Assembly: GCF_900167905.1 (NCBI RefSeq)
Contig: NZ_FUYZ01000003.1
Coordinates: 62,001 to 126,000 of the forward strand
Reading direction: 5' to 3'
Source of the DNA: Soonwooa buanensis
GTDB taxonomy: Bacteria > Bacteroidota > Bacteroidia > Flavobacteriales > Weeksellaceae
DNA: 64,000 nucleotides
In this document: positions 1 through 64,000 of the stretch, in pieces
How the letters are laid out: each line of letters begins with the position of its first letter
Position numbering within the stretch: position 1 is the stretch's first letter
Notes under the pieces: generated by a model
Told to the model about the DNA's origin: nothing
What the model saw: the letters and a program-made list of their open reading frames with translations, nothing else
Database searches by the model: none
Program-made: the position numbers and the translations under genes

Positions 1-493
1 TTTCGCTGTTTTCAGCTTGGATAGCTTTATATTCTGCATCGATAACTTTTTTTCTGTCCTCAAGAGACATACTGTTATTCAATTTAGAAGTAATTCTTTG
101 TGTTGCATCATCCATTCTTACTAAGAATCTTACAGAAAGACCTTTAGCAGGAAGTTCTTCGCTTCTCTTCATTGCCCAAAAACCATTTGTTAAATAGTCT
201 TTTTCTGGTGTAGAAAGCGCTGCGATGTTACCGTATCCACAATGGTGGTTAGTGAATAATAAACCTTCTTTAGATACAACTTCTGCCGTACATCCACCAC
301 CGAATTGCACGATAGCGTCTTTAAGACTTGAGTTGTTAACCGAATAGATTTCTTCAGGCGTCAATTTTAGGCCTTCTTTTTGCATGTCAACGCCATTAAG
401 ACGCTTGATAAGCATTAATAGCCACATTCCTTCGTCTGCTCTCATCTGAGCAAAACTCAAAAGAAAAGTAAGTGCTAAAAATATTCTTTTCAT
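1..493 (-). CDS. S46 family dipeptidyl-peptidase (DPP7/DPP11-like), N-terminal part
   Basis: Only the first 164 codons lie in the window; the gene runs off the left edge. The product starts with a signal peptide (about residues 1-19, cleavage before DEGMWLL) and carries the S46 signature TNHHCGYG at residues 81-88, which contains the catalytic histidine. The Asp and Ser of the triad lie outside the window. S46 enzymes are periplasmic or surface dipeptidyl-peptidases that remove N-terminal dipeptides from imported oligopeptides in Bacteroidota that use protein as a carbon source. Whether it prefers acidic (DPP11) or hydrophobic (DPP7) P1 residues cannot be decided from this part. The family call is firm; the subtype is open. 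Confidence 0.9.
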   Translation of the reverse strand, partial: MKRIFLALTFLLSFAQMRADEGMWLLMLIKRLNGVDMQKEGLKLTPEEIYSVNNSSLKDAIVQFGGGCTAEVVSKEGLLFTNHHCGYGNIAALSTPEKDYLTNGFWAMKRSEELPAKGLSVRFLVRMDDATQRITSKLNNSMSLEDRKKVIDAEYKAIQAENSE

Positions 494-588
494 AGAGTAA
501 AATTTTTGCTGGCTAATTTACTCAATTTATTCTATAAAGTCTTAATTTTAGAGTGTTAAAATGATGTTTAACCCAAATTTTAGCTGAA

Positions 589-1023
589 ATGAAACTTATA
601 AAATCAAAATATTTTCTTTTTCTCATCCCTTTATTTATGCTTTTAAATTGTAAAGCTTTGATTTCGAAACAGAACTTACCCATCGAGTTAGAACGACAAT
701 GGATGTTAACGTCTATTACAGGTTTTACTAAAGAAAAATTAATGAAAAATAAAGCGCAGCTAGATCTGACGCAATATTCTGGCAGGAAAGCCAATCTTGG
801 TTGTGGTGATTTTTTAGTTGAAGTGCTTCAAGTTAATGCTGATAAAATTAAATTTAAAACCAAAGAAAATTCTTCTAAAAAATGTATCGACTCAGATGTT
901 TTAGAATATGTTTTCAGAAACGAATTAGGCACTGTTAATCGATATAAAATTGAAGGACATTTCTTAAAATTATATCAAAACGACAAAATTGTCATGGAAT
1001 TTGTAGCTGCTGATTGGGATTAA
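589..1023 (+). CDS. META/HslJ-like domain lipoprotein
   Basis: 144 residues. The N-terminus has two basic residues, a hydrophobic stretch and a possible lipobox, LLNC, with Cys21. Asn at -1 is unusual for signal peptidase II, so lipidation is likely rather than certain. After the signal the pattern ERQWMLTSITG, a second segment around GCGDF and a C-terminal LKLYQNDKIVMEF resemble the META/HslJ fold, a small envelope beta-domain whose E. coli member is a heat-inducible protein of unclear function. It is followed 17 bases later by osmC and may be co-transcribed with it. The role is unknown; an envelope stress link is inference from the family. Confidence 0.6.
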   Translation: MKLIKSKYFLFLIPLFMLLNCKALISKQNLPIELERQWMLTSITGFTKEKLMKNKAQLDLTQYSGRKANLGCGDFLVEVLQVNADKIKFKTKENSSKKCIDSDVLEYVFRNELGTVNRYKIEGHFLKLYQNDKIVMEFVAADWD

Positions 1024-1040
1024 CCTTAAAACAAAATAGT

Positions 1041-1454
1041 ATGAAAAGACAAGCAACAGCCGTATGGACCGGCACCGTAAAAGAGGGAAGTGGTCATTTG
1101 ACAACTGCCAGTAAGGTTTTAGATAAAACGCAATATTCCTTCAAAAGTAGATTCGAAGATGGGATTGGGACAAATCCTGAAGAGCTTTTGGCAGCAGCAC
1201 ATGCGGGATGTTTCACCATGAAAACTTCTGCAGATTTGACGGAAGCGGGTTATGTGCCAGAAAGTTTAGAGACGACATCCGTGGTCCTATTCGAAGATGG
1301 AAAAATCGCAAGATCCGAGTTGACTTTAACAGCAAAAATACCAGGAATTTCAGAAGAAGAGTTTCAAAAAATTGCTGCTAACGCGAAAGAAACTTGCCCA
1401 GTAAGTGTTGCTTTTAGTTTCGAAAAAACCTTGATGGCAACTTTGGTTTCTTAG
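1041..1454 (+). CDS. osmC: OsmC family peroxiredoxin
   Basis: 137 residues from ATG at 1041. An in-frame upstream start at 1014 would overlap the previous gene and add residues not seen in the family. OsmC/Ohr proteins are cytoplasmic homodimeric thiol peroxidases that reduce organic hydroperoxides. The two redox cysteines are visible: Cys57 in AAHAGCFTM and Cys119 in ETCPVS. The start MKRQATAVWTGTVKEGSG and the segment NPEELLAAAHAGC are typical of the OsmC rather than the Ohr subgroup. Its stop overlaps by 4 bases the end of the convergent small gene. Confidence 0.92.
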   Translation: MKRQATAVWTGTVKEGSGHLTTASKVLDKTQYSFKSRFEDGIGTNPEELLAAAHAGCFTMKTSADLTEAGYVPESLETTSVVLFEDGKIARSELTLTAKIPGISEEEFQKIAANAKETCPVSVAFSFEKTLMATLVS

Positions 1455-1747
1455 TTTTTTGTATCAAATTTAATAACATTCCAAAATAGTTCTGCGGTTT
1501 TCGGCAGAGGTATTTTGGAATTTTTATTTATAATAAAATCCTTTATTGATGAGGTTTTATTGCAATAGTTTTTGATTTTAATTAAATATAATTCTACATC
1601 ATTTGGTGTAAAAGAGATTTTAAAATCATCTCTCAGTTCTTCATTTTCAAAAGCAAAACAAACTCTGCTAGAATCTTCATTGTTTAATTCTAGTTTCAAA
1701 ACATTTTGCAAATGATCCAATAAAATTTCAAAATCTGTAGGCTTCAT
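1451..1747 (-). CDS. small hypothetical protein
   Basis: 98 residues from ATG at 1747 (MKPTDFEILLDHLQ). A longer reading starting at 1801 adds a Lys/Leu-rich tail translated from AT-rich DNA and is less likely. There is no signal peptide or membrane segment. The protein looks soluble, with a predicted helical N-terminus and an FxNDVxLYLIKIKN segment. I do not recognise a family. It is convergent with osmC, overlapping by 4 bases, and divergent from hflX. The ordinary amino-acid composition and the clean fit between neighbours argue that it is real. Confidence 0.5.
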   Translation of the reverse strand: MKPTDFEILLDHLQNVLKLELNNEDSSRVCFAFENEELRDDFKISFTPNDVELYLIKIKNYCNKTSSIKDFIINKNSKIPLPKTAELFWNVIKFDTKN

Positions 1748-1841
1748 AATTTTTAAAATTAGTAAAAAAATAAGCTTTGTTTTTTTGCATTTTTTATTCA
1801 AAAAAACTATCTTGTGAAACTTACAAAAAGATACATATTTA

Positions 1842-3056
1842 ATGCTAGATAAAAAAACACATCAGTACGAAAAAGCCGTATTGGTAGGACTTGTAACCAG
1901 AGATCAAGACGAAGAAAAACTTCAAGAATATATGGATGAGTTGGAGTTTTTGGCGTACACGGCGGGCGCAACTGTCGAAAAACGTTTTACCCAAAAATTG
2001 ACTCAACCAGATTCTAAAACTTTTGTTGGAAGCGGAAAAGCTGAAGAGATAAAAGCTTATGTTAAAGAAAATGAAATCGGAACCGTGATTTTCGATGACG
2101 AACTTTCGCCTTCTCAACTTAAAAATCTTGAACGCGAAATTGAAGTTAAAATCCTTGACAGAACCAATCTTATCCTCGATATTTTTGCGCAAAGAGCGCA
2201 GACTTCTTATGCGAGAACGCAAGTGGAATTGGCTCAGTATCAATATCTTTTACCACGATTAACCAGAATGTGGACCCACCTCGAAAGACAAAAAGGGGGA
2301 ATTGGGATGCGTGGTCCAGGGGAAACGGAAATCGAAACCGATAGACGTATTATTCGTGACCGAATTACATTGCTGAAAGAAAAATTGAAAACCATCGACA
2401 AGCAAATGGCGACGCAACGCAACAACCGCGGAAAGGTTGTGCGTGCTGCTTTGGTTGGTTATACCAATGTTGGGAAATCAACTTTGATGAATGCACTTTC
2501 GAAGTCGGAAGTGTTCGCAGAGAACAAATTGTTTGCAACGCTTGACACGACTGTGAGAAAGGTTGTCATCGGCAATTTGCCTTTCCTTTTGACAGACACT
2601 GTTGGGTTTATCAGAAAGCTTCCTACGCAATTGGTAGAGTCGTTTAAGTCAACTTTGGATGAGGTTCGTGAGGCGGATTTGTTGATTCATGTTGTGGATA
2701 TTTCGCACGAAAGTTTCGAAGATCATATCGCATCTGTTAATCAGATTTTGATGGAGATTAATGCGCATCAAAAGCCGATGATTATGGTGTTTAACAAGAT
2801 CGATGATTTTTCTTATGAGAAAAAAGATGATGATGATCTAACGCCGTCAACACGCAAAAATATCTCTTTAGAAGAATGGAAAAAAACGTGGATGGCAAAG
2901 TCCAAATATCCAACAGTTTTCATTTCTGCATTGACAAAAGAGAATTTTTCGGAGATGAAAAAAATGATCTATGATGAGGTTATGAAAATTCATATCTCGC
3001 GCTTCCCATACAACGATTTCTTGTTCGAATATTTTGAGGATGAAGATGAAGAATAA
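1842..3056 (+). CDS. hflX: GTPase HflX
   Basis: 404 residues, the normal length. HflX is a ribosome-associated GTPase that splits stalled 70S ribosomes, for example after heat stress. The N-terminal HflX domain (about residues 10-115) is followed by a helical linker with the family signature RGPGETEIETDRR, then a G domain from about residue 200. There G1 is GYTNVGKST (about 204-212), G3 is DTVGF, and G4 is NKID. It ends in an acidic tail. The next gene starts inside its last codons, so the two are translationally coupled. Confidence 0.95.
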   Translation: MLDKKTHQYEKAVLVGLVTRDQDEEKLQEYMDELEFLAYTAGATVEKRFTQKLTQPDSKTFVGSGKAEEIKAYVKENEIGTVIFDDELSPSQLKNLEREIEVKILDRTNLILDIFAQRAQTSYARTQVELAQYQYLLPRLTRMWTHLERQKGGIGMRGPGETEIETDRRIIRDRITLLKEKLKTIDKQMATQRNNRGKVVRAALVGYTNVGKSTLMNALSKSEVFAENKLFATLDTTVRKVVIGNLPFLLTDTVGFIRKLPTQLVESFKSTLDEVREADLLIHVVDISHESFEDHIASVNQILMEINAHQKPMIMVFNKIDDFSYEKKDDDDLTPSTRKNISLEEWKKTWMAKSKYPTVFISALTKENFSEMKKMIYDEVMKIHISRFPYNDFLFEYFEDEDEE

Positions 3057-3705
3057 TTTAAAACTAAACTTGATCAAAAGCTTATTTTTTCTAGGATTTT
3101 TAATTTTAGGAGGTTTTGCTTTTGGTCAAAATAAAATTGATTTTTCTGAAATCAAAAAAAATGTACAAGACAAAGAGTCGCCTTATTATTACGAAAGATT
3201 GTTGTTCAAATTCCGAGGAATGCCGCAGTCTATCGATAGTACAGAAGCTTTTAATTTGTATTACGGTACCAAGTTTACAGATCATCACCTTGAAGAAATG
3301 AATCCGAACTTTAGCAAGTTTCGTGAAAAATTTCAGCAACGGGATTTTAAAGAAGCGATAAAAATTGGTGAAGATTTACACTTCAAAGCGCCGACTAATC
3401 TTGAGGTTTTGCTGATACTTTTGCAATGTTATGAGCAAGAAAAAGATCAAAACAAATTCGTCTGGACGATACAAAAATTCAGAATGATTTCTGCCACAGT
3501 TCTTACCTCTGGCGAGGGCAACAAAGAGGATTCTCCTTATCTCGTTAACACGGTTGGAGAAGAATATGTCTTGTTGAACCTTCTGAAAGTCCCTTTTCAA
3601 AATTATAAACGTTCTTCAAAATCAACCAAAGACGGGATGATGGATATTTGGGAAAAAGATGGCGAAAAAATATACATTAACGTTGTGGGTTATGCCCCAG
3701 AATAG
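3046..3705 (+). CDS. secreted DUF4919-like protein
   Basis: 219 residues from ATG at 3046. In-frame ATG 3040 and TTG 3034 also exist, and all three overlap the end of hflX. The chosen start gives a normal signal peptide (hydrophobic core LIKSLFFLGFLILGGFAFG, then QNKIDFSEI). The mature part has the motif YYYERLLFKFRGMP near its start and helical repeats in the middle (FKEAIKIGEDLHFKAPTNLE), resembling the DUF4919 family of Bacteroidota. Its function is not known. It is probably periplasmic. The family assignment is from memory of the sequence pattern and is moderately sure. Confidence 0.6.
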   Translation: MKNNLKLNLIKSLFFLGFLILGGFAFGQNKIDFSEIKKNVQDKESPYYYERLLFKFRGMPQSIDSTEAFNLYYGTKFTDHHLEEMNPNFSKFREKFQQRDFKEAIKIGEDLHFKAPTNLEVLLILLQCYEQEKDQNKFVWTIQKFRMISATVLTSGEGNKEDSPYLVNTVGEEYVLLNLLKVPFQNYKRSSKSTKDGMMDIWEKDGEKIYINVVGYAPE

Positions 3706-3726
3706 AATTTAATTTAAAACAAATAA

Positions 3727-5013
3727 ATGGAGTTATATTACTCATTCTCAGTCTTAATTGTACTGGCATCGATATTTTCTTACATTAATTATCGATTTTT
3801 AAAATTACCGAGCACGATCGGTATCATGGTAATTGCGATTGCCGTTTCTATATTTTTAGTATTTTTTGGTGAGGCTGTTCTGCCTCGGACTTTTGGTCAT
3901 CTTCACGACCTTATGAATAGCATCAACTTCACGGAAGTTCTTATGGGAGCGATGCTGAATTTTTTACTCTTTGCAGGAGGAATCCATATTAACATCAATG
4001 ATCTAAAAGAACAAATTTGGCCCGTTGTTGTTTTTTCCACAGTCGGCGTTGTTATTTCTACCTTTATTGTAGGCTTTGGGGTGTTTTATATTTTGCCTTT
4101 GGTCGGTATCGAAATGCCTTTGTTATACTGTTTGGTTTTTGGTGCTTTAATTTCTCCAACCGATCCAGTTGCGGTTTTAAGTATTTTAAAACAAGCTAAT
4201 GTTTCAAAATCATTAGAGACTAAAGTTGCTGGTGAATCCTTATTTAATGATGGTATGGCAGTTGTGGTTTTTGCTGTGTTGTTGCAGTTGGCGACAGGTG
4301 TCGATATTGATATTACAGCTGAAAGTATTGGACTATTGTTAATTCAGGAAGCTGGTGGCGGTATTTTGCTGGGTGTGCTTTTGGGGTATTTCACATCGAG
4401 ATTAATGCGCGAAGTGGATGATTATATTATCTCTGTTTTGGTGACATTGTCCGTAGTTATGGGAGGTTATCTTATTGCAAAACAATTACATATTTCGGGT
4501 CCGTTGACGATGGTTGCAGCCGGATTGTTTATGGGGAATTTTAATAAAAATTTCAAAATGAAATCCATCACCCAAGATTATTTAATTAAATTTTGGGAGT
4601 TAATCGACGAAATCTTAAACGCTGTTCTATTCCTATTTATCGGCTTCGAATTATTAATGATAAAAGATTTGGATCATTATATGATTCCTGGTCTTATTGC
4701 TATTGCAATCGTCTTGGTTGCAAGATTTATATCGATTTGGGGACCGACGCAGTTCATGTCTTTCAAATCGAGGTTTACACCACAAACGGTTAAAGTTTTG
4801 GTTTGGGGCGGTATTCGTGGCGGTGTTTCCATTGCGTTAGCGATGTCTGTCCCGAAGAGTGAATACAGCACGATTATATTAAGTATCACATATTGCGTAG
4901 TTGTTTTCTCGATTATTGTACAAGGCTTAAGTATTGGTAAGGTGGCAAATCCTAAGAAAATTGCAACTGAAGAAGAGTTGCAAGATGAACAAATCTCTGA
5001 AAATTTGCATTAA
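3727..5013 (+). CDS. Na+/H+ antiporter, CPA1 (NhaP-like) family
   Basis: 428 residues with about twelve membrane segments, the normal size for CPA1 antiporters. The characteristic helix 5 motif is present as SPTDPVAVLS (the essential DP pair), followed by GESLFNDGMAVVVF, the ND motif of the ion-binding crossing region. A late GGIRGGVSIALAMSVP segment also matches the family. It exchanges Na+ (or K+) for protons across the inner membrane, supporting pH and salt homeostasis. The stop codon abuts the start of the next gene, so it is the first member of a run reaching 6697. Confidence 0.92.
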   Translation: MELYYSFSVLIVLASIFSYINYRFLKLPSTIGIMVIAIAVSIFLVFFGEAVLPRTFGHLHDLMNSINFTEVLMGAMLNFLLFAGGIHININDLKEQIWPVVVFSTVGVVISTFIVGFGVFYILPLVGIEMPLLYCLVFGALISPTDPVAVLSILKQANVSKSLETKVAGESLFNDGMAVVVFAVLLQLATGVDIDITAESIGLLLIQEAGGGILLGVLLGYFTSRLMREVDDYIISVLVTLSVVMGGYLIAKQLHISGPLTMVAAGLFMGNFNKNFKMKSITQDYLIKFWELIDEILNAVLFLFIGFELLMIKDLDHYMIPGLIAIAIVLVARFISIWGPTQFMSFKSRFTPQTVKVLVWGGIRGGVSIALAMSVPKSEYSTIILSITYCVVVFSIIVQGLSIGKVANPKKIATEEELQDEQISENLH

Positions 5014-5646
5014 ATGAAGCGTGAAATTAACATCGAAACTTGGAATCGCAAAGAGCATTTCAATTTGTTTTCGAATATGGATATGCCGTCCTTTGGTATT
5101 GTTACAGAGGTTGATTGTACCGAAACTTTTAGGTTAGCAAAAGATAGAAAAGAATCTTTCTTTGCGCACTATCTGCATAAGTCGATGGTTGCGGTTAATA
5201 AAGTTGACGCTTTTAAATTGAGAATCGACAACGGCAAAGTTTTTCAATACGACGTAATCCACGCTGGATCGACGATTGCAAGGGAAGACGGAACTTTCGG
5301 ATTTGCTTTTATGGATTTTTCTAACGATTTTAAAACTTTTAATGAAGCTTTACAAAGTGAAATAAAAGCTGTGCAAGAATCAACTGGACTCAGACTTAGC
5401 AATGATGATTTGGACTTAAACTTAATAAGACATTCGACGTTTCCGTGGCATCAATTCACTTCGATTTTGCATCCTGCGAATGTTAATAATAAAGAAAGTA
5501 TTCCGAGAATTGTCTTTGGTAAATTTTATGAAAAAAATGGTCGAAAGATGATGCCGATTTCTGTTGAAGCACATCACGGATTAATGGACGGACGACATAT
5601 TGCGATGTATTTGGAAGAGTTTCAAAAGCAACTAAATTTGGTTTAA
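5014..5646 (+). CDS. chloramphenicol acetyltransferase-like (CatA family) protein
   Basis: 210 residues, the length of classical trimeric CAT monomers. Near the C-terminus it has HHGLMDGRH, equivalent to the CAT catalytic HHxxxDG motif, with the catalytic His near residue 188. N-terminal WNRKEHFNLF is also typical. The family moves an acetyl group from acetyl-CoA to a hydroxyl acceptor. Location in a housekeeping run directly after an antiporter and before an AlkD-like gene, with neighbour-like base composition, suggests a native enzyme of unknown substrate rather than an acquired resistance gene. Confidence 0.82.
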   Translation: MKREINIETWNRKEHFNLFSNMDMPSFGIVTEVDCTETFRLAKDRKESFFAHYLHKSMVAVNKVDAFKLRIDNGKVFQYDVIHAGSTIAREDGTFGFAFMDFSNDFKTFNEALQSEIKAVQESTGLRLSNDDLDLNLIRHSTFPWHQFTSILHPANVNNKESIPRIVFGKFYEKNGRKMMPISVEAHHGLMDGRHIAMYLEEFQKQLNLV

Positions 5647-5651
5647 AAAAA

Positions 5652-6371
5652 ATGATAATTGTTGAAGATATAAAAGCAGCTTTGCAGGATTTAGCAATTC
5701 CTGAAAAGAAAGAATTTTTCCCTAGATTTTTTAAAACTGGCGAAGGCGAATATGGCGAAGGCGATTTGTTTTTGGGCGTTAAAGTTCCGGATCAGCGTTT
5801 GGTTGCCAAAGCTTTCTACGAAAAAATTAGTTTAAAAGAACTAAAACAATTGTTGTCTTCCAAATATCACGAGGAGCGTTTGACAGCTTTGTTGATGTTG
5901 GTTCTTAAGTTTGAGAAAGCTAAAAAAGATAAGGCGGTTCAACAAGAAGTGGTCGATTTCTATCTTAACAATTTAGAATTTGTCAACAATTGGGATTTGG
6001 TGGATAGTACGTGTTATAAAATTTTGGGAAGATTCGCTTTTGAAAATGATCAACCAGAATTACTACGAAAGCTATCAAAGTCCGATGAAATGTGGCATAA
6101 GCGCATTGCAGTTGTCGGGACGATGCATTACATTAAAAAAGGCGAGTTTGAGTTGACAAAAGAATTTGTTGTTCGAAACCTAAAACATCCTCACGATTTG
6201 ATGCATAAAGCCAATGGCTGGTTACTGCGCGAAATGGGCGGTAAAGATGAGCAAGAACTTCTGGATTTTCTGAATCTACATTATAAAGAAATGCCTCGTA
6301 CTTGTTTGCGTTACGCTATCGAAAAGTTGGACGAAAATCTTCGTCAAGATTATCTAAAAGGTAATATCTAA
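5652..6371 (+). CDS. DNA alkylation repair protein, AlkD-like
   Basis: 239 residues made of HEAT-like helical repeats, the size of AlkD glycosylases. These enzymes excise positively charged alkylated bases (3-methyl- and 7-methylguanine type lesions) without base flipping. Diagnostic stretches are FFKTGEGEYGEGD, FLGVKVPDQR, a VNNWDLVDSTC region near residue 115 with the Trp/Asp pair of the active cleft, and HPHDLMHKANGWLLREMG near the C-terminus. The stop overlaps the start of the next gene by one base (TAATG), indicating coupling. Confidence 0.9.
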   Translation: MIIVEDIKAALQDLAIPEKKEFFPRFFKTGEGEYGEGDLFLGVKVPDQRLVAKAFYEKISLKELKQLLSSKYHEERLTALLMLVLKFEKAKKDKAVQQEVVDFYLNNLEFVNNWDLVDSTCYKILGRFAFENDQPELLRKLSKSDEMWHKRIAVVGTMHYIKKGEFELTKEFVVRNLKHPHDLMHKANGWLLREMGGKDEQELLDFLNLHYKEMPRTCLRYAIEKLDENLRQDYLKGNI

Positions 6372-6697
6372 TGGAAATTGCACGTCCGATAATTCATTAT
6401 TTTTTGCATCTCGTTTTTCCGATTGTGTTGGCTTGGCTATTTTTTCGGAAAGATTGGAAGAAAGCTTATTTCCTAATGTTGTTGACCATGTTGGTCGACG
6501 TAGATCATCTGTTTGCAACACCGATTTTTGACCCGAACAGAGGAAGTGTTGGTTTCCATTTGTTTCATGGTTATGTGGCGATTGGCGTTTATATTCTGAT
6601 GCTTTTTTTTAAAGGAAATATTAGGATTTTAGGCGTTGGATTGTTGTTCCATATGTTTACAGATTTTCTCGATATGCAAATGAATCCGCATCTCTAG
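6371..6697 (+). CDS. small membrane protein, DUF6122-like
   Basis: 108 residues with three or four hydrophobic helices. Charged and polar residues sit between them, including VDVDHLFATPIFDPNRGSVG and a conserved-looking HMFTDFLDMQ end. The mix of His/Asp motifs (DVDH, FHLFHGY, HMFTD) in a small membrane protein resembles the YdjM/DUF457 metal-dependent hydrolase superfamily and the Bacteroidota DUF6122 family. The function is unknown. It is coupled to the AlkD-like gene by a one-base overlap and overlaps the convergent haemoglobin gene by 4 bases. Confidence 0.6.
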   Translation: MEIARPIIHYFLHLVFPIVLAWLFFRKDWKKAYFLMLLTMLVDVDHLFATPIFDPNRGSVGFHLFHGYVAIGVYILMLFFKGNIRILGVGLLFHMFTDFLDMQMNPHL

Positions 6698-7071
6698 GAG
6701 CGTGCGATTTTCATTTTATAAGACATGATCCGTGCAATATTTTGTGCACGAAGTAGGGCTGTCGCTACATTTTCGCCTTCGAAATTTTCTTCTAAAGTCT
6801 GTTGCCACAATGCAAGCCAACGATCAAAATGATGTTCTTCTAATGCAACAACTTGATTAAGTGGGAAATGTACGCGCATCGGATTGCCATCGTACACGGG
6901 ATTTCCTAAAAGGATGCTTTCCCAGAAGTTGTACATTTTGGGTAGATGTTTTTTGAGATCGATTTGTGCAATGTCTGTGAAGAAAAATCCGATTGTGTCA
7001 TCGATAACAACTTTATCATAAAATTTGTTTACGAGTTCTTCGATATCAGTTCTTGTTTCTAAAGCTTTCAT
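6694..7071 (-). CDS. group III truncated haemoglobin
   Basis: 125 residues from ATG at 7071. A longer in-frame start at 7131 exists, but the -7 promoter box at 7077-7084 lies inside that extension, so the short form is favoured. Recognisable features are FYDKVVIDDTIGFFF, the HLPKMYNFWESILLG helix, VHF, where the proximal haem His is expected, and EEHHFDRWLALW, the group III signature. Such proteins bind oxygen or NO and are thought to assist NO detoxification or respiration. The mRNA appears to have almost no leader. Confidence 0.88.
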   Translation of the reverse strand: MKALETRTDIEELVNKFYDKVVIDDTIGFFFTDIAQIDLKKHLPKMYNFWESILLGNPVYDGNPMRVHFPLNQVVALEEHHFDRWLALWQQTLEENFEGENVATALLRAQNIARIMSYKMKIARS

Positions 7072-7076
7072 ATTAA

Positions 7077-7084
7077 CAAAGTTA
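7077..7084 (-). promoter_or_regulatory. -7 promoter box, truncated haemoglobin
   Basis: The minus strand reads TAACTTTG, a match to the Bacteroidota TAnnTTTG box. It ends 5 bases before the ATG at 7071. Initiation about 5-7 bases downstream would fall on the start codon, predicting a leaderless or nearly leaderless transcript and excluding the start at 7131. Confidence 0.6.
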
Positions 7085-7143
7085 GGGTTTATAATGGATT
7101 GGTTATTAGTGCTTTCTTTGATTTTTATCATTAAATGAAATTC

Positions 7144-7251
7144 GGAGTGCTATCTGCGCCCCAGATTGAGCGGCCTGTTTGAGCTCTTCTCTCGGATAGG
7201 ATTTGCTTCGGCAAGAGACAGCGAGTAGCGAAAGCTGGAAATGGCGGCCAA
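7144..7251 (-). repeat. intergenic hairpin element, family A copy 1
   Basis: Read on the minus strand this has a left box TTTCCAGCTTTCGC, a variable middle with a short CTCTT/AAGAG stem, then AAGAGCTCAAACA and a right box CAATCTGGGGCGC. The same order of boxes occurs at 19236, 28515, 30581 and 35051. It lies between the divergent haemoglobin and cysteine-cluster genes and encodes nothing obvious. Confidence 0.5.
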
Positions 7252-7260
7252 AAAAATGTG

Positions 7261-7268
7261 TAATTTTG
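7261..7268 (+). promoter_or_regulatory. -7 promoter box, cysteine-cluster gene
   Basis: TAATTTTG matches TAnnTTTG. Predicted initiation near 7275 is about 12 bases before the TTG start at 7287, supporting that unusual start codon. Confidence 0.5.
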
Positions 7269-7286
7269 TAGCCTTAAAATTCGGTT

Positions 7287-7778
7287 TTGGATATTGAACA
7301 TTATAAAAAATTGGCGGAGCAAAAGTCGAAAGAGCATAAAAAATTCTTGGAACAACTAAAGAAAAAACCGCCGAAAAACCTCGATTATATTGTGGAAGAT
7401 ACGCATGAAGAGACTTTTGAGGAAATCGATTGTCTATCTTGCGCAAATTGTTGTAAAACGACGGGGCCGCTTTTTACAGAAAAAGATAAAGAACGAATCG
7501 CTAAACATTTGCGCATGAAGATTTCGGATTTTGAAACGAAATTTTTGCGTGTTGATGAAGATCAAGATTGGGTTTTGCAATTGACGCCTTGTTTTTTCTT
7601 GGATCCAAATGATAATAAATGTAGCATCTATGATGTGCGCCCAAAAGCCTGTCGCGAGTATCCGCACACCGATCGAAAGAAGATTTATCAAATCAATAAT
7701 TTGACTTTGAAGAATACGCTAATCTGCCCAGCAACCTATGTTTTCGTCGAAAAATTAAGAAAAGTTTTGGAGAAGTAG
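7287..7778 (+). CDS. YkgJ-type cysteine cluster (Zn/Fe-chelating) protein
   Basis: 163 residues. The start is TTG at 7287, supported by the promoter box at 7261; no ATG precedes the conserved part. The cluster CLSCANCC (Cys49, 52, 55, 56) plus later cysteines at about 102, 112 and 122 (PCFFLDPNDNKCSIYDVRPKAC) is the pattern of the UPF0153/YkgJ family, thought to bind Zn or an Fe-S cluster. The N-terminal 35 residues are highly charged and helical. The exact biochemical role is unknown. It is a single-gene unit in this window. Confidence 0.85.
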   Translation: MDIEHYKKLAEQKSKEHKKFLEQLKKKPPKNLDYIVEDTHEETFEEIDCLSCANCCKTTGPLFTEKDKERIAKHLRMKISDFETKFLRVDEDQDWVLQLTPCFFLDPNDNKCSIYDVRPKACREYPHTDRKKIYQINNLTLKNTLICPATYVFVEKLRKVLEK

Positions 7779-7890
7779 TTGGTTTTCACAAGCTTTCTTA
7801 AAGTGTTTTAAAATGTATTAAATTTTTGATTTCTAAATATTATTGGGAAATATTTCGGCGTTTAAAGATTGTAACACTAAACGAATATTT

Positions 7891-8196
7891 ATGAAAAAGT
7901 TATTTTTTGCAGCACTTTTTATGACTGGCGGAATGGTGGCGGTAAGTGCGCAAACTACAGAAGCAAAGAAAGCTAAAACTACAGAAGCCACTGCTGTTGA
8001 GGAAGTGCAAACGACGCCGAAGTTGACAGAAGAAAATCCAGCAACGACGAAGAAGGAAAGTGATAAAAGTATTATCGCGAACGATAAAAAGTTAAAGAGC
8101 AAATTGAATAAAGAAAAAGCGAAAGATCAACCAATGCTACAAGAGGCAGAACCTGCAAAGCAAGAAGGGCCTAGAAAAATAGAGAAAGTTGAGTAA
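7891..8196 (+). CDS. small secreted Lys/Glu-rich protein (paralog of the gene at 8425)
   Basis: 101 residues from ATG at 7891. A signal peptide (KKLFFAALFMTGGMVAVSAQ) is followed by a low-complexity mature part rich in Lys, Glu, Thr and Ala, probably disordered. The signal peptide and composition closely resemble those of the next gene, and both have ACACTAAA shortly upstream. A terminator follows at 8223. The function is unknown; periplasmic or surface localisation is inferred from the signal. Confidence 0.65.
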   Translation: MKKLFFAALFMTGGMVAVSAQTTEAKKAKTTEATAVEEVQTTPKLTEENPATTKKESDKSIIANDKKLKSKLNKEKAKDQPMLQEAEPAKQEGPRKIEKVE

Positions 8197-8222
8197 GTTA
8201 TTAGAGTAGTTTTTGATTTGAT

Positions 8223-8257
8223 AATCCTCGGAAGTGTAGCTCCGAGGATTGTCTTTT
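8223..8257 (+). terminator. intrinsic terminator after the gene ending at 8196
   Basis: A 10-bp stem AATCCTCGGA/TCCGAGGATT with an 8-base loop is followed by GTCTTTTTAT. Confidence 0.8.
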
Positions 8258-8329
8258 TATATAATAATCAAATATTGTATTATTGTACAGAATTGTTGTA
8301 AAATAGTTAATAAATACGTTTTACTTTAT

Positions 8330-8383
8330 TTTCCAATAAGTTAAAAAATGTTAAATTAAAATGAAAATTGTTTTTATTGGAAA
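8330..8383. promoter_or_regulatory. perfect 10-bp inverted repeat upstream of the gene at 8425
   Basis: TTTCCAATAA (8330-8339) and TTATTGGAAA (8374-8383) are exact complements separated by 34 AT-rich bases. They lie 42-95 bases before the start of the small secreted protein gene. This could be an operator pair or an RNA stem. A second inverted repeat, ATTTAGT/ACTAAAT with a 4-base spacer, sits at 8394-8411. Confidence 0.35.
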
Positions 8384-8424
8384 TAATTTCGTTATTTAGT
8401 TGACACTAAATCAAAAAAATTGTT

Positions 8425-8685
8425 ATGAAAAAAGTTTTACTAAGCGCAATGCTTCTTGTTGGCGGTGTTGCTTTGATGAGTGCACAATCTGTGCAAGGTA
8501 GTGCCGACATGAGGGAGGCGAAAAAAGCTTCTATTAAGCCTAAAAAAGAAAAGGCAAAGCAAGAGACAATTGTTCAGCCTTTAAAAATGTCTGACGCAGG
8601 TTCATCAGAACAAGCTAAAGCAAATGCAAGAGCTAAAGAAGATGGAAAAGCAGCTGTAGAGCCAACAGCAAGAAAAAAGAACTAA
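8425..8685 (+). CDS. small secreted Lys-rich protein (paralog of the gene at 7891)
   Basis: 86 residues. A signal peptide (KKVLLSAMLLVGGVALMSAQ) precedes a charged, low-complexity mature chain rich in Lys, Ala and Glu and ending in basic residues (TARKKN). It matches the preceding gene in signal peptide, size class and composition and shares the ACACTAAA element about 15-17 bases upstream, so the two are probably duplicates. No domain is recognised. A strong bidirectional terminator follows and is shared with hemE. Confidence 0.65.
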   Translation: MKKVLLSAMLLVGGVALMSAQSVQGSADMREAKKASIKPKKEKAKQETIVQPLKMSDAGSSEQAKANARAKEDGKAAVEPTARKKN

Positions 8686-8690
8686 AATAA

Positions 8691-8717
8691 AACCCGAAGC
8701 AAAGCTTCGGGTTTTTC
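8691..8717. terminator. bidirectional terminator between the small secreted protein and hemE
   Basis: AACCCGAAGC/GCTTCGGGTT hairpin with T tracts on both sides. It serves the plus gene ending at 8685 and hemE ending at 8722 on the minus strand. Confidence 0.88.
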
Positions 8718-8721
8718 TATT

Positions 8722-9747
8722 TTATGCTTTCCATTCTACAACAGCACGGATAAATGCTTCAGCGTTTTCTACCGGAATATTTGGTAGAATACCATGGCCA
8801 AGGTTGGCGATGTATTTATCTTTCCCAAAACGGTCAATCATCTCATGCACCATTTTTCTGATAACATCTGGCGACGAGTGTAGTCTTGCAGGATCGAAGT
8901 TACCTTGTAAAGTGATATTATTTTTTGTTAATTGTCTTGCGATTTCTGGTGTTATCGTCCAGTCAACGCCCAAAGCAGAAGCTTTAGATTTTGACATTTC
9001 TTCCAACGCAAACCAACATCCTTTTCCGAAAACTACAACTGGAGAAACCAAGCTAAGCTCTTCAACGATTTGGTTGATGTATTGCCAAGAGAATTCTTGA
9101 TAATCTGCTGGAGAAAGCATTCCGCCCCAAGAATCAAAAATCTGAACCGCAGAAACACCTTTTTCAACTTTACGTTTTAGGTAAGCAATGGTTGTATCTG
9201 TAATCTTTTGAAGTAAAGAATGTGCAGCTTCTGGATTTGTAAAACAAAATGATTTTGCAATATCAAAAGCCTTAGAACCTTTTCCTTCCACACAATAACA
9301 AAGAATCGTCCACGGACTTCCAGCAAATCCAATTAACGGAATCTCATTATCAAGTTTTTGTAAAGTCAATTCGATGGCATCAAAAACGTAACCTAAAGTA
9401 TCATCAACATCCGGAACTTCGATCGCATCAACTTGCTCTTTAGTTCTGATAGGGTTGTCTAGCCAAGGACCAACAGATTCTTTCATTTTGAAATCGATAC
9501 CCATCGCTTGTGGAACTACCAAAATGTCCGAAAACAAAATCGCAGCATCCAACGGAAATCTTCTGATAGGTTGCACGGTGATTTCCGCAGCCAATTCTGG
9601 CGTTTGACAACGTGTGAAAAAATCGTACTGATTGCGCAATTCGATAAATTCTGGAAGATATCTTCCTGCTTGACGCATCATCCACACTGGTGGTCTTTCA
9701 ACAATTTCGCCTTTCAGAGCTCTTAGATATAAATCGTTTTTAATCAT
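8722..9747 (-). CDS. hemE: uroporphyrinogen decarboxylase
   Basis: 341 residues, full length. It decarboxylates the four acetate side chains of uroporphyrinogen III to give coproporphyrinogen III. The N-terminal signature [17 protein letters not shown] holds the substrate-binding Arg residues. [12 protein letters not shown] is the second family signature, and IFDSWGG is a conserved active-site region. It is the last gene of the hemA-hemC-hemD-hemE run, 5 bases after hemD, and ends at a strong terminator. Confidence 0.97.
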
Positions 9748-9752
9748 ATTCT

Positions 9753-10421
9753 TTATTTTTTGTCTGATGCGTAGTCGCGAATCAGATTTAGTAAATCTTC
9801 GATAGTATTTTTATCGCTAGTCAAAATCTTCTCGGAAGTCCAATTTTTAATTTCGTTGGTTGTTGTATCGCCAATCGAAAATATCGTTTTTCCTCCCAAA
9901 GTGTTATTTGCAGCAAAACTTCTGACGCCACTTGGGCTAAAAAATGCAACAGCATCAAAATCTTTATTATAAATTGGTTCCGTTAGTTTGGTCTTGTACG
10001 AAACAATTTTCTTATAATCTTTTCCTAAATTTTTAAAAGTTTCCGAAAGCTTTTCTAAAGCAATGTCAGCACAAAAATGAAGATAAGTTTCATTTTTATT
10101 ATCTTTAATAAAATAATTAGAAAGTTCTTCGGCGTTCTTTTCTGTATTAATAACCTTAAAACCTTTTTGTTCTAAAAAAATTTGAGATTGCTCGCCAACA
10201 CAATAGATCGGATTTTTTGGTGTTAGTTGCTTAGAAGTTTCGTTATTAAAAAAGCTTTTAACAGCATTAATGCTTGTGAAAATTAAAGCTTTATTAGTTA
10301 TGTTTTCTGTTTCGAAATTAAGGTTTTCGATGCTAATAACATCCACAAAGTCCACAACAATATCATCTCCTAATTTGGAAATGTCTGCGTCATTGATATG
10401 TTTGGTTAACAATAGGCGCAT
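9753..10421 (-). CDS. hemD: uroporphyrinogen-III synthase
   Basis: 222 residues. HemD closes hydroxymethylbilane to uroporphyrinogen III with inversion of ring D. The sequence is divergent, as usual for this family, but shows the two-domain pattern with [14 protein letters not shown] in domain 1 and [16 protein letters not shown] in domain 2. The second matches the conserved TSxxGV-type binding loop. Position between hemC and hemE makes the call secure. Confidence 0.9.
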
Positions 10422-10439
10422 TGTTTTTGACTTTTAAAA

Positions 10440-11354
10440 TTAAAGTTTAATTTGAGATTTTATTAGAAGCATCATATCTTTTCCGCCTCTTTCTAAAACT
10501 TGTTGTGCGATTTCTGCTCCGAAGTTCTGTTCAGGATTCCAGTCGATAGTTTCATCAACATTAATGCAATCTTTTCCATCCAGAGAACAAAGTCTCCCTT
10601 GGAATCTTATTTTATCACCGATAAACTCAGCGTGCGCTCCGATTGGCGCAGTACAACCACCTTCCAAAGTTCTTAAAAACTCACGTTCGATGTGGATGCA
10701 TTTTTGTGTGGCGTCGTGATTAATTTGTTTTAAAACTTCAGTTAAATCAATATCTTCTGCACGATTTGCAATACAAACAACACCTTGTGATGGCGCTTGT
10801 AAAAGGAAATCAACTTCTTCGAAGTCAATATCAAGTTCCATTCTTTTAAGACCTGCCAAAGAAAATAATGTCGCGTCGGCAACACCATCTTCTAGCTTTT
10901 TGAGACGAGTTTGTACGTTACCTCTAATGTCTGCAAACTCTGTATTATGGAATGTATGCGACCAAAAAGCGCGTCTTCTCAAACTGCTTGTTGCGATTTT
11001 AAGATCTTTAAGGTCTTTATCTTTTGCGTCAGTTTTTCTCACCAAAACATCTTGTGGATAATCTCTTTCCAAAACTGCGCTAATCTGCGTGCCAGTCGGC
11101 AATTGCGTTGGTACGTCTTTAAGCGAATGTACTGCGATGTCGATGTCTTTATTAAGTAAAGCGATGTCCAGATCTTTTGTGAAAACCCCAGTAATGCCCA
11201 TCGCATATAAAGGTTGCGTAAGGTTTTTATCACCAGACGAAACAATTGGGACGATCTCGGTCTTGTGACCAATAGCTTGTAGTTTAGCAGCCACTTCATT
11301 GGCTTGCCATAAAGCAAGTGGACTATTTCTAGTTCCTATTTTTATCGTCGTCAT
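10440..11354 (-). CDS. hemC: porphobilinogen deaminase (hydroxymethylbilane synthase)
   Basis: 304 residues. It condenses four porphobilinogens on a covalently bound dipyrromethane cofactor. The cofactor Cys is Cys234 in EGGCTAPIGAHAEF. IGTRNSPLALWQA, VHSLKDVPT and SSLRRRAF are typical substrate and cofactor binding segments. Its start lies inside the end of hemA (26-base overlap), so translation is probably coupled. Confidence 0.97.
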   Translation of the reverse strand: MTTIKIGTRNSPLALWQANEVAAKLQAIGHKTEIVPIVSSGDKNLTQPLYAMGITGVFTKDLDIALLNKDIDIAVHSLKDVPTQLPTGTQISAVLERDYPQDVLVRKTDAKDKDLKDLKIATSSLRRRAFWSHTFHNTEFADIRGNVQTRLKKLEDGVADATLFSLAGLKRMELDIDFEEVDFLLQAPSQGVVCIANRAEDIDLTEVLKQINHDATQKCIHIEREFLRTLEGGCTAPIGAHAEFIGDKIRFQGRLCSLDGKDCINVDETIDWNPEQNFGAEIAQQVLERGGKDMMLLIKSQIKL

Positions 11355-12618
11355 TGTTCTGCTTTTTGGGGTTGTGAAGGACTAAAATCTCTTCCATTAA
11401 TTTTGAAACTTCGTCGGCTTTCCAAGGATTTTCCAAAATGTATTTGGCGAATCGGTTGGTTATTTTCTGTATTAATTTATCAGAAAGCTCCATGTCTTCA
11501 ACCTTTGCATATTGATGACGTTTGTGGATATTATGAAGTTCGTGAGATTCGATTTGTTTCAAAGAGTTTTTGAAATTGTTGATACTCGGTGCAAATTTTC
11601 TTTTGCGTTCCCACTCGGTGAAGTCTTTGCTCATTTCTTTAATGATCGCTTCAGCCTTTGGGATTTCCTTTTTACGTTGCTCCATCGTTTCAGAAATCTG
11701 CTGAGACAATTGATCAACATCGATAAGATCAACTTTTTCTAAAGTTCCGATTTCTTTTGCGACGTTATTCGGGATCGATAAGTCAATTACCAGCATTTCT
11801 TTGTCAGCTGGGAAGTTGTCAGGATTTACAATAAATTTTTGTGCACCTGTTGCGACAATTAAGATATCAGTTTTCTTTAATTCTTCTGGGAAATCGTCAA
11901 ATGCAATTTGCTGAATATTATACTTTTCTGCAATTTTCTCAGCCTTTTCGAAAGAGCGGTTAGCGATTTTTATTTTGGGTTGATAGACATGTTTAACCAT
12001 GTTTTCGATGGTGTTTTGTCCAATTTCGCCAACGCCAAGTAGTAAAATATTTTTGTCCGAAACATTATTAACATGATTCAAAATGTAATGTACAGCAGCG
12101 TAAGATACAGATGCGGCGCCATTGCTAATGCCAGTTTCGGTTTTAATTCTTTTTGAAATTTGTATCGCCGAGTTAATCGCACGTTCCAGATAAGGATTAG
12201 AAGTTCCTTTATATTTTTTGAATCGGTTGTAAGCGTTTTTAATCTGTGATACAATTTCGAAATCACCAATAATCTGACTTTCAAGACCTGCAGCTACACG
12301 GAAAAGATGCAAAACCGCGTCTTCTCTTTGGATAATGTTAACATACTGCAAAAACTCGGAAAGATTAACACCAATAGTTTTACAATATTGTTCTGCAATT
12401 AGCAAATAATTAGCAGTTGTCGTGTAAATTTCGGTACGATTACAAGTGGATACAACGAATGCATCGCCAAAATTCTGGTCGTGAATTTGGTTGACAAAAG
12501 ATTTGATATGCTCATCAAAAAACGCAAATTTACCACGTGTTTCGGCGTCTGCTTTTTCGTAGCTAACGCTTAATACTGCAAAATTTGACGTCTTTGAAAT
12601 GTCCTTATTCTGATTCAT
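11329..12618 (-). CDS. hemA: glutamyl-tRNA reductase
   Basis: 429 residues. It reduces Glu-tRNA(Glu) to glutamate-1-semialdehyde, the committed step of the C5 haem pathway. The catalytic Cys is Cys59 in VVSTCNRTEIY. The NADPH domain has LLLGVGEIGQNT. A C-terminal dimerisation helix region follows, with a His/Lys/Asp-rich tail. A -7 box (minus TAACTTTG) at 12630-12637 lies 11 bases upstream of the start. It begins the hem operon and is divergent from mreB. Confidence 0.97.
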   Translation of the reverse strand: MNQNKDISKTSNFAVLSVSYEKADAETRGKFAFFDEHIKSFVNQIHDQNFGDAFVVSTCNRTEIYTTTANYLLIAEQYCKTIGVNLSEFLQYVNIIQREDAVLHLFRVAAGLESQIIGDFEIVSQIKNAYNRFKKYKGTSNPYLERAINSAIQISKRIKTETGISNGAASVSYAAVHYILNHVNNVSDKNILLLGVGEIGQNTIENMVKHVYQPKIKIANRSFEKAEKIAEKYNIQQIAFDDFPEELKKTDILIVATGAQKFIVNPDNFPADKEMLVIDLSIPNNVAKEIGTLEKVDLIDVDQLSQQISETMEQRKKEIPKAEAIIKEMSKDFTEWERKRKFAPSINNFKNSLKQIESHELHNIHKRHQYAKVEDMELSDKLIQKITNRFAKYILENPWKADEVSKLMEEILVLHNPKKQNNDDDKNRN

Positions 12619-12629
12619 TTTAGCTGGTG

Positions 12630-12637
12630 CAAAGTTA
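12630..12637 (-). promoter_or_regulatory. -7 promoter box, hem operon
   Basis: Minus strand TAACTTTG matches TAnnTTTG. Predicted initiation is about 5 bases before the hemA start codon. No clear -33 TTTG was seen. Confidence 0.6.
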
Positions 12638-12842
12638 AGCTTTTAAAATGAATATTGGTAGTGATAGCGAGTGACTTGGTCTATGATAATGCTCAGTTTT
12701 AACAAAGTCTAAAGTGCTTGTTTTCAGAAGTTATCGAAAGCTAATTGATTTTTCGTCAGTGTTTGTGGATAAGTTTTTTGATTTTAATAAAACTTTAACC
12801 TTTTTGAGTATAGATAAAATCACTAAACTCACGTTAAATTTA

Positions 12843-12850
12843 TATCTTTG
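12843..12850 (+). promoter_or_regulatory. -7 promoter box, mreB operon
   Basis: TATCTTTG matches TAnnTTTG. Initiation is expected near 12857, 18 bases before the mreB ATG. Confidence 0.6.
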
Positions 12851-12874
12851 TAAATTAAAATAGACAGGTAGAAA

Positions 12875-13900
12875 ATGGGTTTATTAGATATGTTTACGCA
12901 AGAAATTGCGATTGACTTAGGGACAGCAAATACATTAATAATTCACAATAATAAAATAGTCATAGATCAGCCATCAATAGTGGCAATCGAAAGACAAAGT
13001 GGGAAGCCAATCGCTGTTGGAGAACAAGCGAAGCATATGCAAGGGAAGACGCATGAGGATATCAAAACTATTCGTCCTTTGAAGGATGGAGTTATTGCTG
13101 ATTTTCATGCTTCTGAGCACATGATTAAAGAGTTTATTAAACAAATTCCAGGCATTAAAGGGAAGTTGTTTCAACCTGCTTTAAGAATCGTCATCTGTAT
13201 TCCTTCTGGGATTACTGAAGTTGAAAAACGTGCGGTTCGTGACTCTGCGCAAAAAGTAAATGCAAAAGAAGTTAGATTAATCTATGAGCCAATGGCGGCT
13301 GCAATTGGTGTTGGTATTGATGTGCAAAAACCTGAGGGTAACATGGTTATCGACATAGGTGGTGGTACAACGGAAATTGCTGTTGTGGCGCTTGGAGGTA
13401 TTGTTTGTGATAAATCTGTGAAAATTGCAGGTGATGTTTTCACAAGTGATATTGCTTATTATTTGAGAACGCACCATAATTTATACATCGGTGAAAGAAC
13501 GGCTGAACGTGTGAAGATTGAGGTTGGGTCTGCTGTGGAAGAGTTGGATGTTGACATCGAGGATATTCCGGTACAAGGTCGTGACTTGATTACAGGTAAG
13601 CCAAAAGAAATTATGGTTAACTATAAAGAAATTGCTAAAGCTCTAGATAAATCTATCATCCGTATCGAAGATGCTGTGATGGAAACACTTTCTTTAACAC
13701 CTCCAGAATTGGCTGCGGATATTTACAAAACTGGTATTTATCTAGCTGGTGGTGGTGCTTTGTTGAGAGGTTTGGCAGATCGTATCCATAGAAAAACAGG
13801 ATTGCCAGTTTTTGTAGCAGAAGATCCGTTGAGAGCGGTTGTTCGTGGGACAGGTATCGCTTTAAAGAATATGGATAAATTCAATTTCTTGATTAAATAA
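12875..13900 (+). CDS. mreB: rod shape-determining protein MreB
   Basis: 341 residues. A bacterial actin that forms membrane-bound filaments and directs elongasome movement. ATP-binding motifs are IDLGTANTLI (phosphate 1), VIDIGGGTTEIAVV (phosphate 2) and LAGGGALLRGL (adenosine). The amphipathic N-terminus (MGLLDMFTQEIAID) fits direct membrane contact. It heads the run mreB-mreC-mreD-mrdA-rodA with its own -7 box at 12843. Confidence 0.98.
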   Translation: MGLLDMFTQEIAIDLGTANTLIIHNNKIVIDQPSIVAIERQSGKPIAVGEQAKHMQGKTHEDIKTIRPLKDGVIADFHASEHMIKEFIKQIPGIKGKLFQPALRIVICIPSGITEVEKRAVRDSAQKVNAKEVRLIYEPMAAAIGVGIDVQKPEGNMVIDIGGGTTEIAVVALGGIVCDKSVKIAGDVFTSDIAYYLRTHHNLYIGERTAERVKIEVGSAVEELDVDIEDIPVQGRDLITGKPKEIMVNYKEIAKALDKSIIRIEDAVMETLSLTPPELAADIYKTGIYLAGGGALLRGLADRIHRKTGLPVFVAEDPLRAVVRGTGIALKNMDKFNFLIK

Positions 13901-13929
13901 TTTAGTAACTTTTTTAGGGAATTTAACGG

Positions 13930-14784
13930 ATGGGATATTTGCTGAGATTATTTTCGAAGAACGCTTTGTTCGTCTTCTTTATATTCTTGCAAATTATTGC
14001 AGTGGTATTGATTTTTTCGAAAAACACGATGCAACAATCATTTTTAGCTGCAAAAACAGCCGCTTTCAATGCTTGGGTTTCGGGGTATATCGACGAAGGT
14101 GCTTCTTATCTTAAGCTGAAACAGATTAATGATGATCTTGTAATGCAGAATAAAGCTTTGCTTAAAGAGCTTTATGGTAAGGAAGGCGGAGCTAATCCAC
14201 AATTTCGTCGTGTTCACGATACTATTGGCGGTGGTCAAATTTATACTTTTGTTGATGGTGAAGTCGTGTACAACAGCATCAATCGTCAAAATAATTATTT
14301 TACGATTAACCGTGGAAAATTGCAAGGCGTTGCTGCCAAAATGGGTGTTATCGCACCAAATGGTATCGCAGGAATTGTAATTAATACAACAGATCATTAT
14401 GCCTTGGTGCAGTCTGTATTGAGTGTTAATAAAATTAAAATCAGTGCAGCGTTAAAAAATTCTGGATATTTCGGGACACTTAGTTGGCGTGGTGACGACT
14501 CACGAATGATGCATTTGTCGGATATTCCAAAATATGTTTCGTTAAAAGTTGGTGACACTGTTGTGACTGACGGACGTTCTGCTATTTTCCCGAAAGGCGT
14601 TATGGTTGGGAAAGTTGCTGGTTATGAGGTTGATACTAAAACCGGTTTCTGGGATGTTTCCGTGGAATTAAATGAAAAAATGGGACCTCTCAGTAAGGTC
14701 TTTGTCGTTAAGAATCTTAAGAAAATTGAAGTTCAAAAAATTCAAGATACTTTACAAGTACAGATAGATAAAGATGGTAAGTAG
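13930..14784 (+). CDS. mreC: rod shape-determining protein MreC
   Basis: 284 residues. A bitopic periplasmic scaffold that links MreB/MreD to PBP2. One N-terminal membrane helix (about 10-30), a coiled coil around 55-85 (LKLKQINDDLVMQNKALLKE) and the paired beta-domain core are visible, with VIAPNGIAGIVINTT and DTVVTDGRSAIFPKGVMVG matching the family. It overlaps mreD by 11 bases. Confidence 0.95.
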   Translation: MGYLLRLFSKNALFVFFIFLQIIAVVLIFSKNTMQQSFLAAKTAAFNAWVSGYIDEGASYLKLKQINDDLVMQNKALLKELYGKEGGANPQFRRVHDTIGGGQIYTFVDGEVVYNSINRQNNYFTINRGKLQGVAAKMGVIAPNGIAGIVINTTDHYALVQSVLSVNKIKISAALKNSGYFGTLSWRGDDSRMMHLSDIPKYVSLKVGDTVVTDGRSAIFPKGVMVGKVAGYEVDTKTGFWDVSVELNEKMGPLSKVFVVKNLKKIEVQKIQDTLQVQIDKDGK

Positions 14785-15280
14785 AAACGTATTTTCAGAT
14801 ATCGCTTTAATTGCAATTTTGGTTGCGGTTCAGGTTTTTCTACTGAATCGTATTACCTTGTTCGGAAAATATATTCCGGTACTTTATCCAGTATTTGTGA
14901 TGTTTTATCCGTTTTTCAGAAATAATTTTCACTTTTTAGCATTAAGTTTTATTCTGGGTTTATCAGTAGATGCTTTTCTTGGGACTTGGGGAATTAACGC
15001 TTTAGCAACAACGACGATTGCTTATTTTAGAATGTTAATTTTCCGAACATCGACAGATACATCGACAGATTTTTTCTCGTTTCAATCGCTGCAATGGTTA
15101 CAATTTGTAGTGTTTATTTTAACGAGTATTTTTATTCACCAATTGATTGTTCAATATGTTGAATTCTTTAAGCCAGAACGTTTTTTCGAAATATTATTAA
15201 ACGTTGTATTTACCAGTCTTATCTCATTTGTATTTATCATAGCTTACGCATTAGCATTTAAAATTAAACAGAAAATTTGA
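14774..15280 (+). CDS. mreD: rod shape-determining protein MreD
   Basis: 168 residues with five predicted membrane helices, the usual MreD architecture. The GLSVDAFLGTWGINALATT segment matches the conserved central loop. It forms the membrane part of the MreBCD complex. It overlaps mreC by 11 bases and mrdA by 4 bases (TTGA), giving tight coupling. Confidence 0.9.
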   Translation: MVSRNVFSDIALIAILVAVQVFLLNRITLFGKYIPVLYPVFVMFYPFFRNNFHFLALSFILGLSVDAFLGTWGINALATTTIAYFRMLIFRTSTDTSTDFFSFQSLQWLQFVVFILTSIFIHQLIVQYVEFFKPERFFEILLNVVFTSLISFVFIIAYALAFKIKQKI

Positions 15281-17256
15281 AGCCTCAATATCTTAAACTT
15301 ACTGGTATTTTGATTGTTGTAGCAATTATTTTTATTGCTAGGTTGGCTTATTTACAATTATTTACTGACAGATATGCATTAAATGCAGCGAATACTTCCA
15401 TTAAAATTGAATACGAAATTCCGCAACGTGGCGTCATCTTTGACCGCAACGGAAAAATATTAGTTGGTAACCAACCTTCTTTCGAAGTTTCTTACACAGC
15501 GGCTTTGATGCGTCCTGATTTTGATACAATTAGCTTTTGTAACTTGATGAAGATTACAAAACCTGAGTTTATCCAGACCATTAAGACCATAGAAAAGACA
15601 CAATATTACTCCAAGCTAACACCAATGACTTTTATGAAAAATTTGAGTCGTGAAGATATGGCACGCGTTCAGGAGATATTGTTTAAGTTTCCTGCGTTTA
15701 ATATTGTTTCGCGTCCACAAAGACAGTACGAAGTCAACACGTCTGGTAACCTTTTGGGTTATACTAACGAAGTTAACACTGCGGACATCAAAAAAGATTC
15801 TTTATACTATCTTCCAGGTGATGTCATCGGGAAAAGTGGTGTCGAAAAGTCTTACGAAAAAGATCTACGCGGCGAAAAAGGTATTAAATATATTCAGAAA
15901 GATATTCGTCAAAGAAGTATTGGTTCTTACAAAAATGGAGAGCTGGATAAAGATGTTGTTACGGGTAAAGATTTGACGTTAACTATTGACTATGATTTGC
16001 AACGTATCGCAGAAGAAATGTTGGTGAACAAGCGTGGTGCAGTCGTAGCATTAGATCCCAACAATGGCGAAATTCTAACCATGGCGACGGGTCCAGATAT
16101 CGATCCTAATTTGTTTACAGGTCCCGATAAAATGAAAAATATTTATCGATTGGTGAATGATAGTATCAATCAACCGATGTTTGATCGATCTGTTCAAGCG
16201 GCGTATCCTCCAGGTTCTACTTTCAAATTGGTGACAGCACTTTCTGCAATGCAAATGGGCGTTATGACTGAGAAAACAATCTTCCCGTGTGGTGGAGGTT
16301 TTAGTTATATGGGCGTGCGTATCAAAGGACATGGTGGCGCTGATCCATTGATTCCTTCTATCCAAGTGTCCAGTAACTGTTATTTTTCTTACGCTTATTT
16401 AGCAATTTTAAATAAATACCCAGGCAACCCTTCAAAAGGTATGCACGAGTGGAAAGATATTATGGCGAGTTTTGGACTTGGCGTTTATATGAACAACGAC
16501 CTTGCAACGGGTAGTAAAGGTTATATGCCAAGTGAAAATACTTACATCAAACGAAACGGCCCTAAGTGGAAACCAATTAACGCCGTGTTCAACGGGATGG
16601 GACAAGGTGATATTTTGACGACGCCGATGCAGCTTGCAAATTTTACGGCGGCTATTGCTAATCGTGGTTGGTTTATAACGCCACATATTGTTAAAAATAT
16701 TGATGGAAAACCAAATCCAAATCCTTTATTTAAACAAAAAAAATATACAAAGGTTGATCCTAAATATTTTGAACCCGTTCTACAAGGTATGGAAGCCGTA
16801 ATGTTGCGTGGTACAGGACGTAGTCTTAAATCTAATGATTTTACACAGCTTGCAAAAACTGGTACAGCGCAAGTTCCGCAAGGGAAAGATAACTCCATTT
16901 TTGTATTAATTGCGCCAGCTGACAAACCAAAAATTGTTGTGGCTGCAGTTATGGAACACGCAGGTTTTGGTGCAACTTGGGCAGGTCCAGCTTGTACAGT
17001 GATTGCAGAGCGTTATTTATTAGGTGAGATTAAACGAGAACATCTTTACAAAAAGATGATTACATCCAGCTTTCAACCAGAATATCGCCGTCAATGGACT
17101 GAATATCTGAAAAGAATCGGTAAATATGTTCCACCAAAACCAGATTCACTTAAATTAAAAAAACTTCAAGATAGCCTAAAGGCAATTAGTGTGAAAGCAG
17201 AAAACACGGACAAAAATAGAAAGACTACTAACCCAACAAAACCTGTAAGACGATGA
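15277..17256 (+). CDS. mrdA: penicillin-binding protein 2 (elongasome transpeptidase)
   Basis: 659 residues. Class B PBP that cross-links peptidoglycan during elongation. The start is TTG at 15277, overlapping the mreD stop. The first internal Met lies far inside the protein, so the TTG is well supported. The chain has an N-terminal membrane anchor, a dimerisation domain with GVIFDRNGKILVGNQPSFEV, and transpeptidase motifs: GSTFK with the active Ser near 313, SSN, and KTGTAQ near 527. A disordered Lys/Asn-rich tail follows. It overlaps rodA by 4 bases (ATGA). Confidence 0.96.
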   Translation: MKPQYLKLTGILIVVAIIFIARLAYLQLFTDRYALNAANTSIKIEYEIPQRGVIFDRNGKILVGNQPSFEVSYTAALMRPDFDTISFCNLMKITKPEFIQTIKTIEKTQYYSKLTPMTFMKNLSREDMARVQEILFKFPAFNIVSRPQRQYEVNTSGNLLGYTNEVNTADIKKDSLYYLPGDVIGKSGVEKSYEKDLRGEKGIKYIQKDIRQRSIGSYKNGELDKDVVTGKDLTLTIDYDLQRIAEEMLVNKRGAVVALDPNNGEILTMATGPDIDPNLFTGPDKMKNIYRLVNDSINQPMFDRSVQAAYPPGSTFKLVTALSAMQMGVMTEKTIFPCGGGFSYMGVRIKGHGGADPLIPSIQVSSNCYFSYAYLAILNKYPGNPSKGMHEWKDIMASFGLGVYMNNDLATGSKGYMPSENTYIKRNGPKWKPINAVFNGMGQGDILTTPMQLANFTAAIANRGWFITPHIVKNIDGKPNPNPLFKQKKYTKVDPKYFEPVLQGMEAVMLRGTGRSLKSNDFTQLAKTGTAQVPQGKDNSIFVLIAPADKPKIVVAAVMEHAGFGATWAGPACTVIAERYLLGEIKREHLYKKMITSSFQPEYRRQWTEYLKRIGKYVPPKPDSLKLKKLQDSLKAISVKAENTDKNRKTTNPTKPVRR

Positions 17257-18506
17257 AGTGGGCAGAAGGCATAGACAAGCTAGGACTTGGACTTTATTTG
17301 GTGATTTGTGTTTTTGCAATTCTTAATATTAACAGTGTTAATCCATCTTTAGGAACAAAGCAACTAACATTTTTTTGTATTTCGCTTTTTATAGGTTTAA
17401 TAATTTTCTTTACCAGAACTAAATTTTTTGAAAACATGTCGGGCATTATATATGTCGGAGGTGTTTTACTTTTAGTGGGGCTTTTCCCATTCGGGACCGA
17501 AATTTTAGGACAACGAAACTGGTATAAGTTTGGAGGATTTACAATGCAGCCTGTAGAATTTGCAAAGATAGGAACCGCTTTAATGGTTGCTAATTATGTG
17601 TCGGGCTCTGATTTTAACCTTAATAATAGAAAATCCTTAATAACGATTTTAGCAATTATTGGTATTCCGGCAGTCGTAGTTTTGGCTATTCCAGATGTTG
17701 GATCGTTGTTGGTGTTTGGAGCTTTTTTTATTGCACTTTACAGAGAAGGGCTTAGCGGAAAAGTCTTTGGAGTTGTATTTACATTAGCAGCGATTTTCTT
17801 AATAGCGAACTATATTAATGATCCAATGGAGGAAAGTCCATGGTATATGGTAGGCGCAATTGTTTTGATTGGTCTAATATATATTGTGTTGAATCTTAAT
17901 TATTTGAGACGTGATATTAACCGACTAATTTTCACAATTGTAGGGATTATTGGTTTGTCTGCATTGGCGTATTTTTCCCCCAACGTTTTTGAGAAGCTAC
18001 CAACGCATCAAAAGCAAAGAATTGAAGTTCTTTACAAAGGTGAATCTCGAAAAGAATTTCGTGATAATATTGGCTACAACTTATTATATTCTAAAACTGC
18101 GATTGGCTCAGGCGGCGTTACTGGTAAAGGTTACAAAGAAGGTTCTGTTACGCAAGGTAAATTTGTGCCCGAGCAAGAGACCGATTATATCTTTTGTACC
18201 GTTGGAGAAGAGTGGGGCTTTCTTGGAAGTACGCTTTTGGTGATTTGTTATGCCTTGTACATTGGTCGAATTTACTATTTAGCTGAGAACCAAAAATCGA
18301 CTTTTAATAGAGTTTTTGGATACTGTTTTGCATCGATATTACTCATTCACTTTTGCATTAATATTGGGATGGTCATGGGCTTGTTCCCGACGGTTGGTAT
18401 TCCGTTGCCGTATTTCAGTTACGGAGGAAGTTCTTTGTTGGCGTTCTCGATAATGACTTTTATTTTCTTTAAACTTAATTACGCTGACAAAAACAGTTTA
18501 GTCTAA
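17253..18506 (+). CDS. rodA: rod shape-determining protein RodA (SEDS glycosyltransferase)
   Basis: 417 residues with about ten membrane helices. SEDS glycosyltransferase that polymerises lipid II with PBP2 as partner. Family signatures are GQRNWYKFGGFTMQPVEFAK near residues 89-108, VPEQETDYIFCTVGEEWGF for the conserved extracellular loop, and GIPLPYFSYGGSS near the C-terminus. The usual WxxxG-type region is intact. It is the last gene of the mre run; no convincing terminator was seen after it. Confidence 0.96.
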   Translation: MKWAEGIDKLGLGLYLVICVFAILNINSVNPSLGTKQLTFFCISLFIGLIIFFTRTKFFENMSGIIYVGGVLLLVGLFPFGTEILGQRNWYKFGGFTMQPVEFAKIGTALMVANYVSGSDFNLNNRKSLITILAIIGIPAVVVLAIPDVGSLLVFGAFFIALYREGLSGKVFGVVFTLAAIFLIANYINDPMEESPWYMVGAIVLIGLIYIVLNLNYLRRDINRLIFTIVGIIGLSALAYFSPNVFEKLPTHQKQRIEVLYKGESRKEFRDNIGYNLLYSKTAIGSGGVTGKGYKEGSVTQGKFVPEQETDYIFCTVGEEWGFLGSTLLVICYALYIGRIYYLAENQKSTFNRVFGYCFASILLIHFCINIGMVMGLFPTVGIPLPYFSYGGSSLLAFSIMTFIFFKLNYADKNSLV

Positions 18507-18535
18507 ATTTTGTAATTTGTGGTCAAACAAAAACC

Positions 18536-19219
18536 ATGAATTTCAAATCTTTCTTACTTATTGTTTCTTTATTTTTTGGACTTTATTCTTGTGCTTCTAG
18601 AGAAGATCATTTGCAAGAAGGTTTTGTCTATGTCCAAAAAGAAATCCAGGATATCATCGTTGATTTGCGATATTTCGGAACGCACAATTTCACAGGACGA
18701 CCAGTTGTCGGTTACGAAAAACCTGTTCTCATCATGTCCAAAGCAGCGACGCAAGCTTTAAAGAAAGTTCAGCAAGATCTTAAAGCGCAAGGTTATAGTC
18801 TCAAAGCTTTCGATGCTTACCGTCCACAGCGTTCGGTGACGAGTTTCGAAACTTGGGCAAAAGACATCAACGACACCATTGCAAAGTCCGAATTTTATCC
18901 AGATGTTGACAAACGCGATTTGTTTACGCTCGGTTATATCGCCTCTCGATCTGGTCATACGCGCGGTAGTACAATCGATTTAACTTTGGTCGATCTCAAT
19001 ACTGGTAAAGAAATCGACATGGGAAGTCCATTTGATTTTTTCGGAACAATCTCTCATCAAAATGCACCACAAATAACTGCCCAACAACAAGCCAATCGCT
19101 TAATCCTAAAACAAGCGATGTTGAAACACAACTTCAAAGAATATCAAGAAGAATGGTGGCATTTCACTCTAAAAAATGAACCTTTTCCCGAAACTTATTT
19201 CGATTTTCCAATAAAGTAA
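18536..19219 (+). CDS. D-alanyl-D-alanine dipeptidase (VanX/DdpX-like, M15D)
   Basis: 227 residues. Zn-dependent M15 peptidase expected to cleave D-Ala-D-Ala. Ligand motifs are SGHTRGSTIDLTL (SxHxxGxxxD, His near 141 and Asp near 148) and EWWHF (catalytic Glu near 206, His near 209). DAYRPQRS is the conserved substrate segment. The N-terminal signal may end in a lipobox (LYSC). It follows rodA by 29 bases, suggesting cell-wall recycling. Absence of vanR/S/H/A neighbours argues against a glycopeptide-resistance cluster. Confidence 0.9.
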   Translation: MNFKSFLLIVSLFFGLYSCASREDHLQEGFVYVQKEIQDIIVDLRYFGTHNFTGRPVVGYEKPVLIMSKAATQALKKVQQDLKAQGYSLKAFDAYRPQRSVTSFETWAKDINDTIAKSEFYPDVDKRDLFTLGYIASRSGHTRGSTIDLTLVDLNTGKEIDMGSPFDFFGTISHQNAPQITAQQQANRLILKQAMLKHNFKEYQEEWWHFTLKNEPFPETYFDFPIK

Positions 19220-19235
19220 TTTTTTTTCTTAGAAG

Positions 19236-19326
19236 CCGAGGACCTGCTTTCCGCTGCAATCTTTTTGGTTCGGCATAGCCTCTCACCAAAAAGGATTTCC
19301 GCTACAATCACGGCTACGGATTTCGG
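19236..19326 (+). repeat. intergenic hairpin element, family A copy 2
   Basis: Left box CTGCTTTCCGCT, then the stem ATCTTTTTGGT/ACCAAAAAGGAT closing the loop TCGGCATAGCCTCTC, then a right box with CAATCACGGCTA. The loop is identical to that of the copy at 35051, while the stem sequence differs with pairing kept. It lies after the VanX-like gene. Confidence 0.6.
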
Positions 19327-19383
19327 ATAATAATTTATTTACATTTTTAATAGAAATTTCGCATATTCGCATAAACAATATTA

Positions 19384-20115
19384 ATGAAAGCAAGTTTCCT
19401 TTTTGTGTTACTATGTTTTAGCGGCTTTACTTTTTCCCAAGTTATTCTTAGTGATTATCCTGTTGACCAATTTTATTATAAAGGAGGCAATACTGCATTA
19501 CAAAAAGACCTAAGTAAAGCCTTTAAAGAATTAGAACTAAAACCATGTGACAACACAATGGAAACTTATAATATTAGTATTTTAATAGAAAAAGATTCTT
19601 CCATTAAGTTCATAAAAGACATGGATAGTGTAAATGTCGAGAAGAATAAATGTGCTTTTGATGTTGCTCGCGAGATTATCCCAGAGCTTAAATCTTGGCA
19701 GCCAGCAGAAATTCAGGGACAGAAGTTTCAGTCGATTGTTAAAATTTTAATTAATCCTTTCCAAATTGCATATTCAACAGGGGAAGGTTATGGTGATAAT
19801 GTAGTGCATGCTCAAATGCTTAGTGACGCCGACTATTTGCATGTTCAGCTAAAGAAAATTTTTCAAAAAACTTTTAGATTGAATATGGAACAAACTATTT
19901 ATTTGAGTTTTACTGTTACCAAAGAAGGGTTGATGAAAGATTTTGTTCTTGATGGCAATTATGATAAAATTGAAGTTTCGAGAATAATAACAGATCTAAA
20001 GCACCTAAAATTGAAGTGGAAACCTGCGACATTTAATGGTGTGCCAATGGATAGTAAACAAAGAATAAATGTTAATCAACTATACAACTATGGCGAGTTA
20101 TATAATCATGACTAA
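19384..20115 (+). CDS. secreted protein with TonB-C-like domains, tandem paralog 1
   Basis: 243 residues with a signal peptide (residues 1-18, FSGFTFS then Q). Two regions each resemble the TonB C-terminal fold: one near 60-115, ending KSWQPAEIQGQKF, and one near 170-235 with YLSFTVTKEGLMKDFVL and KLKWKPATFNGVPM. There is no N-terminal membrane anchor or proline-rich spacer, so it is not a normal energy transducer. The next gene is a diverged duplicate sharing NKCA(F/Y)DxAR. The function is unknown, and periplasmic location is inferred. Confidence 0.6.
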   Translation: MKASFLFVLLCFSGFTFSQVILSDYPVDQFYYKGGNTALQKDLSKAFKELELKPCDNTMETYNISILIEKDSSIKFIKDMDSVNVEKNKCAFDVAREIIPELKSWQPAEIQGQKFQSIVKILINPFQIAYSTGEGYGDNVVHAQMLSDADYLHVQLKKIFQKTFRLNMEQTIYLSFTVTKEGLMKDFVLDGNYDKIEVSRIITDLKHLKLKWKPATFNGVPMDSKQRINVNQLYNYGELYNHD

Positions 20116-20857
20116 GAGATTAAAGCATATTTTTTTATTTTTATTGTTTTCGATGTGTCAGCTTTATATGTCGCAAACTAAATTCTTAAGTAGTTATCCT
20201 AAATTTCAAGAACCTTATGTTGGAGGAGATAAAGGATATTATAAAGATTTTCACGATATCGTATTTTCAAAGAATTTGAAGACTTGCAATGATCAAAATG
20301 AGATTTATCAATTTCGCGTATTGGTAATGCCAGATTCCACAATTTCTTTTGTCCAAGAGCTAAATGCGAATTATTTAGAAAAAAATAAATGTGCCTACGA
20401 TATGGCTCGAACAGTAGCGAAGTACCAGAAAAAATGGTTGCCAGCAAATGAAGACGAGAAGGCGACACCAGCACTCGCAAGTTTTATCATTTATCCCCAA
20501 GATATTTTTAATAATTATTATGAAGGTTATTTGCCTAAAGTAACATATCCTTTCTATGGGAAGAATCCAAAAGAATCTTCAGAGAATTTTAAGAAAGATT
20601 TATTGAATAAAATTGATCTATCTCGTTTTATTTGGAACGATATTTTTTTCATGGAGATAGAGTTTATCATAAATAAAGAAGGAAAAATGGAAGATGTTGT
20701 ATTGCTTAATACTTCTGGTTTAGAATCTTTCGACAAAAGAATTTTATGGGCTTTTAAAGATCTTAAAACAAAATGGAGTCCAGCCACAATTAATAGTGTT
20801 CCGTTTAATTATAGATACAGATTTAGCCTGAGAATTATAACAGATATCAAAAAATAA
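20108..20857 (+). CDS. secreted protein with TonB-C-like domains, tandem paralog 2
   Basis: 249 residues from ATG at 20108, overlapping the previous stop by 8 bases. A longer reading from 20069 would lack a proper signal peptide at its N-terminus. The signal peptide (KHIFLFLLFSMCQLYMSQ) is followed by FLSSYPKFQEPYVGGDKGYYKD, parallel to paralog 1. A second domain has MEIEFIINKEGKMEDVVLL and KTKWSPATINSVPF. Overlap and similarity indicate a local duplication with coupled expression. No function is recognised. Confidence 0.6.
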   Translation: MTKRLKHIFLFLLFSMCQLYMSQTKFLSSYPKFQEPYVGGDKGYYKDFHDIVFSKNLKTCNDQNEIYQFRVLVMPDSTISFVQELNANYLEKNKCAYDMARTVAKYQKKWLPANEDEKATPALASFIIYPQDIFNNYYEGYLPKVTYPFYGKNPKESSENFKKDLLNKIDLSRFIWNDIFFMEIEFIINKEGKMEDVVLLNTSGLESFDKRILWAFKDLKTKWSPATINSVPFNYRYRFSLRIITDIKK

Positions 20858-20905
20858 GACTAAATTTTCAGAAATTTTCACCTGCCATTCTGTCACAACT
20901 TTTTG

Positions 20906-20913
20906 TATCTTTG
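20906..20913 (+). promoter_or_regulatory. -7 promoter box, miaB
   Basis: TATCTTTG matches TAnnTTTG. It predicts an ~80-base leader before the miaB GTG, and that leader contains the TTTAAAG-rich hairpin at 20926-20995. Confidence 0.55.
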
Positions 20914-20925
20914 CAAACTGAATTA

Positions 20926-20995
20926 GTTTAAAGTTTCGAGTTTAAAGTTCAAAGTTGATGAGCTTTAAACTTTAAACCTTAAACCTTAAACTTGA
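20926..20995. repeat. TTTAAAG-rich self-complementary leader repeat
   Basis: Several near-copies of GTTTAAAGTT on the left face CTTTAAACTTTAAACC and TTAAACC repeats on the right, separated by GATGAG. They can form an AT-rich hairpin in the leader of miaB or a short slippage-prone repeat tract. Confidence 0.5.
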
Positions 20996-20999
20996 ACCC

Positions 21000-22436
21000 G
21001 TGCAAGAAAAATATATAGACGAAACCAAGCAAGGAGAAGCATTTGCAATTGCTGAAAAGCCAGAAAACTCTAAGAAATTATTCTTGGAAAGTTACGGTTG
21101 CCAAATGAATTTTTCCGATTCCGAAATCGTTGCATCCATCCTTAACGAGCAAGGTTACAACACTACAACAAAGGTTGAAGAAGCAGATTTAATTTTGCTG
21201 AATACTTGTTCGATCCGTGAAAAAGCGGAACAAACCGTGAGAATGCGTTTGTCGCAATTCAAGAATCAAAAAAAGGAAAATCCAAGTCTTACTGTTGGCG
21301 TTTTGGGCTGTATGGCAGAGCGTCTCAAAACCAAATTTTTAGAAGAAGAACATTTGGTGGATTTGGTTGTTGGCCCTGATGCTTACAGAGATTTACCTAA
21401 TCTTTTAAAAGAAACCGAAGATGGTAGAGATGCCATCAACGTAATTTTATCAAAGGAGGAAACTTATGCCGACATCAATCCTGTTCGTTTGGGCGGAAAT
21501 GGCGTAACGGCTTATGTGACGATTACCAGAGGTTGCGATAATATGTGTACATTCTGCGTGGTGCCTTTCACGAGAGGGCGTGAGCGTAGTCGCGACCCGC
21601 ATTCAATCCTTGAAGAATGTAAAGAATTAGCTTCAAATGGCTACAAAGAAATTACACTTCTTGGTCAAAATGTTGATTCTTATTTATGGTATGGCGGTGG
21701 TCCGAAAAAGGATTTTGCAAAAGCTTCAGAAATGCAAAAAGCGACAGCTGTTGATTTTGCTCAATTGTTAGATTTGGTGGCGAAAGCAGTTCCCGAAATG
21801 AGAATTCGTTTCTCGACTTCCAATCCACACGATATGACGGCTTCGGTGTTCGAAATGATGGCGAAACACGAAAATATCTGCAAATATGTTCACTTGCCAG
21901 TTCAAAGCGGTAGCGACAGAATTTTGGAGTTGATGAATCGTCAGCACACACGTCAAGAATATTTAGATTTAATTAAAAAAGCGAAAGAAATCGTTCCCGA
22001 TATTTCGTTTTCACAAGATATGATAGTTGGTTTCTGCACAGAAACTGAGGAAGATCACCAAGATACTTTGAGCTTAATGCGCGAAGTTGAGTACGATTAC
22101 GGTTATATGTTTGCCTATTCCGAAAGACCAGGAACGCCGGCTCACAAAAAGATGGAAGACGATATTCCTGCCGATGTTAAACAAAGACGTTTGGCGGAAA
22201 TTATCGCTTTACAAGGTGAATTGTCAAGAAAAAGAATGGCAGGTTACGTTGGAAGAAACCACGAAATTTTAATTGAAGGAACTTCCAAAAAGAACGAAAA
22301 CCAATGGAAAGGTCGTAATTCTCAGAATGCCGTTTGCGTTTTCGACAAGTTAGAAGGTCAAAAAGTGGGCGACATTGTGTCTGTTTTTGTGTACGACAAC
22401 ACGCAAGGAACACTTTTGGGGAGAACTGCGGAATAG
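21000..22436 (+). CDS. miaB: tRNA-2-methylthio-N6-dimethylallyladenosine synthase
   Basis: 478 residues from GTG at 21000. Radical-SAM methylthiotransferase that modifies i6A37 in tRNAs reading UNN codons. The N-terminal UPF0004 domain holds three cluster cysteines (YGCQMN, NTCSIRE, LGCMAER). The radical-SAM motif is CDNMCTFC, followed by [11 protein letters not shown], and a C-terminal TRAM domain is present. GTG is chosen because the next Met is inside the conserved domain and the promoter lies just upstream. Confidence 0.96.
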
Positions 22437-22458
22437 TTTTTAAAAATTTGGACATAAA

Positions 22459-23562
22459 GTGAATCTTCAAAATCAATTAATCGACAAAGTTTCGGCACTT
22501 TTAGAAATTGCTCGAAAACGCGTTGCATCTACCGTAAATCAAACTATGGTTTATACCTATTTTGAAATTGGTAGAATGATTGTGGAAGAAGAACAGAATG
22601 GAGAAGCAAGAGCGGAATATGGTAAAGGATTGTTGAAAGAATTGTCAGTTCATTTGACAGAAAGATTTGGCAGAGGGTTTTCTGTAGAGAACTTAGACAG
22701 AATGAGGTTTTTTTATAAAACTTATTCTAAACCAATTTCGTCAACACTGTTGACGAATTCCGAAAACCCAATTCCGCAAACACTGTCTGCGCAATCTGAA
22801 AACCAAATAGGACAGACACTGTCTGGCGATTTTGAAGTGGTTGAAAATAAGCCTTTTACAAGCGAATTAAACTTTAATCTTTCATGGTCACATTATCTCA
22901 AATTAATGAGAATTGATGATAGAAATGAAAGAAGTTTTTACGAAATAGAAGCCTTCAAAAACAATTGGAGTCTGCGAGAATTACAAAGACAATATGATTC
23001 TGGATTGTTTGCCAGACTTTCTTTAAGCAAAAATAAAGACGAAGTTTTGGCGCTTTCCGAAAAAGGTCAAATTATCGAGAAACCTTTGGATTTAATAAAA
23101 GATCCTTATGTTTTAGAGTTTTTGGGTTTAAATGATAAAAGTTTTTATTCTGAAAACGATTTAGAGCAAAAGTTGATTGATAAACTGGAGCAGTTTCTTT
23201 TAGAATTGGGGAAAGGTTTCACTTTTGTGGCGCGTCAAGAAAGAATTTCTTTTGATGAAAAACATTTCCGAATAGATTTGGTATTTTACAATCGTATTTT
23301 GAAATGTTTTGTTTTAATCGATTTGAAAATTGGCGAATTAAAGCATCAAGATATCGGACAAATGCAAATGTATGTTAACTATTTCGACCGAGAAAAACGC
23401 ATAGAAGGGGAGAATAAAACCATCGGAATTATCCTTTGTCAAGATAAAAGCAATGCTTTGGTGGAATATACTTTGCCCGAAAATAACGATCAAATTTTTG
23501 CCAGTAAATACATGACGGTTCTTCCGTCAAAAGACGAATTGAAAAGCTTATTAACAGATTAA
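22459..23562 (+). CDS. DUF1016 / YhcG-like PDDEXK nuclease
   Basis: 367 residues from GTG at 22459. The N-terminal DUF1016 helical domain (about 1-90, FGRGFSVENLDRMRFFY) is followed by a PDDEXK nuclease domain (about 230-340) with RIDLVFYNRILKCFVLIDLK carrying the Asp and Asp-x-Lys residues. Between them lie three in-frame 12-residue repeats ending near QTLSG (residues about 93-128). The family is widespread, patchily distributed and often near mobile DNA or restriction loci, but its role is unsettled. Here it stands alone between miaB and a sigma-54 activator, consistent with insertion of an accessory gene. Confidence 0.88.
   Translation: MNLQNQLIDKVSALLEIARKRVASTVNQTMVYTYFEIGRMIVEEEQNGEARAEYGKGLLKELSVHLTERFGRGFSVENLDRMRFFYKTYSKPISSTLLTNSENPIPQTLSAQSENQIGQTLSGDFEVVENKPFTSELNFNLSWSHYLKLMRIDDRNERSFYEIEAFKNNWSLRELQRQYDSGLFARLSLSKNKDEVLALSEKGQIIEKPLDLIKDPYVLEFLGLNDKSFYSENDLEQKLIDKLEQFLLELGKGFTFVARQERISFDEKHFRIDLVFYNRILKCFVLIDLKIGELKHQDIGQMQMYVNYFDREKRIEGENKTIGIILCQDKSNALVEYTLPENNDQIFASKYMTVLPSKDELKSLLTD
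22735..22842 (+). repeat. three 36-bp in-frame repeats with palindromic cores
   Basis: ACACTGT occurs at 22744, 22780 and 22816, exactly 36 bases apart. The first and third sit in perfect palindromes, GTCAAC-ACT-GTTGAC and CAGAC-ACT-GTCTG, and the second in a partial one. The repeats encode 12-residue units within the DUF1016/YhcG gene. Confidence 0.85.
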
Positions 23563-23565
23563 TAA

Positions 23566-23913
23566 ATGAGAAGTTTATCCTACATCATTATTTTAATGAG
23601 TTTGATTGGCACTTGCCAATCGGGGAAGACTTCTTGTGTTCAAAATAAAGTAAAATGTAATCCTTCTAATGTTGCTAAAAACGTTTCTCAAGAAGAAGCA
23701 AAGCAACTTTTGCAGGAGTTTAATCATTTAATTTCAAAATACAATCAGAAGTTTTCGAAAGAGGTTTGCTCTGTTGATGAAACATCAAATTTTGCATTTG
23801 GATTTTCATCAAATTTCAAAGAACTAAAAAGCTTAGAAAAGCAATTTGATTTAATCAAAAAAACATCAAAAATTCGTAACAAAGATAATTTGGAAGATAA
23901 TATTTTAGTTTAA
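23566..23913 (+). CDS. small exported or lipoprotein of unknown function
   Basis: 115 residues. The start MRSLSYIIILMSLIGTC gives a short signal with a weak lipobox (IGTC, Thr at -1 is atypical). The mature part has four more cysteines (three before residue 35, one near 68), a helical EEAKQLLQEFNHLISKYNQKF segment and a Lys-rich end. It follows the YhcG-like gene by 3 bases and may be co-transcribed, although a nuclease and a secreted protein are an odd pair. No family is recognised. Confidence 0.5.
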   Translation: MRSLSYIIILMSLIGTCQSGKTSCVQNKVKCNPSNVAKNVSQEEAKQLLQEFNHLISKYNQKFSKEVCSVDETSNFAFGFSSNFKELKSLEKQFDLIKKTSKIRNKDNLEDNILV

Positions 23914-24009
23914 TCCTACAGAGAATGAGGATTTACAATGAAGATTAAAGTTTTAGAATCAAAACAATTTTAATCATTTAATTATTAAATATTTAATCCA
24001 AAAAAGAAA

Positions 24010-25293
24010 ATGAACGAATTACAAAACATAAAAAATCGCTTCGGCATTATCGGGAATTATCCCGCACTCAACCGAGCTTTAGAAAAGGCGATACAAGTCG
24101 CACCAACCGATATTTCCGTGTTGGTTATCGGAGAAAGTGGTGTCGGAAAAGAATTTATTCCAAAAATTATCCACGCCGAATCTAAAAGAAAACATCAACC
24201 ATACATTGTTGTCAATTGTGGAGCAATCCCAGAAGGAACAATAGATTCCGAGCTTTTCGGTCATGAAAAAGGTGCTTTTACTGGCGCAACTTCCACTCGA
24301 AAAGGTTATTTTGAAGTTGCCGATGGCGGAACAATATTCTTAGACGAAGTTGGTGAATTGCCTTTGCAGACGCAAGTTCGTTTGCTTCGTGTTTTAGAAA
24401 GTGGAGAATTTATGAAAGTGGGTTCTTCTCAAATTCAAAAAACCAACGTAAGAATCGTTGCAGCAACTAACGTTAATATGATGAATGCCATCCACGACGG
24501 ACGTTTTCGTGAGGATTTGTATTATCGTTTGAACACCGTACAAATCGACATGCCTGCTTTGCGCGAAAGAAAAGGCGACATTCATTTACTATTTAGAAAA
24601 TTTGCTATTGATTTTGCTGAAAAATACAGAATGCCAGAACTCGAATTGGAACCAGCAGCAGTGACGTATTTAGAAAATTATAGTTTTCCGGGTAACGTTC
24701 GTCAGCTAAGAAATTTGGTGGAGCAATTGACGGTTGTCGAGCGTAATCGTAAGATCACAGCCGAAAAGTTGGCGGAGTATATTCCGATGGAAAAACATCT
24801 GCCAATGTTGGTGAATCAAAATGCAAACAAAGCGCAATCGGACTTTGGAAACGAGAGAGAAATCATGTACAAGGTTCTTTTCGATATGCGAAACGATATT
24901 AATGATCTAAAATCCTTAACTTCGGAGTTGATAAAAAATCGTGGAAATGGTGACTTGAGCAATCAAGAAAAGAATTTAATTAACAAAATCTATACACCAG
25001 AACCTGCGGCACATAATCCGAATTCGTTGTTGTATTTTGAACCGAATGACAACGCGAATGTACAAACGGCAAATGTGATGAATGTTGACGATAACGATCC
25101 CTACGAAGATATTATGGATATCGAAGTGGAAGAAGCTAGACCAGAATCTTTATCGCTTCAGAATAATGAAAAAGATTTGATTATCAAAGCTTTAGAAAAG
25201 CATCGTGGTCGCAGAAATAAAGCGGCTGATGAGTTAGGAATTTCGCAACGTACGCTTTACAGAAAAATTAAACAATATAATCTTGAGGATTAA
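24010..25293 (+). CDS. sigma-54 interacting AAA+ transcriptional activator
   Basis: 427 residues. The AAA+ domain starts almost at the N-terminus: Walker A GESGVGKE (about 40-47), the sigma-54 contact loop GAFTGA (about 88-93), Walker B GGTIFLDEVGELP, and FPGNVRQLRNL in the lid. There is no receiver, GAF or PAS domain, so the activity is not controlled by a built-in sensor. An ~110-residue acidic linker leads to a C-terminal Fis-type helix-turn-helix (RNKAADELGISQRTLYRKI). It activates RpoN-dependent promoters. lptE follows immediately, so a link to envelope functions is likely but inferred. Confidence 0.93.
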   Translation: MNELQNIKNRFGIIGNYPALNRALEKAIQVAPTDISVLVIGESGVGKEFIPKIIHAESKRKHQPYIVVNCGAIPEGTIDSELFGHEKGAFTGATSTRKGYFEVADGGTIFLDEVGELPLQTQVRLLRVLESGEFMKVGSSQIQKTNVRIVAATNVNMMNAIHDGRFREDLYYRLNTVQIDMPALRERKGDIHLLFRKFAIDFAEKYRMPELELEPAAVTYLENYSFPGNVRQLRNLVEQLTVVERNRKITAEKLAEYIPMEKHLPMLVNQNANKAQSDFGNEREIMYKVLFDMRNDINDLKSLTSELIKNRGNGDLSNQEKNLINKIYTPEPAAHNPNSLLYFEPNDNANVQTANVMNVDDNDPYEDIMDIEVEEARPESLSLQNNEKDLIIKALEKHRGRRNKAADELGISQRTLYRKIKQYNLED

Positions 25294-25294
25294 A

Positions 25295-25861
25295 ATGAAT
25301 TGTAATATGTCAAATCCACGCACCAAAGTTTTGAAAAAGATAGCATTCTTTTCATTACTTGTGCCATTATTATCCTTAGTAAGTTGTTATAGTTTTACAG
25401 GTTCGTCTTTAAGTCCTGAAACTCAGACTTTTTTGATAAGACCTTTCCCGAATAATGCTGCAAATAATAACCCAAATCTAAGTCAGGATTTTACGGTGGC
25501 TTTACAAAATAGATTTGCGCAAAGAACAACGTTGAAAGGCGCTGTTGATAAAGCGGATATTATTATAGAAGGAGAAATTACGGATTATAACATCGCGCCA
25601 ACGACCATTTCGTCGCCAGTTGAAAGTACGCAGACTGGTAATATGATCCAAGCGGCTCAGAATAAATTGACAATTACGGTGAAGGTTCATTACGAAAATC
25701 ACGTCGCAGGCGAGGAAAGCAAAAGTTTTGACAGAAGTTATACTGACGAAGTAACTTTTAACAGCGATATGGATTTGATGACGATAGAATCTTCTCAGGT
25801 CAAAATCGTTAACGAACGTATTATCAACAAAATTTTTAATGATATTGTAGCAAACTGGTAA
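25295..25861 (+). CDS. lptE: LPS-assembly lipoprotein LptE
   Basis: 188 residues from ATG at 25295; ATG 25307 is an alternative and TTG 25283 overlaps the activator. A signal peptide with lipobox LVSC (Cys31) precedes YSFTGSSLSPETQTFLIRPF, the typical LptE start of Bacteroidota. Beta-rich segments and a C-terminal ERIINKIFNDIVANW follow. LptE plugs the LptD barrel and delivers LPS to the outer leaflet. It lies 1 base after the sigma-54 activator and 2 bases before the next gene. Confidence 0.88.
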   Translation: MNCNMSNPRTKVLKKIAFFSLLVPLLSLVSCYSFTGSSLSPETQTFLIRPFPNNAANNNPNLSQDFTVALQNRFAQRTTLKGAVDKADIIIEGEITDYNIAPTTISSPVESTQTGNMIQAAQNKLTITVKVHYENHVAGEESKSFDRSYTDEVTFNSDMDLMTIESSQVKIVNERIINKIFNDIVANW

Positions 25862-25863
25862 TT

Positions 25864-27945
25864 ATGAATGCACGAATTATTGAGCTTCTTCAGCAACCCT
25901 CATTAATGCAAGCAAATGATTTGCAGCTTTTAGAAAAGCAAATTGAGCATACACCTTATGTTCAGAATGTTAGAGCACTTTATTTGTATGGCATTCACCT
26001 TTACAATCCGACGCGATATAAGGAAGTCTTGACAACGACTGCTGCATATACGACGGACAAAAAAATTCTGTATCAATTCATTAATAAAAAAGATATTGCT
26101 GAATCTTCGAAGGTTGAATCTGAAGAAAAAACAGATACAATTGTAGAATCTCCAGTTGAAGAAACCCAAAATTTAGTTTCTACTAAAATTGATGAAAATT
26201 TAACTGAGAATAAAGAAGAATCTTCGGAAGTTGAAGCAGAACAAGAAGAAGATGTGATGAATGTTGAGGAAGGTTCTAAAGATGTTATTATTACGGATGA
26301 AACGCCAACTTCGGAAAAAGAAACTGAAGTTGATTCTGATTTAAGTTTAGAGTCGATCGACGAAAATTTAATTCAAAATAAAGAAGAATCTTCGGAGGTT
26401 GAAGCGCAACAAGAGGAAGATGTGATGAATGTTGAGGAAGGTTCTAAAGATGTTGTTATTACGGACGAAACGCCAACTTCAGAAAAAGAAGAGGAAGTAG
26501 AATCTGATTTAAGTTTAGAGTCGATCGATGAGAATTTAATTCAAAATAAAGAAGAATCTTCGGAAGTTGAAGCGCAACAAGAGGAAGATGTGATGAATGT
26601 TGAGGAAGGTTCTAAAGATGTTGTTATCACGGATGAAACACCAACTTTGGAAAAAGAAACTGAAGTAGAATCTGATTTAAGTTTAGAGTCGATCGATGAG
26701 AATTTAATTCAAAATAAAGAAGAATCTTCGGAAGTTGAAGCGCAACAAGAAGAAGATGTGATGAATGTTGAGGAAGGTTCTAAAGACGTTGTTATTACGG
26801 ACGAAACTGAACCAAGTGAGATTAAAGAGGAATTAAATAGAGATGTTAGTTTTGAATCGATTGACGACTTTTTACCACAAGTGAAATTTGAAGTTCCAAA
26901 AAATCATCATCAATTTCTGAATCCTCCAAAGTTTGAAGTTAAAGAGCACAAACCTGTCGAAATTGAAGAAAAACCTACAGGAATTGTAATCGACGATACT
27001 AGCGAAAATATTGATTCTAAAGAAGAATTAAATGATGCACATTCTTTAGATTTTGGACCTTTTTCTAGAGAAGAAGAGTCTGTTGAAGTTTTAGAAAATG
27101 AAAAATCTGAAATTCCGACAGAAGAGCGTAAAGAACAAGAACCAACTATAGTTGATGTTGCTAAAGAAGAGCCTGTTCAAGAAAACTCAGCTTGGAAACC
27201 AATGTCGATTGACGCACATCAACCAGATGCTTTAATTGGTAAAGTTGAGACGCCAAATATTGTAACTGCAACAGAAAAGGATAATAAACCAGAACCGTCA
27301 AAAGAAGAAGTTTCAGAAACTGTAAATCCTGAAATTAAGCTTGAAGAATCTGTTGAAGAACCAAAGACCGCTATTGAAATTGTAGAACAAAAAGAGGAAA
27401 ATTTAATAGAGACATCAGAAAAAATCGAGGAAGAGAAGCGACCGATTTTTAATGTTTCCTTTTTTGGCGACTCCATTGCGATGGTTGATGATCAGAAAAA
27501 AGCGAATGAAGAAGTTGTAGAAGAAGTTGTCGAGGAAGCTCAACAAAAGGAAGTTGAAATACCAGTTGTTGCGGCTCAAGAGGACATAAAACCAGAAAAA
27601 AGCAATGTCCGACAATTTATCAATACTTGGCAAAACTGGTTAAAGATCGATCGTACCGCTGAAATCGAAAAAGATAAAGAAGTCAAAAAACAAAAAGCGA
27701 TTGATGAGTTTATCGAAAATCAACCCAAAATTACACAGCTAAAGGATGAAGCTAGTTTTGTTGTTAAAGAAAAGAAAGAAGATATTTCTCACTTGATGAC
27801 CGAGACTTTAGCGAATCTCTATTTAGAGCAAAAACTTTATTCTAAAGCGATAAAAGCATTCGAAACGCTAATCGCAAAACACCCCGAAAAAACGGACTAT
27901 TTCACACAGAAAATAGAAGATATTAAAGAGCAGAGGAAAGCTTAA
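25864..27945 (+). CDS. long acidic protein with 56-residue tandem repeats and a C-terminal TPR-like segment
   Basis: 693 residues. The N-terminal ~80 residues look folded and helical. Then a Glu/Ser/Val-rich low-complexity middle follows, including three full copies and one partial copy of a 56-residue unit (about residues 110-315) containing EDVMNVEEGSKDV. The C-terminal region (about 580-690) has RQFINTWQNWLKIDR and a TPR-like pair, LANLYLEQKLYSKAIKAFE. There is no signal peptide or membrane helix, so it is probably cytoplasmic. It is coupled to lptE. The repeat array probably varies between strains. The function is unknown. Confidence 0.7.
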   Translation: MNARIIELLQQPSLMQANDLQLLEKQIEHTPYVQNVRALYLYGIHLYNPTRYKEVLTTTAAYTTDKKILYQFINKKDIAESSKVESEEKTDTIVESPVEETQNLVSTKIDENLTENKEESSEVEAEQEEDVMNVEEGSKDVIITDETPTSEKETEVDSDLSLESIDENLIQNKEESSEVEAQQEEDVMNVEEGSKDVVITDETPTSEKEEEVESDLSLESIDENLIQNKEESSEVEAQQEEDVMNVEEGSKDVVITDETPTLEKETEVESDLSLESIDENLIQNKEESSEVEAQQEEDVMNVEEGSKDVVITDETEPSEIKEELNRDVSFESIDDFLPQVKFEVPKNHHQFLNPPKFEVKEHKPVEIEEKPTGIVIDDTSENIDSKEELNDAHSLDFGPFSREEESVEVLENEKSEIPTEERKEQEPTIVDVAKEEPVQENSAWKPMSIDAHQPDALIGKVETPNIVTATEKDNKPEPSKEEVSETVNPEIKLEESVEEPKTAIEIVEQKEENLIETSEKIEEEKRPIFNVSFFGDSIAMVDDQKKANEEVVEEVVEEAQQKEVEIPVVAAQEDIKPEKSNVRQFINTWQNWLKIDRTAEIEKDKEVKKQKAIDEFIENQPKITQLKDEASFVVKEKKEDISHLMTETLANLYLEQKLYSKAIKAFETLIAKHPEKTDYFTQKIEDIKEQRKA
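26191..26808 (+). repeat. 168-bp in-frame tandem repeat, about 3.7 units
   Basis: Units start at 26191, 26359, 26527 and 26695, each exactly 168 bases apart, with only scattered substitutions. The fourth is cut short near 26808, where the sequence diverges. All are in frame. Confidence 0.92.
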
Positions 27946-27952
27946 TAAAACT

Positions 27953-27990
27953 AAAGAGAACCAATTAATTGGTTCTCTTTTTTTTCTTTT
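27953..27990. terminator. convergent terminator, perfect 28-nt palindrome
   Basis: AAAGAGAACCAATT followed by its exact reverse complement (27953-27980), then a T tract on the plus strand and an A tract before it. It includes the stop codon of the convergent TPR gene and can serve both directions. Confidence 0.85.
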
Positions 27991-28483
27991 TGGTAGCTTT
28001 CTTTTTCGGCATTTTTGACTTAACAAATTTTTCTCGATTTTCCAAAAACTCGATCATATCCTTATTGTACGAAAATTTTTTCGCTTCCTTAATTGTTTTT
28101 AAAGCTTCATCGTAACGCTCCAGCTTTTCAAAATATACCGATTTCCAGTACAAAATATTCGACTTATCAATACCTTTTGTTTTAAAACTGAAATCCAACA
28201 ATTTCAAAGCTTCCTCATAATCCTCATTGTTTAAAAGGCAAGAAACATAATATTTCGGAATCGTTACATTCCCGACATCACACGCAAGAGCTTCCTGGAA
28301 ATAGGTTTTCGCCTGCTCATAATTTTTCAACTGCTCACTATAAATTCGTCCCATCAAGCAAAGCGCATCCGAATCTTCAGGATCGTAGGACAACGCGTAA
28401 TTCAAAGCTTCCAAGCAATCCGCCAAATTGTACGGATAGCAATCCAAAGCTTCAAAATAATATTTGTTTTTAGTTAAGTTCAT
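27965..28483 (-). CDS. tetratricopeptide repeat protein with basic tail
   Basis: 172 residues. Four to five helical repeats of TPR type are visible (CLEALNYALSYDPEDSDAL, YEQAKTYFQEALACD, YEEALKLLDFSFKTKG, YDEALKTIKEAKKF). A Lys-rich tail (KKKATKKKKKR) ends inside the terminator palindrome. There is no signal peptide. TPR arrays mediate protein contacts; the partner is unknown. The tail could bind nucleic acid, which is inference. rtcB lies upstream on the same strand, but 308 bases and two repeat elements separate them. Confidence 0.75.
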   Translation of the reverse strand: MNLTKNKYYFEALDCYPYNLADCLEALNYALSYDPEDSDALCLMGRIYSEQLKNYEQAKTYFQEALACDVGNVTIPKYYVSCLLNNEDYEEALKLLDFSFKTKGIDKSNILYWKSVYFEKLERYDEALKTIKEAKKFSYNKDMIEFLENREKFVKSKMPKKKATKKKKKRTN

Positions 28484-28514
28484 TTTTTTTTTACATTATT
28501 AAGTTTGTTTTTTA

Positions 28515-28607
28515 GGAGCTGTTTCCCGCTTTCCGCACTCGCTTTTGCAAGCCTTCCAAATCCACTGCATTTGCAAAGAGCTCAAACAATTGCTACAATC
28601 GGGGCTA
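28515..28607 (+). repeat. intergenic hairpin element, family A copy 3
   Basis: Left box GAGCTGTTTCCCGCTTTCCG, central stem CTTTTGCAA/TTTGCAAAG, then AAGAGCTCAAACA and right box CAATCGGGGCTA. End boxes match copy 4 at 30581. Confidence 0.65.
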
Positions 28608-28660
28608 AAAATGCCTCCCTTCTAATAAAATTATGACTTTCAAAAAGTCAGTTTCGTTAA

Positions 28661-28748
28661 CGTCCCTTCGAGTAGGTTTTGAAAAAACCGTATCGAGAAG
28701 TCCTTTTAAAAAAAGTTCTCGATACGCTTCGCTACTCGAACTGACGAA
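28661..28748. repeat. family C palindromic repeat, copy 1
   Basis: CCCTTCGAGTAG and CGTATCGAGAAG on the left pair with TTCTCGATACG and CTACTCGAA on the right, giving a long hairpin of ~88 bases. A second copy at 30358 and a right-arm copy at 30516 flank the other side of rtcB. Confidence 0.7.
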
Positions 28749-28791
28749 ATGCGAAATACCAGTAACCAACAACCAAAAACTGTCAACCAAT

Positions 28792-30183
28792 TTATTTATC
28801 CATTCTCACAATCCTCGGTTGAAAAGTTCCCAAGATGTCCACCAAATCACTTTGTGCGTTCATCACTTCATTGATGTCTTTGTACGCCATTGGTGCTTCC
28901 TCGGCATTTCCGCCCATTAGAGTCACTTTTTTTAGCTTCAACTCTTTTTTAATATCGCTTTGCGTGAAAAGTTGTCGGCATTCACCTCTCGAATAAGCTC
29001 TTCCTGCACCATGCGATGCCGAACTTAGCGATTCGGGATTTCCTTTTCCTCGAACGATAAAACCTTTCGCCGTCATCGAACCTGGAATCATTCCCAATTC
29101 GTTTTCGCTGGCTGGTGTGGCTCCTTTTCGATGGACGATTACTTCTTTTCCGTTGTGGATTTCTTTCCAAGCGAAATTGTGATGGTTTTCGATTTTGGCT
29201 TTTACACGACCGCCAACAGCTTTCACCAATCGACGATGAATATCATCATGACAAGCCGAAGCGTAATCTCCTGCGAGATTCATGGCTGTCCAATATTCCA
29301 ATCCCATGTGCGTACTCAAATCCAGCCAAGCAAAATTCTGAGCTTCCTTTGGCAACGGACATTGTTCTGTCGCCACTCTCGAATAATATTGCGCAATTTC
29401 AGCGCCTAAACCTCGAGAACCGCTGTGCGAAAGAATCCCCAAATATTTTCCTTTCGGAAGTCCGATTTGTGAATCTTCTTCCACAATTTCCACTTCGCCG
29501 AATTCTACAAAGTGATTTCCACCGCCCGAACTTCCCATTTGTTTGATGGCTTTTCCTTTTAATCTTTTCAAAATCGGAATCAAATCAAACGTATCACGTT
29601 CGAAAATTTCGTGGTCGACGTGTGATTTGTGCGTTTCATACATTCCGAATTTGGTATGTTCTGCCAAAGCTTTTTCAAACTTGTCTTTGGCACCATCTAG
29701 ATATGAAATCGGCGTATCCAAAATGCTTAAGCTCATCCTGCAACCAATATCCATCCCCACGCCGTACGGAATTACCGCATTTTCTACCGCCAAAACACCA
29801 CCGATTGGTAAACCGTAACCGCTGTGTGCATCGGGCATCAAAGCACCACCAACCGAAATTGGAAGTTTTAATGCCGTGTACAATTGGTTTTTCGCTTCCT
29901 CGGAAATGTTGTTTCCAAAGATTTGAAAGTCGGCTCTTTGTGCGTTGAGCATTCGTTTTTCGTTTTTTGTAGAAAGCAGTAAAGCTTCCGCAATTTGTCC
30001 GAACTGCAAATCTTTCTCGAAGTTTTGCGGGTTTTGTAAAATCTCTTTCAAGATGGATTTTACGTGATGTATATTTTTGGTGGCAAAATTCCTTTTCATG
30101 ACTTCCAGAGCGATGTTGACGCTTTGGTTGTTGGGATAGCCGAGTTTTAATATATCTTTTCCTTTTAGTTTTAAATTTCCCAT
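28792..30183 (-). CDS. rtcB: RtcB family RNA ligase
   Basis: 463 residues. RtcB joins 2',3'-cyclic phosphate (or 3'-phosphate) and 5'-OH RNA ends using GTP and Mn2+. Metal and guanylate residues are visible: MPDAHSGYG (His120), DIGCR with metal-binding Cys148, GGGNHF (about 221-225), HSGSRG, and ASHGAGR with the guanylylated His near 391. The DIGCR variant replaces the more common DIGCG. No rtcA or archease gene is adjacent. It is flanked on both sides by palindromic repeats. Confidence 0.93.
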   Translation of the reverse strand: MGNLKLKGKDILKLGYPNNQSVNIALEVMKRNFATKNIHHVKSILKEILQNPQNFEKDLQFGQIAEALLLSTKNEKRMLNAQRADFQIFGNNISEEAKNQLYTALKLPISVGGALMPDAHSGYGLPIGGVLAVENAVIPYGVGMDIGCRMSLSILDTPISYLDGAKDKFEKALAEHTKFGMYETHKSHVDHEIFERDTFDLIPILKRLKGKAIKQMGSSGGGNHFVEFGEVEIVEEDSQIGLPKGKYLGILSHSGSRGLGAEIAQYYSRVATEQCPLPKEAQNFAWLDLSTHMGLEYWTAMNLAGDYASACHDDIHRRLVKAVGGRVKAKIENHHNFAWKEIHNGKEVIVHRKGATPASENELGMIPGSMTAKGFIVRGKGNPESLSSASHGAGRAYSRGECRQLFTQSDIKKELKLKKVTLMGGNAEEAPMAYKDINEVMNAQSDLVDILGTFQPRIVRMDK

Positions 30184-30296
30184 TGTTTTGATTTTAGATT
30201 CAAGATGCTAGAACCAAGAGCCAAGACTCTTGTCTTGAAACTGGTTTTACATCGCGAATGTTTACTCCAACTAAATTTTTAGTTGATTTTTTGTTT

Positions 30297-30329
30297 AAAC
30301 CTATTGGGCTTTCTCAACCCAAGAGGTTT
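30297..30329. other. strong stem-loop upstream of rtcB
   Basis: AAACCT-a-TTGGG pairs with CCCAA-g-AGGTTT around a 9-base loop. It is followed on the plus strand by GGAACTCTTTTTTC. It may be a terminator for an unseen plus-strand transcript or part of the rtcB leader. Confidence 0.4.
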
Positions 30330-30357
30330 GGAACTCTTTTTTCTACACTTTCCGCTT

Positions 30358-30446
30358 CGTCCCTTCGAGTAGGTTTTGAAAAAAATTGTACCGAGAAGTT
30401 GTTTTTTTTATAGTTCTCGATACGCTCGCTACTCGAACTGACGACG
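30358..30446. repeat. family C palindromic repeat, copy 2
   Basis: CGTCCCTTCGAGTAGG at the left and TTCTCGATACG...CTACTCGAACTGACGA at the right, the same arms as the copy at 28661 with a different centre. Confidence 0.7.
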
Positions 30447-30515
30447 TGTTGACTTTCGACATTTCCGACTTTGTTAATTCACAAGTTTTGCAAAGTGTGT
30501 GGAGAAAGTTTATAA

Positions 30516-30552
30516 TGGTTCTCGATACGCTTCGCTACTCGAACAGACGACC
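30516..30552. repeat. family C repeat, right arm only
   Basis: GTTCTCGATACGCTTCG followed by CTACTCGAACAGACGA repeats the right half of copies 1 and 2; no matching left arm is present. Confidence 0.65.
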
Positions 30553-30580
30553 GCCTTTTTATTTGACGGCATTTTATCAT

Positions 30581-30723
30581 AGCCCCGATTGATTCTGACT
30601 TATATATTTTTATAGTTGAATCATCGAAACTCGTTCCTCGTTTTGAAGCGGCATCCTTTTTTTGTTTGGGCTTGAAAAAAGCGTTGGCAAAAAAAGATAC
30701 AGCGGAAAGCGGGAAACAGCTTC
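30581..30723 (-). repeat. intergenic hairpin element, family A copy 4 (long)
   Basis: On the minus strand it has left box GCTGTTTCCCGCTTTCCGC, a central stem ATCTTTTTTTG/CAAAAAAAGGAT and right box CAATCGGGGCTA, as in copy 3, but with an extra ~45 bases before the right box. Confidence 0.6.
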
Positions 30724-30737
30724 AAAAAATAACTGAA

Positions 30738-30825
30738 CTGCTGTTCGACGAAGTCAAATAGCTTCTAACAAAAAATATTATCTGCTATTCGACGTAGTCA
30801 ATAAGGTCCTAATAAAAATAATTTC
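30738..30825. repeat. two-copy direct repeat, 44-bp period
   Basis: CTGCTGTTCGACGAAGTCAA at 30738 and CTGCTATTCGACGTAGTCAA at 30782, each followed by a similar TAAnAAAAATA tail. The first copy can also fold on itself (CTGTT-cGA / TCa-AATAG). Confidence 0.6.
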
Positions 30826-30857
30826 GGGAAAAACTTAAGTTTTGGATTTTGCGCAAA

Positions 30858-31026
30858 GAAAAACCCGAAATCTTGCGACTTCGGGTTTTGATATTTCATT
30901 GTACTGTTCTTCTAAGAATGTACCAAACCACGAAGCCTCGCCTTTGCAAAAGGCAATCCTACTGTTGAATGTTGATTGAATCTGAACATTTTTGCTTCGT
31001 TTTTTTGTTGGTTAAACTTGATTTTC
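30858..31026 (-). ncRNA. candidate structured small RNA with own promoter and terminator
   Basis: Read on the minus strand, initiation is expected near 31026 from the box at 31032-31039. The RNA can form a closing stem (ACGAAGC at 31000-30994 with GCTTCGT at 30936-30930, extended by TGGTT/AACCA pairing). This stem encloses hairpin 1 (30990-30968, AATGTT/AACATT) and hairpin 2 (30954-30940, GCCTTT/AAAGGC). Hairpin 3 follows (30923-30901, GTAC and TTCTT arms), and the RNA ends in a strong intrinsic terminator (30889-30861). A 25-codon reading frame (30989-30912) inside it has no ribosome-binding site. It does not look like tRNA, tmRNA or RNase P RNA; a 6S-type or lineage-specific regulatory RNA is possible. 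Confidence 0.65.
30861..30889 (-). terminator. intrinsic terminator of the candidate small RNA
   Basis: AAACCCGAA and TTCGGGTTT form a 9-bp stem around a 10-base loop; the minus-strand T tract TTTTTCTTT follows. No protein gene ends nearby on the minus strand other than the one at 31073. Confidence 0.85.
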
Positions 31027-31031
31027 AGGTG

Positions 31032-31061
31032 CAAATATAGAATAAATTTTTAAAACGCAAA
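31032..31061 (-). promoter_or_regulatory. promoter of the candidate small RNA
   Basis: The minus strand has TTTG (31061-31058), 18 bases, then TATATTTG (31039-31032). This is the best two-part match to the Bacteroidota -33/-7 consensus in the window, and it reads into a region without a protein gene. Confidence 0.7.
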
Positions 31062-31072
31062 TTTTATTGAAA

Positions 31073-32122
31073 TTATTTTTGCTCGGGAAGATTCTTCCAA
31101 TATTGGAGACTTTTGTCCACATCGAAGTAATTGGGCTTGTTGGGATGCGTTTCGAAATAGGTTTTAAATTCTTCTAATTCTGAGATGATCCATTCTCGCA
31201 ATGGTATTATTTCTCCATCCCAACTGTAATGATAGATTTTTGACATATCAGTAGAAATGATGAATACAGCATCACTTTCTTTACTTTGACTGACATAGCC
31301 TTGAATTACGTAATAAGGAAAAAATTCTCGTGGTTTTTCTGTGATTTCGAAGTCGAGAAGATGTTCTTTTTTATCGCAATTATCGCACGGTGCCAAATGT
31401 ATATCGTTGATGATATCGAGATTTTTAAGACTATTCAAAAATTTTTGTTCTGTGCTGGTGTATGTAAAAGGATAAGGATAATACACACCGCCAACTTCAT
31501 AATCTTTTGGATTTTTTTTTGTTTTGTAAGGCTCTACTTTTTCGCCTTTTTTGTTGATAAGATAACTTTCTGATTTTTTGGAAGAAGGTACGATAGACCA
31601 ATGTTCGCCACCTTTTTCATATTGTTTTTTCCAACCACCAACATAGACTTTCGCATAGCCATACTGAAAAGGTTCTGCAAAATCCCATTGAGCGGGAATT
31701 GTTAGATTTCCGTCTTTGTCTGCAAAACCAACTTTGTTGCCATCGACATAACGACGAAGACCTTCTTCGTAATAGTCAATTCCGTTGTCAAACCATTGCG
31801 GATAATAAAGGAATTTTCCGTTTCTGTCATAGACTTCTCCAGCAGGCATCAAAGGTAATTTTGATGAATAGTCTTTAGCTTTTTCGGTTCCGATAAATTC
31901 TATTGTGGCTTCCTCGATTGGTTTTTTGAAATCATAATTTCCATAGTTGGAAAATTTTGCGGGTACAATGATTTTCCCTGATTCTGTTTTGGCGCCTACT
32001 TTGGTGCTGTCCGCAGTCGAAAAATAATAAAGCTTTTCGTTGGTTTGTGCCAACAAAAATGTGCTTTGGAGAATTACAAAAACAAAGCTTAGAAATTTTA
32101 AAACAATATTATGAGAAATCAT
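31073..32122 (-). CDS. secreted WG-repeat protein
   Basis: 349 residues with a signal peptide (about 1-25, ending LLAQ). WG-type repeats are visible as VGAKTESGKIIVPAKF, and VGFADKDGNLTIPAQWDFAEPF near residues 132-153, followed by YGYAKVYVGGWKK. A third, degenerate unit lies around YLINKKGEKVEPY. The C-terminal 120 residues hold LAPCDNCDKKEHLLDFEI, which may be a separate domain. WG proteins are common, poorly understood and often exported in Bacteroidota. It may be co-transcribed with the small membrane gene 17 bases upstream. Confidence 0.8.
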   Translation of the reverse strand: MISHNIVLKFLSFVFVILQSTFLLAQTNEKLYYFSTADSTKVGAKTESGKIIVPAKFSNYGNYDFKKPIEEATIEFIGTEKAKDYSSKLPLMPAGEVYDRNGKFLYYPQWFDNGIDYYEEGLRRYVDGNKVGFADKDGNLTIPAQWDFAEPFQYGYAKVYVGGWKKQYEKGGEHWSIVPSSKKSESYLINKKGEKVEPYKTKKNPKDYEVGGVYYPYPFTYTSTEQKFLNSLKNLDIINDIHLAPCDNCDKKEHLLDFEITEKPREFFPYYVIQGYVSQSKESDAVFIISTDMSKIYHYSWDGEIIPLREWIISELEEFKTYFETHPNKPNYFDVDKSLQYWKNLPEQK

Positions 32123-32139
32123 TTGTGCGTATTTGTAAT

Positions 32140-32343
32140 TCAGTTTTTTGGATTTTTAAGTTTTTTCACAATGAAAACGATGCAAAATACTAGAACGGAA
32201 ATTAAGGCTAAAAGTTTTAGAGCCATGCCAACATAAAGATAAGCGTAGGGTGGATCTAGCCCATAGAGTTTGGTTAAATATTCACCAAGGGAAAATACTA
32301 AAATGCAGAGAATAAGAATGAAAAGTGATTTTTTTAAATTCAT
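32140..32343 (-). CDS. small two-helix membrane protein
   Basis: 67 residues with two hydrophobic helices (about 5-22 and 37-60) separated by a short loop, EYLTKLYGLDPPYAYLYVG, and a basic C-terminus. I do not recognise a family. It lies 17 bases upstream of the WG-repeat gene on the same strand and after the htpG terminator, so the two probably form a unit. Confidence 0.55.
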   Translation of the reverse strand: MNLKKSLFILILCILVFSLGEYLTKLYGLDPPYAYLYVGMALKLLALISVLVFCIVFIVKKLKNPKN

Positions 32344-32403
32344 GTTTTTAGTTGTTAGTCCTTGTTTAAAAATAAGAAAATTTGTGGCAATTTGATTTAA
32401 TTA

Positions 32404-32435
32404 AATAAAAAAGTGCAACAATTATTTGCTGCACT
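32404..32435 (-). terminator. intrinsic terminator after htpG
   Basis: On the minus strand AGTGCA-g-CAA and TTG-t-TGCACT form a stem, followed by TTTTTTA. Confidence 0.8.
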
Positions 32436-32459
32436 CTTGTTGATATTCGATTTGAAAAA

Positions 32460-34340
32460 TTATTTTAATTGCTCAAAACTACGTTTGATGAAGTCTGTTA
32501 AATCCTTTCCTTTTAGTAGGTTTTGAGATAGTTTTGCAAGATCCAAAGCTTGTTGGATTTTTGCGTTTTTAGAGTCTGAATTGTCCGTTTTAAGAATGTC
32601 AGAAGCCAAGTCGCTGTTAGCATTAACCACCAAATTGTACATCTCTGGGAAGTTACCAAACATCGACGGCGCGCCCATCTGCTGCATGTCCTTCATACGA
32701 CGCATAAACTCTGGTTGCGTAATGCTAAATGGTGCATCGTTGCTATCCAAATCTTCTAACTGAACAGTGTAAGTCTGCGAGTTAATCGCTTCTTCAATAG
32801 ATTTTTTAAGATTTTCTTTTTCGCCGTCGTTAAGTTTTGCAATAACTGGTTCGTCTTTCTCAATCAATTTGTTGATGTTATCGGCATCAACTCTTGCAAA
32901 AGTAACTTTGTCTTTTGTACTTTCTAATTTCTGAATAAGATGCGGTACCAAAGGCGAATCCATCAACAGAACTTCGTAACCTTTAGCTTTCGCCGTTTGG
33001 ATGTAGCTGTCTTGCAGGTCTGTGTTGGAAGCATAAAGAATAACTGTTTTTCCGTTTTTATCGGTTTGTTTGTCTTTAATGTTTTCGATTAATTCGTCCC
33101 AAAGAAGATATTTTCCATCGGTTGTTGGATAAAGCATAAACTTGTCCGACTTCTCGTAGAACTTGTCTTCCGTCACCATTCCGTATTCGATAACCACTTT
33201 GATGTCATTCCATTTTTGTTCGTAGTCTTCGCGGTTGTTACGGATAAGTTCTACCATTTTGTCTGCCACTTTTTTCGTGATGTAAGACGAAATTTTCTTA
33301 ACCGCACCATCTGCTTGTAAGTACGATCTAGAAACATTTAGCGGAATATCTGGAGAGTCGATAACGCCACGCAGCAACATCAAAAAGTCAGGAACAATGC
33401 CTTTAACTTCGTCCGTTACAAAAACTTGATTTTGATAAAGTTGAATTTTATCTTTTTCGATGTTTAAGCTGTTTGATAGTTTCGGAAAGAATAAAATCCC
33501 GGTCAAATTAAATGGATAATCAACATTAAGATGAATATGGAACAAAGGATCTTCAAATTGCATTGGATACAACTCGCTGTAGAATTTTTTGTAATCTTCA
33601 TCGGTTAATTCAGATGGATTTTTTGTCCAAGCTGGATTCGGGTTGTTGATGATGTCATCCACTTCAATTGTTTCGGGTTTTGCATCTTCGGCAGCGCCTT
33701 CTGGTAAAGGAAGTGTTTCCGTTTTTGTTCCAAATTTAATTGGAATTTGGTTGAAGCGGTTGTACTTAAGAAGTAATTCTCGGATTTTGAAATCGTCCAA
33801 AAATTCGGTAGAATCTTCTGCAATGTGGAGTAGGATTTCGGTTCCGCGATCCGATTTGTCCGTTTCTTCCAAAGTGAATTCTGGGCTTCCGTCGCAAATC
33901 CAATGTACTGCAGGTTCGTCTTTATAAGACTTTGTGAAGATTTCTACTTTGTCGGCTACCATAAAAGCAGAGTAGAAGCCAAGACCAAAATGTCCGATAA
34001 TGCCAGCATCTTTTGCCGAATCTTTATATTTTTCTAAAAACTCTTCAGCACCCGAAAATGCCACTTGGTTGATGTATTTTTCAACTTCTTCGGCAGTCAT
34101 CCCAAGACCTTGGTCTTTGATGCTGATTGTTTTTGCGTCTTTGTCGATTTTGACCTCAATCATTGGGTTGCCATATTCTACTTTGGCTTCGCCGATGTTG
34201 ATAAGGTGTTTTAGTTTGGTTGTTGCATCCGTCGCATTAGAGATCAATTCTCTAAGGAATATTTCGTGGTCGCTGTAAAGAAATTTTTTAATAAGTGGGA
34301 AGATGTTTTCCACTGATACATTAATCTTTCCTGTAGACAT
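32460..34340 (-). CDS. htpG: molecular chaperone HtpG (Hsp90)
   Basis: 626 residues from ATG at 34340 (MSTGKINVSVENIFPLIKKF). A longer in-frame reading to 34586 overlaps the methyltransferase gene and adds non-Hsp90 sequence, so it is rejected. The N-terminal ATPase domain shows FLRELISNATDAT, DQGLGM and GHFGLGFYSAFMVADKV. Middle and C-terminal dimerisation domains follow. It is an ATP-dependent cytosolic chaperone. It lies 13 bases after the methyltransferase gene and ends at a clear terminator. Confidence 0.96.
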   Translation of the reverse strand: MSTGKINVSVENIFPLIKKFLYSDHEIFLRELISNATDATTKLKHLINIGEAKVEYGNPMIEVKIDKDAKTISIKDQGLGMTAEEVEKYINQVAFSGAEEFLEKYKDSAKDAGIIGHFGLGFYSAFMVADKVEIFTKSYKDEPAVHWICDGSPEFTLEETDKSDRGTEILLHIAEDSTEFLDDFKIRELLLKYNRFNQIPIKFGTKTETLPLPEGAAEDAKPETIEVDDIINNPNPAWTKNPSELTDEDYKKFYSELYPMQFEDPLFHIHLNVDYPFNLTGILFFPKLSNSLNIEKDKIQLYQNQVFVTDEVKGIVPDFLMLLRGVIDSPDIPLNVSRSYLQADGAVKKISSYITKKVADKMVELIRNNREDYEQKWNDIKVVIEYGMVTEDKFYEKSDKFMLYPTTDGKYLLWDELIENIKDKQTDKNGKTVILYASNTDLQDSYIQTAKAKGYEVLLMDSPLVPHLIQKLESTKDKVTFARVDADNINKLIEKDEPVIAKLNDGEKENLKKSIEEAINSQTYTVQLEDLDSNDAPFSITQPEFMRRMKDMQQMGAPSMFGNFPEMYNLVVNANSDLASDILKTDNSDSKNAKIQQALDLAKLSQNLLKGKDLTDFIKRSFEQLK

Positions 34341-34353
34341 AATTGTGTTTATT

Positions 34354-34962
34354 TTATGAGTTAATTTTCTTGAAGTTGCAAAACAAAAAATTCTGAGTAG
34401 TGTCAAAAGGCGTTTTGTGATCTTGGGTAAAACATTCGATTTTTTCGAAATTGTTTTGCAAAAGATTTTCCATGCTGCTTTCGCTGTATTGTGTAATGTC
34501 GAGACCGCTGCACTTAAGAGGTCCATCCGTTGAGAATGTGCCAATAACCAAATTTCCGTTGAGATTATTTTCCAGTAAATCAACATAAGTTTGGATGTCT
34601 TTTTTCTCTGTTAAAAAATGAAAAGTCGCACGATCGTGCCAAATATCGTAAGTCTCATTGGGTTGGAATTTTGTAATGTCCGAAACAATCCATTTGATTT
34701 TTGAAGCCTCGTCGCCTAATCTTGTTTTGGCGTTTTCGATCGCTGCTTCTGAAATGTTAAGTACCGTAATGTCTTGAAATCCTAAATCCAAAAGCGATTG
34801 CACAAAACTACCATCACCACCGCCAACATCAATAATTTTTGAATTTTTATCGGCATTAAGTGATTGAATAAGCTTAAGCGAAGTTGCATATTCATCTTGC
34901 GTCCAGCTCATTTGCTCTGGTGTTTTGTTTTCGTAGACATTTTCCCAATGTTGTTGACTCAT
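34354..34962 (-). CDS. class I SAM-dependent methyltransferase
   Basis: 202 residues. The SAM-binding motif I is IIDVGGGDGSFVQSLLDLG (about 43-61); the acidic residue ending strand 2 is less clear, and IVSDI follows near 92. DIWHDRATFHFL is a conserved stretch in the TehB/Methyltransf type group. The substrate is not known. It directly precedes htpG by 13 bases, so co-transcription is likely. Confidence 0.85.
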   Translation of the reverse strand: MSQQHWENVYENKTPEQMSWTQDEYATSLKLIQSLNADKNSKIIDVGGGDGSFVQSLLDLGFQDITVLNISEAAIENAKTRLGDEASKIKWIVSDITKFQPNETYDIWHDRATFHFLTEKKDIQTYVDLLENNLNGNLVIGTFSTDGPLKCSGLDITQYSESSMENLLQNNFEKIECFTQDHKTPFDTTQNFLFCNFKKINS

Positions 34963-35050
34963 ACTTTTTGTTTGTTTTTAAAACTCAAAAAAAATACCAG
35001 TCCCGAGAAAGTGACAATTTGTCTTTTTGGTGGAGAATATTGCTAAGAAT

Positions 35051-35134
35051 GTGCGCCCCGACGGAGCCGGAACTCCTTTTGCGAGAGGCTATGCCGAGCA
35101 AAAGAGTGGGAGGCGGAGGCGGAAAAGGCGCCCA
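35051..35134 (-). repeat. intergenic hairpin element, family A copy 5
   Basis: On the minus strand: left box TTTTCCGCCTCCGCC, stem ACTCTTTTGC/GCAAAAGGAGT closing the loop TCGGCATAGCCTCTC, right box with GTCGGGGCGCAC. The loop is identical to copy 2; the stem differs but still pairs. Confidence 0.6.
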
Positions 35135-35150
35135 AATAAAAGAAATAAAA

Positions 35151-35182
35151 AAGGATTCTAAGCAGTTAGAATCCTTTTTTGA
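35151..35182 (-). terminator. intrinsic terminator after lon
   Basis: AAGGATTCTAA/TTAGAATCCTT with a 4-base loop and T tracts on both sides. It lies 17 bases after the lon stop on the minus strand. Confidence 0.85.
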
Positions 35183-35198
35183 TATGGATATGAAAAAT

Positions 35199-37595
35199 TT
35201 AAACAATTGCTAAATCTACGACTTCGCTCATTTTGCTTACGTAGTTGACTTTCAGGTGTTTTAGATAGTCTTTGTTGATTTCTTCGACATCTTTTCGGTT
35301 GGCTTCGCAAAGAATAACTTCTTTGATGCCAGCACGCGTAGCCGCCAAAAGCTTTTCTTTGATACCGCCCACTGGCAGGACTTTTCCACGAAGTGTGATC
35401 TCGCCAGTCATCGCCAAATGAGGTTTCACAGATTTGTTTTTGTAACTCGACACCATCGACGTCAACATTGCGATACCAGCCGACGGTCCATCTTTTGGTG
35501 TAGCGCCTTCTGGAACGTGGACGTGGATGTTTTTGTTTTCTAAATCTTCGGCGCTAATTCCTAGTTCTTCATAATGTGCTTTGATGTATTCTAGCGCAAT
35601 CGTCGCTGACTCTTTCATCACGTTGCCAAGGTTACCCGTCATCGTCAAAGTACCTTTGCCTTTAGACAAAATACTCTCGATAAACAAGATGTCGCCGCCG
35701 ACGCTGGTCCAAGCCAAACCTGTCACAACGCCAGGAACTTTGCTGACTTCGGACAACGTGCTAGGACGCGGAACGCCCAATATTTCGTCGATTTTCTCAA
35801 CAGAAATTTTTGGATCGTAATCATTTTCCATCGCGATTTGTAAAGCTACCCAACGTGCGATAGACGCAATACGCTTTTCCAAAGTTCGGACACCACTTTC
35901 TGAAGTGTGCGCATCGATGATATGTTTGATTTCAGGATTTCCTAGTTTGAAAGCTTTTGAATCCAAACCAGTTTCTGAAAGTTGTTTTTTGATAAGGTGA
36001 CGTTTTGCGATTTCGATTTTTTCTTCCAACGTATAACCCGCAATGCTGATCAATTCCATGCGATCCAAAAGTGGTCGTTGGATTTCGCTAAGGTTGTTGG
36101 CTGTCGCAATAAACATCACTTTCGATAAATCGTAACCCATTTCTAAGAAGTTGTCGTAGAAACTGTTGTTTTGTTCTGGATCCAAAACTTCTAACATTGC
36201 TGAGCTTGGATCGCCATGCATACCTTTTCCGAGTTTGTCGATTTCGTCCAAAATAATCACAGGATTTGATGTTCCAGACTTTTTAATAGATTGAAGAATT
36301 CGACCTGCCATCGCACCAATATAGGTTTTTCTGTGACCGCGGATTTCGGATTCGTCGTGAAGACCACCCAAAGAAACGCGAACGTATTTTCTTCCCAAAG
36401 CATCAGCAATCGACTTTCCTAGCGAAGTTTTACCAACGCCTGGAGGACCAGAAAGACAAAGGATTGGTGATTTCATATCGCTTTTTAGTTTTAGAACAGC
36501 GATATGCTCCAAAATTCTTTTCTTAATATCTTCTAAACCGAAATGCTCTTTGTCCAAAATCTTTTCAGCTTTCTTTAAATCGAAAACGTCTTTAGAATAT
36601 TTTTCCCAAGGTAAGTCCGTGAAGAAATCCAAATAATTACGTTGTACGTTGTAATCTGGCGAATTCGGGTGTTGGCGTTGTAGACGTTGCAATTCTTTTT
36701 GGAAATGCGCCTCAACATCTGCTGGCCATTTTAGTTTAGCTGCTTTGTTTTTAAACTCGTCAACATCAGAATCTGGTCCACCGCCCAATTCTTCTTGAAT
36801 AGTTCTTATTTGTTGATTAAGGAAATATTCGCGTTGTTGTTTATCAAGATCTTTGCTTGTCTTTTGATGAATTAGATTTTTTAATTCTAAAAGACGGAAA
36901 TCTTCATGCATCATTTCGTAAAGCAATTCGGCGCGTTTTGCTAAAGATTTTTCTTCTAAAAGACGTTGCTTTTTCTCAAAAGTAAAATTACCATTGGCTG
37001 CAATAAAGTTGAGTAAATCCTCTGCTTCATTAATGTTTTTAATTGCGAAATTTGCGGCCGTTGGGATGTTAGGATCGATTTCGATAATCTTCATCGCCAA
37101 GTCTTTGATGTTCTCTATCAAAGCTTCAAATTCTTCCTTGTTGCGAGAATTAGTGTCTTTTATAAGCGTTAATTTCGCAGTTAAGTATGGATCGCGTCCT
37201 TCAAAATTTTTGATTTTGAAACGTTTGATTCCTCGAGTTATCGCTGTGATATTGCCTTCAGGAAGTTTTATGATTTTTACAACTTTCGCTAAAGTTCCAA
37301 TTGTGTAAAGATCTTTATCAGCAGGATTATCTTCATTCGGGTTTTTCTGAGTCAAAATCCCAACCAGTTGGTTAGATTGCATGGCATCTTCCAATAGTTT
37401 TTTTGACTTTTCGCGTCCTGCGGTAATTGGTGTTACAACTTTTGGGAACATCACCATATTGCGCACTGGCAAAATGGCGTACATCTCTTGGTCTAATTCT
37501 TTTTCAGTTGGTTCCGAAATATTAATTTCTTCAGCAACTAATCCGAATCCGTCTTCCAAAATAGCGTCAAAGTTGATATCTTCAAATTCTGTCAT
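35199..37595 (-). CDS. lon: ATP-dependent Lon protease
   Basis: 798 residues from ATG at 37595 (MTEFEDINFDAIL); a TTG six codons upstream is less likely. The N-terminal substrate-binding LON domain is followed by an AAA+ module with GPPGVGKTSLGKS (Walker A) and PVIILDEIDK (Walker B). The C-terminal Ser-Lys protease has Ser705 in KDGPSAG and Lys748 in GGIKEKLL. It degrades misfolded and regulatory proteins. A 15-bp palindrome lies 12 bases upstream of the start, and a terminator follows. Confidence 0.97.
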   Translation of the reverse strand: MTEFEDINFDAILEDGFGLVAEEINISEPTEKELDQEMYAILPVRNMVMFPKVVTPITAGREKSKKLLEDAMQSNQLVGILTQKNPNEDNPADKDLYTIGTLAKVVKIIKLPEGNITAITRGIKRFKIKNFEGRDPYLTAKLTLIKDTNSRNKEEFEALIENIKDLAMKIIEIDPNIPTAANFAIKNINEAEDLLNFIAANGNFTFEKKQRLLEEKSLAKRAELLYEMMHEDFRLLELKNLIHQKTSKDLDKQQREYFLNQQIRTIQEELGGGPDSDVDEFKNKAAKLKWPADVEAHFQKELQRLQRQHPNSPDYNVQRNYLDFFTDLPWEKYSKDVFDLKKAEKILDKEHFGLEDIKKRILEHIAVLKLKSDMKSPILCLSGPPGVGKTSLGKSIADALGRKYVRVSLGGLHDESEIRGHRKTYIGAMAGRILQSIKKSGTSNPVIILDEIDKLGKGMHGDPSSAMLEVLDPEQNNSFYDNFLEMGYDLSKVMFIATANNLSEIQRPLLDRMELISIAGYTLEEKIEIAKRHLIKKQLSETGLDSKAFKLGNPEIKHIIDAHTSESGVRTLEKRIASIARWVALQIAMENDYDPKISVEKIDEILGVPRPSTLSEVSKVPGVVTGLAWTSVGGDILFIESILSKGKGTLTMTGNLGNVMKESATIALEYIKAHYEELGISAEDLENKNIHVHVPEGATPKDGPSAGIAMLTSMVSSYKNKSVKPHLAMTGEITLRGKVLPVGGIKEKLLAATRAGIKEVILCEANRKDVEEINKDYLKHLKVNYVSKMSEVVDLAIV

Positions 37596-37606
37596 AATGT
37601 ATGATG

Positions 37607-37621
37607 ATGACAAATTGTCAT
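37607..37621. promoter_or_regulatory. 15-bp palindrome in the lon leader
   Basis: ATGACAA-A-TTGTCAT is a perfect inverted repeat with a single central base, 12 bases before the lon start. It is a candidate operator or leader hairpin; the regulator is unknown. Confidence 0.45.
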
Positions 37622-37736
37622 TTCTTTAAGGTGATAACTTATTGTCTTTCTATAAATTGCGGATAATAAGTCGATTAAATATTGAGTGGTATAATTTCAC
37701 AATTCCTATGCCACAACATTTTTTGTCATAGAAAGC

Positions 37737-37764
37737 AAAAATCCTCCGCAAGTTGGGAGGATTT
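37737..37764 (-). terminator. intrinsic terminator after sufS
   Basis: AAAATCCTCC and GGAGGATTTT form a 10-bp stem around GCAAGTTG, with a T tract (ATTTTTGC) on the minus strand. Confidence 0.82.
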
Positions 37765-37786
37765 TCAGATTATATTTTTTTTGTTG

Positions 37787-39007
37787 TTAAGCTAACATTC
37801 GTTGTGCTTTTTTAACGCCTTCGACCAATTTGTCGATTTCTTCAAAAGTATTGTAAACTGCGAAACTAGCTCTTACTGTCCCCGCGATATCAAAATACGC
37901 CATAATCGGTTGCGCACAGTGATGACCAGTTCTTACGGCAATTCCTTGTTTGTCGAGAATCATCCCTACATCCGACGAAATCCCAACGCCTTCTAGATTA
38001 AAAGAAATGGCGCCAGCACGATTGGCTTTTTCAGCATAAATTCTTAAGCCTTCGATTTCTAATAAATGTCTTTGTGCATATTCCAGTAAAGAATGTTCGT
38101 GTTGTTGGATGTATTCCAGACCTACAGATTCCATGAAGTCGATGGCTGCACCAAGTGCGATATTACCACCAACGTTGGGTGTTCCAGCTTCAAAACGGAA
38201 AGGTAAATCTGCGTAAGTTGTCTTTTCGAAACTACAAGTTGCAATCATCTCGCCGCCACCGTGGAAAGGTTGAAGCTTATTTAATGAAGATTCTTTTCCG
38301 TACAAAATCCCAGTTCCCATTGGTGCGTACATTTTGTGTCCAGAAAAAACAAGGAAATCGCAATCCATCTTCTGAACGTCTAATCGTAAATGTGGTGAAG
38401 ATTGTGCTGCATCAATTAATACAAACGCATTTGACAGTTTTCTAGTTTTTGCAATAATTTCTTCAACAGGATTAATAACACCAAGCGCATTCGAAATTTG
38501 ATTTAAAGAAACAATTTTCGTTTTTTCATTTAACCAAGAATCCAAAACATCGATTTGTAAAATGCCATTTTCGTTCATCGGAATAACGCGAAGTTTCGCA
38601 CCAGTTCTCTCGCAAAGCATTTGCCACGGAACAATATTCGAATGGTGTTCTAGATACGAAATAATGATTTCGTCATCTTTTTTAATCAAATTCGTAATCG
38701 CATAAGCAATCAAATTGATGCCTTCGGTCGTACCTTTTGTGAAAATAACTTCGTATTCGTGCTTTGCATTAATGAATTTCTGAACCTTTTGTCTTGCCAA
38801 TTCCATTTCTGTTGTAGCAAGTTGACTCAAAGTGTGGATGCCGCGATGTACGTTGGCGTTAATCGTTGTATAGTATTTTTCCCAAGTCTCTAAAACCGAA
38901 ATTGGCTTCTGAGAAGACGCACCGTTATCCAAGTAAACAAGAGGTTTTCCGTTGATTTCTTGGTCTAGAATTGGGAATTGATTTCTTATATTTTGAATGT
39001 CTAACAT
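37787..39007 (-). CDS. sufS: cysteine desulfurase SufS
   Basis: 406 residues, group II desulfurase. It releases sulfur from cysteine for Fe-S cluster assembly. The PLP lysine is Lys225 in FSGHKMYAPMGTG. The active-site Cys is Cys364 in RTGHHCAQPIM, with the short loop typical of SufS. TEGINLIAY and YLEHHSNIVPWQ are PLP-contact segments. It stands alone here, with its own -7 box and terminator; no other suf genes are next to it. Confidence 0.95.
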   Translation of the reverse strand: MLDIQNIRNQFPILDQEINGKPLVYLDNGASSQKPISVLETWEKYYTTINANVHRGIHTLSQLATTEMELARQKVQKFINAKHEYEVIFTKGTTEGINLIAYAITNLIKKDDEIIISYLEHHSNIVPWQMLCERTGAKLRVIPMNENGILQIDVLDSWLNEKTKIVSLNQISNALGVINPVEEIIAKTRKLSNAFVLIDAAQSSPHLRLDVQKMDCDFLVFSGHKMYAPMGTGILYGKESSLNKLQPFHGGGEMIATCSFEKTTYADLPFRFEAGTPNVGGNIALGAAIDFMESVGLEYIQQHEHSLLEYAQRHLLEIEGLRIYAEKANRAGAISFNLEGVGISSDVGMILDKQGIAVRTGHHCAQPIMAYFDIAGTVRASFAVYNTFEEIDKLVEGVKKAQRMLA

Positions 39008-39027
39008 GTTCTTTATTTAGAATGCTT

Positions 39028-39035
39028 CAAAGTTA
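39028..39035 (-). promoter_or_regulatory. -7 promoter box, sufS
   Basis: Minus strand TAACTTTG matches TAnnTTTG. Initiation is predicted ~14 bases before the sufS start. Confidence 0.55.
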
Positions 39036-39105
39036 CGGCAAATATTATTAATGAAGTTTAAATTGGTTTTAAATCATAATTTTAAAAATAATCAAATAGA
39101 AAACT

Positions 39106-39113
39106 TACATTTG
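39106..39113 (+). promoter_or_regulatory. -7 promoter box, DUF445 gene
   Basis: TACATTTG matches TAnnTTTG. Initiation is predicted near 39120, 23 bases before the ATG at 39143. Confidence 0.55.
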
Positions 39114-39142
39114 TTTGGAAAGCTATTTGATGCATCAAAACT

Positions 39143-40384
39143 ATGACAGATTCTGAGAAAAAAATACAGCTGCGAAATTATAAAATGCTAGCGACAGGAT
39201 TATTTTTGTTGATGGCTATCACATTTATCATCATGACCATAATCCAAAAGTCGACGCCATCGCATTGGGTTGGTTACATCCGTGCTTTCTCGGAAGCGGC
39301 GATGGTTGGTGCATTGGCGGATTGGTTTGCAGTGACAGCTTTGTTTCATCATCCGATGGGACTCAAGATTCCGCACACTAATTTGATCGAAAATAGTAAA
39401 GCAAAAATTGGCGATAATCTTGGAAATTTTGTTGTTGATAATTTTTTAGCACCAGAAAATATTCGACCTTATATTCTTAAATTAAAAGTTTCAGGATTTG
39501 CTGGAGAATGGATTGGTAAAGAGAAAAATCAGGATTTATTTGTGAATGAAGCTTCTAATATTTTGCTTGATATTTTACTAAAGTTGGACGATAAAGAGGT
39601 TGTCAATTTTATTTCGAACAAAGTAAAAGATATGACGGCTTCTATTAAAGTTAATAAACTTCTTGGTAATGGTTTGGAATATCTTATCCAAAAGAATGAT
39701 CATGAAACTTTGATCACGAATCTAAGTGGTCAGATTAAAACTTATATTCTTCAAAACCAGCAAATGGTGGAAGAACGTGTTGAAAAAGAAAGTTATTTTT
39801 TCGTTCCTAAATCTGTTGACCGAAAAATTTCGGAGAAGATTGTCTCGGGTTTAAGTCATTATTTTGAAGAAATTGAGAATGATCAACAACATCCTTTGCG
39901 AAAAGAAATTACATCGAAACTTTTGGTTTTTGCGGACGAAATAAAAACGGAAGCGAAATGGGAAAATGAATTTGATGTTATTAAAAATGAATTTTTGAAT
40001 GGTGAAAAACTCAATGAATATGCGTCTGATATTTGGTTATCTATAAAAGATTCTTTGCGAACAGAATTAACTTCTAAGACGTCAAGTTTAAAAATTTATA
40101 TCAAAAAAAATCTTAGCGAGTTATCCAATAATCTTCAAAATGATGAAGTTCTGCAAAAGAAAATTGACAGCTGGATTCGATTAACGGCTTACAAGTACAT
40201 TTTAAAAAATACTAAAGAAGCGGGCAACTTAATTAGTAATACCGTTGGAAACTGGGAAGGAAAAGAACTTAGTCGAAAACTAGAACTAGAAGTTGGAAAA
40301 GACCTGCAATTTATCCGTATTAATGGGACAATTGTTGGCGGTTTGGTTGGACTTCTAATTTATACTGTGGCGCAGTTTCTTTAA
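39143..40384 (+). CDS. DUF445 family membrane protein
   Basis: 413 residues. An N-terminal membrane helix (about 17-36) is followed by the family signature FSEAAMVGALADWFAVTALF and HPMGLKIPHTNLI. A long helical, probably cytoplasmic or periplasmic middle and a C-terminal membrane helix (IVGGLVGLLIYTVAQF) complete the DUF445/YheB-like layout. The function is unknown in all members. Its stop codon directly abuts the stop codon of the convergent GH3 gene, with no spacer or hairpin between them. Confidence 0.88.
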   Translation: MTDSEKKIQLRNYKMLATGLFLLMAITFIIMTIIQKSTPSHWVGYIRAFSEAAMVGALADWFAVTALFHHPMGLKIPHTNLIENSKAKIGDNLGNFVVDNFLAPENIRPYILKLKVSGFAGEWIGKEKNQDLFVNEASNILLDILLKLDDKEVVNFISNKVKDMTASIKVNKLLGNGLEYLIQKNDHETLITNLSGQIKTYILQNQQMVEERVEKESYFFVPKSVDRKISEKIVSGLSHYFEEIENDQQHPLRKEITSKLLVFADEIKTEAKWENEFDVIKNEFLNGEKLNEYASDIWLSIKDSLRTELTSKTSSLKIYIKKNLSELSNNLQNDEVLQKKIDSWIRLTAYKYILKNTKEAGNLISNTVGNWEGKELSRKLELEVGKDLQFIRINGTIVGGLVGLLIYTVAQFL

Positions 40385-41905
40385 TTACATTTCTTGATTT
40401 AAAACTAAAAGTGGATCAATATATTCGCGGTCGTTGCTCAATCTTGGGACTTTATTTTGTCCTCCTAATTTACCACGATTTGACATCCATTGGTAGAAAA
40501 GTTTCGGTTTTGCAATGTGGACAACAGGACGTTTTAATGTAATGTTATTATAACGTTTTGCTTCGTAATCAGAGTTAAGGGTTTTTAAAGTTTCATCAAA
40601 AATATTAATGAAGCTATCCAAAGATTCTGGTTGAGAAGTGAATTCGAAAATCCATTCGTGGGCGCCGCTTTCATTGCCCGTCATAAAAACTGGTGCGCCA
40701 GTAAAATCCGATACAAAAGCGTTGGTCTCGCGACATGCTTTCGCAATCGCATATTCGACATTGTCAATCATCAATTCTTCACCAAAAGCATTGATGTAAT
40801 GTTTGGTACGACCAGCGATTTTAATTCTGAAAGGACTTAATGAAGTGAATTTCACCGTGTCACCAATCATGTAACGCCAAAGTCCGCCGTTGGTTGTAAT
40901 CACCATGGCGTAGTTTTTATGAAGCTCAACTTCCGAAAGAGGAATCGCTTTTTGTAAACTTGTGCCGAAAGTATCCATCGGAATAAATTCGTAGAAAATG
41001 CCGTAATCTAGCATTAGCAACATTTCGTCGCTATCAGATCTGTCTTGGATGCCGAAAAATCCTTCCGAAGCATTGTAGATTTCGTAGTAACGAATAGGTT
41101 TTCCTGTAATTTGGTTGTATTGATCACGATAAGGCTTAAAACTAATTCCGCCGTGAAAAAATACTTCCAAGTTTGGCCAAAGATCCGTAATATATTGTTG
41201 GTTAGAGTCGTGAAGAACGCGTCGTAGAAGTACCATCATCCAACTCGGAACGCCTGTTAAACTGCCGACATCTTGTTTAACAACTTCGGAAACGATGGCT
41301 TTTAGCTTACTTTCCCATTCGGACATTAACGATACTTTTTTGCTTGGCGTATTGATGATTTCTACCCAAAAAGGTAAGTTTTCAATAAGAATTGCAGAAA
41401 GGTCACCAAATTTTGTATTGAAGTTTTGATACATTTCTGAACTTCCACCAAGTCTTAAATTTTTATGTTGGAATAAACCACTTTCTGGATGGTTGTTGAC
41501 ATAAATCGATATTAAATCTTTTCCAGCTTTGTAATGACAATCTTCGAGACTTTCATCAGAAATAGGAATGAATTTGCTTTTCGCATTAGTTGTCCCTGAA
41601 GATTTTGCAAAATGTTTAATTTGTCCAGGCCAGATAATATCCTTCATGCCTTGGCGAGCTTTTTCGATATAAGGCTCGTAATCTTCGTAGGTTACAATTG
41701 GGACATTGTTTTGAAAATCTCGATAATTCGAAATATCTTTAAAACCATAATTTTTCCCGTAAACAGTATCTTCGGCGTGAAACAATTGCGAGAATAAAAC
41801 ACCTTTTTGAGTTTCTATAGGATGGTCTATAAAATTATTGATTTGGTCTATTCGTTGTCGAATAAACCAGTTAACTACGGTGTTAAACATTGCTTTGGTC
41901 GCCAT
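40385..41905 (-). CDS. GH3 family acyl-adenylating enzyme-like protein
   Basis: 506 residues. GH3 proteins belong to the ANL superfamily; plant members join amino acids to jasmonate or auxin, but the bacterial substrates are unknown. The ATP-binding motif is AKSSGTTNAKSKFIPIS (about 104-120). Further conserved segments are GGISFKPY, YNASEGFFGIQD, and AGRTKHYINAFGEELM, the hinge region. A start at Met6 (41890, MFNTVVNWF) is possible because the -7 box at 41911 places initiation right at the annotated start. Confidence 0.88.
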   Translation of the reverse strand: MATKAMFNTVVNWFIRQRIDQINNFIDHPIETQKGVLFSQLFHAEDTVYGKNYGFKDISNYRDFQNNVPIVTYEDYEPYIEKARQGMKDIIWPGQIKHFAKSSGTTNAKSKFIPISDESLEDCHYKAGKDLISIYVNNHPESGLFQHKNLRLGGSSEMYQNFNTKFGDLSAILIENLPFWVEIINTPSKKVSLMSEWESKLKAIVSEVVKQDVGSLTGVPSWMMVLLRRVLHDSNQQYITDLWPNLEVFFHGGISFKPYRDQYNQITGKPIRYYEIYNASEGFFGIQDRSDSDEMLLMLDYGIFYEFIPMDTFGTSLQKAIPLSEVELHKNYAMVITTNGGLWRYMIGDTVKFTSLSPFRIKIAGRTKHYINAFGEELMIDNVEYAIAKACRETNAFVSDFTGAPVFMTGNESGAHEWIFEFTSQPESLDSFINIFDETLKTLNSDYEAKRYNNITLKRPVVHIAKPKLFYQWMSNRGKLGGQNKVPRLSNDREYIDPLLVLNQEM

Positions 41906-41910
41906 ATCAA

Positions 41911-41918
41911 CAAATATA
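41911..41918 (-). promoter_or_regulatory. -7 promoter box, GH3 gene
   Basis: Minus strand TATATTTG matches TAnnTTTG and ends 5 bases before the ATG at 41905. This implies a leaderless message or use of the internal ATG at 41890. Confidence 0.55.
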
Positions 41919-41972
41919 ATAATTTTGAGCCTATTTTGTTAGCTGAAATTTAGTTTTAACAAGATTTTTAAA

Positions 41973-42004
41973 ACAAAAAAACCTGCAGCAGTGCTACAGG
42001 TTTT
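41973..42004 (-). terminator. intrinsic terminator after rplY
   Basis: AAAACCTG(C/T)AGC and GCTACAGGTTTT pair with one mismatch around AGT. The minus-strand T tract is TTTTTTGTTTT. Confidence 0.78.
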
Positions 42005-42035
42005 GTATTTAGAATAAATTCTTTAATTAAGAATA

Positions 42036-42692
42036 TTAAGCTTCAGTAGATTTCTCTTCTGTTGTAGGTACATCAGGATTTTGATCTCTAACTTCTGCAG
42101 CTTCTTCTTCATCATCTTCATCCATTGCAGCAGCCCCACCTTTCATTGCATTTCTAGACATCTTAACAGCTACGATAACTGCGTTGTCTGGGTGCATGAA
42201 AGTGTATTGTTCGTTCTTGATAGAACCAACATAAAGTTTGTTACCAATTTTAAGAGGTGTAACGTCAACAACAACTTCGTCAGGTAAGTTAGCTGGGATA
42301 GCTTTAACTTTCAACTTACGGTAAGTTTGTCTTAACACACCACCAGAAACAACACCTTTTGCACGACCTGTAATTCTTACAGGAACTTCCATAATAACTG
42401 GCTTGTCAGCAGCTAATTGGTAGAAGTCAGCGTGTAAAATTTTGTCAGTAATTGGGTGGAACTGGATGTCCTGAAGTACAGCAGCAATCGTTTGACCATC
42501 AACCTCAATAGATACCGTGTGTGCTTCAGGAGTATATACTAATCCTTTGAAAGCTTTCTCTTCAGCAGAGAAGTTCAAAGTTTCTGTACCTCCGTAAACA
42601 ACACAAGGAACTAATTCAGCATCACGTAAAGCTTTAGTAGACTTTTTGCCCACGTTTTCTCTTTTTGTACCTTGAATTGTAATAGATTTCAT
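42036..42692 (-). CDS. rplY: 50S ribosomal protein L25 (general stress protein Ctc type)
   Basis: 218 residues: the N-terminal 5S rRNA-binding L25 domain (about 1-90, [25 protein letters not shown]) plus the C-terminal CTC beta-domain (about 95-180), then an acidic tail ([12 protein letters not shown]). The long two-domain form is usual outside gammaproteobacteria. It follows prs by 68 bases with its own -7 box between them, the common prs-rplY order. Confidence 0.96.
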
Positions 42693-42720
42693 TATAAAAA
42701 TGTTTAAATTTTAAAGTGTG

Positions 42721-42728
42721 CAAATATA
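42721..42728 (-). promoter_or_regulatory. -7 promoter box, rplY
   Basis: Minus strand TATATTTG matches TAnnTTTG; initiation is expected ~22 bases before the rplY start. Confidence 0.6.
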
Positions 42729-42760
42729 CAGAATTTTCTGAAATTGCGAAATATTTATTT

Positions 42761-43702
42761 TTAGATGATAAATTTATCACTAATAGAATGATGCTCGTGT
42801 ACACTTTTCATAACGTCTGCGAAAAGTGGTGCACAGCTCAATACTTTAATTTTTGATGATAAACCTTCTTTAATAGGAATAGAATCTGTCACGATAACTT
42901 CCGAAATTTGAGAATTCTGAATATTATCATAAGCTTTTCCTGATAAAACTGGATGCGTTGCAATAGCTCTCACAGATTTTGCACCTTTTTCCATTAGGAT
43001 ATCAGCAGCTTTGCAAAGTGTACCTGCAGTGTCAATCATATCGTCAATAAGGATAACGTTTTTGTTGGTTACGTCACCAATTAATAACATCTCTTCAACA
43101 ACGTTAGCCTTTTTTCTTTCCTTATAACAAATAACGACTTCAGCACCTAAATGACTTGCGTAGTTTTTGGCTCTTTTTGCACCACCCATATCTGGCGAAG
43201 CAATTGTTAAATCATCAAGATTAAGTGACTGGATGTAGTCTACAAAAATTGTAGAAGCATAAAGGTGATCAACAGGAATTTCGAAGAAACCTTGGATTTG
43301 ATCAGCGTGTAAATCCATTGTCATGATTCTTGTTGCTCCTGCAGCTGTTAAAAGATTCGCTACTAGTTTTGCGCCAATTGGTGCTCTTGGTTTGTCCTTT
43401 CTGTCTTGTCTTGCCAAACCGTAATATGGAAGTACGACAGTAATGTTTTTAGCAGAAGCTCTTTTAGCTGCGTCAATCATTAACAAAAGCTCTAAAAGAT
43501 TGTCTGCTGGTGGGAAAGTAGAACCGATTAAAAATACACGTCCTCCTCTTACAGATTGTTCTAAAACAGGCTCGAACTCGCCATCGCTAAAGTCTTGAAT
43601 AATGATGTGACCAAGTTCTTGACCGTAATTTTCTGCGATTTTTTCAGCTAAAACTCTACTCGTTCTTGTCGAAAATAGATAGCTGGGTTGTAGATCTGAC
43701 AT
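42761..43702 (-). CDS. prs: ribose-phosphate pyrophosphokinase
   Basis: 313 residues from ATG at 43702 (MSDLQPSYLFSTR); the longer reading to 43756 crosses the promoter box and a terminator and is rejected. It makes PRPP from ribose 5-phosphate and ATP for nucleotide, His and Trp synthesis. Signatures are DLHADQIQGFFEIPVDHLY, the flexible catalytic segment around PDMGGAKRAKNYA, and the PRPP loop VILIDDMIDTAGTL. Confidence 0.96.
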   Translation of the reverse strand: MSDLQPSYLFSTRTSRVLAEKIAENYGQELGHIIIQDFSDGEFEPVLEQSVRGGRVFLIGSTFPPADNLLELLLMIDAAKRASAKNITVVLPYYGLARQDRKDKPRAPIGAKLVANLLTAAGATRIMTMDLHADQIQGFFEIPVDHLYASTIFVDYIQSLNLDDLTIASPDMGGAKRAKNYASHLGAEVVICYKERKKANVVEEMLLIGDVTNKNVILIDDMIDTAGTLCKAADILMEKGAKSVRAIATHPVLSGKAYDNIQNSQISEVIVTDSIPIKEGLSSKIKVLSCAPLFADVMKSVHEHHSISDKFII

Positions 43703-43720
43703 TTTACTTTTTATTTTTTG

Positions 43721-43728
43721 CAAATTTA
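43721..43728 (-). promoter_or_regulatory. -7 promoter box, prs
   Basis: Minus strand TAAATTTG matches TAnnTTTG; initiation near 43715, about 13 bases before the ATG at 43702. Confidence 0.58.
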
Positions 43729-43734
43729 ATAAAA

Positions 43735-43769
43735 AATAAACCACTCGATAAGTCAAGTGGTTTATTTTT
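43735..43769 (-). terminator. intrinsic terminator after the SGNH lipoprotein gene
   Basis: AATAAACCACT and AGTGGTTTATT form an 11-bp stem around a 9-base loop, with T runs on both sides. It separates the porin/lipoprotein pair from prs. Confidence 0.82.
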
Positions 43770-43795
43770 ATAAAGAATAATTGGTGTCTTTTGGA

Positions 43796-45316
43796 TTAAG
43801 GGAATTTCACGCCAGAATACTTGTTAACATCTACTAATGGTAATGTTGACTTGTATTGTTTGTTAATTGCGTTAACGAATTCGTTAGCAACGATTGCGTA
43901 GCCTCTACCTGTTAGGTGCACACCATCAAGGGAAAATGCTCCACCAGTTACAAATGTTGCAGTGTATTTAACACCATTCCATTGGATACCTGATTTTTGT
44001 GCCAACTCTTTCATTTTTGCATTAGCATCTACGAAGGCATAGCCATTAGCAGTTGCTGCAGCTTTAATTGTTTCGTTGTAACTAGCAATTGCAGTGTTAA
44101 CCTCAGTAACTTCAGTTGATGTAAGGATATATTTATCTGCAAACGGATATGCAATACCTCTAGCACTTAAATCTGCTGGAACGCCTGCTTCTGCTGTTCC
44201 AATTGCATTTTTTGTAGCTAATGGAATTAAGTCACTTGCTTTTGCTTGTCTTGCTTGCCCATAAGTAGCACCAAGGTAAGTTGCTAATGCCGCTAAAACT
44301 GGGTTGCCAGAGTTAGCTGCTGCATATGTAATTGCTGGGCCTAGGTTATTTAAGCTTTCGTCCTTTATTAAAAGAGGATTAGCTGCCGTTTTGCTTAGCA
44401 TTTGTATTCTGTCGCCGCCACCAACAGCTTTTAACAGTTGTACTAAAGGACCATAAAGGTTTGCGTTCAGTTTGTCGATTGTTGCTTCGCCTACTGCAAT
44501 ATTTCCTCCACCAAGAACAGAAGATGTTAAAGGGTTGTACGGAACAGTTGTAAGGTTAGGGATGGTTGTTACATCAGGAATATTTGCAATAACACCTTTT
44601 GCTTTAGTAGACGCAATTTGTGCAATTAACATATTGTAATATGTTTTAAATTGATCAGCTGGTGTTAAAGTTTCTACAGAAGAGTCAGCTCCTGCTAGTG
44701 CATATAGAAGTGCATCATTGTTCCCGATCCATAAAGAGAAAAATGTTGGTTTTTGAGCTAGGAAATCTGCTATAACAGAGGTCTGAGCATTAGATGCAAA
44801 TCTTGTAAAGTATGGGTTAGCTGTTGCGGGATTAGATGCAAGGCCTGCCGGGTTTCCGTAACCAGGAGCTAATAGATGCGCTACTTTTGCGCCAGGAACT
44901 CCCATGTTTTGGTAAGGTCCACCTGCTGAAATATTATCTAAAGTTCCGCCAGGATCGCTTGCTACAGGAGCTAAGCTTCCATTAACAACCTGAAGATTTA
45001 GTCTCCCACCAAAGCCTGGAAGGTTTGAGAATCCTCCAATGTTATTTGGCATCATTGGTTGTTTGAATTCACCACCACCAGCTAATTTCATTTGTTGTGC
45101 AATCATCGATGGATAAGATTCGTTTTGTCCATCAGAGTATAATGCATTATCTCTATAACCCGAAGTAAGTGAGTTGCCTAATGCGACATATTTTGTAAAA
45201 TCCGCATCGCCTTTAGTTACTACAACGTCGGTAACGTCGGTGTCAAAATCTGTTTTACAACTTTGCGTTGCTAATAAAGCAGAAATGCTAAATAGTGAAA
45301 ATAATATCTTTTTCAT
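43796..45316 (-). CDS. SGNH/GDSL hydrolase lipoprotein
   Basis: 506 residues. Signal peptide with lipobox ATQSC (Cys20). Block I is GNSLTSGY with nucleophile Ser49 (a GDSL variant with Asn for Asp). WIGNND is block III, and DGVHLTGRG (Asp464, His467) is block V, so the catalytic set is complete. The middle contains Gly/Ala/Pro-rich insertions. It probably acts as an outer-membrane esterase or lipase. It is 14 bases after the OmpP1/FadL-like gene, suggesting that the pair handles fatty or ester substrates at the outer membrane (inference). Confidence 0.9.
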   Translation of the reverse strand: MKKILFSLFSISALLATQSCKTDFDTDVTDVVVTKGDADFTKYVALGNSLTSGYRDNALYSDGQNESYPSMIAQQMKLAGGGEFKQPMMPNNIGGFSNLPGFGGRLNLQVVNGSLAPVASDPGGTLDNISAGGPYQNMGVPGAKVAHLLAPGYGNPAGLASNPATANPYFTRFASNAQTSVIADFLAQKPTFFSLWIGNNDALLYALAGADSSVETLTPADQFKTYYNMLIAQIASTKAKGVIANIPDVTTIPNLTTVPYNPLTSSVLGGGNIAVGEATIDKLNANLYGPLVQLLKAVGGGDRIQMLSKTAANPLLIKDESLNNLGPAITYAAANSGNPVLAALATYLGATYGQARQAKASDLIPLATKNAIGTAEAGVPADLSARGIAYPFADKYILTSTEVTEVNTAIASYNETIKAAATANGYAFVDANAKMKELAQKSGIQWNGVKYTATFVTGGAFSLDGVHLTGRGYAIVANEFVNAINKQYKSTLPLVDVNKYSGVKFP

Positions 45317-45330
45317 AATGATTTAAAATT

Positions 45331-46566
45331 TTAGAACGCGTTATAAGATAGACCAAGACCGAAGTAGTACGCTTTCGCTTTTGCTTGTCCAACGAAGTTA
45401 TAATACGTGTTGTTAACTTGACGACTTTGTGGCATTGCGTAAGCTCCAGCAATGTCTACACCCAATTTGTTGAACTTGAATCCAAGACCCGCAGTAATAA
45501 CATAAGAGTTAAATGATGGCGTTTCTGGGATGAAGTTTTCATTAGAATAAGGAGATTCATCGTAATAAGCTCCCAATCTACCAGCAATCATGTCATTAAA
45601 CATATATTGTGTACCAAGTCTGAAAGTTTTAGTGTTTTTAAAGTTCTTAGGTGTTACCAAAACTGTTGGGTCGTTTGGTTGATTGCCAACTGGAGCATGT
45701 TCAAAATCAAGAGTAAGACGTTCATATCTTGACCAACCTGTGTAGTTGAAGTCAGCTGATACTAACCACTTTGGTGTAATTTTATAAGTTGCGCCTAATG
45801 TATATTCGTCAACTAATGGAAGTGTCGCTTTAAATTTGTCTTGACCATTAGCGTCAATACCTAGATTTGGATATAAAGATTTTGGAACGTTGAATGTTGC
45901 AGTTCCGTTTTTAGCTTTCATGTCGATTGGAGAACGGTAAGCAACACTTAGGTCTAACTTGTCGTTTGGTTGGAAATAAAAACCAAAACCGAAACCAGAT
46001 CCAGATGCTTTTTCATCATTAATATTAAGACTTCCTCCGTAACCAGTAATTGCTTTGTCCCAATCTACTTTTCCTTTTGCGTAAATATAGCTTGCTCCGA
46101 ATGATGCCCAAGGTGCAAGTTTAAAAGAAACCATTGGTTGGAAATAGAAACTCTTTAGCTCCATTTTTTGTACCATTTCAGCGCCTTCCCAAGTGCTTGG
46201 CCATTGGATGGTGCTACCAAATGGTGTTGCGAAGTTAAAACCTAATGACACATCATCTGTTACTTTATAGGCTACAGCCGCATACAAAGGTGTACCAATT
46301 GGGTTGTCAGTTTCTGTAGATTGTAGCGTAGAAAGATTTTGGAAAGTCACTTTATTTATGGCTCCGAAACCACCTGCAACAACGCTTAGTTTAGCTGGGA
46401 TGAAGGACATACCCGCAGGGTTAAAGAAAGTCACACTCGCATCTTCGGCATGTGCACTTGTGTGTGCCATCGCAAGCTGCTTAACCCCTTGTAACGAAAC
46501 TCGGAATCCACCTGCGTATGATAAAACACCTGCTGCTAAAGCCGTTGTTATAAGTAATTTTTTCAT
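45331..46566 (-). CDS. OmpP1/FadL family outer membrane transporter
   Basis: 411 residues with signal peptide (about 1-18, ending SYAGG). The N-terminal hatch shows the FadL pattern FRVSLQGVKQLAMAHTSAHA then EDASVTFFNPAGM (NPA motif). The rest alternates beta strands and ends in Tyr-Asn-Ala-Phe, a C-terminal aromatic typical of outer-membrane barrels. The family moves long-chain fatty acids or other hydrophobic compounds. A -7 box lies at 46589-46596. It is followed by the SGNH lipoprotein gene. Confidence 0.93.
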   Translation of the reverse strand: MKKLLITTALAAGVLSYAGGFRVSLQGVKQLAMAHTSAHAEDASVTFFNPAGMSFIPAKLSVVAGGFGAINKVTFQNLSTLQSTETDNPIGTPLYAAVAYKVTDDVSLGFNFATPFGSTIQWPSTWEGAEMVQKMELKSFYFQPMVSFKLAPWASFGASYIYAKGKVDWDKAITGYGGSLNINDEKASGSGFGFGFYFQPNDKLDLSVAYRSPIDMKAKNGTATFNVPKSLYPNLGIDANGQDKFKATLPLVDEYTLGATYKITPKWLVSADFNYTGWSRYERLTLDFEHAPVGNQPNDPTVLVTPKNFKNTKTFRLGTQYMFNDMIAGRLGAYYDESPYSNENFIPETPSFNSYVITAGLGFKFNKLGVDIAGAYAMPQSRQVNNTYYNFVGQAKAKAYYFGLGLSYNAF

Positions 46567-46588
46567 AGAAGTAATGTTATATTATGGT

Positions 46589-46596
46589 CAAATATA
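46589..46596 (-). promoter_or_regulatory. -7 promoter box, OmpP1/FadL-like gene
   Basis: Minus strand TATATTTG matches TAnnTTTG, 23 bases upstream of the start codon. Confidence 0.6.
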
Positions 46597-46740
46597 AAAT
46601 TTATTTTTTTAAGAATGTTAAAATTTTATAAAATTAACTAAACAAGCATTTAGTTTTTAAGCTTGTTTAAATTTAAAAATGATTAAAACATATCTTAAAT
46701 ATTGGATTAATGAGGGTTTTGTTATATTTATTTAATGTTT

Positions 46741-46756
46741 TGTTTAATGTTAAACA
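46741..46756. promoter_or_regulatory. 16-bp palindrome, possible operator
   Basis: TGTTTAA-TG-TTAAACA, nested within AATGTTT...AAACATT (46734-46758). It lies ~150 bases upstream of the FadL-like promoter and ~160 upstream of the ricT promoter. Confidence 0.35.
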
Positions 46757-46916
46757 TTGCAATGCAAACCATAATAAACTATGTTAATTTTAAGTTTTGA
46801 TGTGTTAATAAATTAAACATATCATTATTAAATATTAATTGTTTTTAATAAAAGTTTAGATAAAATATAAAATCAGGATTTCTAAAATCTGCAATACAAC
46901 TTTAATCAAAAAAAGT

Positions 46917-46924
46917 TAACTTTG
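46917..46924 (+). promoter_or_regulatory. -7 promoter box, ricT operon
   Basis: TAACTTTG matches TAnnTTTG, 20 bases before the ricT ATG. Confidence 0.58.
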
Positions 46925-46944
46925 CGAGAATAATATATTTTAAT

Positions 46945-48372
46945 ATGAGTTGTGGATGTAAGACATCCGGCGATTCAGGACATTCATGTGGAACAAAATC
47001 CTCGAATGGATGTAGCAGTGTAGATACTTGTGGTAATAGCTATAAATTAAATGTTTTCGATTGGTTGTCTGATGTCAAAAACCCAGGCACTTCTTCTAAC
47101 GAATATGTAGAAGTAAGATTTAAAAACGATCGAAAAAGTTTTTTCAAAAACACAAATAACTTGCCTCTTGCGGCAGGTAACACCGTTACGTTAGAAGCGA
47201 ATCCCGGTCACGATATTGGCGTAGTTAGTTTAACTGGAGAATTAGTAAAAATCCAGATGAAAAAGAAGAAAACCTCTACAGAAGGACTTCTTAAAGTTTA
47301 TCGACACGCTACACAAAAGGACATCGAAGTTTGGCAAGAACTTCGCAAAAAGGAAAACGATGTGAAAATTCAGGCTAGAAAAATTGCATATTCAATTGGT
47401 CTAGCGATGAAGATCACCGATGTAGAATACCAAGGTGATGGTTCCAAAATCACTTTTTATTACACAGCCGATTCTCGCGTCGATTTTCGTCAGTTGATTA
47501 AAGAATATGCAGGCGCTTTCCGTACAAAAATTGACATGAAGCAGATTGGCTTCCGTCAAGAGTCAGCGAAAGTTGGTGGTATTGGATCGTGTGGTAGAGA
47601 GCTTTGTTGTTCGACTTGGTTAACAGATTTTAGATCTGTTAATACCAATGCAGCGCGTTATCAGCAACTGAGTATCAACCCTCAAAAATTGGCTGGTCAA
47701 TGTGGAAAGCTTAAATGTTGTCTTAACTACGAACTGGATAGTTATATGGACACTTTACGCGATTTTCCTGCAACCAATACTGTTTTAAATACCGAAAAAG
47801 GAAAAGCTTTTTGTATTAAAATCGACGTTTTTAAAAGAAAAATGTGGTTTGCTTACGTAGAAAATTCTATGGCTTGGTATGATATTGATATTACGGATGT
47901 TAAGATGATGATTTCTGTTAATCAAGAAGGAAAACCATCGCCAGCTTTGGAAGATTTCAAGGCTCAAAGCGCGCCGGTTGCTAATGTGGATTTAATCCAA
48001 GAAAGTAGCCTAGATCGTTTTGAAAAGAAATCACGTCCAAATAATAAAAAGAATCCTCGAAATCGCAATAACGATCGTAGTTCTAATGATCAAAATAACT
48101 CTGATCGACCGAACAATAATCGCGAAAGAAGAGAGCGTAACAATTCTGGACAAAACCAAAACCGAAATTCTTCTAAGCCTAACCAAAATGGTCAAAATAA
48201 CCAAAATGGAAATGCGCAAAAAGAAGTAAGAAAAGAGGTGAAGAAAGTTGAAGTTTCTGCAGAAGCTAACAATGCAGAAGCGCCAAAGGCTAAAAAACCT
48301 TTTAACAATAAAAAGAAGTTTCATAAAAAACCAAATTCTAATCCTAATTCCAATAATGGGAACAATGCGTAA
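46945..48372 (+). CDS. ricT: PSP1/RicT family protein
   Basis: 475 residues. The PSP1 domain (about 50-290) carries the cysteine motifs GSCGRELCCSTWL and GQCGKLKCCLNYE. In the B. subtilis Ric complex such cysteines bind Fe-S clusters and the complex influences RNase Y-dependent RNA processing. Partners RicA/RicF are not nearby. The N-terminal 30 residues are extra Cys/Ser/Gly-rich (six cysteines), and the C-terminal ~110 residues are an Asn/Lys-rich disordered tail. It overlaps gldH by 8 bases. Confidence 0.9.
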   Translation: MSCGCKTSGDSGHSCGTKSSNGCSSVDTCGNSYKLNVFDWLSDVKNPGTSSNEYVEVRFKNDRKSFFKNTNNLPLAAGNTVTLEANPGHDIGVVSLTGELVKIQMKKKKTSTEGLLKVYRHATQKDIEVWQELRKKENDVKIQARKIAYSIGLAMKITDVEYQGDGSKITFYYTADSRVDFRQLIKEYAGAFRTKIDMKQIGFRQESAKVGGIGSCGRELCCSTWLTDFRSVNTNAARYQQLSINPQKLAGQCGKLKCCLNYELDSYMDTLRDFPATNTVLNTEKGKAFCIKIDVFKRKMWFAYVENSMAWYDIDITDVKMMISVNQEGKPSPALEDFKAQSAPVANVDLIQESSLDRFEKKSRPNNKKNPRNRNNDRSSNDQNNSDRPNNNRERRERNNSGQNQNRNSSKPNQNGQNNQNGNAQKEVRKEVKKVEVSAEANNAEAPKAKKPFNNKKKFHKKPNSNPNSNNGNNA

Positions 48373-48829
48373 GTTTTTAGGAGTCTTTGTTTTGGGACTA
48401 TTTTGTATTAGTTGTAATGATGCCAATGAGGTTGTTAGTATGCAATCTTTGGCTGGTTCTTGGAATAAAAATAAAATCCAAGAATTAACTTTTGAGGTGA
48501 AAGATCATCAAAATCCGAAAAATATTATATTTGTCGTTAGAAACAATGACAACTATCCTTATAGTAATCTGCGATTAATTGGTACAATTCTAGATGACAA
48601 GAAAAAAGTTTTGTCGAAAGATACGCTCAATTATGTCCTTGCAAAACCTAATGGTCAATGGCTAGGAAGCGGATTTGGAGATACTAAAGAGATATTGTTT
48701 CAGTACAAATCAGATTTCAAATTTCCGAAAGATGGTCAATTTAGCATAGGCGTGATACAAGCGATGCGAAAAGATAATCTGCCAGGAATTGAAGATTTGG
48801 GCGTTAAAATTGTAAATGTAAAGCCATAA
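48365..48829 (+). CDS. gldH: gliding motility lipoprotein GldH
   Basis: 154 residues from ATG at 48365, overlapping the ricT end. The signal peptide has lipobox CISC (Cys17). The mature part, QELTFEVKDHQNPKNIIFVVRNNDNYPYSNL, matches GldH, a lipoprotein needed for gliding in Flavobacterium and tied to the Gld/T9SS machinery. The gene persists in non-gliding relatives. The ricT-gldH-pbp1A order is shared with other flavobacteria (from memory). A longer reading from 48248 is in another frame of ricT and lacks the signal start. Confidence 0.88.
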   Translation: MRKFLGVFVLGLFCISCNDANEVVSMQSLAGSWNKNKIQELTFEVKDHQNPKNIIFVVRNNDNYPYSNLRLIGTILDDKKKVLSKDTLNYVLAKPNGQWLGSGFGDTKEILFQYKSDFKFPKDGQFSIGVIQAMRKDNLPGIEDLGVKIVNVKP

Positions 48830-48836
48830 ATAATAT

Positions 48837-51209
48837 ATGGAAGACAATAAAAAATCAAAACCTGCAAGTGGATTTCCATTACCACCAAAGAAGAAAAAAA
48901 CATCTTCTGGTACTAAAAGATGGATTAAATTTATTTGGTTAGGATTAATAGCAGTAATTCTTGGGATTTCGGGATTATTTTTTGCTGTTTCACAAGGATT
49001 TGTCGGCGATATGCCAGATGTGAAGGATTTGGATAACCCAGATATTTATGTCGCATCAGAAATTTATTCTTCTGACAATCAGCTTCTTGGTAAGTTTGAA
49101 AAAGAAAAAACTATTCCTGTTACTTACAAGCAGTTGCCACCTTATTTGGTGTACGCGTTACAAGCAAAAGAGGACGAACGTTTTAAGGAGCACTCTGGTA
49201 TTGACTTAAAGTCGATTGCGAGAGCCGTTTATTTTGGTGGCGATAGAGGTGGAGGTTCTACAATTTCTCAGCAGTTAGCGAAGTTGTTGTTTACTGGACA
49301 AGCTTCTCAGAATAAGTTTCAACGTGCCTTCCAAAAGTTGAAAGAATGGTGTGTTGCTGTAAGTTTAGAAAAACGATATACTAAAGAAGAAATCATTACT
49401 TTGTATTTTAACAAGATGGACTTTCTTTTCAATGCTAAAGGTATTGAGTTGGCATCTAAGGTTTATTTTAATAAGTCGGCTAGTCAATTAACTTTACCTG
49501 AATCTGCGACTTTTGTAGCAATGCTAGAAGCCCCTCGTAGAAACAATCCTTACCGTAATCCTGAGAGGTCAAAAAATCGTCGTGATGTTGTACTTAAGCA
49601 GATGTTGGATACTGGTTATATAGATCAGTCAACATACGAGCAAGCCATTGCAACTCCTATAACTGTTACGTTTTCACCAATTGAAAAGGTTGAAGAAGAT
49701 TATTCTGCTTATTATAAATTTTATTTAAGAAAAGAGATTCAACAATATCTTACAGAATACGAAAAGCAAACTGGTAAAGAACTTAACCTTTATAAAAATG
49801 GTTTGAAAATCTATGTTACTCTAGATTCTAAAATGCAAAAATATGCCGAGGAAGCTATTAAAGAGCACTTGACTTCTCTGCAAAAGAATTTCGATAACGA
49901 GATGAAATACAACTCCAATCGTCCTTATTATAATTTGAATAAGAAACAGATTGAAGCACTGATGATGTCTGCCGTTAGAAGAACTGGTCGTTACAAGCAA
50001 ATGAAAGCTGAAGGCATGCCAGAAGATTCTATTATGATGGATTTCAAAACACCAACTAAAATGACGCGTTTCACTTGGAATGGTGAAGAAGAAATTGAAA
50101 TGTCACCATGGGATTCTATCCGTTATCACAAGCAAATTGCACAAGCAGGTTTGATGTCGATGGATCCGCAGACAGGTGATATCAAAGCTTGGGTTGGTGG
50201 TATCAACTGGCAGCATTTCCAGTATGATCACGTTAAACAGGGTAAACGTCAAGTAGGTTCAACTTTTAAACCTTTTGTTTATGCAACGGCGATTATGCAT
50301 CTTGGGATGACGCCTTGTTCTCAGGTATCGAATGCTACTTATTCTAAAGGTAATTGGTCAGTACCAGGTAACGGTGCAATGTTAACACTTAAAGACGCCA
50401 TTGCGCATTCCAAAAACCCTGTGGCTATTCGTCTTGCTGAAATGGTTGGAACTAAAAATGTCATTCAAACAGCTAGAGATCTCGGAGTTACAGACCCGAT
50501 TGATACAAGTTTACCAATGGCATTAGGTACATCGGATATTACAATTTATGAAATGCTAGGTGCGTATAGTACGTTTGCAAACTTCGGTAACTATACCAAG
50601 CCAGAGATGATTTGGCGTATTGAAGATGCCAACGGACGCGTGATTAAAGAAGTGAAACCTATTGTTAAAGAAGTCATGAACGAGATGTATGCGTACACGA
50701 TGATTGACTTAATGAAAGGTGTAACCGAATTTGGTACAGCTTCGGGAGAGCTTAAACGTCGAGGTGTACAAGCTGCTGAAATTGCTGGTAAAACTGGTAC
50801 AACTCAGAAAAACTCCGATGGTTGGTTTATGGGGATTGCTCCTAAATTGGCAACTGGTGTTTGGGTTGGTTGGGAAGACCGTGCAACGCACTTTAGAAGT
50901 ACTGGCGAAGGTCAAGGTGCGAAAATGGCATTGCCGATTTGGGCAATATATATGAAAAAAGTATACGCAGATAAAACATTAAATATCTCACCAGAAGATA
51001 AATTTATAAAACCAAGCGATTGGACAGGAAGTTGTTCTGACCTTAGCGGACTTCGTGGTGGTTATGGTGACGAAGGCGGATTAAGGACAATGGATGAAAT
51101 CAAAAATCCAACGCCACCTCCAACTAATCATAATAATTCTGGACCTAAAAAGGAAGAGAATATTAATGAAAAAGTTAATACGACTGACGATATAGATTTT
51201 AATAAATAA
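48837..51209 (+). CDS. penicillin-binding protein 1A (bifunctional)
   Basis: 790 residues, class A PBP. A cytoplasmic basic tail and one membrane helix (about 30-52) are followed by the GT51 glycosyltransferase domain (about 80-260, EDERFKEHSGID and GGSTISQQLAKLLF). The transpeptidase domain has GSTFKPF (active Ser near 479), SKN and KTGTTQKNSDGWF. The C-terminus is disordered and Pro/Asn-rich. It is the last gene of the ricT-gldH unit, 7 bases after gldH, with a strong terminator. Confidence 0.95.
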   Translation: MEDNKKSKPASGFPLPPKKKKTSSGTKRWIKFIWLGLIAVILGISGLFFAVSQGFVGDMPDVKDLDNPDIYVASEIYSSDNQLLGKFEKEKTIPVTYKQLPPYLVYALQAKEDERFKEHSGIDLKSIARAVYFGGDRGGGSTISQQLAKLLFTGQASQNKFQRAFQKLKEWCVAVSLEKRYTKEEIITLYFNKMDFLFNAKGIELASKVYFNKSASQLTLPESATFVAMLEAPRRNNPYRNPERSKNRRDVVLKQMLDTGYIDQSTYEQAIATPITVTFSPIEKVEEDYSAYYKFYLRKEIQQYLTEYEKQTGKELNLYKNGLKIYVTLDSKMQKYAEEAIKEHLTSLQKNFDNEMKYNSNRPYYNLNKKQIEALMMSAVRRTGRYKQMKAEGMPEDSIMMDFKTPTKMTRFTWNGEEEIEMSPWDSIRYHKQIAQAGLMSMDPQTGDIKAWVGGINWQHFQYDHVKQGKRQVGSTFKPFVYATAIMHLGMTPCSQVSNATYSKGNWSVPGNGAMLTLKDAIAHSKNPVAIRLAEMVGTKNVIQTARDLGVTDPIDTSLPMALGTSDITIYEMLGAYSTFANFGNYTKPEMIWRIEDANGRVIKEVKPIVKEVMNEMYAYTMIDLMKGVTEFGTASGELKRRGVQAAEIAGKTGTTQKNSDGWFMGIAPKLATGVWVGWEDRATHFRSTGEGQGAKMALPIWAIYMKKVYADKTLNISPEDKFIKPSDWTGSCSDLSGLRGGYGDEGGLRTMDEIKNPTPPPTNHNNSGPKKEENINEKVNTTDDIDFNK

Positions 51210-51214
51210 ATTCC

Positions 51215-51241
51215 AAAGCCCACAATTTGTGGGCTTTTTTT
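51215..51241 (+). terminator. intrinsic terminator after the PBP1A gene
   Basis: AAAGCCCACA and TGTGGGCTTT stem around AATT, then TTTT. It sits only 5 bases before the selO ATG. Confidence 0.88.
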
Positions 51242-51245
51242 AACA

Positions 51246-52787
51246 ATGAATATTAAAAATATTACACATAAGTTTGTTGACTCTTTTCCAGGAGATTTTT
51301 CTGGAGATCTACATCAAAGACAAACACCAGGATTTCTTTTCGCAAATGTGCTTCCTGCCGAATTTAATAAAATTGAACTCATTGCTTTTAATGAAGAGTT
51401 AAGTCAAGAGATTGGTCTTGGTAATCTAGATCAAGATTTAGATTTTTTGGCGGCTCAAAATTTGCCCGCAACTATCGAAACTTACGCTACAGCTTATGCT
51501 GGACATCAATTCGGAAATTGGGCTGGACAACTGGGCGATGGACGTGCAATTTTTGCTGGTGAAATCAAGAATAAAAATAATCAAAGTTTCGAATTACAAT
51601 GGAAAGGTGTTGGCGCAACGCCATATTCGCGTTTTGCTGATGGACGCGCCGTTTTGCGATCGTCGGTTCGAGAGTTTTTAATGAGTGAAGCGATGTTTCA
51701 TCTAGGAGTTCCGACCACCAGAGCTTTAAGTTTGGTTAAAACAGGCGAATTGGTGACTCGAGATATTGCCTACGATGGACATCCCAAACAAGAGCAAGGT
51801 GCTGCGGTGCTTCGCGTTGCAGAATCTTTTCTGAGATTTGGACATTTTGAATTGTTGTCAGCTCGCAAAGAATTTGATACGTTGCAAAAACTTATTGACT
51901 TTGCGATCGAAAACTATTTTGATGAGGTTAAAATCAATTCCGAAACAAAAAACTTGGATTTCTTTAAAGCTATTGCAGATCGTACCGCCAAAATGATTAT
52001 CGAATGGTATCGCGTTGGTTTTGTGCATGGTGTGATGAATACCGATAATATGTCGATTCTGGGTTTAACAATCGATTACGGTCCATATTCGATGATGGAC
52101 GAATATGATTTGGAGTTTACACCCAATACAACCGATTTGCCAGGAAAGCGTTACGCTTTTGGAAAACAAGCCCAAATTGCGCATTGGAATCTCTTACAAT
52201 TGGCCAATTCTTTATTTCCTGTGATTAAAGATGAAAAAGCTTTACAAACAGTTTTGGAAGATTATGCTTCTAATTTCTGGAAACTTCATGACGAGATGCT
52301 TTGCAAGAAATTCGGTTTTGATGTTTTATTAAAAAATGACGATCAATTTTTTACGACTTGGCAGCAAATGATGCAAGATCTTAAGTTGGATTACACTTTG
52401 TTTTTTAATGTTTTGACTGATAATATTTTGGAAGATAATCTTGATGCACAGAAATTTATTTCAACATTTTATTCGGTTCCCAAAACAGAAGATTTAGAAA
52501 GGATTAATTTGTTTTTAAGATCTTATCAAGAACGTTTAGCGCAAAATAAAATTTCAAAAGATGATCCGCAACAATTGATGTTAAAAAATAATCCGCAATT
52601 TATTTTAAGAAATTACTTGTTGTACGAAGCGATACAAGATTTGGAAAACGGCGACCAAACTAAATTTGATGTTCTTTTAAAAACTTTAAAAAATCCTTAT
52701 CAAAAAGGCGACGCAAGCCTTAACCAAAAACGTCCTCAAAAGTATAATTTAATCTACGGCTGCTCGCAACTGTCGTGTAGTTCGTAG
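51246..52787 (+). CDS. selO: protein adenylyltransferase SelO (YdiU)
   Basis: 513 residues. Pseudokinase-fold enzyme that binds ATP in flipped orientation and AMPylates Ser/Thr/Tyr of target proteins in redox stress. Typical segments are YAGHQFGNWAGQLGDGRA, GVGATPYSRFADGRAVLRSS, EFLMSEAM and HGVMNTDNMSILG. The extreme C-terminus is Cys-Ser-Ser, with Cys511 at the place where eukaryotic SELO has selenocysteine. The PBP1A terminator lies just before the start, so the transcription start is unclear. Confidence 0.94.
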   Translation: MNIKNITHKFVDSFPGDFSGDLHQRQTPGFLFANVLPAEFNKIELIAFNEELSQEIGLGNLDQDLDFLAAQNLPATIETYATAYAGHQFGNWAGQLGDGRAIFAGEIKNKNNQSFELQWKGVGATPYSRFADGRAVLRSSVREFLMSEAMFHLGVPTTRALSLVKTGELVTRDIAYDGHPKQEQGAAVLRVAESFLRFGHFELLSARKEFDTLQKLIDFAIENYFDEVKINSETKNLDFFKAIADRTAKMIIEWYRVGFVHGVMNTDNMSILGLTIDYGPYSMMDEYDLEFTPNTTDLPGKRYAFGKQAQIAHWNLLQLANSLFPVIKDEKALQTVLEDYASNFWKLHDEMLCKKFGFDVLLKNDDQFFTTWQQMMQDLKLDYTLFFNVLTDNILEDNLDAQKFISTFYSVPKTEDLERINLFLRSYQERLAQNKISKDDPQQLMLKNNPQFILRNYLLYEAIQDLENGDQTKFDVLLKTLKNPYQKGDASLNQKRPQKYNLIYGCSQLSCSS

Positions 52788-52805
52788 AATTTTAAATAAA
52801 ATATT

Positions 52806-52844
52806 CCTTTCAGAATTCGAAGTTCTGAAAGGCTTTTGCTTTTT
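52806..52844 (+). terminator. intrinsic terminator after selO
   Basis: CCTTTCAGAA/TTCTGAAAGG stem around a 7-base loop, followed by CTTTTGCTTTTT. Confidence 0.82.
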
Positions 52845-52869
52845 AATCGCTTTGTTTTGCTACAATCCT

Positions 52870-52877
52870 TACTTTTG
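52870..52877 (+). promoter_or_regulatory. -7 promoter box, polytopic membrane protein
   Basis: TACTTTTG matches TAnnTTTG. Initiation near 52884 supports the TTG start at 52892. Confidence 0.5.
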
Positions 52878-52891
52878 CAAAAATTTTTAAT

Positions 52892-54166
52892 TTGAAGATT
52901 AAGACTTATTTTATCAATATTCTGAAACTTGTTTTTCCATCAAAGAAATGGGAATGGATTGTTTTTGCTGTTGCACTAAGTTGTTATTCGAGTTTTGCCT
53001 ATTTTATTGCTAAGAATTTCAGGATCGTTTTTGATGACCGCATTCCGTGGGATGCCTATTTTAGTTTTGACAATCGCGCAATTGTCATGACTGGTGGCGG
53101 TTTTGAAAGACATCCGCTTTCCAATTATTTTTTTGATTGGATCCGCGAATTTGCGCTTTGGATTTCTAATGGAAAAATGAATGCTGACTTTAGAATTGTT
53201 TTGGCGCTTTGTTCAAGTTTTATAGTAAGTTTGTCAATCGTTCAGGTTTTTAAGTATTTACAAAACATTATTAAACTTCCACTTTGGTTAAGTCTTTTGA
53301 TTGTTATATTTTTTGGACTTTTCACCACTAATATTTTATTGTCTTTTACACCTGAAAATTATACTTATACTTTGTTTTTGCTTTGTTTGTTCAATTATTA
53401 TGTAGCGAAACAATATCAAGCTGACAAGACTTTGTCTTTTGGAGCTGTTACATTTTTTGGTGTTATAGTTGGTGGATTGACGATTACGAATATTGTTAAA
53501 GTTTATTTACCAATGCTTTTTCAACCCAAATTATATTGGAACTGGAAAAAAATCGGTCTCGAAATTTCTAAAGTATTAGTTTCTGTGGCGGTTTTTGTGC
53601 TTTTGTTTTTAAATAGAATTAATTTTAACATTCAGAATTTCTTTAGTAAAACTGAAGAACAGTACGATAAGTTTTCGAATCCGAAGGTGACGCCACTTTG
53701 GGATATGATTTATTCTTGGTTTTTTGGAGGTAATATGTTGTTCCCGTCTTTCGTTTTGCGAGATTATCACAACAAAAAAGGCTTCGAATACAAGGCTATT
53801 TTTATGGATGTTTATTCCAGTTTTTGGTCTTATCTGGTTGTTGGTTTGATTGTAGCATTCGTGATTTGGAGTTTTGTTAAAAATTTTAAAAATCGATTGG
53901 TACAGATTTTATTTTGGTCATTGTTTATCGATGTTGTGATACACTGTGTTCTGAAATTTGGTTTGCATACATCTTACATTTATGGTGGACATTTTGTATT
54001 TGTGTTTCCATTGCTTATTGGATGGTTGTTTTTTGCATACCGAAAAAATACTGTTTTAATAAGTAGTTTAACAACAAGTTTAGTTTTGATAACGGTTTAT
54101 CTAGGCATTAATAATTTCGTTAGACTCGATGAGTTTATTGAATTTTTAAATGTTTATTACAAATAA
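52892..54166 (+). CDS. polytopic membrane protein of unknown function
   Basis: 424 residues from TTG at 52892, supported by a promoter box 15 bases upstream. About ten hydrophobic helices are visible. Between helices 1 and 2 a long polar loop has NFRIVFDDRIPWDAYFSFDN and GGFERHPLSNYFFDW, with paired Asp residues reminiscent of GT-C glycosyltransferases. That is only a structural hint. A Bacteroidota DUF6080-type family is possible. The gene stands alone between terminators. Confidence 0.7.
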   Translation: MKIKTYFINILKLVFPSKKWEWIVFAVALSCYSSFAYFIAKNFRIVFDDRIPWDAYFSFDNRAIVMTGGGFERHPLSNYFFDWIREFALWISNGKMNADFRIVLALCSSFIVSLSIVQVFKYLQNIIKLPLWLSLLIVIFFGLFTTNILLSFTPENYTYTLFLLCLFNYYVAKQYQADKTLSFGAVTFFGVIVGGLTITNIVKVYLPMLFQPKLYWNWKKIGLEISKVLVSVAVFVLLFLNRINFNIQNFFSKTEEQYDKFSNPKVTPLWDMIYSWFFGGNMLFPSFVLRDYHNKKGFEYKAIFMDVYSSFWSYLVVGLIVAFVIWSFVKNFKNRLVQILFWSLFIDVVIHCVLKFGLHTSYIYGGHFVFVFPLLIGWLFFAYRKNTVLISSLTTSLVLITVYLGINNFVRLDEFIEFLNVYYK

Positions 54167-54167
54167 A

Positions 54168-54199
54168 AAAGTCCGAAGTTTTTGCTTCGGACTTTTATT
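54168..54199. terminator. bidirectional terminator between the membrane protein and the SPOR gene
   Basis: AAAGTCCGAAG/CTTCGGACTTT with a 6-base loop and T tracts on both sides. Confidence 0.88.
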
Positions 54200-54216
54200 T
54201 TGTATTAAGTTATTTT

Positions 54217-54747
54217 TTATTTTGCTTCTACGCAGAAGATTCTGTATTGGACAGCTGTTGCGGATCCGTAAGTAGCTTTAACACGTTTTAAATCGCTAGA
54301 TGCACTTTGTTTATTAAAATAACTTCCAGCTAATATTTTATAATTTGGACGAAGAGAAGCATCAATTTCAACTTTTAAAGAAGGGAAATTTTTTCTAAAA
54401 TCAGCGCCAATTGTGCGAGCTTCTTCATTGCTTTTAACAACCGCCACTTGGATTTTGTAACCCATAATTTTTGGATTTTGTCGGCAAATCTCGGCTTGAG
54501 TTAACTCTCTACTTGGTACCAAAATTTTTGTAGGTTGCTTTATCGTTTCGGAATCGGAAGAGTATGATCCACCTTTTGGACGTGCACAAGATTCTTCTTG
54601 TTTGCTAATAAGATTGTCAATTCTTGAATCCATAGTCATGCTAACAGGCGTTCCAGAAATGGTGTCTGTTTTAACAACGAGTTGAGCAGTAGCCTTATAT
54701 GAAATTACAAAGATGAAAATAAGTAGTGCTTTCGAAAGGATTTTCAT
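54217..54747 (-). CDS. secreted SPOR-domain protein
   Basis: 176 residues. A signal peptide (about 1-21, ATAQ) is followed by a linker and a C-terminal SPOR domain (about 95-175: GYKIQVAVVKSNEEARTIGADF, YKILAGSYFNKQSASSDLKRV). SPOR domains bind denuded glycan strands at division sites. Two cysteines (in ESCARP and AEICRQ) frame the linker, and a third lies at FCVEAK. It is a single gene with its own -7 box and is divergent from the act operon. Confidence 0.88.
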   Translation of the reverse strand: MKILSKALLIFIFVISYKATAQLVVKTDTISGTPVSMTMDSRIDNLISKQEESCARPKGGSYSSDSETIKQPTKILVPSRELTQAEICRQNPKIMGYKIQVAVVKSNEEARTIGADFRKNFPSLKVEIDASLRPNYKILAGSYFNKQSASSDLKRVKATYGSATAVQYRIFCVEAK

Positions 54748-54762
54748 TTATTTTATTTTTAG

Positions 54763-54770
54763 CAAATTTA
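54763..54770 (-). promoter_or_regulatory. -7 promoter box, SPOR-domain gene
   Basis: Minus strand TAAATTTG matches TAnnTTTG, 16 bases before the start codon. Confidence 0.55.
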
Positions 54771-54875
54771 AGATAAATAAAAAAAATGCCAAACTTTCTT
54801 ATTTAGAAGTATTATAAATTATTGACAAGTGAGAAAAAGCAGATATAAGATTCTCATAAATTTATGTTAAAGTCT

Positions 54876-54883
54876 TATTTTTG
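54876..54883 (+). promoter_or_regulatory. -7 promoter box, act operon
   Basis: TATTTTTG matches TAnnTTTG. It gives a ~45-base leader before actA. Confidence 0.5.
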
Positions 54884-54932
54884 CCTGATTGAATGTATAA
54901 TCAATATATTTTACTAACCCAAGATTAATTAA

Positions 54933-56291
54933 ATGATTAGTTGGAGAAAGCATTATAAAAAGAGTTTGATAGCAATAGGCTTGTTGTTATCGACTAGCGC
55001 TTCTATTCATGCACAAGGAGATCCAAAGAAAGGCCAAGATCTTTTCAAGGCCAATTGTACCGCTTGCCACGCTTTGGACAAGCAGATGATTGGACCTGCT
55101 TTGGGCGGTATTGTTGATAAGGTAAAGAAGGAGCAAGGTCTGGGACCAGACTGGTTACACAAGTGGATTAAGGATAACAAGGCACTTAGAGCATCTGGCG
55201 ATAAGTATGCTAACCAGATCTACGAGGAATTCAACAAAGTTGAAATGTTGCAATTCCCGAATTTGTCAGAAGAAGATATTGATAATATCTTAGCTTATAC
55301 GACAGATCCGCCAAAAGAAGAACCTAAAGCTGATGCTGCTGCAACTGCAACAGATGCTTCTGCTAACGTTCAACAATCAAAAGATAGTCAACTTAATTCT
55401 CAAGCAATTTTAGCAGCTTTTGTTGTTATTGCAGGTTTATTACTTTGGTTATTAGTGAAAATCAGACAATTAGTTAAATTACAACAAACGCCTGAGTTAA
55501 CAGATCTTAATTCTACGAGAGTTAATAGTTTCTCAGAACTTTATAAGAAATACAGTTTCGTAGGTAAAGGTGTTATCGCTATTCTTGCGGTGTTAGCATT
55601 GTATGGTGTTTGGAATTCATTAATGTGGATTGGGGTTTACAAAGGTTATAAGCCGGAGCAACCTATCCATTTCTCTCACAAGATCCACGCTGGAGAAAAT
55701 AAAATCGACTGTCAGCTTTGTCACTCTGGTGCTAAGTATGGTAAGGTTTCAGAAATCCCTTCAGTTAATGTATGTATGAACTGTCACAGATCTATTTCTG
55801 AATACAACGGTAAATACATGGAGCCAGGAAAAGATAAAGCATTCTACGATGGAGAAATCCAAAAGATTTATGCTGCTGCTGGTTGGGATCCTGCTAAACA
55901 ACAATATACAGGAAAAACTTCTCCAATCGAATGGACAAGAATCCACAATATGCCAGATTTCGTTTACTTCAACCACTCACAACACGTTGTAGCTGGTGAG
56001 AAAGCGATTATCTCGTCATTCAACAAGAAAAATCCTAACAATCAAATTGATGTAGTTTGTAAAGCTTGTCACGGTAAAGTTGATACTATGAATGTAGTAC
56101 AAATGGCTAACGACTTTACAATGGGATGGTGTATAGAATGTCACAGAACAACAGAAGTTGACATGACTAACGGTTACAACCAAGAGTATTTCAAGAATCT
56201 TCACGACAAGTTGAAAAAACAATACGGCGAAGGTGCTAAAATTACTGTAGATGCTATCGGTGGTCTAGAGTGTGGTAAATGTCATTATTAA
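54933..56291 (+). CDS. actA: alternative complex III subunit ActA fused to a monohaem cytochrome c
   Basis: 452 residues. A signal or anchor segment is followed by a class I cytochrome c domain with CTACH (Cys42, Cys45, His46), two membrane helices (about 155-178, 212-232) and a multihaem domain with CQLCH, CMNCH, CKACH, CIECH and CGKCH. Six CxxCH sites in total. ActA is the pentahaem subunit of the quinol:acceptor oxidoreductase ACIII; the N-terminal extra cytochrome is a fusion also known in Bacteroidota. It is the first gene of actABCDEF. Confidence 0.93.
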   Translation: MISWRKHYKKSLIAIGLLLSTSASIHAQGDPKKGQDLFKANCTACHALDKQMIGPALGGIVDKVKKEQGLGPDWLHKWIKDNKALRASGDKYANQIYEEFNKVEMLQFPNLSEEDIDNILAYTTDPPKEEPKADAAATATDASANVQQSKDSQLNSQAILAAFVVIAGLLLWLLVKIRQLVKLQQTPELTDLNSTRVNSFSELYKKYSFVGKGVIAILAVLALYGVWNSLMWIGVYKGYKPEQPIHFSHKIHAGENKIDCQLCHSGAKYGKVSEIPSVNVCMNCHRSISEYNGKYMEPGKDKAFYDGEIQKIYAAAGWDPAKQQYTGKTSPIEWTRIHNMPDFVYFNHSQHVVAGEKAIISSFNKKNPNNQIDVVCKACHGKVDTMNVVQMANDFTMGWCIECHRTTEVDMTNGYNQEYFKNLHDKLKKQYGEGAKITVDAIGGLECGKCHY

Positions 56292-56312
56292 TAACAAAAA
56301 TTAGAAGTATCA

Positions 56313-59300
56313 ATGGCTTCAAATAAAATACAATTCAGAAGTATTCACGAACTAAAAGACCAATCGCTTAACGCGAAGTTGGCTCAAAAGGAGTTTCAGA
56401 ATGAAATTCCAGTAGATGAATTCTTAGGAGATGCGGAAAAAATGAATAATTCTGGGACTTCCAGAAGAGACTTCCTAAAGCTTTTAGGTTTCTCGACTGC
56501 TGCGGTAACACTTGCAGCTTGCGAAGCACCAGTTATTAAGACGATTCCTTATGTGGTTAAGCCGCATGACATCATTCCTGGTATTCCTAATTATTATGCA
56601 TCGTCATATTTTGATGGATTCGATTTCGCTAGCGTTTTAGTAAAAACTAGAGAAGGTCGTCCTATCAAGATTGAACCAAACCCAACTGCTGGAAGTTTAG
56701 GTAAAACAAATGCAAGAGCACAAGCGAGCGTTTTGTCTTTATACGATAATGACAAACTAAAGCAACCTAAACTAAATGGTGCTGATGAGTCTTTCGATAA
56801 AGTAGATGACTACGTTATCAAAGGTCTTAATGATGCGCAAGCGGCTGGTAAAAAAATCGTTTTATTATCACACACTTTGCCAAGTCCAACTTTCAAAAAG
56901 TTGTTTGGAGAGTTTAAAGCAAAATATCCATCTGCGGAATTAGTAACTTATGAGGCTTATCCTCACGCAGCTGCTTTGGATGCTGCTGTAGAAGTGTTCG
57001 GACAAAGAGCTTTACCAGTTTATGATTTATCAAAATCAGAATTAGTAGTTTCTTTCCGTGCAGATTTCTTAGCAGATTACAACGCAGGAAGTTTAGAAAC
57101 TTCTTATGCTGAAGCTCGCAAGCCAGGAGCAAACATGTTAAGACACATCCAGGTTGAGTCTAACATGTCTTTAACTGGAGCTAATGCGGATTCAAGAATT
57201 AGATTAAAACCAAGTGCTGTTAACAAAACTTTGGTTGAAGTATATAACGGTCTTAACGGTGGAACTAATGATAAAGTTGCACAAGAAATCGTTAAAGAAC
57301 TTCAAGCTAAAGGATCAAAAGCAGTTGTATTTGCTGATGGTTCTAAAGCAGCTTATGTTTTAGCACATTTAATCAACCAAAAATTAGGTTCTGTTGCTTT
57401 CACAGGTAAAGCTAACATGCTTAAAGATTTTGATGGTGCTAAATTCAATGAGTTAGTAGCTTCGATGAACGCAAATCAAGTTGGTGTATTAATTACAAAC
57501 AACGTTAACCCAATTTCTACAAGCGCTAACGGGGAAGCTTTCAAAACTGCAATGTCAAAAGTAACTTGCACTGTAGCTGTAGTTGACAAGAAGAATGAAG
57601 TTTTCAAAGCTTCAAAAGCTATTATTCCTGTTGCACATTGGTTAGAATCTTGGGGTGATATCGCTCCTGAAACTGGTTCTTACTCATTAATGCAACCAAC
57701 AATCCAAAAGATCTACAAGTCAAGACAGATTGAAGAATCTCTATTGGTTTGGATCAACGGAAAAGGAAGCCCAGCTAATGATTTTTATACTTATCTTAAA
57801 GCAAGTGCAGCTTCACTTCTAGGTGGAACTTCATTTAACAAAGCTTTATATAACGGCTTTACTGCTGCTGCTGTAGGATCTTCTTTGTCTTACGCTGGTG
57901 GTAATGCTGCACAAGCTATTTCTGAATTAAATGCTTTCAAAGCTTCAGATTTAGAACTTCAATTATACCTTAACACGGCTATCGGTGATGGTACACAAGC
58001 TAACAACCCATGGTTGCAAGAGTTACCAGATCCAATTACGAGATTATCTTGGGATAACTACTTAACGATTTCTCCAAAAGATGCTGAGCGTTTAAAAATT
58101 GAAAACGAACTTAACGGAAGAATGCAGCTAGACGGTTCTGTTGTTGACTTAACAGTTAATGGTAAAGAACTTAAAAACGTACCAGTGTTCATCCAGCCAG
58201 GTCAAGCTGAAGGATCTTTAGGTTTAGCTTTAGGTTATGGTAAAAAAGATTCTGGTAAAGTAGCAGAAACGGGTGTTAATGCTTATCCTCTATTCGATGG
58301 ATCTAACACGGTTCTTTCTAATGTAAGCATTAAGATTACAGGCGACGAGCATGAGTTTGCAGGAATGCAGCTTCAAAATACCTTAATGGGACGTTACGAA
58401 ATCGCTAAAGAAGCTACAATTACAGAATTCTTAGGTGATGTTAACGAATGGAACAAACCATTAGAAATGCATACAATCGGAGGTGCTTTACCAATTGGTA
58501 AAATTGACCTTTGGGATTCTTTCGATGATACTGATGGACCACACTTTAACCTTTCTGTAGACCTTAACTCTTGTACTGGTTGTGGTGCATGTGTTATTGC
58601 TTGTCAAGCAGAAAACAACGTACCAGTTGTTGGTAAAGAAGAAGTTAGAATGTCTCGTGATATGTATTGGTTAAGAATTGACCGTTACTATACTTCGAAA
58701 CTTCCTAAAGAATTCGATACTGTTAAACAAGATGGTAAATTATCTCAACAAGAAGCTGTTGATGGTGGACTAGATGTACCAGGAATGTATAGCATGTTGA
58801 TCGAGCCTAGCGAAAATCCAGACGTGATCTTCCAACCGGTAATGTGTCAACATTGTAACCATGCACCTTGTGAAACTGTTTGTCCAGTTGCGGCAACGTC
58901 ACACGGTAAGCAAGGTCAAAACCAAATGGCTTACAACAGATGTATTGGTACTAGATATTGTGCTAACAACTGTCCTTATAAAGTAAGACGTTTCAACTGG
59001 TTTACATATAACCTTAATGATAAATTTGATTTTAATCAAAATAATGATTTAGGTAGAATGGTTCTTAACCCAGACGTTGTTGTAAGAACAAGAGGGGTTA
59101 TGGAAAAATGTTCTATGTGTATCCAAATGACACAGAATGTTATTCTTGAAGCTAAAAAAGAAGGCAGAAGAGTTGTTGACGGAGAATTCCAAACAGCTTG
59201 TTCTAAAGCTTGTTCTACAGGAGCAATGAAGTTCGGTGATATGAACGATGTTAACTCTGAGGTTAGAGCATTATTCGGCGACAAGAGAAAATATACTTTG

Positions 59301-59375
59301 CTTGAAGAGATTGGTACTAAACCAAACGTATTCTACCATGCAAAAATTAGAAATAGAAAAGAAAACAACGTTTAA
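56313..59375 (+). CDS. actB: alternative complex III subunit ActB (Tat-exported Fe-S subunit)
   Basis: 1020 residues. A twin-arginine motif SRRDFLKLLG (Arg51, Arg52) lies after an unusually long N-terminus and is followed by LAAC (Cys70), a possible lipobox. A molybdopterin-oxidoreductase-like domain without evident cofactor role (about 75-740) is fused to a ferredoxin-like domain with CTGCGACVIAC, CQHCNHAPCETVCP, CIGTRYCANNCP and CSMC, enough for three [4Fe-4S] and one [3Fe-4S] cluster as in characterised ActB. Confidence 0.95.
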   Translation: MASNKIQFRSIHELKDQSLNAKLAQKEFQNEIPVDEFLGDAEKMNNSGTSRRDFLKLLGFSTAAVTLAACEAPVIKTIPYVVKPHDIIPGIPNYYASSYFDGFDFASVLVKTREGRPIKIEPNPTAGSLGKTNARAQASVLSLYDNDKLKQPKLNGADESFDKVDDYVIKGLNDAQAAGKKIVLLSHTLPSPTFKKLFGEFKAKYPSAELVTYEAYPHAAALDAAVEVFGQRALPVYDLSKSELVVSFRADFLADYNAGSLETSYAEARKPGANMLRHIQVESNMSLTGANADSRIRLKPSAVNKTLVEVYNGLNGGTNDKVAQEIVKELQAKGSKAVVFADGSKAAYVLAHLINQKLGSVAFTGKANMLKDFDGAKFNELVASMNANQVGVLITNNVNPISTSANGEAFKTAMSKVTCTVAVVDKKNEVFKASKAIIPVAHWLESWGDIAPETGSYSLMQPTIQKIYKSRQIEESLLVWINGKGSPANDFYTYLKASAASLLGGTSFNKALYNGFTAAAVGSSLSYAGGNAAQAISELNAFKASDLELQLYLNTAIGDGTQANNPWLQELPDPITRLSWDNYLTISPKDAERLKIENELNGRMQLDGSVVDLTVNGKELKNVPVFIQPGQAEGSLGLALGYGKKDSGKVAETGVNAYPLFDGSNTVLSNVSIKITGDEHEFAGMQLQNTLMGRYEIAKEATITEFLGDVNEWNKPLEMHTIGGALPIGKIDLWDSFDDTDGPHFNLSVDLNSCTGCGACVIACQAENNVPVVGKEEVRMSRDMYWLRIDRYYTSKLPKEFDTVKQDGKLSQQEAVDGGLDVPGMYSMLIEPSENPDVIFQPVMCQHCNHAPCETVCPVAATSHGKQGQNQMAYNRCIGTRYCANNCPYKVRRFNWFTYNLNDKFDFNQNNDLGRMVLNPDVVVRTRGVMEKCSMCIQMTQNVILEAKKEGRRVVDGEFQTACSKACSTGAMKFGDMNDVNSEVRALFGDKRKYTLLEEIGTKPNVFYHAKIRNRKENNV

Positions 59376-59393
59376 ATAATAAATAGGTAAAAA

Positions 59394-60791
59394 ATGTCAG
59401 GACATTACGAAGCTCCGATAAGGGAACCTTTAATTATTGGTCATAAGACTTATCACGATATTACAGAAGATATCGCAAGACCTATCGAGGAACGTGCAGG
59501 TAAATTATGGTGGGCATCACTATACGCAGCATTAGTACTTTTCATCTACGGATTCGGTTGTATCGCGTATACAATTGGGACTGGTATTGGTGCATGGGGA
59601 TTGAATAGAACTATTAACTGGGGTTGGGATATTACCAACTTCGTATGGTGGGTTGGTATTGGTCACGCCGGTACACTAATCTCTGCCGTACTATTATTAT
59701 TTAGACAAAGATGGAGAATGTCGGTTAACCGTTCTGCTGAAGCGATGACAATTTTCGCGGTATGTCAGGCAGCGATTTTCCCAGTTATCCACATGGGTCG
59801 TGTTTGGGTAGGTTATTGGGTTTTCCCTTTACCAAACCAATTCGGATCTCTTTGGACTAACTTTAACTCGCCTCTACTTTGGGACGTATTTGCAATCTCA
59901 ACATATTTCTCGGTATCAGTAGTATTCTGGTTCATGGGACTTATTCCTGACTTTGCAATGATTAGAGATAGAGCTAAAACACCATTCAACAAGAAGATGT
60001 ATACTATTCTTGCTTTCGGATGGGGTGGTAAAGCAAAACACTGGCAAAGATTCGAAGAACTTTCTTTGGTTCTTGCAGGTTTAGCAACGCCGCTTGTATT
60101 CTCGGTACACACGACGGTATCATTTGACTTCGCAACTTCGGTTATCAAAGGTTGGCACTCGACAATCTATCCTCCGTACTTCGTTGCTGGGGCGATCTTC
60201 TCAGGATTTGCGATGGTACAGACGTTATTGTTAGTAGCAAGAAAAGTTTGTCACTTAGAAGACTATATTACAATGTACCACATTGAGATTATGAACATCG
60301 TAATCATCTTGACTGGTGGTATGGTAACTGTAGCTTACGCTTGTGAATATTTTATCGCTTGGTATTCAGGATCAAGATTCGAAGATTTCGTATATCTATC
60401 TCCTGGTGCTGCAACTGGTCCTTACTGGTGGGCATTCTGGGCATTGATTATCTGTAACTTGGTAGTTCCTGCAGCATTCTGGTTCAAGAAAGTTAGAACT
60501 AACATTTTTGCAACATTTATCATTGCATTAATCATTAACATCGGTATGTGGTTTGAGCGTTTTGACATTATTGTTATCAACTTGTCAAGAGACTACTTAC
60601 CATCATCTTGGACGATGTTTATGCCAACAATTATTGACGTGGGTGTATACCTTGGTACAATAGGATTCTTCTCAGTATTGTTCTTATTATATGCTAGAAC
60701 ATTCCCTGTAATTGCACAGGCTGAATTGAAGAGTATTTTGAAAATTTCAGGTGAAACTTATAAAGCAAAAGAAGGAGATGAGCACCACTAA
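59394..60791 (+). CDS. actC: alternative complex III subunit ActC (NrfD/PsrC-like)
   Basis: 465 residues with about ten membrane helices. It is the quinol-binding membrane subunit of the NrfD family. Conserved-looking segments are NWGWDITNFVWWVGIGHAG, MSVNRSAEAM, HMGRVWVGYW and VHTTVSFDFA. It is paralogous to ActF in fold and partner to ActB. It overlaps the actD start by 14 bases. Confidence 0.94.
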   Translation: MSGHYEAPIREPLIIGHKTYHDITEDIARPIEERAGKLWWASLYAALVLFIYGFGCIAYTIGTGIGAWGLNRTINWGWDITNFVWWVGIGHAGTLISAVLLLFRQRWRMSVNRSAEAMTIFAVCQAAIFPVIHMGRVWVGYWVFPLPNQFGSLWTNFNSPLLWDVFAISTYFSVSVVFWFMGLIPDFAMIRDRAKTPFNKKMYTILAFGWGGKAKHWQRFEELSLVLAGLATPLVFSVHTTVSFDFATSVIKGWHSTIYPPYFVAGAIFSGFAMVQTLLLVARKVCHLEDYITMYHIEIMNIVIILTGGMVTVAYACEYFIAWYSGSRFEDFVYLSPGAATGPYWWAFWALIICNLVVPAAFWFKKVRTNIFATFIIALIINIGMWFERFDIIVINLSRDYLPSSWTMFMPTIIDVGVYLGTIGFFSVLFLLYARTFPVIAQAELKSILKISGETYKAKEGDEHH

Positions 60792-61299
60792 AATTATTTA
60801 CGGACTTTACGGCGACGACGATGATTTAATGCACGGCGTTAAAGCCTTCAACGATAAAGGTATCAAGATTAACGAAGTTTACACACCTTTTCCTGTACAC
60901 GGACTAGACAAAGCTTTGGGTCTTAAGAAAACTAGAATTTCGGATGCTGCTTTCTTCTATGGTGTTTATGGTGTTTCAATTGGAGCTTTGGTAACATATT
61001 ACACGATGATACACGATTGGCCTCAAAATATTGGTGGTAAACCATCATTCGATTGGGGACATAACATGCCAGCTTTTGTGGTACCTATGTTCGAATTAAT
61101 GGTATTCTGTGCAGCGCACTTAATGTCATTAACTTACTTAGTTAGAAATAAAATGTATCCAGGGGCAAAACCTCAGAATCCAGATCCAAGAACTACGGAT
61201 GATAAATTCCTTATGGAGTTTGTATCTGATGATGTTGAAACTATCAAACAGATTCTTGTAGATACTGGTGTTGAAGAAATAACTGTTAAAGATGCTTAA
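60778..61299 (+). CDS. actD: alternative complex III subunit ActD (DUF3341)
   Basis: 173 residues from ATG at 60778, preceded by AAGGAG, one of the few clear Shine-Dalgarno sequences in the window; the start at 60751 is less likely. Two membrane helices (about 55-78 and 100-122) are flanked by a soluble N-terminal domain (KAFNDKGIKINEVYTPFPVHG) and a C-terminal one with FVSDDVETIKQILVDTG. This is the DUF3341 layout of ActD. Confidence 0.92.
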   Translation: MSTTKIIYGLYGDDDDLMHGVKAFNDKGIKINEVYTPFPVHGLDKALGLKKTRISDAAFFYGVYGVSIGALVTYYTMIHDWPQNIGGKPSFDWGHNMPAFVVPMFELMVFCAAHLMSLTYLVRNKMYPGAKPQNPDPRTTDDKFLMEFVSDDVETIKQILVDTGVEEITVKDA

Positions 61300-61300
61300 G

Positions 61301-62008
61301 ATGAACAAGAATATTATTAAAATTACAGCTGTTTTAGGCTTTGCAAGTGTTCTTTTAACTTCTTGTAGTAAAGAGAATCCACCATTGGTTTATTTCCCAG
61401 ATATGTATTTTCCAGTAGCTTACGATCCTTTGATGAAAGCTGAAGATGCTTATTCTAAACATGAAAACGAAATTCCATTGTTTGCTGCTAATGCAGGAGC
61501 AACAGGATTATCTCCAGTAGATGGTACAGTTTCTCAAAACAAAGATGGCGTTATCGACGAAGAGGGAAATCCTAAAAACGTTGACGAATACAATGCTGCT
61601 TATGATAAGTCTAAGACTTTGACAGCATCTCCACTTAACCCAAAAAATCTTGAAAAAGATTTAGAAAGAGGTAAAATTTTATTTGATCATACTTGTGCTG
61701 CTTGTCATGGTACAGGTGGTGATGGTCAAGGACCAATTGTACAAAGTGGCGCTTACTCTGGTGTACCAAACTATAAAGATAGAGAAATTACTGTAGGATC
61801 TGTACATTATGTTCTATCACATGGTAGAAATGCGATGGGATCTTATGCAGGACAGCTTAATCCTGGTGACCGTTGGAGAGTAGCAATGTATGTTATGAAC
61901 GCTTTTAAAGCTGGTGCAGTACCAGCGGCAGCTCCTGCAACGGATGCTGCTCCGAAAGCTGATGACAAACCAGCTACTGAAGAGAATAATACTAACACTA
62001 AAAAATAG
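61301..62008 (+). CDS. actE: alternative complex III subunit ActE (monohaem cytochrome c lipoprotein)
   Basis: 235 residues from ATG at 61301; ATG 61292 in the same frame overlaps actD. The signal peptide has lipobox LLTSC (Cys22). The haem site is CAACH in FDHTCAACHGTGGDGQG, with a distal Met candidate in RNAMGSYAGQL. An Ala/Pro-rich C-terminal tail is low complexity. ActE is thought to pass electrons from ACIII to the oxidase. Confidence 0.92.
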   Translation: MNKNIIKITAVLGFASVLLTSCSKENPPLVYFPDMYFPVAYDPLMKAEDAYSKHENEIPLFAANAGATGLSPVDGTVSQNKDGVIDEEGNPKNVDEYNAAYDKSKTLTASPLNPKNLEKDLERGKILFDHTCAACHGTGGDGQGPIVQSGAYSGVPNYKDREITVGSVHYVLSHGRNAMGSYAGQLNPGDRWRVAMYVMNAFKAGAVPAAAPATDAAPKADDKPATEENNTNTKK

Positions 62009-62017
62009 AAGTAAGAA

Positions 62018-63352
62018 ATGTATAGTTTTTCACCTAAGTTAAGATTATATTCCATTATACTGATTGTTGTAGGATTAGTGTTATTTGCTGCAGGTTTTGC
62101 TTTGAATAAAGGAATTGACGATACTACTATTACCCACTGGATGGAAGCTGTTCATTCAGGAGGTCACGATAACCCATCACACTCTAGCGAGTTGGTAGGT
62201 CCTCAAGATCACGCTGCACATTTAGAACATGCAAAAATGCAAGTTGGTAACCAACCTTTGGCTGCTTTACACGTTGCTGCAGTGTTTTTATTTGGTGTTA
62301 GTTGTGCTGCTTTATTCTTCTATAGTATTCAGCATGCTGCACACGCAGGTTGGTCAATTATTGTAACAAGAGTTATGGAAGCTGTTGCTTCTTTCATTCC
62401 TTATGGAGGAGCAATTCTTTTAATCATTGTATTATTAAATGCTTTCCACATGGGACATTTGTTCCACTGGATGGATCCATCTCTTACAGATCCTAAAGAC
62501 CCTAACTTTGACGTAATTATTTACGAAAAAAGTAAATTCTTGAATGTACCTTTCTATGTTGTTAGAACATTTATCTATGTTATTGGTGCTAGTTTCTTCG
62601 CTTGGAAGCTTAAGCAAGTTTCTAAGAAAGTTGACGATACCAATGGCGACAGAAAAGTATATGCTAGCCTATATAACTGGAGTGTTGGTTATATCGCATT
62701 CTTCGGTTTTGCTTCAGCAGCATGGGCTTGGGATTGGTTAATGTCAATTGACCCGCACTGGTATTCTACATTGTATATTTGGTATTCTATGGTGAGTTGT
62801 TTATCAACTGCTGTAGCATCAATTATCTTGGTAGCAGTTTATTTAAAGAAAAAAGGATTCTATCCTCAATTTAACGATAACCACTTACACGATTTAGGTA
62901 AGTTTTTATTCGCAACAAGTATGCTTTGGACGTACTTATGGTTCTGTCAATTCATGCTTTATTGGTATGCGAACGTACCTGAAGAGGTTAATTACTTCTT
63001 TGGTAGATTCGAATATTACGCACCAACATTCTTACCAATGTTGATCGTTAACTTCCTACTTCCTTTGTTAATCTTAGTAAGTAGTAGCATCAAACGTAAC
63101 TATAAAGTAGTTACTACGATGGCAGTTATTGTAATTTTCGGTCACTGGTTAGACTATTTCAACATGGTAATGCCAGGAACAGTTGGTCCTTATTGGAATA
63201 ACCTTCCGACATTATTATTAACAGTTGGATCGTTTGCGGCAGTTGTAGGTTTATTTGTTTTCGTAGTATTTACTGCATTAACTAAATTAAAACTAATGCC
63301 AACTGGTAACCCATTCTTCCACGAATCAGAGATTTACGAATATCCTTTCTAA
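62018..63352 (+). CDS. actF: alternative complex III subunit ActF
   Basis: 444 residues with about ten membrane helices. It is the second NrfD-like membrane subunit, homologous in fold to ActC but more divergent. A His-rich loop (HSGGHDNPSHSS, DHAAHLEHAK) follows the first helix. AWDWLMSIDPHWYSTLYIWY and WLDYFNMVMPG match the ActF family. It ends the operon, followed by a strong terminator, with no cytochrome oxidase gene directly downstream. Confidence 0.93.
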   Translation: MYSFSPKLRLYSIILIVVGLVLFAAGFALNKGIDDTTITHWMEAVHSGGHDNPSHSSELVGPQDHAAHLEHAKMQVGNQPLAALHVAAVFLFGVSCAALFFYSIQHAAHAGWSIIVTRVMEAVASFIPYGGAILLIIVLLNAFHMGHLFHWMDPSLTDPKDPNFDVIIYEKSKFLNVPFYVVRTFIYVIGASFFAWKLKQVSKKVDDTNGDRKVYASLYNWSVGYIAFFGFASAAWAWDWLMSIDPHWYSTLYIWYSMVSCLSTAVASIILVAVYLKKKGFYPQFNDNHLHDLGKFLFATSMLWTYLWFCQFMLYWYANVPEEVNYFFGRFEYYAPTFLPMLIVNFLLPLLILVSSSIKRNYKVVTTMAVIVIFGHWLDYFNMVMPGTVGPYWNNLPTLLLTVGSFAAVVGLFVFVVFTALTKLKLMPTGNPFFHESEIYEYPF

Positions 63353-63374
63353 GAGATATTGTTATTTAGAATTT

Positions 63375-63410
63375 GAAACCCGGCTATTTTGTCGGGTTTC
63401 TTTTTTTATT
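63375..63410 (+). terminator. intrinsic terminator after the act operon
   Basis: GAAACCCG/CGGGTTTC stem with a 10-base loop, followed by TTTTTTTATTT. Confidence 0.88.
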
Positions 63411-63434
63411 TAAATTAGAATTAAATTCACAATC

Positions 63435-64000
63435 ATGATTAAAAATATACCGATTGAAAAAATTATGTTTCTTGATATTGAGACAGTTCCTCAATCTGAA
63501 GCTTGGTCACAACTAGATGAGCAAACGCAATATCTTTGGGATAAGAAAACCAAATCTCAGCGGAAAGAAGATATTAGTGCTGATGTTTTTTTTGAAGAAA
63601 GAGCTGGTATTATGGCAGAATTTGGGAAGATAATTTGTATTTCAATTGGGATGATTGACGGTCATGATCAACTTAAAATTAAATCTTTCTATGGTGATGA
63701 TGAAAAGGCTTTACTTTTAGAATTTTGTGAAATTTTCAATAGCCCAAGATTACGTGACGTAATTCTTTGTGCTCATAACGGGAAGGAATTTGACTTTCCA
63801 TACATTGCACGACGTCTTTTAATAAACGGAATTAATCCGCCTAATGTTTTCCAAATGTTTGGTAAAAAACCTTGGGAAATTCCGCATCTTGACACGATGG
63901 AGTTGTGGAAATTCGGCGATTGGAAGTCTTATGTTTCTTTAGAATTGTTAGCGCATATTTTCAAGGTTCCTACACCAAAAGACGATATCGATGGTTCTCA
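63435..64000 (+). CDS. 3'-5' exonuclease-like protein (RNase H fold), partial
   Basis: The gene starts at ATG 63435 and runs off the right edge; 188 codons are visible. Motif Exo I is FLDIET (Asp and Glu near residues 14-16), and LCAHNGKEFDFPYIARRL is Exo II with an Asp near 127. Exo III is not yet reached. MAEFGKIICISIG between them is typical of the predicted PolB-like 3'-5' exonuclease family. It probably trims DNA or RNA 3' ends; the substrate is unknown. Confidence 0.85.
   Translation, partial: MIKNIPIEKIMFLDIETVPQSEAWSQLDEQTQYLWDKKTKSQRKEDISADVFFEERAGIMAEFGKIICISIGMIDGHDQLKIKSFYGDDEKALLLEFCEIFNSPRLRDVILCAHNGKEFDFPYIARRLLINGINPPNVFQMFGKKPWEIPHLDTMELWKFGDWKSYVSLELLAHIFKVPTPKDDIDGS

Follow-up and report, generated by a model that had tools for sequence, protein, structure and literature searches.

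The window analysed here is a stretch of 64,000 nucleotides from Soonwooa buanensis (contig NZ_FUYZ01000003.1, positions 62,001 to 126,000 of the forward strand). In an initial annotation, made from the sequence alone, the minus strand from 31061 to 30858 had been described as an orphan structured small RNA with promoter and terminator. The features on which our analysis is based are the following:

31032..31061, minus strand: promoter of the Bacteroidota type, TTTG-N18-TATATTTG, read from the sequence and conserved in homologs
30994..31000, minus strand: segment 1, ACGAAGC, directly ahead of the ATG of the leader; pairing partner of segment 2
30912..30989, minus strand: leader peptide ORF of 25 codons, MFRFNQHSTVGLPFAKARLRGLVHS, kept in homologs
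30940..30954, minus strand: hairpin within the leader ORF, GCCTTTTGCAAAGGC, maintained through compensatory changes
30921..30937, minus strand: segment 2, GGCTTCGTGGTTTGGTA, inside the ORF, pairs with segment 1 or 3
30877..30893, minus strand: segment 3, TATCAAAACCCGAAGTC, pairs with segment 2 (antiterminator) or 4
30859..30872, minus strand: segment 4 and T run, GATTTCGGGTTTTT, forms an intrinsic terminator with segment 3
28792..30183, minus strand: rtcB, RtcB-family RNA ligase of 463 amino acids (Pfam PF01139, E = 3.7e-81), presumed target of the attenuator
27965..28483, minus strand: TPR-repeat gene, the final operon gene in relatives

Much of the anatomy that had been proposed was borne out. 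The two-part promoter is present in the minus-strand sequence (TTTG at 31061-31058, an 18-base spacer and TATATTTG at 31039-31032), and the S. buanensis genome has a very similar box before a tRNA-Met gene. The closing stem (ACGAAGC at 31000-30994 with GCTTCGT at 30936-30930) and the GCCTTT/AAAGGC hairpin at 30954-30940, for which homologs carry compensatory changes, were found as described, and so was a strong intrinsic terminator with a T run ending near 30859, which lies between the promoter and the first gene. The proposed AATGTT/AACATT hairpin lacks conservation and is broken in many homologs; the GTAC/TTCTT hairpin exists but cannot form together with another, conserved helix that had been overlooked, in which 30937-30921 pairs with 30893-30877. 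None of 200 shuffled sequences folds as well as the leader RNA (z = -3.8). As had been stated, no tRNA or tmRNA was detected at the site, and no Rfam covariance model scored above its cut-off, either there or in the leaders taken from 20 relatives. Matches to BTnc005, Trp_leader, Yfr10 and others, far below the gathering scores and mainly confined to the 3' half and the terminator, were discarded. Some rtcB operons carry Y RNAs, and hence a link to Y RNA and Ro60 was considered for the leader.

A divergent 6S RNA, one of the original ideas, would fit the similar size, the closing stem and the strong promoter; however, the 6S-Flavo covariance model does not match at the locus, the leader is missing from many genomes of the family, and a full-length 6S-Flavo-like RNA occurs elsewhere in the genome, below the threshold (G000:C11:634093-634198, L004; 50 bits, Rfam cut-off 85). 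As this candidate probably represents the genome's true 6S RNA, the leader is unlikely to be one, and we consider the idea barely credible. Rfam Flavo-1 elements are present in the window at 19236-19319 (minus strand) and 30630-30720 (plus strand), the second of them between the leader and rtcB. With 60 matches genome-wide, Flavo-1 behaves like a dispersed repeat in S. buanensis and its position between leader and rtcB is therefore non-specific.

The leader is not an orphan, as had been claimed: homologs lie upstream of rtcB operons in two or more families. When the DNA of 320 family genomes was searched, 228 yielded matches, mostly full-length with 80-91% identity, some of them short or weak; the sister genome of the same genus gave no leader match in this search. 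Among the first 30 loci, rtcB lies downstream on the same strand in 29, and in the remaining one (G071) it is found about 1.6 kb away, again on the same strand. A first covariance model built from 37 homologs retrieved diverged copies down to 32 bits, located before rtcB even where the ligase is 55-60% identical, and a broader model yielded 31 matches outside the family (E values up to 3.2e-4), 24 of which were fetched and found to precede rtcB (21/24) or a TPR gene (3/24). Homologs are documented for two families of Flavobacteriales and for Sphingobacterium. When 80 named genomes were picked only for rtcB, a strict pattern detected the leader in 57, the genera including Flavobacterium, Aquimarina, Tenacibaculum, Polaribacter, Myroides and Sphingobacterium; the pattern misses at least one case, Chryseobacterium soli (apparently identical to the L054 contig), which carries the leader with a small deletion. 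An rtcB ortholog was present in only four of 44 genomes mostly chosen as leaderless, and all four have the leader; one of these (L095) contains a second, 50%-identical rtcB copy without an evident leader. In another genome (G244) the leader is present, the rtcB of the leader operon is absent, and the leader precedes the TPR gene. Throughout, the leader precedes rtcB or the TPR gene of the operon and shares its strand.

Several further matches deserve mention. Related leaders at three loci (L144, L146 and L148; MSLFITYQN...LRDYR) at first seemed unlinked to rtcB and precede the operon's TPR gene, which is followed by a gene for a calcineurin-like phosphoesterase in L148 and by an RtcB-family gene of another clade in L146. 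At L152 (G507) a PcfJ-like gene stands between a leader-like element and the downstream rtcB. Weak matches (L080-L084, L150, L151, L153, L154 and L156-L161) were judged to be due to chance, and two weak model matches in the window (54166-54218 and 8687-8763), which cover the terminator end alone, were likewise rejected.

The gene order in relatives is leader-rtcB-prfH-TPR, in some with an unknown ORF of 223-260 amino acids between leader and rtcB, and the genes overlap or abut; in L088 the intervening ORF overlaps the start of rtcB. The intervening proteins of about 223-260 amino acids, present in many relatives (L036, L078, L128, L142 and others), belong to no Pfam family, and other relatives hold decayed copies. 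Of 80 named loci, 71 carry prfH after rtcB (a script count irrespective of strand) and 61 carry the TPR gene after it on the same strand; the two PrfH proteins examined both pass the NCBIfam cut-off for release factor H. The window itself contains no prfH, and in the rest of the genome the only release-factor-like matches resemble prfA, prfB or arfB. A 309-nt repeat-rich stretch (28484-28791) lies alone between rtcB and the TPR gene, where relatives mostly carry prfH, and the RtcB protein of the window scores below the curated cut-off of the models for PrfH-linked RtcB families. The leader operon in relatives corresponds to a rescue system for ribosomes and RNA: a published survey describes RFH-RtcB neighbourhoods to which a TPR gene has been added, and attributes to them the rescue of ribosomes and the repair of RNA damaged by toxins (PMC6514570), and RtcB2-PrfH protects E. 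coli from cleavage of 16S rRNA by colicin E3 (PMC9223846).

RNAalifold, applied to 37 homologs, joined GGCUUCGUGGUUUGGUA, which lies within the ORF, to the terminator's 5' arm, UAUCAAAACCCGAAGUC; segment 2 therefore has the choice between segments 1 and 3, and segment 3 between segments 2 and 4. The helices 1:2 (ACGAAGC/GCTTCGT), 2:3 and 3:4 (the terminator) are mutually exclusive, such that the antiterminator precludes the terminator and a further helix precludes the antiterminator. Their mean energies are similar (-17.9, -16.7 and -17.1 kcal/mol, respectively, in 71 sequences), and for 66 of the 71 homologs no more than 1% of shuffles equal the 2:3 duplex. Covariation was seen in every helix, with 34/34 distinct tuples versus 18.4 in shuffles for the outer pair of 1:2, 34/39 versus 22.9 and 27/39 versus 19.3 for 2:3, and 39/39 versus 30.3 for 3:4; as the shuffle controls ignore relatedness, these figures are to be read as support and not as probabilities. 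Segments 2, 3 and 4 change jointly across lineages (GGU/ACC/GGU, GGC/GCC/GGC, GAC/GUC/GAC and GAU/AUC/GAU), and in most lineages segment 2 mimics the 3' arm of the terminator.

These observations bear on the proposal of a regulatory RNA, which stands insofar as the evidence supports a short structured RNA that has a promoter and a terminator of its own, and falls insofar as a stand-alone gene was meant. A trans-acting or dual-function (peptide-coding) small RNA merely encoded beside rtcB, with a terminator that is always active and an rtcB gene served by its own promoter, would agree with the complete promoter, the strong terminator, the sequence identity of 80-91% across genera and the variable distance between terminator and rtcB, which ranges from 90 to 1100 nt across loci and amounts to 670 nt in the window, where the gap contains one weak site of terminator type (30238-30221) in addition to the Flavo-1 repeat. 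Such an RNA would, however, have no need for the mimicry by segment 2, nor would it be expected to co-occur with rtcB or to precede the TPR gene where rtcB is missing; furthermore, nearly all loci lack another promoter box (TAnnTTTG) between leader and rtcB. We therefore regard an independent small RNA gene as unlikely.

The initial annotation had seen no convincing protein, a view that has to be revised, because the 25-codon ORF is among the best-conserved features of the locus. The frame from ATG at 30989 to TAG at 30912 is open and free of indels in all 50 closer homologs, with indels occurring just outside. Among 75 loci of the family, which include one genome twice, its length is 25 codons in 71, 26 codons in three and 19 codons in one. 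In other families, the ORF comprises 24-28 codons and usually terminates with Leu-Arg-x-x, an ending that is kept because CTTCG, the core of segment 2, reads as Leu-Arg. Changes in length are multiples of three, and ATG and stop codon keep fixed distances to segments 1 and 2. An ORF of 24-28 codons covers segment 2 in nearly all homologs; one genus (g3; L079 and L155) deviates, in that its ORF ends at 19 codons, just before segment 2. A joint-probability figure of 1e-20 calculated for the ORF is inflated, because the set was partly picked by ORF presence. Bacteroidota genes commonly have no Shine-Dalgarno site, and the absence of one before the leader ORF thus tells little. Codon-like conservation and stem covariation had been set against each other in the initial annotation, the former as an argument against a structured RNA; both are seen, covarying stems and a kept frame, as expected of an attenuator leader.

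The peptide itself is another matter. Pairwise differences in codons 3-12 amount to 3.31, 2.84 and 4.21 per pair at codon positions 1, 2 and 3, respectively; third positions are somewhat more variable, and the peptide sequence is therefore only weakly constrained, as in many attenuators. Residue diversity in codons 2-14 equals the random expectation (9.46 vs 9.27), and no run of codons for one amino acid of the trp/his kind is present, observations that together argue against amino-acid-specific sensing. Weak conservation of the peptide would suit an attenuator not governed by leader translation but, for instance, by binding of a small molecule, of RtcB or of the TPR protein to the leader (autoregulation), in which the ORF would be a side effect of the CTTCG-rich segment, and the three-way switch taken alone is compatible with it. 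Against this stand the indel-free frame, its changes in length by threes and the fixed distances of ATG and stop codon to segments 1 and 2, as well as the leader that precedes the TPR gene in a genome without the operon's rtcB. We rate such control by a protein or ligand as more doubtful still than an independent small RNA gene.

The anatomy of the leader, the conserved frame, the covariation in all three helices and the linkage to RNA-repair genes are established, and for an attenuator, anatomy and linkage are strongly supported. With a probability of roughly 0.8, the minus strand from 31061 to 30858 is the leader of an RNA-repair operon and acts as a translation-coupled transcription attenuator, controlling rtcB and the TPR gene in the window and rtcB-prfH-TPR in relatives. 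From the sequences we infer that the ORF is translated and that transcription reads through into rtcB, and likewise the direction of the response and the type of signal. The logic of attenuation is modelled on the trp leader. Transcription would start at the TATATTTG promoter and the 25-codon leader peptide would be translated. If the ribosome is absent, segments 1 and 2 would pair, 3:4 would form and transcription would terminate at about 165 nt, such that the operon is off and terminated RNAs of this length are to be expected. A ribosome at the stop codon, 7 nt past segment 2, would cover that segment, again allowing 3:4 and termination. A ribosome stalled within roughly the first 12 codons would hide segment 1 and leave segment 2 free to form 2:3, which would prevent 3:4 and allow read-through into rtcB. 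Since the leader has no repeated codon and no run of a single codon, and its residue diversity is close to random, generally impaired elongation is the likely signal, as may be caused by a damaged ribosome, damaged or uncharged tRNA or ribosome-targeting drugs, and damage to elongation would be of the kind that RtcB and PrfH mend. For the attenuator, the signal would be the damage itself, namely a ribosome unable to finish a 25-codon message.

The odds appear about even that the leaders constitute an attenuator family, present in Flavobacteriia and in part of the Sphingobacteriia, which responds to the stalling or damage of ribosomes rather than to the lack of a single amino acid, induces the RtcB-PrfH-TPR repair operon and originated independently of the Pseudomonas PA5471.1 leader. 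If true, a widespread unannotated leader would be explained, Flavobacteria would possess a natural reporter of translation damage, and inducers of RtcB-PrfH repair would become directly testable. In the literature searched we found no account of the induction of RNA repair in the Bacteroidota, the phylum of S. buanensis.

With the trp, his and leu attenuators the leader shares a leader ORF, segments 1-4, exclusive pairings and a 3:4 terminator; those attenuators target amino-acid synthesis and contain a codon run for a single amino acid, whereas the leader described here would target RNA repair, has no such run and, unlike them, carries segment 1 before the start codon. A flavobacterial transcriptome study reports leader-peptide attenuation before amino-acid operons, its main text being silent on rtcB (PMC9723704). 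The RtcB2-PrfH(-TPR) modules combine the very genes that make up the operon of the window's relatives; the window itself has no prfH, and the searched text of the two papers does not describe the leader found here (PMC6514570, PMC9223846). The best-studied switch for RNA repair is the RtcR/sigma-54 activator, which senses broken RNA ends (PMC7790460, PMC12606134); in E. coli and Salmonella, rtcBA is under RtcR (PMC7790460) and induced by damage to translation (PMC5175333). Control of rtcB upon damage to the translation apparatus would be common to both systems, but RtcR is a sigma-54 activator protein that senses RNA ends, and a leader attenuator is not part of that system. A literature search for rtcB and leader peptides, with most subscription journals outside its scope, returned a Pseudomonas case as the only relevant one, and a leader before rtcB in Bacteroidota provisionally seems undescribed. 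In P. aeruginosa, the 13-codon leader PA5471.1 controls armZ (PA5471), an RtcB-like gene about 250 bp downstream that has linkage to a release-factor gene; ribosome stalling on this leader, caused by ribosome-targeting drugs or a defect in tRNA CCA addition, is proposed to block a 3:4 terminator (PMC3516279, PMC12057347, PMC13041342). A short leader peptide upstream of an RtcB-family gene and an attenuator layout are common to both, a likeness on paper, and a putative leader attenuator before a release-factor-linked RtcB-family gene is also found in relatives of the window, the window being without prfH. PA5471.1 occurs in another phylum, its 13-codon peptide has no evident similarity to the 25-codon peptide described here, and ArmZ is an anti-repressor of an efflux pump, whereas the presumed target here is the rtcB(-prfH)-TPR operon.
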